Notes under the pieces: model-generated | What the model was told of the DNA's origin: nothing | The model's input: the letters and a program-made list of their open reading frames with translations, nothing else | The model's database searches: none | IMG/VR virus record: IMGVR_UViG_3300009514_000069 | Span: 1 to 31,037 of that record | DNA: 31,037 nt | Strand: one strand, 5' to 3' | Origin: a virus | Part shown: in pieces, positions 1 to 31,037 of the stretch | Layout: every line of letters begins with the position of its first letter | Numbering within the stretch: the first letter of the stretch is position 1 | Program-made: the position numbers and the translations under genes

Positions 1-653
1 GCGGCGCGCTCGGCATCGGTCAAACGCTCGGCAACAGTGCGCGCCGCGTCACTGCCCGGCGCAACAAGGCCACACTTGGTCATGTTGCCCAGGTTGCGAA
101 TCATCGCCGTGATCGGCATGTTCTGGAGCAGAGCCGCCCAGACGTCCTTCTCGGACAGGAACTGAGTCGGGATCATCTCCCGAGTCAGGCCGGAACCCGT
201 GATCAACTGGACGATCTCCTTGGCAGAAGTCGCCTTCTTGGCCGCCTCGAACGCCTCGACGATCTCCAGACCCTCGACGGATCCCTCGTACTCGCCCTTG
301 ACGATCCAGCGGTAGAGAGCGTTGTGGCCCTCGCTGGCTGCCTTCGGCGGGTGGCACGAGTGGCGGAGGCTTTGCAGGTTCTCGTGACGGTCCGACCCGC
401 CAGCGCGACGCGGCTTGATGTGGTCGACGTCGGTAGCCGCGACGATCCGGCCAGCGGCGTGGCACTCGCGGCACAGCGGCTCCATTCGCAGGTGCCCCTT
501 GGCGAGCCTGCTCCATCGCCGCCCGTAACCGCGGGCATGCGCCGAGTCTCGCTCCCTGTCCCGCTGCCTGGCGTGACGGCGGCAGCGCGATCCCCGGGCC
601 GCCACGTCGGTGCAGCCCGGCGCCGAGCACAGCCGCGGCGGGAGGTCTGGCAC
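1..653 (-). CDS. HNH nuclease fused to a truncated TROVE (Ro60-like) domain, partial
   Basis: The reading frame is open from a GTG at 653 to the left edge, giving 217 visible residues. Residues about 9-105 are a phage-type HNH nuclease: an N-terminal Cys pair (C9, C14), a second knuckle (LCRECH at 60-65), VDHIKP with H78, ENLQSL with N92 and SCH with H101. From about residue 95 the chain becomes a TROVE domain, as in Ro60/Rsr RNA-binding ring proteins: PKAASEG, ALYRWIVKG, then VWAALLQNMPITAMIRNLGN (171-190), which closely resembles the VWKALLQEMPLTALLRNLG segment of human Ro60. The first half of a normal TROVE ring is absent and the HNH domain stands in its place. The GTG lies 2 bases after the preceding stop. 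Expected partners are DNA for HNH and misfolded or Y-like RNA for TROVE; the combined role is unknown. The C-terminal part, possibly a vWA domain, lies outside the window. Confidence 0.8.
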   Translation of the reverse strand, partial: MPDLPPRLCSAPGCTDVAARGSRCRRHARQRDRERDSAHARGYGRRWSRLAKGHLRMEPLCRECHAAGRIVAATDVDHIKPRRAGGSDRHENLQSLRHSCHPPKAASEGHNALYRWIVKGEYEGSVEGLEIVEAFEAAKKATSAKEIVQLITGSGLTREMIPTQFLSEKDVWAALLQNMPITAMIRNLGNMTKCGLVAPGSDAARTVAERLTDAERA

Positions 654-655
654 CG

Positions 656-880
656 TCAGCCCGCCCGCTTCCTTCGCCCGCGGCTGAACTCGTTGGCGGC
701 CGAGCACGTCGCGAAGTGACTCACCATCGCGGCGCGGTTGCGCTCGCAGACGGGATCTCCGGGGCCGAGCCCATCCACGTTGTAGACCGGGGGCCGCGGG
801 TCGAGAGGGATCTTCTTCCCGTCCGGGTCGGTCGCCCACACGATGGACAGCCCACAGCCTCGGCACACCGATCGCTTCAC
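656..880 (-). CDS. Small zinc-knuckle phage protein
   Basis: This 74-residue protein starts at a GTG overlapping the stop of the resolvase gene (GTGA). It opens with [20 protein letters not shown] and ends near [13 protein letters not shown], so four Cys/His positions (CxxC early, HxxxC late) could hold one zinc ion. Small proteins with this layout (CxxC, GKxxPLDP, VSHFxTC) are common in early regions of temperate phages, where they are annotated as hypothetical. Its place between a RuvC-like resolvase and an HNH-TROVE gene suggests a role near DNA processing, but no activity can be read from the sequence. Confidence 0.8.
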
Positions 881-1398
881 AGCTCCTCCTCCCTCGCCTT
901 GCGCCGCGGCGCGATGGCGTTGTTGACCCGCGCCCACTCGGCGATCCACAAGGCGTCGGCTACCGCCTGGTCCTTCACACGCGACAGCTCGACCCAGGGC
1001 CACCGCTCGCGTGCCGCGGACAGGATCGCCCGCTTCCGCGCCCCGCGTTCCTTCGGGCGCCCCTTGCCCCGCAAGGCCAGCGCCACCCACTGAGTGGGCG
1101 GCACCAGCACGGTCGGCAGGCCGAGCCCCATGCACACGCCCCGGGCGCATCCCCAGGATGCGCCGAAGCTGAACGAGGCCGGTCGACCTTCCCCCGGCCG
1201 TGATCGCACCATCTCGATCGCCACCAGAAGGCGTGACACCCCGAGCGCGGCCGCGGGCTCCGCGAGAACCTCGACGAGCCGCGACGGGTCGCCCGTGTCG
1301 ACGATTGCACCGCCCACGTGGGGGCCGTTGATCCAGGCCACCGCCCCAGTCTTCCCCGGGTCGACCCCCAGCACGCACGGCGCGTCCTCCCAGACCAT
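877..1398 (-). CDS. RuvC-like Holliday junction resolvase
   Basis: A 173-residue protein of the RNase H-fold resolvase family that cleaves branched DNA such as four-way junctions during phage recombination and before packaging. The acidic catalytic set is visible: D13 in [12 protein letters not shown]62 in VAIEMV, and D143 and D148 in [15 protein letters not shown]. Length is close to bacterial RuvC (about 170). The ATG at 1398 overlaps the stop of the replication-type gene (TGATG); an in-frame GTG one codon upstream is the alternative. There is no RuvA/RuvB partner here, as is usual for phage resolvases. The fold assignment is firm; substrate preference is inferred. Confidence 0.9.
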
Positions 1399-2672
1399 CA
1401 CCCAGTCGCCTCCTGCCGCCGCTCGAGCTCCTGCAATGTCTCGCGCAGTCGCTCAACCTGCTCGGGGTCGGGGGGCCACCTCGCCCCCGAGCGTTTCCAC
1501 CGCCCCCGCAGGTCCGAGGCGATCCACTCGCGGTCGCCCTCCTTCGCAGCCAGCCATCGCTCCGCGCTCTCCAGGAGCATCGAGAGCACGGTGTGGCGCA
1601 CCGAGAGCTCCTCTCCCGGGCGCTGCCGGGTGGCGCGGTCCTCCTGCTCGCGCCATCGCGTCGCCGCCTCGAGGCGATCGCCCCACCGCAGCGGATCGCA
1701 GATCGTCACGACCTCGCTGGAGCGGTCGCGGCCCTCGGGCCAGCCCTCGGCGCGGAGGTCGCGAGCGAACTTCGGATCGGGGCTCGCCCTCGCCGCGGCC
1801 GCCACGAGCTGGACGTCCTCGACGAGCTCTTCGATCGGCGGGCGATCGAGCGCCTTCCACAGCTGGAGCACGCGGTTGGCATCGGCGCCGACCCGCCGCT
1901 GCAGGACGGGACGGCCGCGGATCGAATGCATGATCGTGAGCACGCCGGCGGCGCACCTCCACGGCGGATCGATGCCAGAGCCGTGCGACCACCGCGGAAG
2001 CGGGAGCGTCGGCTCTTGCGTGACCCAAGAGCGATCCTCTGGGACCTCTTCGGGTGCCGTGTGTGTGCTCAGGAGCGCCCGCGCCCCCGCAGCCGTGCCC
2101 GCGCCCGCGCTCACACACTCCGAGGTGGGTGTGGGTGTGGGTGTGGGTGTGGGGGAGGGAGAGGGTGCGGGAGGGCTCGCCGCGGCGGCGACGTGTCGAC
2201 GACGTGGCGCCGACGTGGCGCCGACGTGGCGCGGGCCGCTGGGCGCCGGGGCGGCGACGTGTCGCCGCTTCAGCTCTCCGACCGGGTCGGCGGGGCAGGC
2301 GTGCGCGGCGTCCCGGATGTCCTCGTAGCCGACTTTCGCACCGCGGCGTTCCATCTCCTTGACCAGGCGGTCGAGGACGTACTTGGGCGCGTTGTCGTAG
2401 AGGTCGTGGATGACGAGCTGGCCGTCCTCGGCGCGATCGAGGAAGCCGGCCGCCTCCAGCTCCACCACGAGGGCCTCGGGCTCCCCCTCCCACCCGAGGT
2501 GGTACTCGAGCTCGATAGCGTCACCGACCACCGGGTCGCCCTCTGCGTAGGCGAGGTGCCACATCAGGGTGAGACCCCCGGCCGCGACCGGACGGCAGTT
2601 CTCGACGCCTCGACGCTTCAGGCCGGCGCACAGGCGCCGGAACTTTCTATGCGAAAGCAGGGTCTCCCTCAC
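1398..2672 (-). CDS. Replication-initiator-like protein with repeat-rich linker
   Basis: A 424-residue protein. The N-terminal third looks like a winged-helix replication or DnaD-type phage protein: [18 protein letters not shown], then [20 protein letters not shown] and [16 protein letters not shown], a wording common in early-operon phage genes. The middle (about 130-185) is low complexity, with repeated RRHVA and a run of Thr-Pro pairs encoded by a GGGTGT hexamer tract and 11-bp DNA repeats. The C-terminal half is charged and helical with no family I can name. The GTG start at 2672 has a strong AGGAGG six to seven bases upstream. Position just before a resolvase and internal iteron-like DNA repeats recall lambda O, where the origin lies inside the gene. 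The initiator role is inferred, not proven. Confidence 0.6.
2127..2155 (+). repeat. GGGTGT hexamer tract, G-quadruplex-type
   Basis: Four tandem GGGTGT units followed by a further G run give five runs of at least three G separated by TGT loops on the plus strand. This fits the classical intramolecular G-quadruplex pattern. On the minus strand it encodes the Thr-Pro linker of the replication-initiator-like protein, in frame because the unit is six bases. Confidence 0.85.
2187..2264. repeat. Iteron-like cluster of CGACGTG repeats, candidate origin
   Basis: Three perfect tandem copies of CGACGTGGCGC lie at 2200-2210, 2211-2221 and 2222-2232. They are flanked by two identical 12-mers GGCGACGTGTCG at 2187-2198 and 2253-2264. 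The five CGACGTG cores start at 2189, 2200, 2211, 2222 and 2255, so every interval is a multiple of 11 bases, about one helical turn. Since 11 is not a multiple of three, the repeats pass through all reading frames, which argues for a DNA-level function. By analogy with lambda, initiator binding sites inside the initiator gene could mark the replication origin. Confidence 0.6.
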
Positions 2673-2722
2673 CCGCGCCTCCTGAGCTTCACGAGCCGCC
2701 GCACGTGGGCGAGGCCGCTCGG

Positions 2723-2744
2723 GGCTAGCGACCAGGTGCTAGCC
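2723..2744. promoter_or_regulatory. Inverted repeat upstream of the replication-type gene
   Basis: Perfect 7-bp arms GGCTAGC and GCTAGCC are separated by eight bases in the 77-base gap between the coiled-coil gene and the replication-initiator-like gene. The inner bases ACC/GGT extend the symmetry with one offset base. It could be an operator or an RNA hairpin controlling the downstream gene; no U-run follows, so a simple terminator is less likely. Confidence 0.4.
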
Positions 2745-2749
2745 ATCCC

Positions 2750-2995
2750 TCACGGCTGAGCGTCGTCGCCGGTCAGCGCTGCGAGAGCGATGCTCACTCG
2801 CTCCTTGAGCGCCGCGAGCTCATCTCGGTCTCGCCCAGACCGGAGCCTGGCGGCCTGGAGCTCGGCCTCGAGGGCTGAAATGCGGTGGCGGAGCTCCTGC
2901 ACGAGGGCGCCGTGATCGCTCTGCATCTGGGCGATCTGGGCCTCGAGCGCATCGAACTCCTCCTGTGTCACCTTCGGTCCTGCTGTTCTGGGCAT
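2750..2995 (-). CDS. Small coiled-coil protein, function unknown
   Basis: An 81-residue protein starting MPRTAGPKVTQEEFDALEAQ. From residue 10 nearly the whole chain has heptad spacing of Leu, Ile and Ala with many Glu, Gln and Arg, so a single long coiled coil is expected. There are no Cys residues, membrane segments or signal peptide. The ATG at 2995 was chosen because GAGGAG lies seven bases upstream; longer versions upstream have coding-poor composition. It is an early-operon gene of unknown role, perhaps an oligomerising adaptor. Confidence 0.65.
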   Translation of the reverse strand: MPRTAGPKVTQEEFDALEAQIAQMQSDHGALVQELRHRISALEAELQAARLRSGRDRDELAALKERVSIALAALTGDDAQP

Positions 2996-3084
2996 TGGAG
3001 TCTCCTCGGGTTGGGGGTCGCCCGGTGGGGGCGCACAGTAACCGCCAGACTTTCTATCCCCCACCGGGCTTCCCCCCGGTTCGG

Positions 3085-3543
3085 TCAGGGCACCGGCACC
3101 TGCGCCTGCGCACGGTCGCACTCGGAACGGTCACCGAACAGGTCGTCGGTGTTGTGGCATGCGGTCAGCACCACCTCGTAGATGACGCCATCGCAGTCGT
3201 TTGGGTTCGAGGAGGTGATCGGCTCCCCATCGTCGCGGCACTGCCAGCGGTAGAGGTGGCTGGGTGAGCGCTCCCGGAAGAGGCCAGTACCGTCTCCGAA
3301 CGTCCATTCGAAGGCGTCGCCGCCGCTCGACTGGTTGACGAAGTCGACGCCGGTGTCACAGCTGCCCGCCCGGCAGTTGCTCGGTTGCTTGCTGAAGCTG
3401 AAGCCGGCAGCGATGCCTCCTGGCTCGGTCGGGCTGTCCCCGTCGAACCACGAGCATCCCTGCACCACGAGCGTGATAGCGACGATCGCCGCGCCAGTCA
3501 CGATCGCGAGCAGGTAACCCTTGAACGATTTGCGGATGTTCAT
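3085..3543 (-). CDS. Putative lipoprotein with PKD-like domain
   Basis: A 152-residue protein. A positively charged start (MNIRKSFKGYLLA) is followed by a hydrophobic stretch and the lipobox LVVQGCS, so signal peptidase II cleavage before Cys30 and lipid anchoring are predicted. The rest resembles a PKD (immunoglobulin-like) domain: VDFVNQSSGGDAFEWTFGDG, SPSHLYRW and YEVVLTAC, the classic pattern of a WxFGDG turn plus a late strand. Several extra Cys could form disulfides outside the cytoplasm. The ATG overlaps the stop of the exported protein gene upstream (TGATG), so the two are probably made together. A surface-modifying role such as exclusion of other phages is an inference. Confidence 0.7.
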   Translation of the reverse strand: MNIRKSFKGYLLAIVTGAAIVAITLVVQGCSWFDGDSPTEPGGIAAGFSFSKQPSNCRAGSCDTGVDFVNQSSGGDAFEWTFGDGTGLFRERSPSHLYRWQCRDDGEPITSSNPNDCDGVIYEVVLTACHNTDDLFGDRSECDRAQAQVPVP

Positions 3544-3884
3544 CAGTCGTTCTCCTTGAACTTGGTAGCGATGAGTTGGATTCGACGGTCAGCGCTCTCG
3601 TCGGCGTCCAGGAAGCCGCGCAGGGCAACCCGGTCGCCGACGCGCACACCGAGGCAACGGGCCGCGATCTCCGGGTCACAAAGGATGTCGTAGGTGTCGC
3701 CCTCGGAGGCGACGAGCAGGAGCACCCACTCGCCGTTGGCGACGCGATCGCTGTTCGCGACCACCGCGCCCTTGAGGCTCCACTGGTTCTGCGTCTTGAC
3801 GACGCGCCAGCCTGCCCACGCCGGCAGGGCGAGCGCCGACGCCAGGGCGAGGGCGGCGAGGGCTCTGATGCTTCTACCTCTCAT
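3543..3884 (-). CDS. Exported small beta-rich protein
   Basis: A 113-residue protein with a clear Sec signal: basic MRGRSIR, a hydrophobic ALAALALASALALP core and a cleavage site after AWA. The mature part alternates hydrophobic strands (WVLLLVASEGDTYDILCD, VRVGDRVALRGFLDA, IQLIATKFK) in a way that suggests an OB-like or small beta-barrel fold, but no family is certain. The ATG at 3884 has AAGGAG eight bases upstream. It is coupled to the downstream PKD lipoprotein gene. Being in the early or lysogenic transcript, it may act in the periplasm or at the cell surface during infection; this is inference. Confidence 0.65.
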   Translation of the reverse strand: MRGRSIRALAALALASALALPAWAGWRVVKTQNQWSLKGAVVANSDRVANGEWVLLLVASEGDTYDILCDPEIAARCLGVRVGDRVALRGFLDADESADRRIQLIATKFKEND

Positions 3885-3903
3885 GCTGGTCTCCTTCCAC
3901 CGT

Positions 3904-4404
3904 TCAGGCCTCTCCAGGCCCCACGATCGCGAGCAGCGCCACGGCGGCGCGCTCCGCCCCGTGGGCCAGGGCCTCGTGCTTCTCTCTCGCGCCGATCTCG
4001 ACGACGCCGCGGCGGACCACCTCGTGGCCCCACCGCCGGTAGCCGAGGAGGACATCGAGGGCCCTCCTCACCTCGCCCGCAGCGGCCGCGGCATCGGGAC
4101 CCTGGAGGACTACCAGGGGGCCACCGGGCTGCTCGTAGGCAGCTGCTGTCGAGCTCTCCATCTCGGTCCTCCTCTCGTCTGGGATCCCGTCAGCCGCGAG
4201 CTGGCGGATCCTCGGGCCAACCCACAGCGGGATCGAACCGCCCCGCTCCCAGGCCGACACCGTGGTGTCACTGACGCGTAGCCGGGAGGCGAGCTGCCGT
4301 TGAGAGAGCCCGCGCATCTGACGAAAGACCCGCAGGCCCTCGCCGTCCACGCCGCCGAGACTCGTGTCGACGTCGGCGGCGAACAGCGGTAGCGCACCGC
4401 TCAC
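3904..4404 (-). CDS. XRE-family helix-turn-helix regulator with C-terminal extension
   Basis: A 166-residue protein starting at a GTG that overlaps the upstream stop (GTGA). Residues about 24-70 form an XRE/Cro-type HTH: RVFRQMRGLSQRQLASRLRV followed by SDTTVSAWERGG. The remaining 85 residues, starting MESSTAAAYEQPGG, are Ala-rich and helical. The internal ATG at 4161 has an excellent AGGAGG upstream, so a second shorter product from the same frame is possible. It probably binds operators in the phage genome; targets are unknown. Confidence 0.7.
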   Translation of the reverse strand: MSGALPLFAADVDTSLGGVDGEGLRVFRQMRGLSQRQLASRLRVSDTTVSAWERGGSIPLWVGPRIRQLAADGIPDERRTEMESSTAAAYEQPGGPLVVLQGPDAAAAAGEVRRALDVLLGYRRWGHEVVRRGVVEIGAREKHEALAHGAERAAVALLAIVGPGEA

Positions 4405-4922
4405 CGGCGCCTCCCCCGGAGATGCCGCCCGCGCGCGTCCTCGCCCGCGAGCTTCGCCGCAGCACGCTCGAGCGCCTGGCGGACCTCCTCGGTCCCGAAG
4501 TAGCTGCTCTTTCCACGCTGCTGCCAGAGGCGAATCGACGCCGGCGTCGTCCACCACGATCCGCTCCCGTTGTGCCACAGCTCCGGCCAGCGGATCCGCT
4601 GCACCGGGTCGCTCGACCGCGCGTCGCGCAGGATCGTCTTCGGGCTCCGCTGCAGCAGCCCGGCGAGGAGGTCGATGGGCACCAGGTCGAGCGCACAGGC
4701 CGACGTCTCGAGCAGCAGCCGACGCGTCGCCTTCACCTCGCCACGCAGCTCCCCCACCTGCTCGCTGAGCCTCTCGATCACCGCGAGGAGCCCGGGGACA
4801 TCGAGAGAGCCGGGCCCGGGGCGAGGAGGGGCGCCCCGGGCCCCATCGCGGACTGCACCGCCGTCCCGGCGTGAGGAGCCGCACGGGCCGGCGATCGCGA
4901 AGGAGCTGGCGCTCTCGGCCAT
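4401..4922 (-). CDS. Putative DNA-binding or regulatory early protein
   Basis: A 173-residue protein with ATG at 4922 and a GGAG about nine bases upstream. The N-terminal 40 residues are disordered (Gly, Pro, Arg). Residues about 45-75 carry a leucine-rich amphipathic helix (LLAVIERLSEQVGELRGEVK), which may dimerise. The segment LVPIDLLAGLLQRSPKTILR looks like a helix-turn-helix, followed by WPELWHNGSGSWWTTPASIR, a Trp-rich part. The tail is very basic. It sits between a CII-like gene and an XRE gene, so transcription control is plausible. I do not recognise a named family. Confidence 0.55.
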   Translation of the reverse strand: MAESASSFAIAGPCGSSRRDGGAVRDGARGAPPRPGPGSLDVPGLLAVIERLSEQVGELRGEVKATRRLLLETSACALDLVPIDLLAGLLQRSPKTILRDARSSDPVQRIRWPELWHNGSGSWWTTPASIRLWQQRGKSSYFGTEEVRQALERAAAKLAGEDARGRHLRGRRR

Positions 4923-4927
4923 CAGCG

Positions 4928-5428
4928 TCAGCTCCGCTCCCTACTACTCTGATCACGGACATCCACGAGGCGTGCCTCCAGGCGATAGATGCGATTGCGA
5001 AGCTCGCGGGTCTCCCGGAGGATCGCCTCCACTTCGGCCGGCGTCACGCGGCCGTCGTCGAGAGCCACCTCGGCCTCGACGAGGACGCGCCCGGCGGCGC
5101 CGGCGACCGCTATCACGGCGTGCATCAAGCCCTCCTCGACACCACCGACGTCCCCCGGGTCGATCACGACCAGGCCGAGCTGCTCGGCGACGAAGCACAC
5201 GGGGCCGATTGCCTTCTGTCGGCCCTGCTGACACAGCAACGCCGCGCGCGTGAAGCGCAGCAGCTGGTAGGCCGGCCCCGGGCGCTCCGCCTGGGGCTCC
5301 CCCCACGCCTGCACCCGGCGCTCCGAGCACCCGAGCTCGGCGGCGATCTCCGGCGCGTGACCCCAGGTGGCCTCCTGGGTGACGAGCGCCGCCGCGCGGA
5401 GCAGCGATCTCGGGCCCCGGCCGCTCAC
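4928..5428 (-). CDS. Phage CII-like regulatory protein (putative)
   Basis: A 166-residue protein beginning at a GTG that overlaps the upstream stop (GTGA). In-frame ATG codons slightly upstream are alternatives. Residues about 8-45 carry a winged or simple HTH: LLRAAALVTQEATWGHAPEI, AAELGCSERRVQAWGEPQ. The middle (LLRFTRAALLCQQG, FVAEQLGLVVI) and the helical C-terminus rich in Arg and Glu resemble the general plan of 'phage regulatory protein CII' (CP76-like) proteins: HTH followed by an oligomerising helical part. The family call is tentative because only the overall layout matches. Confidence 0.5.
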   Translation of the reverse strand: MSGRGPRSLLRAAALVTQEATWGHAPEIAAELGCSERRVQAWGEPQAERPGPAYQLLRFTRAALLCQQGRQKAIGPVCFVAEQLGLVVIDPGDVGGVEEGLMHAVIAVAGAAGRVLVEAEVALDDGRVTPAEVEAILRETRELRNRIYRLEARLVDVRDQSSRERS

Positions 5429-5691
5429 GCCTCCCATCCCTCCCATCCCCCTGACGGCGGCATCGACCCGTGCCGCTCGAGCGCCAGGGCGATCAACATG
5501 GTGATCCGGGCACGGCGCCTCTCGCCGATCCCCTTGAGCTTGCCGAGCGTCCCCTCCTGCTCCATCCGCTCGACCCGCCACAGCGTCGTCGCCGGATCGA
5601 GACCGGCGGCGAGCAGCGCCGTCGAGATGTCACTCCACACGGGCCACGAGCGCAGCTCGAGGATCGTCGTCGATAGGGTGGGGGCGCTCAT
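5425..5691 (-). CDS. Small early protein, function unknown
   Basis: An 88-residue protein starting MSAPTLSTTILELRSWPVWS at an ATG that overlaps the stop of the patatin gene (ATGA). The segment LDPATTLWRVERMEQEGTLG followed by KLKGIGERRRARITMLIA contains a GIGERR turn reminiscent of a helix-hairpin-helix, but too little remains to call it. It is basic in the middle, acidic and Gly/Trp-rich at the end, and soluble. Coupled translation with the patatin upstream and the CII-like gene downstream is expected. Confidence 0.6.
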   Translation of the reverse strand: MSAPTLSTTILELRSWPVWSDISTALLAAGLDPATTLWRVERMEQEGTLGKLKGIGERRRARITMLIALALERHGSMPPSGGWEGWEA

Positions 5692-6611
5692 GCCCCCTCG
5701 CTCCCGAGCCACCGGCGCAGAGCCGCCGCGCCGGCGACCTCGAGGGCCTCTGCGTGCTTCGCGACGGTCCGGAACGACGTCGCCTTGACGCCCGGCGGCG
5801 CGATGACGCGCACGATGCGCGGCCACAGCGCCCGAGGCACGTGCGATCGGTTGGCGGCCGCCACGGCGATCGAGACGAGACGCGCCGCGAGGTCCCAGGG
5901 CCAGCGGCCCGGCGGCTCACGGTCGGCCATCATCTCGAGCCGCGTGTCGACACGCACGCCGAGGACCGTCTCGGGCGGTACGCGCCGGCGGTCGAAAACG
6001 TCGATCGGCATGTTCCAGGTCAGGCCACCGTCGACCAGGCGCAGGCCGCCGGCGACGACCACGGGCTCCCACCACAACGGGATCGCCATGGACGCGAGCA
6101 CGGCCTCCCAGACCGGCGACCCGGAGAGCCCCATGGGGCCGAGGAGGATGGGCCTACCTCGCGTCACGTCCGTCGCCGTGACGTGGAGCAGCCGCCCGCG
6201 CTCGGCGAGCTGCACGAACGTGACTTCGGGCGGGTAGCCCGAGCGTGCCCCCACCCGCGCGACCATCTCGCGCAGCCAGCGGCGAGGCTGCTCGAGGCTC
6301 CGGAAGCCGCACCGGCGCATCATCCGGATCGGCGAACGCCTCCCGGCCAGCTTCTCCCAGGGGGCGGCGGCGAGCTCGGCGTCGATCTCCGCCGCCGTCG
6401 CCCCAAGGGCCCCCAGCGCCGCGAGGATCGCACCGGCGCTCGTCCCCGACCACTCGTTGACGCGCCCGAGCACACCCCAGGCGTCGAGCTGGCGCACGAT
6501 GGGCACGTACGAGACCCCGAGCACGCCCCCGCCTTCGAACGCGAGGCGCGTCACATCGGCCACCTTCGCTGGTGCCCCCGGGCGCTCGCCGTTGCTGCGC
6601 GGATCGACCAT
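5688..6611 (-). CDS. Patatin-like phospholipase
   Basis: A 307-residue enzyme of the patatin family, which hydrolyses acyl esters of membrane lipids with a Ser-Asp dyad. The oxyanion loop FEGGGVLGVSYV (25-36), nucleophile S58 in SGTSAGA, and D194 in VDGGLTWNMP are all present and in the usual order. Residue 30 is Val where many patatins have a positively charged oxyanion residue. No signal peptide or membrane segment is seen, so it probably acts on the inner leaflet from the cytoplasm. The ATG at 6611 overlaps the DUF2303 stop (TGATG); a GTG one codon upstream is possible. In an early phage operon it could remodel membrane lipid, counter a defence, or kill on induction; none of these is shown by sequence. 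Confidence 0.88.
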   Translation of the reverse strand: MVDPRSNGERPGAPAKVADVTRLAFEGGGVLGVSYVPIVRQLDAWGVLGRVNEWSGTSAGAILAALGALGATAAEIDAELAAAPWEKLAGRRSPIRMMRRCGFRSLEQPRRWLREMVARVGARSGYPPEVTFVQLAERGRLLHVTATDVTRGRPILLGPMGLSGSPVWEAVLASMAIPLWWEPVVVAGGLRLVDGGLTWNMPIDVFDRRRVPPETVLGVRVDTRLEMMADREPPGRWPWDLAARLVSIAVAAANRSHVPRALWPRIVRVIAPPGVKATSFRTVAKHAEALEVAGAAALRRWLGSEGA

Positions 6612-7354
6612 CACCGGAGCACCGCTAGGCCCTCGGTCACGCGGCCGGCGAGAAATCCAGCCACGTTGCTGATGGCCTCGAGCTCCCAGAGCCCGTCACA
6701 CACCAAGTGCAGAGAGATGACGAACCCGCCCTCGCCCTTCTTCGCCCGCAGCAGGTACTGCGAGACCGGCTGCGTCACCTCGGGGAAGGTCCGGTAGGGA
6801 GCGAGCTGCCACGTCGGTGAGACCGTCTCGCGGGCCAGGCGAACGGTCCCGGCCTTCACCGCCATCTCCTGGCTGATCCCGTCGTCGGCCACCCTCACCT
6901 CGTCCTGCGTCGACACCCGCGCCAGGAGCTCGAGGAGCTCGGCGCGCTGCCCCGAATCGGAGCACGCCGTGCGCAGGTAGATCTGCGCCTCCTCGAGGCT
7001 CCACCACTGGCCGAACCGGTCGAGCTGGCGCGGCGGCGTCGCCTTCGCACGCACGAGACACTCGCGCTTGCGCTCGCGCCGCTTCAGCGGGCCGAGCAAC
7101 GACACGCTCGTCGGCGACTCCACCCACACCAGGTGACGCGACGGGTCTCCCTCGCCGCGCTCGTCGACCAAGGCATCGTCGATGTCCGCATCCAGGAAGC
7201 CGACGAAACCCTCGAGCGTCGAGAGGACGATGGGGTCCGCGAGGGGCTCCGCCGGCGGCAGGTAGGCGGGCAGCGTGCTGTACTCGATTCCGCCGAGAAC
7301 GATCGGCTTCGCCTGCGTGAGCTCGCCGATGTACTCCATCGCTTCTCGGATCAC
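6611..7354 (-). CDS. DUF2303 (YfdQ-like) family protein
   Basis: A 247-residue protein matching the family of E. coli prophage YfdQ. The typical wording is present: LVWVESPTSVSLLGPLK early, WWSLEEAQIYL in the middle, VADDGISQEMAVKAGTV, then PYRTFPEVTQPVSQYLLRAK and a hydrophobic end near the C-terminus. The biochemical role of the family is unknown; it is widespread in early operons of lambdoid and related phages. The GTG start at 7354 overlaps the upstream stop (GTGA). The neighbour upstream, a 'replication terminator'-like protein, is a frequent companion in such operons, which supports the call. Confidence 0.85.
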   Translation of the reverse strand: MIREAMEYIGELTQAKPIVLGGIEYSTLPAYLPPAEPLADPIVLSTLEGFVGFLDADIDDALVDERGEGDPSRHLVWVESPTSVSLLGPLKRRERKRECLVRAKATPPRQLDRFGQWWSLEEAQIYLRTACSDSGQRAELLELLARVSTQDEVRVADDGISQEMAVKAGTVRLARETVSPTWQLAPYRTFPEVTQPVSQYLLRAKKGEGGFVISLHLVCDGLWELEAISNVAGFLAGRVTEGLAVLR

Positions 7355-7698
7355 GAGGCACCTCCGTTCGGCGTCGCCGCGGCGAAGAGGTCGACCTGCC
7401 GCGGGTCGTGCTCGTAGGCCACCAGGCGCCGCCCGGTGCCCATGCGCGATAGAAACACCCGGCTCGTCGAGGCCACCGGGCCCGCGAGCTTCGTCGAGAC
7501 CGTCGTCTCGACCTTCGCCGAGCTGCGGTCTCCGTCCGGCCGGAACGCGACCTTGATCGTGATCGAGCGGACCTTCTCCGGCTCCGTATTGGGGTCGTCA
7601 ATGTTGTCGACGACGCGCTGGAGCTCGTCGGCGAAGCGCTCGCGAAGCGCGCCGTGCGCGAACCCCTCGAGCGTCAGCTCTCCCTCTGCGATGTTCAT
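7351..7698 (-). CDS. Phage 'replication terminator protein'-like
   Basis: A 115-residue protein starting MNIAEGELTLEGFAHGALRE. The pattern of an N-terminal LxGFAxGALxERF, then VDNIDDPNTEPEKVRSITIK, AFRPDGDRSSAKVETTVSTK and LAGPVASTSRVFLSR corresponds to small phage proteins usually annotated 'replication terminator protein', though that name has little experimental basis in phages. The ATG at 7698 overlaps the upstream stop (ATGA) and has GGGAGGAG upstream. It is likely co-translated with the DUF2303 gene, and the two may act together on an unknown target. Confidence 0.75.
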   Translation of the reverse strand: MNIAEGELTLEGFAHGALRERFADELQRVVDNIDDPNTEPEKVRSITIKVAFRPDGDRSSAKVETTVSTKLAGPVASTSRVFLSRMGTGRRLVAYEHDPRQVDLFAAATPNGGAS

Positions 7699-8009
7699 CT
7701 CGCTCCTCCCTGCTGCTCCGGTAGGGCGCCGAGCAGCCCGCTGCAGCCCTTGCAGGTGCAGAGCCGTTCGGCGGCGTTCTCGACGATGGCGACGGACCCC
7801 GGCAGGACCTGGCGGTAGCACTCGACGCACCACCACCAGGAGCCAGGCGTGACCGGCGGGACGGCGTGGCGCGGGTGCCCGCGCGGCGCCGTCCCTTCCC
7901 CCTCAGCGGGGGCGTCAGACGGGGCACCATGCGACGGAGTCGGCGGCACCGCCTCCTCCACCTCGCCCCTGTGGCATCGGTAGAACGGGATGAGCCCCGG
8001 GATCGTCAT
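7695..8009 (-). CDS. Small Cys-rich zinc-knuckle protein
   Basis: A 104-residue protein starting MTIPGLIPFYRCHRGE at an ATG overlapping the upstream stop (ATGA). The C-terminal half has WWWCVECYRQVLPG and LCTCKGCSGLLGALP, so two CxxC pairs about 25 residues apart could hold a zinc ion. The middle is Pro- and Gly-rich and probably flexible. No enzymatic motif is seen. It belongs to a run of three consecutive small proteins with CxxC pairs. Confidence 0.65.
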   Translation of the reverse strand: MTIPGLIPFYRCHRGEVEEAVPPTPSHGAPSDAPAEGEGTAPRGHPRHAVPPVTPGSWWWCVECYRQVLPGSVAIVENAAERLCTCKGCSGLLGALPEQQGGAR

Positions 8010-8215
8010 CGCGGATCGTCCTCCTGCATCGGGTCGCCCCAGCAGTCCCAGCAGAGGGTGAGCCCGCTCCGAACGTCGAGCACCTGCGCCGCGCCCGAGA
8101 GGGGAAGCGCTGCTCCACAGCCGTCGCACATCAGCCGCCCGTCCAGCACCTCACCGAGGGCGTCGTCGAGCACCGCCGCAACCGCCTTCGGCTCGCCTGG
8201 GCGCCCCGGCTTCAT
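8006..8215 (-). CDS. Zinc-ribbon mini-protein
   Basis: A 69-residue protein starting MKPGRPGEPKAVAAVLDD, with a helical first half, then MCDGCGAALPLSGAA and LTLCWDCWGDPMQED. The CxxC...CxxC arrangement with about 22 residues between the pairs is a zinc ribbon. The start ATG overlaps the upstream stop (ATGA). Zinc ribbons of this size in phages may bind DNA, RNA or host proteins; no choice can be made here. Confidence 0.65.
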   Translation of the reverse strand: MKPGRPGEPKAVAAVLDDALGEVLDGRLMCDGCGAALPLSGAAQVLDVRSGLTLCWDCWGDPMQEDDPR

Positions 8216-8457
8216 CGCCCCTCGCCCCCCTGGCCAGCCTCGTCCAGCGCCGGGTACAGGTCCTCGGGGCGCACGCGGCAGACCCGGAAGCGAAAGCCGC
8301 AGGCGTGACACCGCGCGGCCGACTCCAGGCTGAGACCTCGGCTCACCGACACGACGCGGAACAGGTGCCCGGCAGAAACCTCTCCCAGCTCGTTCGAGAA
8401 GACGCGGGTCGACCGCACGAGACGCCCCACCCACTGGCGCATCGGTAGCTTCAGCAC
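8212..8457 (-). CDS. Small phage protein with a CxxC knuckle
   Basis: An 81-residue protein whose first half alternates strands (WVGRLVRSTRVFSNELGEVS, LFRVVSVSRGLSLES) like a small SH3-type barrel, followed by CHACGFRFRVCRV with a CxxC...C set. The GTG at 8457 gives the longest version; an ATG five codons later is an equally acceptable start. It overlaps both neighbours. Function unknown. Confidence 0.55.
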   Translation of the reverse strand: MLKLPMRQWVGRLVRSTRVFSNELGEVSAGHLFRVVSVSRGLSLESAARCHACGFRFRVCRVRPEDLYPALDEAGQGGEGR

Positions 8458-8750
8458 GCGCTCCCCCTCCCAGGCTCGCCCGCGTTTCCCGCGGCAGCGT
8501 TGAGCAGCCCGGCGATCTCGATGAGGCGCTTCGGCCCGATCCCGGGCAGCGGCCCCTGGGCAACGCCACCGAGCTCGCGCACCCGGAGCGACTGCGGCAC
8601 CCCGGCGCGGGTCAGGTAGCGGGCGAGCTCGTACCAGCGCGAGCGCTCGAGCGCGGTCGGCCGGGGCTCCAGGAGCTCGCCGATGGTCGTCGCCGGCGTG
8701 ACGGGGCGCCCGTCCTCCACCGCCCCCGGGGGATTGCGCATCTCGGTCAC
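8451..8750 (-). CDS. Small protein with helix-hairpin-helix-like motif
   Basis: A 99-residue protein starting at a GTG that overlaps the upstream stop (GTGA). The segment LPGIGPKRLIEIAGLLNAA has the LPGIGxxR turn of helix-hairpin-helix elements that contact the DNA backbone. The preceding part (LERSRWYELARYLTRAG) is helical. The tail is Gly-rich and disordered. It may bind DNA non-specifically or assist the nearby HNH-like protein; the motif is visible, the role inferred. Confidence 0.55.
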   Translation of the reverse strand: MTEMRNPPGAVEDGRPVTPATTIGELLEPRPTALERSRWYELARYLTRAGVPQSLRVRELGGVAQGPLPGIGPKRLIEIAGLLNAAAGNAGEPGRGSAC

Positions 8751-9127
8751 GGCTCCTGGGCCTCTGCGTCCGGGCTCGCGGCGACCGGAACAGCCGGCCC
8801 CTCGGTCGGCGGCGCCTCACCGAAGAAGTGAAGTTGGGTCCCGCGGATCTGGATCGCGGCCTCGAGGTCCAGGGCGACCCGCAGGCACGCGGCCACGTGC
8901 GCGGAGAAGCTGGAGAGCGAGCGCGTCCCCTTCAGCGCCGTGCACGACTCGCAGAACGCGACGAGCGCGTCCGTGCGGGGGGCTCCCTCCGGGAGCGGTG
9001 TCCGATCGTCCTCGACGACGGCGAACGTGAACGGGTCCATGTCGGCGCCGCAGCAGAAGCAGTCGCCGCCACTCTCCGCCCAAACGCGGGCGCGCTCGTG
9101 CGTGGTGATGCGCCGACGCTTCGCCAT
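8747..9127 (-). CDS. HNH-like zinc protein, catalytic His apparently lost
   Basis: A 126-residue protein starting MAKRRRITTHERARVWAESG. The frame of an HNH nuclease is visible: CFCCGADM, then a beta hairpin FAVVEDDRTPLPEG, ALVAFCESCTALKG. In active HNH enzymes the hairpin reads VDHxxP and a later Asn and His follow; here the expected His is Asp (EDDRTP) and the last knuckle is CESCTALKG without His. The zinc scaffold therefore seems kept while the catalytic residues are replaced. It may be an inactive DNA-binding derivative. The C-terminus is Pro/Ala-rich. Confidence 0.6.
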   Translation of the reverse strand: MAKRRRITTHERARVWAESGGDCFCCGADMDPFTFAVVEDDRTPLPEGAPRTDALVAFCESCTALKGTRSLSSFSAHVAACLRVALDLEAAIQIRGTQLHFFGEAPPTEGPAVPVAASPDAEAQEP

Positions 9128-9130
9128 CGA

Positions 9131-9400
9131 TCAGCCCCCGGGGCCTCGCGGCGCCGGATCCGGGCGAGGGCCACCGGGCGCGGCGCCGGCGAGGTCGTCC
9201 GCGCGCACGGAGCTCGCGCCGGCGACCAACGACAGCCGCTGCTCATCGAACCACTGCGCCTCGATCGGCTTCCCGTCGTGCAGCTCCGTCGCCTCGACGC
9301 CGTACCGGGCGCATCCATGCACCCATTCGGTCCGGGCGACGGCGACCCCCTCGAAGCCCGTGACGGTGTCTCGAACCCGCGAACCCAGCCTGATCCTCAT
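9131..9400 (-). CDS. Small SH3-like phage protein
   Basis: An 89-residue protein starting MRIRLGSRVRDTVTGFEGVA, with a strand-rich body (WVHGCARYGVEATELHDGKP, EAQWFDEQRLSLV) and a disordered Pro-rich tail. Short phage proteins that begin with GxxVRDxVTGFxGxA and contain a GCxRYxVxP-like element are frequent in early regions and are called hypothetical. The ATG at 9400 overlaps the methylase stop (ATGA) and has GGAGG upstream. Confidence 0.7.
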   Translation of the reverse strand: MRIRLGSRVRDTVTGFEGVAVARTEWVHGCARYGVEATELHDGKPIEAQWFDEQRLSLVAGASSVRADDLAGAAPGGPRPDPAPRGPGG

Positions 9401-10344
9401 GCTTGCCTCCAGAACATCGGCCACCGGGATCGGAGACCGTCAACGGCCGACGGCGAGAGCCACAGGCTCTCCGTCGCCCCTCCGCCCCTCAGCGTCTGCG
9501 TCCGCTTGTCGGCGCGTGCCCAATCGGCGTAGAGCCGATCGTAGAGCTCGCTTCGGTAGCCCGAGAGCACGACCATGCCCCGCACCCGGTGGAGGGTCTC
9601 CGCGAGCTCCTCGTGCTCCTCAGCCGTCCCGAGCTCGTGCTTGTAGGCGTCGCGCCCCCATCGGTGCGACCTGGTGGTCTTGGGGTACGGCGGGTCGACG
9701 TAGAAGCACGTGTGGGGCGTGTCGAAGCGGGCGATCACCTCGAGCGCCGGGGAGCACTCGAGCTGCACCGTGCGAAGCCGCGCGACGATCGCCCAGAGGT
9801 GCTCGACGTCGGCAAACTCGTGCGCGGCCGTCGTCTTTCTCGACGTGCCTTTGCAGTGGCGCCATCCCGATTTGTTGGGCCGCAGACCGGCGTGGAAGGC
9901 CTGCCAGCAGCACACGTAGAGACGACGAGCCGCCTCTAGCTCGTCGCTCTCCCACAGATCGCCGCGATCGCGCGCCGCCTCGTACTCCGCCCTGGCGAAC
10001 GGCGTCAACTCGATCGCCCGGACGAGCTCCGCAGTCCTGCGGCGGAGCACGCGAAAGAACGACACCAACTCCCGATCGAGGTCGTTGAGCACCTCGGACG
10101 GAACAGGCGCCTTTTGGAGGAGCACGCTCGCCGCGCCGGCGAATGGCTCGACGTAGCAGCCGTGCGGCGGGAGGTGATCGCAGATCCACGGGCCGAGACG
10201 CCACTTGCCACCGTAGTAGCGCAGCAGCGGGCGCCGAGGCCGTGGCGTCGTCGCCAGCATCTCCCCCGGCACGTGCGGAATCGCCGCCACCCCGCACGAC
10301 TCTCCCGCGGCGCTCGCGCGTAGCGAGGTGGTGAGCTCACCCAT
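9397..10344 (-). CDS. dam: DNA adenine methylase (D12 class, Dam-like)
   Basis: A 315-residue N6-adenine methyltransferase that moves a methyl group from S-adenosylmethionine to adenine in a short DNA site. The SAM-binding motif is YVEPFAGAASVL (64-75), the N-terminal RYYGGKWRLGPWI (42-54) is the usual D12 opening, and the catalytic motif is DPPY at 217-220. Length is a little above Dam (278) because of about 30 extra N-terminal residues; an ATG at codon 29 is a possible later start. No restriction enzyme is nearby, so an antirestriction or replication-timing role is likely. The start at 10344 overlaps the previous gene by 8 bases. Confidence 0.9.
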   Translation of the reverse strand: MGELTTSLRASAAGESCGVAAIPHVPGEMLATTPRPRRPLLRYYGGKWRLGPWICDHLPPHGCYVEPFAGAASVLLQKAPVPSEVLNDLDRELVSFFRVLRRRTAELVRAIELTPFARAEYEAARDRGDLWESDELEAARRLYVCCWQAFHAGLRPNKSGWRHCKGTSRKTTAAHEFADVEHLWAIVARLRTVQLECSPALEVIARFDTPHTCFYVDPPYPKTTRSHRWGRDAYKHELGTAEEHEELAETLHRVRGMVVLSGYRSELYDRLYADWARADKRTQTLRGGGATESLWLSPSAVDGLRSRWPMFWRQA

Positions 10345-10672
10345 GCGCCACCTCCTCCACCTCCTCGTCGATCGGCTGCGCGCGCTCGTCCGACGGCGGC
10401 GCGCCGGGGGCCCACTCGCCTCTGTCGAGCCCAATCGTCTTGCGCCGTCGGGCCTCGAGGTCGAAGACCTCCGCCTCGCACTCACGCGCCGTCATCCGCC
10501 GAGCCGCGTACGACGCGAAGCTGACGAGCACGAGGGCGTGGAACGTCGACGGGAAGCCGCCGGCGGCGAGCGCCTCGAGGGCGCGCTTCGCCGACGCCGT
10601 GACGATGCGCCGCACCTGGCGCGGGTGGCGCGGCAGCGCGTCCGGATCGCTGGCGATGGCCTTCCGGGGCAT
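10337..10672 (-). CDS. Early protein of unknown function, helical
   Basis: A 111-residue protein starting MPRKAIASDPDALPRHPRQV, with a basic N-terminus, a helical centre (SAKRALEALAAGGFPSTFHA, VLVSFASYAARRMTARE) and an acidic end (IDEEVEEVAHG). There is no signal peptide; the central hydrophobic segment is too broken for a confident membrane helix. The ATG directly follows the TAG of the previous gene (TAGATG). It precedes the methylase and may be co-translated with it. Confidence 0.6.
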   Translation of the reverse strand: MPRKAIASDPDALPRHPRQVRRIVTASAKRALEALAAGGFPSTFHALVLVSFASYAARRMTARECEAEVFDLEARRRKTIGLDRGEWAPGAPPSDERAQPIDEEVEEVAHG

Positions 10673-10864
10673 CTACCGACGCCTCCCCTTGATCTGCTCT
10701 GCCAGGCGACGTTCGAATCGCCGCGCCAGCTCTGCGCGCCCCATCCGTCCGCCGAGCGCGCCCTCCTCCATCTCGATCCCGATCTCGGCGAGCTTCTCGG
10801 GAAGGTCCTCGAGGCCCTCGATTCGGACCGTGACGTCGTCGGCCACCTTTCTACCCTCGGGCAC
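10673..10864 (-). CDS. Small basic/acidic protein, unknown
   Basis: A 63-residue protein that starts at a GTG immediately after the previous TAG. It has one strand (DDVTVRIEGLEDLPEKLAEI) followed by helix and a basic tail (ARRFERRLAEQIKGRRR). The layout recalls small DNA- or protein-binding phage adaptors but no family is recognised. Confidence 0.55.
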   Translation of the reverse strand: MPEGRKVADDVTVRIEGLEDLPEKLAEIGIEMEEGALGGRMGRAELARRFERRLAEQIKGRRR

Positions 10865-11104
10865 CTACTCCACCTCCGCGCCGACCAGCGAGGGGGCCGA
10901 GAGCTCGACGGCGCGGGCGCTGTAGACCATCGTCGCCTCGCCGGTCACCTCGAACCTCTCGACCGACGAGTCCCCGGGGCCGCGGACGCACACGTGGACG
11001 ACCCCGCCCTCGGCCAGCATCTCCTGACCCTCGACGTAGCGCCCCGCGGCCTCCGCGGCGCTCCGTGCCCAGATCAGCGCCAGGGTCGCGTACTCGACCG
11101 GCAT
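10865..11104 (-). CDS. Small early protein, unknown
   Basis: A 79-residue protein starting MPVEYATLALIWARSAAEAA, first helical, then beta-rich (GGVVHVCVRGPGDSSVERFE, ATMVYSARAVELS). No membrane segment is certain. ATG directly follows the TAG of the gene before it. It is one of three consecutive genes joined by stop/start codons without any spacing. Confidence 0.55.
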   Translation of the reverse strand: MPVEYATLALIWARSAAEAAGRYVEGQEMLAEGGVVHVCVRGPGDSSVERFEVTGEATMVYSARAVELSAPSLVGAEVE

Positions 11105-11374
11105 CTACGACACCCCCTCTGTGACGAGCGAGCGGCTCTCCTCCTCCGTCCCCATCAGCGACACGAAACCGACCAGCTCGCGGCGCAGCCCCTCGACCAT
11201 CTCGACGTCGGCATCCGTCGGCTCCCCGCCGGGCTCCAGCCGGCTGGTGAGCGAGTAGAAGAGGGCGGCGGCGCCGGCGTAGAAGGCTCGGCGTGTCTCA
11301 GCCCGCTGTACCTCTGGCGCGTGTGCGGGGAGGACCTCGCGGGAGTACGAGAGCCAGTGCTCGTGCAGCGTCAC
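11105..11374 (-). CDS. Conserved small phage protein (FYAGAAALF type)
   Basis: An 89-residue helical protein with the phrase RRAFYAGAAALFYSLTSRLE followed by DADVEMVEGLRRELVGFVSL. Short proteins containing RRAFYAGA are common in early operons of temperate phages and remain uncharacterised. The start is a GTG that overlaps the upstream stop (GTGA). Confidence 0.65.
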   Translation of the reverse strand: MTLHEHWLSYSREVLPAHAPEVQRAETRRAFYAGAAALFYSLTSRLEPGGEPTDADVEMVEGLRRELVGFVSLMGTEEESRSLVTEGVS

Positions 11375-11583
11375 GGGCGGCCCTCCTCGGACGTGTCCGC
11401 GCAGGCCAGCTCAGCGCCCACCAGCGCGAGCGCCATCTCGCCGACGCCGTCTTCCGAGCCGTCGTCGTCGGCGGCGGCGAGCAGGCGGCGCAGGTTCGCG
11501 GCGAGCTCCTCGATCTCCTCCCGCCGAGGGTGCTCGGCGATCGCGCCGGCGATCATCAGGCGGGTGGCCTCCTCGCGGCTCAT
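11371..11583 (-). CDS. Small helical protein, paralogue of the next gene upstream
   Basis: A 70-residue acidic helical protein starting MSREEATRLMIAGAIAEHPR. It shares its plan with the 90-residue gene at 11580-11852: a leucine-rich helix, a charged loop (HPRREEIEELAANLRRLLAA here, DSRRAEIDRLAAEVADLVAG there), then ALALVGAELA against ALTLVTLELRE. The pair therefore looks like a tandem duplication that has diverged. ATGA overlap with the upstream gene. Function unknown. Confidence 0.6.
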   Translation of the reverse strand: MSREEATRLMIAGAIAEHPRREEIEELAANLRRLLAAADDDGSEDGVGEMALALVGAELACADTSEEGRP

Positions 11584-11852
11584 CTCGCAAGCTCCGTCTC
11601 TACGGCGGCAGCGTCGGCCTGCTCCCGGAGCTCGAGCGTGACGAGCGTCAGCGCAGCTCTCGCGACAACCGGGTCGGCGCCGGCGACCAGGTCGGCCACC
11701 TCGGCCGCGAGACGGTCGATCTCGGCTCGCCGAGAGTCGCCCGTGAGGATCTGCGACAGCAACAGCCGCTGGGCCGAGGGGCGATGGACCTCCCGAAGCC
11801 GCGCCAAGACCTGCTCGGCCCGAAGCGGCGGAAAGGCCGCCCCTGCCCTCAC
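11580..11852 (-). CDS. Small helical protein, paralogue of the downstream gene
   Basis: A 90-residue protein starting at a GTG overlapping the repressor stop (GTGA). The first 35 residues are basic, the remainder (LLLSQILTGDSRRAEIDRLA, VARAALTLVTLELREQAD) is a helical hairpin resembling the gene just downstream. As the second gene of the leftward transcript it may be a regulator or antagonist of the repressor, but nothing in the sequence proves it. Confidence 0.6.
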   Translation of the reverse strand: MRAGAAFPPLRAEQVLARLREVHRPSAQRLLLSQILTGDSRRAEIDRLAAEVADLVAGADPVVARAALTLVTLELREQADAAAVETELAR

Positions 11853-12088
11853 GCCACCTCCTCAGACACCGACTCGACCTGGTCGCCGAAAAGCTCGTCG
11901 AGGGTCAGGTCGGGCCAGCGCTGGCGAAAGTGCGCAACGATGGCGTTCGCCTCGGCGACGTTCCAACGGATCTCGCCGCCGAGCTTCCTCGAAACCGTGG
12001 CGGCCGTCAGGCCGAGGACGCGGGCCACTTCTACCTGGGTGACGTCGTGCTCCCGAAGGAACGATTCGAAGCGGGGCGGGTTACGCAT
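11849..12088 (-). CDS. Cro/CI-type HTH repressor, first gene of the leftward operon
   Basis: A 79-residue DNA-binding protein starting MRNPPRFESFLREHDVTQVE. The HTH is VTQVEVARVLGLTAATVSRK (about 15-34), followed by a helix with a tryptophan (WNVAEANAIVAHFRQRWPDL) and an acidic tail ending in DELFGD. The size fits Cro or a single-domain repressor. The chosen ATG lies only about four bases after the predicted transcription start and has no Shine-Dalgarno, so a leaderless message, as known for lambda cI from PRM, is likely. An operator palindrome covers the start codon, suggesting autorepression. Upstream in-frame ATGs at 12103 and 12127 fall inside the promoter and were rejected. Confidence 0.8.
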   Translation of the reverse strand: MRNPPRFESFLREHDVTQVEVARVLGLTAATVSRKLGGEIRWNVAEANAIVAHFRQRWPDLTLDELFGDQVESVSEEVA

Positions 12089-12114
12089 TGCGTAAACAAC
12101 CATACGCCTGCGTT
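12081..12114. promoter_or_regulatory. Two operator-like palindromes in the immunity region
   Basis: A perfect palindrome TTACGCATTGCGTAA at 12081-12095 spans the start codon and transcription start of the leftward repressor gene. A related degenerate copy, TACGC-CT-GCGTT, is at 12103-12114 between the -35 and -10 boxes. Their centres are about 20 bases apart, two helical turns, as expected for cooperative repressor sites. Confidence 0.7.
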
Positions 12115-12127
12115 GCGCATATGTCAA
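12099..12127 (-). promoter_or_regulatory. Leftward early promoter
   Basis: On the minus strand TTGACA (12127-12122, perfect -35) is followed by exactly 17 bases and TATGGT (12104-12099, four of six -10 bases). The transcript would begin near 12092 and read the whole leftward operon. The overlapping operator palindromes suggest it is repressed in the lysogen. Confidence 0.8.
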
Positions 12128-12180
12128 GTCCCCTACTGCATCCTGTTACGGTGACCGCAATCAGGAGGGCTGGCGCCCCC

Positions 12181-12561
12181 GTGGGCTTCGCGGACCGCCT
12201 CCGTGCCGCCATGAGGGCGCGAGGGCTCACGCAAGCCCAGGTCGCCGAGATCCTGGGCGTCAGCGACGCCGCCGTCAGCCGCTGGTGCACGGGAGACAAC
12301 GCCCCCGACCTCGCCACACTGGCGCGGCTGAGCGGGATCACCAGAACGCCCACGGACGACCTTCTCGGCCTCCCTGGCCCGGACGGCATCGCAGCGAAGC
12401 AGCTGCGGGCGATCAAGGTGGAGCTGCGCAGCGTTCAGGCCCGCCTCGGCGTGATCATCGCCGCGAGCGAGTCGGCGCGCGCGGCCGTGGGCGAGGTGCT
12501 TGACTCTCAGCATGACGACGGAGCACCCACACCAGGCGATTCCGCCAAGCGAAAGCGATGA
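12181..12561 (+). CDS. XRE-family HTH regulator (CI-like candidate)
   Basis: A 126-residue protein with a typical XRE HTH: FADRLRAAMRARGLTQAQVA, then EILGVSDAAVSRWCTGDNAP and DLATLARLSGITRTPTDDLL. After residue 70 there is a long helix (RAIKVELRSVQARLGVIIAA) that may dimerise. No LexA-like peptidase domain is present, so induction by RecA cleavage is unlikely. The GTG at 12181 is preceded by AGGAGG 12 bases upstream, which is a little far; GTG 12151 or ATG 12121 in the same frame are alternatives. It faces the leftward repressor gene, so the pair forms the genetic switch. Confidence 0.75.
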   Translation: MGFADRLRAAMRARGLTQAQVAEILGVSDAAVSRWCTGDNAPDLATLARLSGITRTPTDDLLGLPGPDGIAAKQLRAIKVELRSVQARLGVIIAASESARAAVGEVLDSQHDDGAPTPGDSAKRKR

Positions 12562-12709
12562 GCGCTCGCCGCAGCGACGCAGTCCCCTCCGGGTCATGGC
12601 TTCCATCCCGCTCGAGCAGGTCACTCGCCACCCTCGCGGCCTCCTCGAGATCACCCGCGGCAACGGCTGCTCGCACACGCGCCACCATCACGGCCTCTTC
12701 GCCATCCAT
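12455..12709 (-). CDS. Possible small antisense gene at the 3' end of the regulator
   Basis: An 84-residue frame starting MDGEEAVMVARVRAAVAAGD, then LEEAARVASDLLERDGSHDP and SLRRALIAFAWRNRLVWVLR. The first 60 residues look like a genuine helical protein and the ATG has a good GGAAGGGAGG upstream. The last 25 residues are Arg/Pro-rich and lie antisense to the end of the rightward regulator gene, with 107 bases of overlap. Without it, 12562-12793 would be an unexplained gap of 232 bases. No promoter is clear. Treat as a candidate only. Confidence 0.4.
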   Translation of the reverse strand: MDGEEAVMVARVRAAVAAGDLEEAARVASDLLERDGSHDPEGTASLRRALIAFAWRNRLVWVLRRHAESQAPRPRPRAPTRSRR

Positions 12710-12793
12710 CCCGCGCCTCCCTTCCTGTGAGGTTCGTGCTCACCCAGGAGGTGACTCGTTGGGCGCTGGCGTGGCAGAGTAAAGAGCCGAACG

Positions 12794-13177
12794 ATGGGCA
12801 AGCCAACCCAGGTCAGCCCCGGCTGCGCGTGCCTCGTCCTTCTCGTCGGCGCCCTCGGGATCGGTTGGTGCACCTACGTCGCCACTGAGGGCGGCGGCGG
12901 GGCCTCGCCGCCAGCCCCGACCCAGGCCGCCCTCGTCGCCCGCTTCCAGGGGCCAGACGAACCCACCGCCAAGGATGCGTACTGGTCGACCCCCCAGACG
13001 TTCCTCGTCGGCGTGCTCGACGACGGTTCAAGCCGCGACGGCTACGCCCGGTACGTCTGCGAGGTCCTGCGCGAGAACGGGATGGTTACAGGCTACCGAG
13101 TCAAGGTCATCGACGCGGCCAAACTCGCGCGGGAGAACAAGCGGGCAGTGCTCGGAGAGGCACGCTGCGGCCCCTGA
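12794..13177 (+). CDS. Membrane-anchored small protein, possible superinfection factor
   Basis: A 127-residue protein. Residues about 10-30 (CACLVLLVGALGIGWCTYVA) form one hydrophobic segment that may be a signal anchor, followed by a Gly/Pro/Ala linker and a soluble domain with TPQTFLVGVLDDGSSRDGYA and VTGYRVKVIDAAKLARENKR. Cys residues at 69 onward (YVCEVL, EARCGP) could pair outside the cytoplasm. Its place between the repressor and the integrase, in the region expressed by a lysogen, is typical of lysogenic conversion or superinfection-exclusion genes. That role is inference. Confidence 0.65.
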   Translation: MGKPTQVSPGCACLVLLVGALGIGWCTYVATEGGGGASPPAPTQAALVARFQGPDEPTAKDAYWSTPQTFLVGVLDDGSSRDGYARYVCEVLRENGMVTGYRVKVIDAAKLARENKRAVLGEARCGP

Positions 13178-13197
13178 CTTTCGCCCCACTTTCCCCA

Positions 13198-13226
13198 TTG
13201 CGTCCGTAGCGCAAACGCGCTACAAT
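13198..13226 (+). promoter_or_regulatory. Rightward promoter of the accessory operon
   Basis: TTGCGT (13198-13203), 17 bases, then TACAAT (13221-13226, five of six -10 bases). The predicted start point, seven bases downstream, coincides with the ATG at 13233, which implies a leaderless message. The spacer contains a perfect operator palindrome. Confidence 0.65.
13206..13223. promoter_or_regulatory. Operator palindrome in the accessory promoter
   Basis: GTAGCGCAAACGCGCTAC has perfect 7-bp arms around AAAC and lies between the -35 and -10 boxes, so a bound protein would block polymerase. The half-site differs from the TTACGCA sites of the immunity region, so another regulator is likely. The ribbon-helix-helix protein of the same operon is the obvious candidate. 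Confidence 0.65.
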
Positions 13227-13232
13227 GCAGTC

Positions 13233-13718
13233 ATGGCAAGGGCGCAGCAGCTGGGCACGATCACCAGCCTCGACGGCCTCCGCGAGCTCGCGGCCGAAGG
13301 CGTCATCTACGTGCGCTATAGCCGCGGGCACCGCGACGACATCCGCCGCGGCTATTCGCTCAACCACCAAACTCGCACTCGCGAGCCGGGGCTCTCCGCG
13401 CAGGCGATCCGCCCCGACGACTGGCAGAGCGGCCCCGGCTGGGTCGCGCGGCTGCTCGCCGACTACGCGGCCCGGCTCCTCTACGACGCCGACAGCTACG
13501 GCTGGGTCTGTCGCGCTCGCCAGGTCGGCACCGACGCTGACGGCTGCCCGGCCATCACCGACATCATCACCCTCGCCATTCTCGACACCGAGCTCGTCCG
13601 TAGGTGCATCGCCTACTCGCGCGCCGTGTACGAGCGCGACCGGACCCACCGTGGCGTCAACGACACCCGCCCATGGCCCGCTATCACCGACTACCTTTCC
13701 GAAGGAGACGAGAGATGA
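13233..13718 (+). CDS. DUF6098-like protein
   Basis: A 161-residue protein starting MARAQQLGTITSLDGLRELA. Its plan matches the DUF6098 family known mainly from actinobacteria: EGVIYVRYSRGHRDD, REPGLSAQAIRPDDW, GWVARLLADYAARLL, then SYGWVCRARQVGTDADG. In the family these lie in the same order (YxRWSxGP, PGLSV, W-ARxLxxY, WxxxGxxVGRGxDxEP). The function of the family is unknown. The ATG is at the predicted transcription start. It is the first gene of a four-gene operon in the lysogeny arm and so a possible cargo gene. A match by eye only. Confidence 0.6.
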   Translation: MARAQQLGTITSLDGLRELAAEGVIYVRYSRGHRDDIRRGYSLNHQTRTREPGLSAQAIRPDDWQSGPGWVARLLADYAARLLYDADSYGWVCRARQVGTDADGCPAITDIITLAILDTELVRRCIAYSRAVYERDRTHRGVNDTRPWPAITDYLSEGDER

Positions 13719-14338
13719 CCACCTACACCGACCCGATCACCGGCCGCGAGCGCACCACCGCCGCCGAACACAACCAGGAGGAGAGCATGCCCTACTACAT
13801 CGCCACCGACGCCGACGGGCTCGCCATATACGGCATCGGCCGCTCGGAGGACGCCGCCCGCGCCGACGCTGAGACCGGCGAGAGCGACGCCACCTACTAC
13901 GTCTACCGCGCGACCGAGCGTCTGTACCGGGCGGTCGCCGAGGGCGGTGGTGCGCCGCAGGATGTCCGCTGGTCGCTGGTTGGCGGCATAGCCGCCGACT
14001 ACTGCGCCGAGCACGGCATCTGCGATCGCCACACCGCAGACCTCGACGCCCAGGAGGAGGAGACCATATACGACATCGTCCGAAGCCTCCAAAAGCGTTT
14101 CGAGGCCGAGCTGTCACAGCTCACGCCCGGCATGCAAGAGCTCGAAGTCTCAAGGTGGGAGGACGAGCCGTGGTGGCCACTCGGGCCCCGCGTCGACCCG
14201 CGTTCCCTAGCTTGGCGCGTCCCTGGTGGCGGGCTCGTGGAGTTCACGAGCACCGGCCCAGACCATGGCTTCGTCATCGCGGCCCGACCATCCGCGCCCA
14301 CGCTGGAGGCCACGCCACGAGCGCGGCGGCAGGCATGA
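13715..14338 (+). CDS. Unknown protein of the accessory operon
   Basis: A 207-residue acidic protein that begins MTTYTDPITGRERTTAAEHN at an ATG overlapping the upstream stop (ATGA), with AAGGAG upstream. Residues about 26-75 (MPYYIATDADGLAIYGIGRS, TYYVYRATERLYRAVAEGG) look like a small alpha/beta domain. The middle (YCAEHGICDRHTADLD) has two Cys and two His that might hold a metal. The C-terminal part is Trp/Pro-rich. An internal ATG at codon 26 with AGGAGG upstream is an alternative start. No family is recognised. Confidence 0.6.
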   Translation: MTTYTDPITGRERTTAAEHNQEESMPYYIATDADGLAIYGIGRSEDAARADAETGESDATYYVYRATERLYRAVAEGGGAPQDVRWSLVGGIAADYCAEHGICDRHTADLDAQEEETIYDIVRSLQKRFEAELSQLTPGMQELEVSRWEDEPWWPLGPRVDPRSLAWRVPGGGLVEFTSTGPDHGFVIAARPSAPTLEATPRARRQA

Positions 14339-14517
14339 GCACCCCCACCAGCATCCGGCTCAGCGACGACGGCGCGGCGATCCTGCTGCGCCTCGTCGCC
14401 GAGCTCGGCCTGAGCCGCACCGGCGTCATCGAGCTCGCGCTCCGCGTCCTCCAGGAGCGCGAGCGCCAAGCCGGCACCCTCCAGCAGCACCCGCCCAAGA
14501 GGCGGACGCGGCGATGA
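14335..14517 (+). CDS. Ribbon-helix-helix DNA-binding protein
   Basis: A 60-residue protein of CopG/Arc type. A short strand TSIRLSDDGAA is followed by two helices (ILLRLVAELGLSRTGVIELA, LRVLQERERQA), the standard plan in which a dimer inserts a two-stranded sheet in the major groove. The tail is basic. The ATG overlaps the upstream stop (ATGA). It is the likely autorepressor of this operon through the palindrome at 13206-13223. Confidence 0.75.
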   Translation: MSTPTSIRLSDDGAAILLRLVAELGLSRTGVIELALRVLQERERQAGTLQQHPPKRRTRR

Positions 14518-14996
14518 TTCGCATCATCAACGACGGCCCCCGCATCGTCTCCACCGACTACTGGTCGACCGAGCACGCCCGGCGGGGCCTCGTCTACCTC
14601 TCCATCAACGCCGGCGCGGTTCGGCTCCTCCTCCCCGACACGATCGCCACCGACATCGTCGAAGAGGCGCGGTGCGCCGACAGCGCCGTCGTCTCCCGCG
14701 GGCCGTGGGAGGCGGAGGGCGGGCGCGACTCGCTCGAGGTTCTCTTCGAGGACGGCTCCGACTCCCCCTTCGCACTCCACCTCGACGCGCGCCAGGCCGA
14801 CCGGCTCTGGCTCCCGGCCGACGATGGCCGCGAGGTCACGCTCTCGCTGTGGGGGCGCGGCGACGGCGACCGCGCGCGCAAGATCCTCTCGCTGCCCCGC
14901 CACTCTGCGCCGTGTCCCCCGGATCCCATGTCTGCGACCAGCAGGAGACGACCGATGACCACCGCCCAGAAAGTGGCCAGCCATGGCCACCAGTGA
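14514..14996 (+). CDS. Conserved beta-rich protein of unknown function
   Basis: A 160-residue protein starting MIRIINDGPRIVSTDYWSTE, then RGLVYLSINAGAVRLLLPD, SLEVLFEDGSDSPFALHLDA and VTLSLWGRGDGDRARKIL. I recall similar short proteins in plasmids and prophages annotated as hypothetical, with the conserved STxYW, LSxNAGxxRLLLP and FEDGSxxPF phrases; none has a known role to my knowledge. The ATG overlaps the RHH stop (ATGA), so it is co-translated. No membrane segment. Confidence 0.65.
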   Translation: MIRIINDGPRIVSTDYWSTEHARRGLVYLSINAGAVRLLLPDTIATDIVEEARCADSAVVSRGPWEAEGGRDSLEVLFEDGSDSPFALHLDARQADRLWLPADDGREVTLSLWGRGDGDRARKILSLPRHSAPCPPDPMSATSRRRPMTTAQKVASHGHQ

Positions 14997-15002
14997 GCAG
15001 CC

Positions 15003-16103
15003 GTGACGAAGGACCGGCGACGCTCCATCCGCGAGCTCCCCTCGGGGCGCTACCAGGTGCGGATGCGCCGAGCCGGGCAGACTATCGCGCAGACCTTCAC
15101 GACCCTCCCACAGGCCGAGCGCTTCCGCGACCTGGTCGAGGTCGACGGGGCGCTGAGGCGCCACGGCCTCCCCGGGATCACCCAGGAGCGCCGGCGGCTC
15201 GTCGACCTGGTCGAGGCCTTCCGCGAGGAGGCAGACGCGCGGGCCCTCGAGGGGAGCTTGCGCGCGTCGACGGCCGAGGCCTACCGCAAGCAGACGGCCG
15301 GCCCCCTCAAGTGGCTCCTCGAATCCGGGCGAGAAACCGTGAACGCCGCTGAGCTCGACGACCGCGCCGTCGCCGCCTACGTCGCCTGGCGCCGCGGCCG
15401 GCGGCTCAGCGACGACGCGCGGCGGCCGGCGGGCAGCGTCCAAGTGCGCAAGGATCTGGTGATGCTGCGTCGCGTCTACGGGTGGGCCGCCGTCGAGCCG
15501 GCGTGGAGAATCCCGCGCCACCTCCCCAGGAGCACCGGCGGCAAGCGCGTCGTCCCGCGGACCCAGCTGTTCGCCTGGCTCGACGCGATGCCCCGGGGCT
15601 CCCTGCAGCGCACCGTCGCCGAGCTCGCGATCGCGACCGGCATGCGCCCGGGCGACATCTACGCCCTCGAGTTCGACCAGGTCGACCTCGCCAACAAGCT
15701 GATCACCTTCGCGGCGGCGAAGACGGGGCGCGCCCAGGTCGTCCCGATCGGCGACGAGCTCCACGCCCACCTCGAGGCATGGCTCCGCGAGCGCATGCCC
15801 GCGATCACCCGCCGGCTCTTCCACCTCCGCGGCCTCCCCCTCACCGACCAGACGCTCCGCTCCCGCTTCCGCACGGCCAGCAAGGCAGCGGCGATAGAGC
15901 CACCGCTCCAGTACCTCGGCGTCGCGAGGAACGCCGTCATCGCCTGGCTCCTCGAGGCCGGGCAAGATCCCTACGCTGTGGCCCGCCTCGTGGGGCACAG
16001 CCAGCTCGCGACGACCATGGGCTACCAGAGGGCCTACCTGCCCCTCGACGCGCTCAGGAGGGCGACAGGGGCGCTCTCGGACATGCGGAGGGGCGACACG
16101 TGA
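15003..16103 (+). CDS. int: Tyrosine integrase
   Basis: A 366-residue site-specific recombinase that joins phage attP with the bacterial attB. Order: arm-binding-like N-terminus (1-60, basic, strands), core-binding SAM-like domain (about 62-165), catalytic domain (about 180-366). Catalytic residues are R215 in TGMRPGDIYALEF, K240 in AAKTGRAQVVPI, R309 in LGVARNAV, H332 in VGHSQLATTMGY and nucleophile Y341. The first His of the usual HxxR box is Gly306. It starts at GTG 15003. Its target is probably the tRNA-Arg(CCU) gene whose 3' half lies in attP at 17299-17348. Confidence 0.93.
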   Translation: MTKDRRRSIRELPSGRYQVRMRRAGQTIAQTFTTLPQAERFRDLVEVDGALRRHGLPGITQERRRLVDLVEAFREEADARALEGSLRASTAEAYRKQTAGPLKWLLESGRETVNAAELDDRAVAAYVAWRRGRRLSDDARRPAGSVQVRKDLVMLRRVYGWAAVEPAWRIPRHLPRSTGGKRVVPRTQLFAWLDAMPRGSLQRTVAELAIATGMRPGDIYALEFDQVDLANKLITFAAAKTGRAQVVPIGDELHAHLEAWLRERMPAITRRLFHLRGLPLTDQTLRSRFRTASKAAAIEPPLQYLGVARNAVIAWLLEAGQDPYAVARLVGHSQLATTMGYQRAYLPLDALRRATGALSDMRRGDT

Positions 16104-16369
16104 CGACCGACGTCAGGATCGATGATCTCCGGGAACTCGTGCGCAAGCCTCCCCGCCACGGCCTCCGACGAGTCACCTGCTGGCGGTGCGGGCGGCGCCG
16201 GATCCAGGCCAGGCCCTTCGAGAAGCTGTGCCGCGAGTGCTGGCCGGTCTTTGCCGCCGAGTGGAACGCGACGATCGATGAGATTCGGGGCAAGATGGAG
16301 GACGAGATCCGGCGCCTTGAGACCACCCTTGCGACCGAGGCATCGCGGAAGGCGTCGGATAGAGCCTGA
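16100..16369 (+). CDS. Small zinc-knuckle protein following the integrase
   Basis: An 89-residue protein starting at a GTG overlapping the integrase stop (GTGA). CWRCGRRRIQARPFEKLCRE with a second CxxC-like pair (LCRECW) gives a zinc finger of four Cys; the C-terminal half is a charged helix (IDEIRGKMEDEIRRLETTLA). The position directly after int is that of excisionase-type genes, but the fold is not of the known Xis type. It seems to belong to a cassette added next to the integrase (see the remnant at 16375-16434). Confidence 0.65.
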   Translation: MTTDVRIDDLRELVRKPPRHGLRRVTCWRCGRRRIQARPFEKLCRECWPVFAAEWNATIDEIRGKMEDEIRRLETTLATEASRKASDRA

Positions 16370-16374
16370 CCGGG

Positions 16375-16434
16375 CCCCTAGCTCGCCTCGTCGCCACGGG
16401 GGCGCTCAGCGACATACGGAGAGGAGAGACGTGA
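16375..16434 (+). pseudogene. Remnant of a second integrase 3' end
   Basis: Read in frame, this segment gives PLARLVATGALSDIRRGET and a stop, closely matching the C-terminus of the intact integrase, PLDALRRATGALSDMRRGDT. The DNA is also similar (GGGGCGCTC, GACAT, CGGAG, ACGTGA in the same order). It has no start codon and is preceded by noncoding sequence. It is best explained as the leftover 3' end of an older integrase gene after replacement of int together with the zinc-knuckle gene. Confidence 0.75.
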
Positions 16435-16955
16435 TGCAGATGCACCGGGGCAAGGTCCTGGGAGCCCGGTGGAGGCGACCCCGGAAGCGCGGCGGGGTGA
16501 AGAGGTTCGCCCCTGAGCTTGTCCTATGGCGCCTGGGGATCTCGGACGCCGAGGTCGACGAAGCGCTCGCGTACGACATCGGCGACGAGCCAGGCGACCG
16601 CATCGTCCACTACACGCGCCCAAAGAGCTGGTATGGACGCGGAGAGGTTCTCGCGCTGCTCTTTTTCCTGAAGCAGCGTGACCCCGCCCTTTCTCTCGAC
16701 GACCTCTTCAACGGGCCGGTCGAGCACGGGCGGGCAGCGATGAAGGCCGCCTGCCAGAGGCGTGAGGCATCGAAGGCGCTCCGGGCCATGTTTGACCGGC
16801 CCCGCACCCCGCATCACGCGAAGCAACAGCGCGCGATGAGGGCGGCCGCGGCGGGCAGCGTAGCTGCGATGCGCCTGCTCCCCCTTTTCGACTCGGCACA
16901 TGCCCACGAGAAGGTCAACCCCCAGTGGCCTCCAGGCATCGACGCCTTCGCCTAG
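16434..16955 (+). CDS. Unknown protein at the end of the integrase operon
   Basis: A 173-residue protein starting MQMHRGKVLGARWRRPRKRG, with a basic first 25 residues and then helical segments (PELVLWRLGISDAEVDEALA, GRGEVLALLFFLKQRDPALS). No signal peptide, Cys knuckle or catalytic motif is seen; the basic start suggests nucleic acid binding. The ATG sits on the stop of the integrase remnant (TGATG), so it was once coupled to that integrase. A GTG one codon upstream is possible. A role in excision or lysogeny is possible from position only. Confidence 0.6.
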   Translation: MQMHRGKVLGARWRRPRKRGGVKRFAPELVLWRLGISDAEVDEALAYDIGDEPGDRIVHYTRPKSWYGRGEVLALLFFLKQRDPALSLDDLFNGPVEHGRAAMKAACQRREASKALRAMFDRPRTPHHAKQQRAMRAAAAGSVAAMRLLPLFDSAHAHEKVNPQWPPGIDAFA

Positions 16956-17003
16956 GCCGCATCGGCCAACCGCGACCAAACAGGCGGGGTGAGCAAGAAT
17001 CGA

Positions 17004-17036
17004 CGAAGGGCGCCTGCGTACGCCAGGCGCCCTTCG
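17004..17036. terminator. Strong hairpin between convergent operons
   Basis: Perfect 13-bp arms CGAAGGGCGCCTG and CAGGCGCCCTTCG enclose a 7-base loop. It lies 48 bases after the last rightward gene and before attP, where it would end the integrase transcript and perhaps late transcripts arriving leftward. There is no clear U-run on either side. The rest of 16956-17450 holds only attP and its repeats. Confidence 0.75.
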
Positions 17037-17176
17037 ATTCCCGCCCGGGTTCTACCCCCACCGTGGGTCTCTATGACCTGGGCACGGCCGAGCCCGCTTG
17101 GCCGCTCATCTCTGCGCCGACGGGCCCATCCGCCCGCGACTCGCGCGAGATTCTACACCCCGCAGCTCCGGATTCC

Positions 17177-17194
17177 GTGCCCAATTGATCCAAC
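17177..17194 (+). repeat. Putative arm-type integrase site, copy 1
   Basis: GTGCCCAATTGATCCAAC, matching copy 2 at 17385-17402 in 17 of 18 bases and in the same orientation. It lies 104 bases to the left of the tRNA-identical core, a distance typical of arm sites bound by the N-terminal domain of tyrosine integrases. Confidence 0.65.
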
Positions 17195-17298
17195 CTCACC
17201 CCCACAATCCCCCGCTTTTCCACACCTTTCGCCCCACTTCCGCCACCGCCGGCGGGGGTTCCAGCTGGCCCTTAATTGCTGATTCTGTTGGGGTTAGG

Positions 17299-17348
17299 TG
17301 GTGCGGCTGGAAGGATTCGAACCCTCGACCTAGAGCTTAGGAAGCTCC
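17299..17348 (-). other. attP core: 3' half of a tRNA-Arg(CCU) gene
   Basis: Read on the minus strand it has a 5-bp anticodon stem (GGAGC/GCTCT), loop TTCCTAA with anticodon CCT, a 5-base variable loop AGGTC, a T arm (GAGGG, TTCGAAT, CCTTC), the 3' acceptor strand CAGCCGC, discriminator A and encoded CCA. The 5' acceptor strand and D arm are missing on the far side. A tRNA 3' half between integrase and lysis genes is the standard attP identity block, which restores the host tRNA upon integration. Confidence 0.88.
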
Positions 17349-17384
17349 CCCAAACGGCTCGGGCGCAGCGGAAAAAGCTATATC

Positions 17385-17402
17385 GTGCCCAACTGATCCA
17401 AC
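17385..17402 (+). repeat. Putative arm-type integrase site, copy 2
   Basis: GTGCCCAACTGATCCAAC, a direct repeat of copy 1 with one mismatch. It lies 36 bases to the right of the core, so the two repeats flank it as P and P' arms would. Confidence 0.65.
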
Positions 17403-17450
17403 AGCCAGGCATGGAGCCGTGGCTCCACCCGGCGCGCCCGGGCGCGAGAC

Positions 17451-17894
17451 TCAGGCGTCGCCGTTGACCCGGTGCCCGTCGACGAGCCCGAGGAACTCAT
17501 CAAAGGGGAATGCGTCGCCCGGGCACTCCGTAGCCCGGTGCCAGCGGTGCTGGTGGACGTGGTCGGTCGGGATGTTGAAGGCGTCGCAGAGCCCGGCGAC
17601 GAGCTTGGCGGCCACCTCCAGCTGCTCCCTTCGCGGCGGCTCGAGCGTGAAGTTGCCGGCCAGACAGACGCCGAGCGCTCGCTTGTTCCAGCCCGGGCAA
17701 TGCGAGCCGACCATGTTCAGCGGCCGCCCGCCGATCGGCCAGAAACCCCGACCCTCAACCTGCTCGACGACGAAATGGTACCCAATGTCGCGCCACCCGA
17801 GACTCAGGTGGTGACGGCGGTACTCGTCAGCCTCGATCGAGTCGGTGTCTGAGCCGGCCGAGTGGTGCACAAAGACGTGATCCCAACGCAACAT
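17451..17894 (-). CDS. N-acetylmuramoyl-L-alanine amidase (endolysin, PGRP/Amidase_2)
   Basis: A 147-residue zinc amidase that cuts between MurNAc and the first L-Ala of peptidoglycan at the end of infection. Zinc ligands are visible: H10 or H11 in FVHHSAG, H116 in HQHRWH and C124 in TECPGDAFPF. GWRDIGYHFVV with Tyr39 corresponds to the catalytic Tyr of T7 lysozyme. Size equals a single catalytic domain (T7 lysozyme is 151), and no cell-wall binding domain or signal peptide is present, so it depends on the adjacent holins for export. The ATG lies two bases after the previous stop. Confidence 0.92.
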   Translation of the reverse strand: MLRWDHVFVHHSAGSDTDSIEADEYRRHHLSLGWRDIGYHFVVEQVEGRGFWPIGGRPLNMVGSHCPGWNKRALGVCLAGNFTLEPPRREQLEVAAKLVAGLCDAFNIPTDHVHQHRWHRATECPGDAFPFDEFLGLVDGHRVNGDA

Positions 17895-17896
17895 CG

Positions 17897-18220
17897 CTAC
17901 TCCCGCAGCCCTTCCAGGAAGGACAGAAGCGCCAGCATGGCGCATCCATCGACCGCCGTTGCTCCGAGCAGCATCAGGGCTGCCCGAGGCGTCACGTCCG
18001 CGCCGACGACGATCCACCACCCACACGTCTGCAGCACGTAACCAAGGCTGAAAACGAGGCTCGCAAGTAGTGTCACGGCGAAACAGCGGTTCACCGGCGC
18101 CCCGGACCGCACTCGCTCCTCGTGACGCCGTATCGCCCGCACAACCACGGCCGCAACCCAGGCTGCACCACCCACGCGCAGCAATCGGATCGCAGCCGCC
18201 GCGTAGTCCTCAATCCCCAT
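17897..18220 (-). CDS. Holin-like membrane protein, three predicted helices
   Basis: A 107-residue protein with hydrophobic segments at about 17-30 (GGAAWVAAVVVRAI), 46-72 (CFAVTLLASLVFSLGYVLQT and onward) and 80-101 (AALMLLGATAVDGCAMLALL). Charged residues separate the first two. Small size, several membrane spans and position next to the amidase indicate a holin or a holin partner. The ATG at 18220 has GGAAGGG upstream and overlaps the upstream gene by 11 bases. Confidence 0.7.
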   Translation of the reverse strand: MGIEDYAAAAIRLLRVGGAAWVAAVVVRAIRRHEERVRSGAPVNRCFAVTLLASLVFSLGYVLQTCGWWIVVGADVTPRAALMLLGATAVDGCAMLALLSFLEGLRE

Positions 18221-18674
18221 TCCGGCCCTTCCCTCCGACCAGCACGGCCCGAAGGACATCGCGCACCGACCGCAGCGACAGTAGCTGCGACGGGTCGCGA
18301 CGGATCCGCTCGGACTGCGACAGTGCGGCCGCCAGGAGCCCCTCGCCCAAAAAGCAGGAGCCGCCCACAATCAGCACCCGGCGCACGAATGGCACGGTGA
18401 CCGTCCCGCCCACGGCCAGCAGGCACACGAACAGGGACACCGACAGCGAGGCCATGAGCCTGCGCACGCTCAGCGCACCCTCCCCCTGCAACAGCTCGAG
18501 GGAGGTGCGCGCCAGCGAGGCCGCGAACGCGAACACCAACCAAAACGGGAGCTCCCCAAGATAGGCGACCATCTCGACGGGTAGCTGCCCCACGGCGCCC
18601 AACGATGCAGCGGCCAGCGCCGCCGCCGTCGCCACCACGAGCTTCGCCGCCGGCTCGATCATCCAGGACCGCAT
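18210..18674 (-). CDS. Second holin-like membrane protein
   Basis: A 154-residue protein with hydrophobic segments at about 10-30 (KLVVATAAALAAASLGAVG), 36-52 (LPFWLVFAFAASLART) and 69-90 (LMASLSVSLFVCLLAVGGTV), possibly a fourth near 100. The C-terminus is basic and cytosolic. Its size and layout resemble LydA-type phage holins. Two adjacent membrane proteins in a lysis cassette often act as holin and antiholin; which is which cannot be said. The ATG overlaps the fibre-like gene stop (TGATG). Confidence 0.65.
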   Translation of the reverse strand: MRSWMIEPAAKLVVATAAALAAASLGAVGQLPVEMVAYLGELPFWLVFAFAASLARTSLELLQGEGALSVRRLMASLSVSLFVCLLAVGGTVTVPFVRRVLIVGGSCFLGEGLLAAALSQSERIRRDPSQLLSLRSVRDVLRAVLVGGKGRNGD

Positions 18675-19936
18675 CAGCTGCACCCCGTGGACTCGTCCAC
18701 CGTGCGCACCCACCCCGATGCGTTGCACACGCACAAGCCATTCCCGGAGTCGTACCACGTCTGCCCGTACCAGGTGCTGTCGCACGTGAACGGCGCGGAG
18801 CTCGACACCGGCGTGGCGGCGAGGAGCTCGCCGCTGTCGCGCGCCCCGTCGCTGTCGTAGTCGACGTACGGGCGGTCGCTGGTCGCGCAAATCCTGACGC
18901 CACTTGCGTCGTCATCTGCGGACGCGAGGCGGACACAGCCGTCGCTTCCGATCGTTCCGTCGTGGTCGACGGCGGCCCTGACCGCATACGAACTCGCGTC
19001 GGCGAACGACACCAGTCCCGCAGCGTCGAGACCAGTCCCGTCCGACTCCCTCGCCTGGAAACTCAAGCCGTACCCACCCGCCGCATCCTCCGCGCTCGCG
19101 ATCACTCCCACGAAGGCCATTCCCAACGCGTTCCCGTTGCTGCGCCCCTGCAAAACCGGCAAGAAGTCGGTGGTGTCGCTGTCTCCGTCCTGCCAGAACA
19201 CCTGCCCCAGCGGCGCCGAAGTTGAGGTGTCGAACGCGACCCATAATGCGCCCGCGGGGCCACCGGATTCGTTCCAGTCCCCTGCGCTTCTCCATTGGAC
19301 GTTCGTTGTCAGCCACCACGGCAGTCCGCCGTTACCGTCGCTGTCGAAATGCACCCGCTCGGTCCCGGCCAGATCGAAGCGGATGTCGTCCGCGTCGGTC
19401 AGGCCCTCGTCAGGCTGAATGCCCGTGTCCCCATCCTGGTCCCACACGGCCAGCGCCGACGTCGCCGGGCCGCCCTCAGATGCGCTCCCCGCGTACCCGC
19501 CCGTCGTGTCGGTTCCCAGAGCGACGGAGTTGGCGCGCACGGTACCGATGACCGTGTCCGGCCCTCCGGCGCCGCCGTCGCCGTGGGTGAAGTTGATGTC
19601 ACCTGAGTCGTCGAACCGCGCCGTCGAGTCGATCGACGTGAACGTCCCGGCGTTGTCGCCGTCCTCGACCTCGACCGCGTCGGTGGTCGCCCCAGCGCCG
19701 CACACGGTGTTCCCGCCGTGGCACATCGCGTAGTACGCGCCGGCCGTGACGTCGTAGGCGCACCACACCGTGGCCGAGCCCCCGCCGGTCGAGCAGTCGC
19801 TCGCCGAGGCACCATCGTCCACGAGGAACACCACCGGGTAGCGCGGGAAGCGCGGGAGGTCCGCGACCTTGCGGTAGGTCTGGGCCAGCGCCGGCGCGGC
19901 ACACACCAGGAAGGCGAGAGCGAGAACCCGGCGCAT
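18674..19936 (-). CDS. Exported tail-fibre-like protein with acidic repeats
   Basis: A 420-residue protein with a Sec signal (MRRVLALAFLVCAAPALAQ). The rest is low in Lys and rich in Gly, Asp, Ser and Thr with repeated acidic turns such as WDQDGDTGIQPDEG, DSDGNGG, WQDGDSDTTDF and DYDSDGARDSGE, which could bind calcium. Position between tail-tip genes and holins is that of a fibre or receptor-binding protein, but a cleavable signal is not expected on a virion component assembled in the cytoplasm. It ends with paired Cys (CVCNASGW, TGCS). The start ATG overlaps the upstream stop (TGATG). Confidence 0.6.
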   Translation of the reverse strand: MRRVLALAFLVCAAPALAQTYRKVADLPRFPRYPVVFLVDDGASASDCSTGGGSATVWCAYDVTAGAYYAMCHGGNTVCGAGATTDAVEVEDGDNAGTFTSIDSTARFDDSGDINFTHGDGGAGGPDTVIGTVRANSVALGTDTTGGYAGSASEGGPATSALAVWDQDGDTGIQPDEGLTDADDIRFDLAGTERVHFDSDGNGGLPWWLTTNVQWRSAGDWNESGGPAGALWVAFDTSTSAPLGQVFWQDGDSDTTDFLPVLQGRSNGNALGMAFVGVIASAEDAAGGYGLSFQARESDGTGLDAAGLVSFADASSYAVRAAVDHDGTIGSDGCVRLASADDDASGVRICATSDRPYVDYDSDGARDSGELLAATPVSSSAPFTCDSTWYGQTWYDSGNGLCVCNASGWVRTVDESTGCS

Positions 19937-20844
19937 CAGAACCGCTCCTCGATTGCGAATCCCCACTCCCACCGCCGATCCGACACCCGAGAGCGAGCCA
20001 GCCTCGGCCGCCGCCGAGGGCTCTGCAAGAAGCCGTGGGCGCTGAAGAGGTGAGCCTCGCTGTTGTCGTTGCTGTCCGGGACGATCACCGCGAGCGCCCG
20101 CGCGCTCGCCCCAATGTCCAGCCCGTGAATCGCCACGGCGACAGCGTCCGCGGTCGAGAGCTGGGAGAAGGCGGCCGACATCAGCTTGCGCTTCTTTCGG
20201 TCTTGGCGGCTCTCGCTTCCGCCCAGCGTCTCCCGCTTCACCTCCTCCTCGTCGTAACCGATCTCGAAACCGAAGTCGGGCGTGTATGACGGCGACCAGG
20301 CGCTCCCCCACCACAGGGCACCGATCTTTACCTCGAGGCTTCCGCCGGTCGCGTTGAAGTCGAACCGCGCCCACTCATCATCCGCGTCATCCCACCCCGC
20401 CGCCTTGTCCACGTGAATCAGGTGCACGTATCCCTGCTTCTCGCCCAGCTCCATCAGGTCCTGCGGCAGCGACTGCGCGCCGCTGTCGTAGTTTGGCGAG
20501 GAGGTCAGCTGCGACTGGTCGTGCGACGTGCGGAACTGCATTCGCAGGCGGGCCAAGAGTTGCGCCCAGGTGTACGAGCCTGCGGGACGCACGTACAGCG
20601 CCGCGGCAACCACGGCGTTGTCAGACTCCAGGAAGTCCGGCTCGTTGATCGTTACAGAGCGCTGAATCTCGACGTGCTCGTACGTCGTTGGGCTCGTGGT
20701 CATCACATCCGGGTGCCAGGGATGCCGCCCATCCTGGTCGAGGACGTTCGCTGCCACCTCGTCGCCGTTCTCAGACGAGAAGTCGTAGATGCTCGCGCCG
20801 TTCATGTAGCGCTGCTGCGTCGAGTAGTAGAAGACGTCAGCCAC
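19936..20844 (-). CDS. Tail tip or baseplate-associated protein (putative)
   Basis: A 302-residue protein starting near ADVFYYSTQQRYMNGASIYD at a GTG four bases after the previous stop. It is rich in aromatic and acidic residues with beta strands (GGSLEVKIGALWWGSAWSPS) and a basic loop (SRQDRKKRKLMSAAF). No family is recognised. Location directly after the hub protein and before the fibre-like gene suggests a tail-tip component. Confidence 0.6.
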   Translation of the reverse strand: MADVFYYSTQQRYMNGASIYDFSSENGDEVAANVLDQDGRHPWHPDVMTTSPTTYEHVEIQRSVTINEPDFLESDNAVVAAALYVRPAGSYTWAQLLARLRMQFRTSHDQSQLTSSPNYDSGAQSLPQDLMELGEKQGYVHLIHVDKAAGWDDADDEWARFDFNATGGSLEVKIGALWWGSAWSPSYTPDFGFEIGYDEEEVKRETLGGSESRQDRKKRKLMSAAFSQLSTADAVAVAIHGLDIGASARALAVIVPDSNDNSEAHLFSAHGFLQSPRRRPRLARSRVSDRRWEWGFAIEERF

Positions 20845-20847
20845 GGC

Positions 20848-23055
20848 CTAGCTCCCCCAGACGGTCATTTGCACGTCGCCGCGGGCCGCGTCCTCGGTCA
20901 GCCCGACGATCACGCCCCTGAGCCCCGCGAGCGTGTACCTGTCCACCGTCGAGCCCATCTCCACCTCGTCGCCCACCTCGTGCGCGAACAGCGCGTCGAC
21001 GCGCCCCAATCGGTACATGCGCCGCCCCACCACACCTATGAGGCTGCGCAGCCGGGCCGCCAGCGCCCGAGCCCCAGCCTCCGTCTGCGCTCGCGACGGG
21101 AACGTCTCCGGCTCGGAGCCGATGATGTCGGCGTAGATCGAGAGGTCGGTGTCCTCCGCGAAGCGCCACTCCTTGGTCAGGCCCGCCAGGTCCTCGAGCT
21201 CCGCCGCGGCGCCGGCGAGGTCGTTGGCCGCGTAGAAGCGCTCGTGGTGGTAGTAGCCCACGGCGATCTGCCACGGCGGCGGCGGCAGGTCGATCGGGTC
21301 GAGCGGGCTCGAGAGCACGTCCCCATCGTCTAGCGCTGTGGCGCCCACGATGCCCTCGGGCACGGGGAGGACGCGCACGGAGAGCTTGTCGGCCCGCGTG
21401 AACGTCCACCACCCATCCGGGGCGGAAAGCTCGTCGAGCGCGGCCGACGCCGCGACCGGTGACGTCCCTGCGTACCACCCGCAGTCGCCAGCGACGTCGG
21501 CCGCGGCCGCGGCGGTGAAGGCCGCCGTGTCGATGTCCCCCGGGTCCGCCAGGCCCACCTGGTGGACCGCGATGCGCCGCATGATCGTGTGCCGTGCAGC
21601 GGAGTAGCCGCCCTCGGTGTTCCCCTGGCAGGTCACCGTGAGCTCGCCCGCGGGATCGGCGTTCAGCAGGATGCAGCCGTACGCCGTGCACGGGTAGTAG
21701 TCGACCCCGGAGAACGTCAGCCCGGACACGTAGGGCTCGGCCTGGTCGGCGCCGGCGGTGAGCTCGACGCCGCGGTCCTTCACGGAGCTCACCGCGTTGA
21801 TCGGCCCGTCGACGACGTAGTAGACGAGGGTCCCGGCGGCGTTGCGTGCGTCGTCGATCAGGATCCCGGGCGCCTCGCGCACGACCCCCCACCCCACGGG
21901 GCGCGGCGTGCCGGCGAGCGACTCCGGGCCCTCGAGGGAGCCCACCCACGAGTTGCCGTTGATCGTGCCCGTGTTCCCGTTTCCGCTCGTGTCGGCGACC
22001 GAGGTGGGCGGCGAGCCCCCGACGGAGAAGTCGTCGAGCCGCCAGTACCCATCGAGGGAGGCGATCAGCTCGTCGCCCACGGCGCGGTGCTCGCGGTAGA
22101 GCTCGATGTCCGCCTGGGTGAGGGCCGCGGAGTACACCCTGGCCTCCCAGACGTCCTGCTTTCCATCCTGCGCCGAGTAGCCGATTTTGAAGGTGTCGGC
22201 GGCCGCCGCGCGGGTCCCGCTCCCCAGGGTCAGCGACTCGGTCGTGAGGCTCTGGGCGTCGTCGTCCCAGATGTAGACGACGACGGCCGTCCCGGTCACG
22301 GTCACCGCCAGGTGGTACGTCGTCCCCGCCGCGAGGGTCGCCGTGGTGCTCACCGAGTACGTCGTACCGCTGTTCTTGTGCTGAAAGACCACCTGCCCGG
22401 TGGCGCTCAGGTGCAGGTCGAACGGGTAGCTCGTCCCGCTCGAGGCAGCCCACGTCTGCAGCGCCTGGTTCCCGGTCCCGCCGAGGGTGTAGAGCCGCAC
22501 CCAGGCCATCAGTGTCAGGGCGCCCGTCAAGTTGACCTCGGCCGGCGTCGAGGACCAGGAGACGTACTCGCCGGCCTCGAAGCGCAGCGCCGGCCCAAAG
22601 CCGCGGAAGGTGCGCGTCTGCACCTGGTGGTCGAAGAGCTGGCGCCGATCGCGCGCCGGGAGGTGGAGCTCGAGCTCGGAGCCGAAGGCGTTACGCGAGG
22701 CGACGCCCTGGAACACCGTCGTCGCCGCCGAGTACGCGTTGCCCTCGTCGGCGAGGTACTCGAGCAGCAGGGCGCTCCCCGCCCACTCGTAGGCGAGCAG
22801 GTAGTCCCACTCGCCGGCCGCGTTCGCGATCGTCACGTCGCCGTAGTAGGGCGGCGAGCCGTAGGTGAGGCGGCCGCCCTGCATCACCTCGTGGCGGCGG
22901 TTGTACGGGCTCATCAGCGCCGAGCGCCAGAGCGCCGCCGATGGCGTGTCGGCGATCAGCGAGCTCCACCCGAGGGAGCCCATGCGCACCGTCACCTGGC
23001 CGTCGGTGACGGGGTCGTAGGGCGTCCCAGTCAGCAGCCAGACCGGACGGCTCAC
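20848..23055 (-). CDS. Tail hub/tip protein with inserted LamG-like domain
   Basis: A 735-residue protein directly downstream of the tape measure, where phage tail hub proteins lie. The N-terminal 150 and C-terminal 300 residues look like a tail hub (GDVTIANAAGEWDYLL, FQGVASR; and late WQIAVGYYHHERFYAANDLA, GDVQMTVWGS). Residues about 160-380 form a Concanavalin A/LamG jelly roll: LRFEAGEYVSWSS, GALTLMAWVRLYTLGG, YHLAVTVTGTAVVVYIW, VWEARVYSAALTQADI, DGYWRLDDFS, DTSGNGNTGTIN. Such domains bind sugars, so this may be a receptor-contact module. Start GTG overlaps the tape measure stop (GTGA). Confidence 0.8.
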   Translation of the reverse strand: MSRPVWLLTGTPYDPVTDGQVTVRMGSLGWSSLIADTPSAALWRSALMSPYNRRHEVMQGGRLTYGSPPYYGDVTIANAAGEWDYLLAYEWAGSALLLEYLADEGNAYSAATTVFQGVASRNAFGSELELHLPARDRRQLFDHQVQTRTFRGFGPALRFEAGEYVSWSSTPAEVNLTGALTLMAWVRLYTLGGTGNQALQTWAASSGTSYPFDLHLSATGQVVFQHKNSGTTYSVSTTATLAAGTTYHLAVTVTGTAVVVYIWDDDAQSLTTESLTLGSGTRAAAADTFKIGYSAQDGKQDVWEARVYSAALTQADIELYREHRAVGDELIASLDGYWRLDDFSVGGSPPTSVADTSGNGNTGTINGNSWVGSLEGPESLAGTPRPVGWGVVREAPGILIDDARNAAGTLVYYVVDGPINAVSSVKDRGVELTAGADQAEPYVSGLTFSGVDYYPCTAYGCILLNADPAGELTVTCQGNTEGGYSAARHTIMRRIAVHQVGLADPGDIDTAAFTAAAAADVAGDCGWYAGTSPVAASAALDELSAPDGWWTFTRADKLSVRVLPVPEGIVGATALDDGDVLSSPLDPIDLPPPPWQIAVGYYHHERFYAANDLAGAAAELEDLAGLTKEWRFAEDTDLSIYADIIGSEPETFPSRAQTEAGARALAARLRSLIGVVGRRMYRLGRVDALFAHEVGDEVEMGSTVDRYTLAGLRGVIVGLTEDAARGDVQMTVWGS

Positions 23056-26000
23056 GAGACCCTCCGCAGCGCCGACGAGGAGAGGTCAGCGGCCAGGCGG
23101 TCGAGAGTCCCCTGCTGCGCATCGACGCTCGAGCGCAGCTGGACCACCTCGTCGCGCAGGTCGTAGAGGGCGAGGAGCTGCTGATCGGACGTGTTGCCGA
23201 GCCGGAAGAGCTGCTCGTTCGTCGTCGCGCTCCCGCCCACCAGGGCGTTGAGCTGGTCGGCGCCAGGGAACACGGCCAGATTCGGCCCGGTCCCGTTGAC
23301 CAGATCGACGCCCAGCAGCTGGTCGGTGATCGTCGCGACGAGCGAGAAGATGTCGTCGTACTGCGTCGAACCCGCGAAGAACCCGCGGGCGAGCTCGAGG
23401 AGCTGCTGGGCCACTTCCGGGAAGCGCTGCAGCGCGTCGACGTCGCCGCCCAGGGCCGCGTTGGCAACCTCGTCGAAGAGCGATCGGGCGTTGACCAGCC
23501 GGGCCCGGTCGGTGAGCGGGGCCAGGTCGCTCGTCTGCAGGCTCTCCTGGAAGGCGCGGATGCCGGCCAGGTAGCGCTCGTTGAGCGCCTCGAGGGCCAG
23601 GTTGTAGGCCTCTGTCAGCTCCGCGGTGTCGCCGAACACATCCCGGAGCACCTCGAAGTCGGCGTTGATCCGCGAGAGCTCCTGGGCGAAGGCCGAGGCC
23701 CCCTCTCCACCCTGCTGCGCAGCAAGGTAGAAGTCGAGCAGCTGCTCCTGGGCGAGCTCGAGCGCGTCGATCTGGCGCTGGGTCAGGTGCGTCGTTCTCG
23801 TCCCGTCGCGGTAGCCGCCGAGGAAGGACTCCAGCTGCTCGATGTAGGCCACGGCCTGAGACAGCTGGGATCCGCCCCCCATAAAGGAGCGGACGGAAGT
23901 CAGGAGCTGCTCGAAGTTGGTGATGAATTCCGAATAGCTCCCCGCGCCCGTGCCCGGCAGGGTGGGGGGGACAACGTCGCCTGGCTTCGGTGGGCCCTTC
24001 TCTTTGAACTCGCGCAAGAGGCGCTCATACTCGTCGACGATGTCGAGGTCGAGGCCGAACTTCTCCTCTGCGATCCGCAGCTCCGCGAGCTGCACCTGCA
24101 TCTCGGCGACCTTGAGCTTGTATGAGAACTCCGCCGCCTCCTTGGTCCTCCCTAGAGCCTGGAGCAGGTATAGGACCGCGCTCTGAGCCTCCGCGGTGAC
24201 GGTCTCCTGCGACTCCCTCCTCACAATGTGGGCAAGCCGACGACGATAGCCCTCCAGCTCCTCTTCCGAGATCAGGCCGGCCTCGAAGAGCGCCTGGAGC
24301 TCCTCACCGATCTCTTCCGCCTGGCGGCGCATGCCGTTGAGGCCGCGTAGCAAGTCGCTGTTCTGACCGAAGCCTCGTAGCCTTCCAAGTGCGTCGTCAC
24401 GCATCTGCTCCTGCGCGGCCTGCTGCGCCTCGCCCAGCCCGGCCGTGAGCCGCGCGAGCACCTCGTCGGTGATCAGCCCCTGCTCGGCGAGGAGCGCCAG
24501 GGACTCCCGCCAGCCGTCGGTCTGCTCCGCGAGGGCGGCGACCTGAGCAGCGATGTCGTTCCCAGCGATGAAGCGCTCGACCTCGCCGACCACGCCGGCA
24601 GCGAGCCGCTCCAGGGCCGCACCCTCGGCCTCGGCAAGCGTCCCCAGGTGCTCGGCCAGCTCGGCGGCGCCGAAGCCGGCATCGGTGACGCGCTCGCGCA
24701 GCTCGGCGAATCGTTCGCGAGCCGCTTCGATCTCGCCCCCGAGCCCCTCGCGCAGCAGGCCCGACAGCTCGTCGCGCAGCTGCTCGCGCTCCTGCTGGGC
24801 GGCCTGCCGCTCCGCCTGGCGCTGCCCGCGGCGATCCCGGCGGCGGATGTCCGCGGGATCGATCGCCTCAGGCAGGCCCCCGAGGAGCTCGCGGATGGCG
24901 TCGATCTCGCGCTGGATGTCCGCTGGCAGCCCGGCCGGGTACAGGTCCTGTGGGCCGCCCCCCCGCGGCGTGATGTCAGTGGTCTCGTACCCGCCCCGGC
25001 TCCCCACCGCACGGTTCGCCTCGCTACGCCGCCTCGCGGCGCGCTCCTCCTGATCCGCCGCCACCTCTGCCGCCCGGGCGGACATCTCCAGGGCCGCCGC
25101 CAGGCGCGCGAGCTCCGCCGCGTACTCGCCGCGGATCCGCGCGAGCTCGGCGTTGAACTCCTCAGCGGCCGCGCGGCGCTCCTGGTACTCGTCGCGCTCA
25201 ACGCCGACGATCTGGTCGCGGAGATCCTGGAGGTTGCCCACGAACTCCATGACGGCCGGGAGCCCGCTTGCGCCGAGCTCCTCGAGCTGCTGTCGGAACG
25301 AATCGAACTGGTACTCGAGGTCGCGCAGCTCTCTCGTCGTCGGCTGCAGATCGGCAGTCGAGATCTCGCGCAGATGCTCGAGGACCTCGAGCACGCCCTC
25401 GACGCCCCCGGCCGCATCCGCGTTCTCCAGGATGGAACGGACGTCGTCGGAGATCCCCCCCCACTCCGCGAACCGCAGAGACGTCGCGAGCACCCACCTG
25501 GTCGCCTCGTCCACCGAGCGGAAGACGCGCTCGTAGTGGGTGCCGGCGCTGTCCCAGACGTGCGCCCACACCTCGCCCTGCTTCTTGACGTTGATCTGGA
25601 CCTTCGGCAGCGACGCGAGCACGCCGCCCGTCAGATGCTCCACCTCGCGGACCGTGTCCTGGATCGACCGCAGCGCCTCGGACAGAGCGTCGAACTGGTC
25701 CGCGACGGATGCGAAGATGTCCTCCCGCCCGCCCTCGAGCGTCAGGGACCCGGTGGTGTAGTTCTGCTTCGCCTTCTCGGCCTGGACCCACGCGACGGCC
25801 GCGGCCATGATCCCCAGGGCGGCGCCGGCGCTGCTGTATCCACCGCCACCGCCAATGTTGCCGCCGCTCTGCGTTGGCCCGTAGAGGCCCGACGACGACG
25901 CGGCGGCCATCGCCCCCTGATTGGCGATCCACGCCTGGAGCATCTCGCCGAGGTAGTCGATGAAGACGTCGAGGAGCCGGTTGAACAGGTTCTCGAACGA

Positions 26001-27404
26001 CAGCTCCCCCGTGCGCACAATCTCCGAGAAGGTCTCGCGGAAGGCGCCACCGATGCGTCCTGCGATGTCCCGCCCGGCCTCTTGCGCGATCAGGTCCGCC
26101 TCGGCCGCCCAGCGGTTCTGCTCCTCGATCGCCGTCCGTCGCACCTCGATGAGGTTCTGGCGAATCGCCTCGACGCGCGCCGGGTCGATCAGGAACGGGA
26201 GGGGCTCGTTTCCCTTGTCCAGGGACGCGGCCCGGTCGAGCAGCCCCCTCACCACAGACTGGTCGATCGCCGGCGGAATCAGCTCGAGGCCCTGCCCCGC
26301 CTCCACCACCCCCCAGAACCGCTCCATCCTGTCCGTCAGCGTGCTGACCGCCGTGCTCACGCCGTCGACCTGGCGCGCCGCGACCTCCGCCTGCTCGCCC
26401 AGGTCCTCGACCGGGCGGCCCCTGGCCGCCTCCCTGCCGAAGTCCTCGTACACCGAGGCGAGGTCGCCCATCTCCTGGGCCATCCCCCGCAGATGGGCGA
26501 CCGCCTTGTCGGTCGCGAACGGATTCAGGCTGGTGATCTTGGCCTGGACCTCGAGGAGCTGCTGGTACCCGCGCAGCACGGCGGCGATACCATCGTTGAC
26601 GGCGCCGCGGAGCTCGTCCCACCGCCGCGCGATCTCGCCAACGCGCTCTGCCAAGGCGCGCGTCACGGACGTGAGCGCCTCGCCGATGCCGCTGCGGAAG
26701 ATCGCATCGGACAGCAGGGCGAACGAATCGCGCAGGTTCGACAGGGCGCCTTCGAGCGTCTTGCTTTGGCGCTCCATGCCCCCGGCGAAATCCGTCCTAC
26801 CGATGTCCTCGAGGTAGCTCACGATGGCGGCGGAGTCCTTCTGCACGGTCGTCGCTACGCCGCGGAAGGTGAATGTCACCTGTTCACCCTGCGTGCGCGC
26901 GACGACGCCGAAGTCCTTGAGCCGCTCGAATTCCCCCGTCGCGGCGTCGGCAACGGCCTCCGCGAACTGCATCAAGCTTCGGCCGTTCGCGGAGGCGGTG
27001 TCGCCGAGCGAGGTCAGCAGCCCGATGGTCGGGCGGAGCCCGACGGCCTGCAGCCGGGCGTGAGCCCGCACCACCTCCTGGAGCTCGAAGGGGGTGCGAG
27101 CGGCAAAGTCCGACAGGCGCTCGAAGACGGCCTCCGCCTTCCCCACGTCCCCGCCGGTCAGCGTCACGAGCTGCTGCCGCAGCTGCTGATACGCCGAGCC
27201 GAGCTGGACCACCTCGCGCACCACGGCGCCCAGAGCGATCCCGCTGACGACATTCCGCAGCGCCCCCAGAGACACACCGACGCCACCGATCGCCTCTTTC
27301 GTCGATCGCGACTCGACGCCCACCTCGCGCAGCTGGCGCTTGATCGTGCGCAGATCCGCGCCCGTCGCGTTCTGGATGTCGATGCGGATGTTGAAGCGGG
27401 GCAC
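23052..27404 (-). CDS. Tail tape measure protein
   Basis: A 1450-residue protein that sets tail length and enters the cell with the DNA. The N-terminal 200 residues contain the tape-measure domain: LGALRNVVSGIALGAVVREV, YQQLRQQLVTLTGGDVGKAE, FARTPFELQEVVRAHARLQAV-like region, SANGRSLMQFAEAVADAATG, EFERLKDFGV. Long alpha-helical parts with repeated Ala, Glu and Arg follow, with a Gly-rich hydrophobic stretch near 500 (SSGLYGPTQSGGNIGGGGGY, AALGIMAAAVAWVQAEK). At about 0.15 nm per residue the tail would be near 200 nm (inference). GTG start at 27404, 13 bases after the frameshifted chaperone stop. Confidence 0.92.
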   Translation of the reverse strand: MPRFNIRIDIQNATGADLRTIKRQLREVGVESRSTKEAIGGVGVSLGALRNVVSGIALGAVVREVVQLGSAYQQLRQQLVTLTGGDVGKAEAVFERLSDFAARTPFELQEVVRAHARLQAVGLRPTIGLLTSLGDTASANGRSLMQFAEAVADAATGEFERLKDFGVVARTQGEQVTFTFRGVATTVQKDSAAIVSYLEDIGRTDFAGGMERQSKTLEGALSNLRDSFALLSDAIFRSGIGEALTSVTRALAERVGEIARRWDELRGAVNDGIAAVLRGYQQLLEVQAKITSLNPFATDKAVAHLRGMAQEMGDLASVYEDFGREAARGRPVEDLGEQAEVAARQVDGVSTAVSTLTDRMERFWGVVEAGQGLELIPPAIDQSVVRGLLDRAASLDKGNEPLPFLIDPARVEAIRQNLIEVRRTAIEEQNRWAAEADLIAQEAGRDIAGRIGGAFRETFSEIVRTGELSFENLFNRLLDVFIDYLGEMLQAWIANQGAMAAASSSGLYGPTQSGGNIGGGGGYSSAGAALGIMAAAVAWVQAEKAKQNYTTGSLTLEGGREDIFASVADQFDALSEALRSIQDTVREVEHLTGGVLASLPKVQINVKKQGEVWAHVWDSAGTHYERVFRSVDEATRWVLATSLRFAEWGGISDDVRSILENADAAGGVEGVLEVLEHLREISTADLQPTTRELRDLEYQFDSFRQQLEELGASGLPAVMEFVGNLQDLRDQIVGVERDEYQERRAAAEEFNAELARIRGEYAAELARLAAALEMSARAAEVAADQEERAARRRSEANRAVGSRGGYETTDITPRGGGPQDLYPAGLPADIQREIDAIRELLGGLPEAIDPADIRRRDRRGQRQAERQAAQQEREQLRDELSGLLREGLGGEIEAARERFAELRERVTDAGFGAAELAEHLGTLAEAEGAALERLAAGVVGEVERFIAGNDIAAQVAALAEQTDGWRESLALLAEQGLITDEVLARLTAGLGEAQQAAQEQMRDDALGRLRGFGQNSDLLRGLNGMRRQAEEIGEELQALFEAGLISEEELEGYRRRLAHIVRRESQETVTAEAQSAVLYLLQALGRTKEAAEFSYKLKVAEMQVQLAELRIAEEKFGLDLDIVDEYERLLREFKEKGPPKPGDVVPPTLPGTGAGSYSEFITNFEQLLTSVRSFMGGGSQLSQAVAYIEQLESFLGGYRDGTRTTHLTQRQIDALELAQEQLLDFYLAAQQGGEGASAFAQELSRINADFEVLRDVFGDTAELTEAYNLALEALNERYLAGIRAFQESLQTSDLAPLTDRARLVNARSLFDEVANAALGGDVDALQRFPEVAQQLLELARGFFAGSTQYDDIFSLVATITDQLLGVDLVNGTGPNLAVFPGADQLNALVGGSATTNEQLFRLGNTSDQQLLALYDLRDEVVQLRSSVDAQQGTLDRLAADLSSSALRRVS

Positions 27405-27417
27405 GGTCAGGGCCTCG

Positions 27418-28277
27418 TCAGCTGCGGCTCTTCGCCTCTCTGTCTTCGTCCCTCTCCTGCTGCCAGAGGCCTACCTCGTCGTCGAGGGCCGCCCACAGCT
27501 GGAGCATCGCGGCGCGGTGTCCAGGGTCTCGGTAGCCGTGCTCGTCGAGCCACGCATACTTCTCGCGCAGCGGGATGCCACCAGGCCCCCCGAGGCCTCC
27601 GGACTGACGGGTGAGCTGCTGGTACGCGCCGGCGACCGCCTGGGCCGGGGGGGCAAGCGACGGGGCGTCGGCGAGCTGACTCGGCGTTTCGCCCCGGTCC
27701 AGGCATTCGCGGATCGCTCGCCTCTGCAGTGCGGTCAGTCCGCCGAGGGCTCCAAGTTTCCAGGCGTACCAGCGCCGGAGTTTTTTTCCATCCCCCGAAT
27801 CCCTCTGGACCGGTACTCCTCGATCGCGCGAGACTCGCGGACGACCCAGTCGAACAGGCTCTCGCCGTCCTCGATGCCCCGGCGCGCCTCGAGCGCGAAG
27901 AGGTCGGCGGCCGTCTCTGGCGAGTACTCCACCTCCCCGTCCTTGCCGATCACCCACCCCTCCGGGGGCGTCTCGCCCAGATCGAGCTCGAGAGCCAGTC
28001 CCTCCCACCCGGCGAGGATGTGACGGGCCACGCCCTCGATGTCGGGCAGGAGCATCGCCGCCGCGCCAGCGGGCAGACGACGCAGTTCGACCGCGCCGCC
28101 AGCCTCCCCCCCCTCGGCGGCCTGTGCCTCGAGGGCCGGGAGGATCGCGTCCCAGCGGTTGGTCAACACGTGCCGCTGGTAGTCGTGGTTTCCCTCCCGC
28201 CGGATCAGAAAGCGGACAGGGCCGCGCTCCACCCAGCGCGAGTCCGCCAAACCGTCGTAGGCGATGTTCAGCCTCAC
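27418..28277 (-). CDS. Tail assembly chaperone, -1 frameshift product (gpGT-like)
   Basis: Ribosomes that slip one base back at A AAA AAC (27786-27780) leave the short chaperone frame after 166 codons and read a further 120 residues: LRRWYAWKLGALGGLTALQR, then LREKYAWLDEHGYRDPGHRA and AMLQLWAALDDEVGLWQQER. The extended protein has about 286 residues. In lambda and most siphophages the G and GT forms both hold the tape measure during tail assembly and are made in a fixed ratio. The second frame has no good start of its own, and its downstream neighbour is the tape measure, exactly as expected. Confidence 0.85.
27735..28277 (-). CDS. Tail assembly chaperone, zero-frame product (gpG-like)
   Basis: A 180-residue protein from a GTG overlapping the upstream stop (GTGA). 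It is moderately acidic: FLIRREGNHDYQRHVLTNRW, LLPDIEGVARHILAGWEGLA, DGEVEYSPETAADLFALEAR, then ends GMEKNSGAGTPGNLEPSAD shortly after the slip site. Its gene order (tail tube, this gene, tape measure) is that of gpG in lambda. It is made at high level, and a minority of ribosomes continue as the GT form. Confidence 0.8.
   Translation of the reverse strand: MRLNIAYDGLADSRWVERGPVRFLIRREGNHDYQRHVLTNRWDAILPALEAQAAEGGEAGGAVELRRLPAGAAAMLLPDIEGVARHILAGWEGLALELDLGETPPEGWVIGKDGEVEYSPETAADLFALEARRGIEDGESLFDWVVRESRAIEEYRSRGIRGMEKNSGAGTPGNLEPSAD
27780..27786 (-). promoter_or_regulatory. Programmed -1 frameshift site A AAA AAC
   Basis: The zero-frame codons are GAA AAA AAC, so the canonical heptamer A AAA AAC is in the correct register for simultaneous slippage. 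After the shift the reading continues CTC CGG CGC TGG. A small stem (TCC-GGCG against CGCC-GGA, one bulge) begins directly behind it at 27779-27759, closer than the usual 5-9 bases, so its stimulating role is uncertain. Confidence 0.85.
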
Positions 28278-28687
28278 GGAGTCTCGTCCCGCGTCACGTC
28301 GCCCGTGATCTCGTAGCTCAGCTGGGCCTCGGACGCCTGGGCGAGCGCTCCGAAGCTGTTCCACTGGGTCACGAAAGCCGAAAACGTGTAGCCCGGGTTG
28401 GTGGCCGAGATCGCGCCGCTCGTCGGCTTGAGGATGAAGGTGACGGCCGCGCCGGCATCGAAGATCGCGTCGACGAGCGCGGCGACCTGCCCCGCGGCCC
28501 AGTCGTTCTTGAACGTGATGCTTCCGTTCCCGTCCTTCAGCGCCGCGCCCTTCTCTCGCGACCCGTCCCCCATGCACGACAGGTCGACGGTCTCTAGCCG
28601 GCGGGCGAGCCCCACGTTCGACACGTGGTCCGACAGGTCGTTCCCGTCGATTGTGACGCTGTAGTCGACGCCTACTACTTTGGACAT
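28274..28687 (-). CDS. Tail tube-like protein (shorter paralogue)
   Basis: A 137-residue protein starting MSKVVGVDYSVTIDGNDLSD. The phrase LARRLETVDLSCMGDGSREK, followed by a strand-rich body (SITFKNDWAAGQVAALVDAI, AAVTFILKPTSGAISATNPG), matches the 240-residue gene upstream (RRLEVVDASTFGVSSREK). Both look like tail tube subunits, which form hexameric rings along the tail. Short size fits a tube core or a terminator-like copy. Start ATG 28687. Confidence 0.7.
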   Translation of the reverse strand: MSKVVGVDYSVTIDGNDLSDHVSNVGLARRLETVDLSCMGDGSREKGAALKDGNGSITFKNDWAAGQVAALVDAIFDAGAAVTFILKPTSGAISATNPGYTFSAFVTQWNSFGALAQASEAQLSYEITGDVTRDETP

Positions 28688-28708
28688 TTCTGAGTCTCCT
28701 TCTGGTCG

Positions 28709-29431
28709 TTACCCGGCGGCGATACCCATCACCGCGAAGATCGTGGCGCTCGTCCCGACCAGGGTGTAATCGAGGCGCCAGTAGTCGTCGGTGATTGGGC
28801 CGGAGATCTCCAGCCACTCCGAGCCGACGTCCGTGAGCTGTGCGAAGCTGCCGCGAACAACAGCCGTCGTGAAGCCGGCGTTGTCGTCGGACTCCACGTT
28901 GATGTCCAGCGACGTCCCGTCGAAGGCGACACAGTGCAACGCGCAGTACGCCTTCTGCGCCGCCGACACCGCCCCCAGCTGCGCCCCCGCGCCATTGCCC
29001 GTCGCGACGATCGCGGCGTTCTCCATCACCGTGCCCGGGACCAGCCGCCCGCTACCCTGCACGTTCAGGGTGAACGGCGCCATCTGGGCAAGCTGGCCGA
29101 AACGCGAAACCTCAGCATGCAGGGCTCTCCCCGCATAGCCAATCGACCCGACGGGGGCCGCCGACACGCCGCCGAAGCTGACCGTCACCAAATTGCCGGC
29201 CGCCTGGTCGTCGTCCAGCTGGGCCTGCACCGTGGTCGTGTCGTAGTCGACGAAGCCCTGATAGCTCGCCGACCAGTCGTGCAGGGCGGACGCCTTCTCC
29301 CGAGAGCTGACGCCAAACGTCGACGCATCGACGACCTCGAGGCGGCGCTGGAGCGCCGCGTTGTTCGTTTCGCTGTGTAGAGAGAACGCGCCCGCGTAGA
29401 GCCGGATGTTCTTGAGGACCTGCTTGCCCAT
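28709..29431 (-). CDS. Major tail tube-like protein (longer paralogue)
   Basis: A 240-residue protein starting MGKQVLKNIRLYAGAFSLHS. The N-terminal part carries the RRLEVVDASTFGVSSREKAS phrase shared with its neighbour, then strands (LVTVSFGGVSAAPVGSIGYA, FTLNVQGSGRLVPGTVMENA) and a C-terminal domain (TTAVVRGSFAQLTDVGSEWL) that may be a decoration. Its position before the chaperone genes is that of the major tail protein. Two tail tube-like genes in a row are unusual. Confidence 0.7.
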   Translation of the reverse strand: MGKQVLKNIRLYAGAFSLHSETNNAALQRRLEVVDASTFGVSSREKASALHDWSASYQGFVDYDTTTVQAQLDDDQAAGNLVTVSFGGVSAAPVGSIGYAGRALHAEVSRFGQLAQMAPFTLNVQGSGRLVPGTVMENAAIVATGNGAGAQLGAVSAAQKAYCALHCVAFDGTSLDINVESDDNAGFTTAVVRGSFAQLTDVGSEWLEISGPITDDYWRLDYTLVGTSATIFAVMGIAAG

Positions 29432-29434
29432 TCG

Positions 29435-29710
29435 TCAGCCCTCCTTGCGCCGGGCCCTTGGCCTGCGCCGCTTCGGCTTCTCGCCCAGCTCCTGCGGCCC
29501 CTTCGCCGGCGGCGACTCCGCAGGGCCGGGCGATTCCTCCTCCGCCGGCGGCGTCTCCGCCGGGCCGGGCGATTCCTCCTCCGCCGGCGGGAACGCCGCC
29601 AGCCCGAGCTCGACCATGCGCGCGGCGCGCACTTCGTCGACGTCGACGACATCGCCGGCGAGGCGCTTTCCCCGTTCCTTCGAGAGCACCACCTGTACGA
29701 GCGTCGTCAT
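29435..29710 (-). CDS. Pro/Glu repeat protein next to tail tube genes
   Basis: A 91-residue protein starting MTTLVQVVLSKERGKRLAGD. Residues 1-40 form a small domain with VVDVDEVRAARMVELGLAAF, typical of short phage structural proteins. Then two copies of a 13-residue unit, PPAEEESPGPAET and PPAEEESPGPAES, and a strongly basic tail (KPKRRRPRARRKEG). The repeats are flexible and acidic, the end basic. It could be a virion linker or scaffold; role unknown. Confidence 0.65.
   Translation of the reverse strand: MTTLVQVVLSKERGKRLAGDVVDVDEVRAARMVELGLAAFPPAEEESPGPAETPPAEEESPGPAESPPAKGPQELGEKPKRRRPRARRKEG
29504..29590. repeat. Two tandem 39-bp repeats plus a partial third
   Basis: The unit begins CGCCGGCGG at 29504, 29543 and 29582; the first two copies differ at only a few bases. 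It is in frame and encodes the 13-residue Pro/Glu unit, so copy number may vary between phages. Confidence 0.75.
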
Positions 29711-29720
29711 CAGCTCCTCC

Positions 29721-30218
29721 TCACTGCCCCGTGGCCGGGTCGCGCGTCTCGCTCCCGGCTGCGTTGTCCCGTGTCGACACGGCGCGCTCGTAGGCGTCGC
29801 GCCCCTGCTTGATGTCCTGCCGGAAGCGCTGCCACTGGTAGTAGTCCCACGTCTGCGCGCAGGACGGAGTCACCGTCGCCTCGTCGTCGAGCTCCTGCTG
29901 CGTGCAGGCTCCGACGCGCCGCCACGCAGCCGTGCACCGACGCGGCTGGGGCACCAGGTCCCCGACCGCGACGCATCCCTGCTGACCCTCCGCCACGTCG
30001 CCGGCGCTGCACACCCTTACGCCCCCGAGGGCGATGCAGATCGCGTCGCGCACGCCCTGCAGGTCGCGGTCGTACGGGGTCCCCTCACCCTCGGGGTCCG
30101 CCGTGGTCACCTCCGAGCGCCAGCCGAACTGCGTGAACCCCGGGCTTCCCGGGCCCACGAACACCTCGGCGGCCGCCGGGAATGCCACGAGCAGAAGAAG
30201 TGCGGCCGTGATCCTCAT
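29721..30218 (-). CDS. Exported Cys-rich protein in the tail operon
   Basis: A 165-residue protein with a Sec signal (MRITAALLLLVAFPAAAEVF) and six Cys in the mature part (AICIALGGVRVCSAGD, GCVAVG, RRCTAAW, GACTQQ, SCAQTWDYYQWQ), consistent with disulfides outside the cytoplasm. The ATG overlaps the upstream stop (ATGA). No family is recognised. An exported protein between tail-completion and tail-tube genes is out of place functionally; it could be late-expressed and alter the envelope. Confidence 0.65.
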   Translation of the reverse strand: MRITAALLLLVAFPAAAEVFVGPGSPGFTQFGWRSEVTTADPEGEGTPYDRDLQGVRDAICIALGGVRVCSAGDVAEGQQGCVAVGDLVPQPRRCTAAWRRVGACTQQELDDEATVTPSCAQTWDYYQWQRFRQDIKQGRDAYERAVSTRDNAAGSETRDPATGQ

Positions 30219-30643
30219 GCAGGCTCCTCCAGTCCGATGTAGGGACAGCTCACCTCGAAGCTCAGCCAGGCGCTGTCGTCGTCGCCTTCGGCAGGGCGCA
30301 CCGTCGGCTCGAGAAACGTCAGCGAGCCGTCGGCCATGCTCAGAACTTGCCCGCGAAAGACGCCCGCGGCGTCGTCGGCGAGCTGACGCGCGTAGTCCTC
30401 CCCAGCGCCGCGCTCGACGTGCACGCCGAGCACGACATCGCCGAGCACCTCGTAGGAGCCGCCGAAGGTGATCGGGTTCGCGTCGGCGACCACGTCCTCG
30501 AAAGACAGCCACGCCGCCGGCGATGCCGGGTCGCCGCTCGGCGCCGGCGGAGAGAACCTCCTCCGAGGCCACTCGATGCGCGTAGCGGTCCAGCTCGAGC
30601 GCAGCTGCGCGCGCATCGCGTTACCCCTGCCCTCAGACGACAT
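30215..30643 (-). CDS. Tail terminator/completion-like protein (putative)
   Basis: A 142-residue protein, strand-rich in the second half: AWLSFEDVVADANPITFGGS, YEVLGDVVLGVHVERGAGED, then AGVFRGQVLSMADGSLTFLE and AWLSFEVSCPYIGLE. The order gp10-like gene, this gene, tail tube is the usual position of the tail terminator or tail completion protein. The ATG at 30643 overlaps the gp10-like gene; ATG 30616 (MRAQLRSSWTATRIEWP) is an equally good start. Confidence 0.6.
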   Translation of the reverse strand: MSSEGRGNAMRAQLRSSWTATRIEWPRRRFSPPAPSGDPASPAAWLSFEDVVADANPITFGGSYEVLGDVVLGVHVERGAGEDYARQLADDAAGVFRGQVLSMADGSLTFLEPTVRPAEGDDDSAWLSFEVSCPYIGLEEPA

Positions 30644-31037
30644 CGCTCAAGCTCCTGCGCACACGGGCCCGGGCTGCGCGGACGGCCTTCTTCGCCATGT
30701 GAGCGGCAGGCTGCGGACCGAGGTTGCGCCCCCGCTTGTGTGGTCGGAGCTTTCCCTTGCCGGGCCGCTTCACCGTGCGACTCGAGCTCCCCTGCTCGAC
30801 TACCGCGGCGTACGCGGCCGTGTTGACGACGGAGCTCGATTCCTCGGGGCGCAGGCCGGCCAGTGCGGCTTCGGCGGAGTCGGAGACGGTGCCACCCCGG
30901 ACGCTCTTCCAGCTGTTTCGCAGATGCCCGCTCGCGACCGGCGTGCCTGCCTCGGCGAGCTCGCGCACGCTCACGTGCAGGCCGCGATGCGCCTCGACCA
31001 CGAGCTCGTCGAGCTGGGGCTCGACGACGTCGTCGAG
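30633..31037 (-). CDS. HK97 gp10-like head-tail connector/minor tail protein, partial
   Basis: The open frame runs off the right edge, so the N-terminus is missing; 134 residues are visible. The signature is SGHLRNSWKSV followed by SSVVNTAAYAAVVEQGS, the same tGxLRxS...NxxxYAxxvExG plan found in HK97 gp10 family proteins, then a basic linker (KRPGKGKLRPHKRGRN) and a helical end. It joins head and tail during assembly. Upstream head genes lie outside the window. Confidence 0.8.
   Translation of the reverse strand, partial: LDDVVEPQLDELVVEAHRGLHVSVRELAEAGTPVASGHLRNSWKSVRGGTVSDSAEAALAGLRPEESSSVVNTAAYAAVVEQGSSSRTVKRPGKGKLRPHKRGRNLGPQPAAHMAKKAVRAARARVRRSLSDVV

Follow-up and report, generated by a model that had tools for sequence, protein, structure and literature searches.

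The array of 11-bp repeats in the replication initiator gene of this phage is, with a probability of about 0.83, the initiator-binding part of its replication origin, located, as in phage lambda, within the sequence that codes for the initiator's own linker. The repeats occupy a defined position in the gene, keep an 11-bp phase, exceed chance expectation and recur across the initiator family. From this layout we infer that the encoded protein binds them, that the DNA is unwound at an adjacent short-period tract and that the region acts as an origin.

The initiator gene and its genomic context

The window (the whole stretch of DNA analysed) is a viral record of 31,037 bp with 70% GC. It probably derives from a temperate tailed phage, since it encodes a tyrosine integrase (15003-16103), a CII-like regulator, a RuvC-like resolvase and a DNA adenine methyltransferase. 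The features that matter to the following analyses are:

1398-2672, minus strand: replication initiator gene, 424 aa, GTG start, with an N-terminal winged helix, a linker and a helical C-terminal part
2343-2672, minus strand: region coding the N-terminal winged-helix domain (residues 1-110), presumed iteron-binding domain (AlphaFold2, Foldseek)
2184-2264, no strand assigned: iteron array in the linker-coding region, 11-bp units, consensus GGCGCCGACGT
2189-2195, plus strand: iteron core 1, CGACGTG
2200-2206, plus strand: iteron core 2, CGACGTG
2211-2217, plus strand: iteron core 3, CGACGTG
2222-2228, plus strand: iteron core 4, CGACGTG
2255-2261, plus strand: iteron core 5, CGACGTG, in phase, three turns from core 4
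2125-2171, no strand assigned: strand-asymmetric short-period tract, (GTGGGT)n on the plus strand and (CCCACA)n on the coding strand (TRF period 6, score 59)
1398-2057, minus strand: region coding the helical C-terminal part, presumed helicase or loader contact (AlphaFold2, relatives)

The initial annotation had placed the repeats inside a replication gene, and several lines of evidence agree with this. Residues 2-110 match phrog_9474, "replication initiation protein" (profile search, E = 5.1e-7), and a GC3 of 0.86 on the gene's strand speaks in favour of coding there. The AlphaFold2 model of the N-terminal domain is a confident winged helix (mean pLDDT 91.9, pTM 0.83), the only one modelled with confidence in the 424-aa protein. 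Its best structural matches in Foldseek are predicted viral proteins (E down to 3e-5), two of which are named replisome organizer and primosomal protein; against the PDB, Foldseek returned weak winged-helix (MarR-like) matches alone (best E 0.06). The C-terminal part, modelled without an alignment, reached a mean pLDDT of 54 with confidence only at its very end, too poor for use, and the corresponding region of the relatives matches O-like or DnaD-like families. The downstream neighbour of the gene encodes the RuvC-like resolvase, followed by an HNH ORF, and no helicase or loader gene was recognised adjoining the initiator gene in the window; the initiators of the relatives commonly adjoin genes for a DnaC-like loader or a DnaB helicase.

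The last 60 residues encoded by the HNH endonuclease ORF (3-866, minus strand), which is cut by the window edge, resemble a portion of a TROVE (Ro60-like) domain (Pfam, 1e-10), a case of fusion or insertion. A patatin-like phospholipase (5688-6614, minus strand; Pfam, 3.5e-24) is encoded in the phage early region.

An 11-bp iteron array in the linker-coding sequence

According to the initial annotation, five CGACGTG cores followed each other in 11-bp phase. A motif search of the window found all of them exactly there, on the plus strand, starting at 2189, 2200, 2211, 2222 and 2255. The core-to-core spacings are thus 11, 11, 11 and 33 bp, the last being three times 11, and the 15-mer around core 5 (GGCGGCGACGTGTCG) is identical to the one around core 1. 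TRF independently reported an 11-bp array at 2184-2232 (score 77), which among all periods ranks second in the window only to a 39-bp tandem repeat at 29500-29590 (2.3 copies, 94% matches), the strongest array of the window. The arrangement is far beyond chance: neither a period-11 array with a score >48 nor five cores within 73 bp occurred in any of 200 dinucleotide-preserving shuffles, and the lag-11 count (19 six-mer pairs) was matched in about 1 of 5000 trials in which the protein was fixed and the codons were resampled from the phage's own usage. Elsewhere in the window CGACGTG is not enriched (17 sites versus 13.2 expected).

The array corresponds to codons 137-163 approximately and the DNA-binding domain ends near residue 104-110, which puts the repeats in the linker between the winged-helix domain and the helical C-terminal part. 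The period had been described as incompatible with repetition of the protein. This holds for the 11-bp period, which is not a codon multiple, but not for its triple: three units span 11 codons (33 bp), and three of the cores (2189, 2222 and 2255) share one frame and encode RHV each time. Since the copies at 2200 and 2211 fall in the other two frames, the repetition in the window is primarily in the DNA and the 11-residue echo is a by-product.

Relatives of the initiator

Direct searches with the full protein or the repeat retrieved no relatives from viral contigs, genome contigs or named phages. Relatives were reached only through a conserved neighbour gene, followed by profile and protein searches. 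One contig found via the neighbour gene, L005, is a phage contig whose initiator has an N-terminus 32% identical to that of the window. The final set comprised 27 homologues, the window's own gene included, from Planctomycetota group genomes, a Patescibacteria bin and named phages of Myxococcus, Paenibacillus, Faecalibacterium, Roseburia, Pseudomonas and cyanobacteria. Myxococcus phage Mx9 is one of these relatives. Some members are kin (nd4, Lagaffe and Shimadzu; L040, L042 and L043), which brings the number of independent cases slightly under 27; L044, a near-identical copy, was excluded from the count.

The contig L004, which had been reached through the RuvC-like gene, has no homologous initiator; this phage contig carries an unrelated 11-bp tandem array at 4916-4960 (unit GCCCCTTATAA). 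In the window, phrog_1029 and phrog_997, "replication terminator", adjoin each other (6611-7836, minus strand), and the two genes are neighbours in L005 as well, and likewise in phages of Paenibacillus, Aeribacillus and Blautia. Phages with a phrog_1029 neighbour mostly encode other initiators and were used as a small comparison, in which, among six other replication genes, only that of Javan585 gave multiple 6-mer pairs at lag 11. Geobacillus phage PK5.2 (L012) has a different, DnaD-like initiator gene with repeats in its middle (200-440), made up of TGGCCAAAAATGGCC-like units about 30 bp apart and then an AT-rich run. The same phage carries a strong 11-bp array outside the initiator (6732-6800), at and beyond the end of an ArpU-like regulator gene.

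Place and phase of the repeats across homologues

In each homologue, the 300 bp after the domain were scanned and 6-mer pairs were counted at every lag from 7 to 45. Lags 11 and 22 are the strongest of this range: lag-11 pairs occur in 19 of the 27 homologues versus 5.7±2.2 in synonymous (codon-preserving) shuffles, and lag-22 pairs in 14 of 27 versus 3.7±1.7. By comparison, a lag-11 pair is found in 7.7% of 375 other 300-bp tiles from the same loci. Seven of the homologues were recovered once the hypothesis had been set, and six of them agree with it. Within the scanned stretch, eight of the 27 homologues have no lag-11 pair; L016 has a 10-bp repeat and L017 repeats of about 20 bp.

The repeated units themselves differ widely. 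The L005 linker contains an 11-bp array with a wholly different unit (CTAGCCAACGA), and other cores are GCATGCAACCC in L027, AAACCGTTCAC in Microcystis phage Mae-JY24, GTGCGCACGCC in L039 and GCCGAACGGCG in L052. Many cores contain a palindrome (TTACGTAA, GTGCGCAC, GCATGC, ACGT) and others do not, so each turn may carry either a monomer or a dimer. According to the initial annotation, related phages that retain the protein while losing the repeats or their phase would have refuted the idea. The comparison points the opposite way: place and phase are conserved in most homologues, while the core sequence changes from phage to phage, with a new core in nearly each of them.

Constraint at the DNA level

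Closely related pairs allow the repeats to be compared base by base. L040 and L042 are 72% identical, and in four of their 11-bp units the GGAA core is kept at 16 of 16 positions and the spacers at 8 of 28 (P = 2.7e-6, with a core boundary picked after looking, at which a scan of all 11 phases peaks). The GGAA core lies in all three codon phases, and therefore selection on the protein is not easily the cause. The tract just behind the iterons (TACAACCTAAACCCTTACA...) is similarly preserved, with 29 of 30 bases kept versus 72% for the gene. In the closer pair L043/L044, the four changes in the array all fall in spacers (P = 0.036). The L040/L042 pattern indicates that the iterons are constrained as DNA in this pair.

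The short-period tract beside the iterons

In the coding direction, the tract of the window lies 3' of the iterons. It contains two adjacent G-quadruplex motifs on the plus strand (2127-2147 and 2151-2171, G4 scan), directly beside the iterons, and has a purine skew of 0.58. Tracts with a period of 5, 6 or 12 bp follow the iteron region on the coding strand in at least 18 of the 27 homologues, a count read by eye from the per-homologue table. They are usually strand-asymmetric, with units such as CCTAA, CCAGAG, GAGAA, TCTCCA and CCTACCAA beside the CCCACA of the window; purine tracts rich in A occur in phiPSA1 and L017, and L005 has an A-rich stretch. The tract of the window is a candidate unwinding or single-strand-binding element. 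A role for its G-quadruplex motifs is possible, but the tracts of most relatives are not G-rich.

The window tract has about 70% GC in the sampled stretch and is not AT-rich. No AT-rich or low-stability stretch was detected beside the array, and the duplex stability of the linker is not among the lowest in the window. This lack of thermal weakness is the main oddity of the putative origin. Cumulative GC skew, which had been proposed as a check, gave no origin signal: it shows no clear turn in the fragment and none at the array.

Comparison with known systems

The closest precedent is lambda, whose origin lies inside the initiator gene, with four iterons in the middle of gene O (PMC7466680). 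As in ori-lambda and the lambdoid Stx phages, the repeats of the window are located within the initiator gene, directly behind the part that codes for the N-terminal DNA-binding domain, and are followed by a strand-asymmetric tract; in several relatives, a helicase-recruiting protein is encoded after the initiator, as in lambda. The lambda tract at the equivalent place (AAAAGAAAAAAGAAAAGATTATT) is the unwinding element (PMC7466680). The two systems differ in the repeats themselves. Those of lambda (nt 349-433 of gene O) are 18 bp long, have start-to-start distances of 20, 24 and 23 bp, about two turns, and give lags of 20, 23 and 44 in the same lag analysis, whereas the window has 11-bp units spaced by one turn. 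The window tract also differs from that of lambda in being G-rich rather than AT-rich.

The iteron plasmids RK2, F, P1 and R6K also have direct repeats, which are bound by a winged-helix initiator, as is presumed for the window. Plasmid iterons usually lie beside the rep gene and not inside it. They measure 17-22 bp, in contrast to the 11-bp units described here, and their helical phase matters, as a half-turn separation abolishes cooperativity (PMC4980987). The tract, for its part, resembles the DnaA-trio and DUE repeats of chromosomal and plasmid origins, short motifs beside initiator sites that can be held single-stranded by the initiator (PMC10797057). Here, the initiator sites are putative, the units have 5, 6 or 12 bp and single-strand binding is likewise putative.

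The phrog_9474-like relatives (Paenibacillus phage Harrison, Pseudomonas phage phiPSA1, Faecalibacterium phage FP_Lagaffe and others) have a homologous N-terminal domain and share the linker repeats and the simple tract, although the sequences of their iteron cores and tracts diverge. The literature covered, in which subscription papers were few, yielded no account of 11-bp iterons within the gene in such phages, a weak negative. The best reading is an origin of the lambda kind, a known arrangement within an initiator gene, which differs from that of lambda in its unit, one 11-bp iteron per turn.

Alternative explanations

The repeats could be sites for another protein (a repressor, a partition, packaging or host factor), or they could serve autoregulation of the initiator rather than an origin. 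Phased repeats are also used by repressors and in parS sites, and the binding specificity is here only predicted. Nevertheless, the repeats travel with the initiator family, in the linker, across very different hosts, and a short-period tract comes after them. Lambda shows the same succession, and there the precedent is the initiator's own origin. This explanation is therefore unlikely, even if it is the one that fares best among the alternatives.

A slightly less probable possibility is that slippage in a GC-rich, disordered linker produced a short tandem repeat devoid of function. The linker does hold a hexamer microsatellite as well, and short repeats are frequent in GC-rich genes. Yet slippage explains neither the recurrence of 11- and 22-bp lags in homologues with unrelated units nor the fact that a core in 11-bp phase is preserved in three codon frames even though the spacers between its copies have diverged.

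The least plausible proposal, selection for an 11-residue peptide repeat (RHV...) corresponding to 33 bp of DNA, can draw on the three in-frame RHV copies and on the 11-residue repeats also present in L005 and L027, but the peptides are unrelated from one phage to the next, the copies spaced by 11 or 22 bp fall in other frames and lag-33 pairs are not raised (seven homologues versus 7.0 in synonymous shuffles). A purely protein-level or slippage origin was consequently rejected on the homologue lag counts and the core conservation between L040 and L042.

A possible mechanism

The preferred reading thus remains an origin bound by its own initiator. The initial annotation had recognised the layout expected of initiator binding sites, and this view is strengthened by the homology of the gene to initiators and by the relatives that keep place and phase; binding itself is predicted. 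In the proposed mechanism, the N-terminal winged helix would bind each 11-bp iteron, and the protomers would line up along a single face of the helix, with one protomer for every turn, as the phasing of the sequence suggests. The assembled complex may then strain the adjacent tract, (CCCACA)n/(GGGTGT)n, which would open or stay held as a single strand, a function to which its place and its recurrence point. Finally, the C-terminal part would recruit the replicative helicase or its loader, as the relatives suggest. With a period of 11 bp, which is not divisible by 3, the repeats occupy each of the three reading frames in turn, and the linker would tolerate the peptides that they encode.

Implications for phage replication origins

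More tentatively, and with somewhat less than even confidence, these phages may represent a widespread class of origins, in which a winged-helix initiator would place one protomer per turn on 11-bp iterons carried in the three frames of its own linker and would open a strand-asymmetric repeat of 5, 6 or 12 bp that need not be AT-rich, the recognised sequence being replaced between phages while phase and layout stay the same. If such a class exists, each initiator and its sites would form a self-contained replication specificity, mutually exclusive with the others. The origins of most environmental phages are unmapped, and the signature described here (11-bp phased repeats in the initiator linker, then a short-period tract) would make it possible to locate origins by sequence alone in phages whose hosts are unrelated. 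The signature would also provide candidate origins that lack an AT-rich element in GC-rich phages, as well as many natural pairs of initiator and iteron in which to study how winged helices change their specificity.
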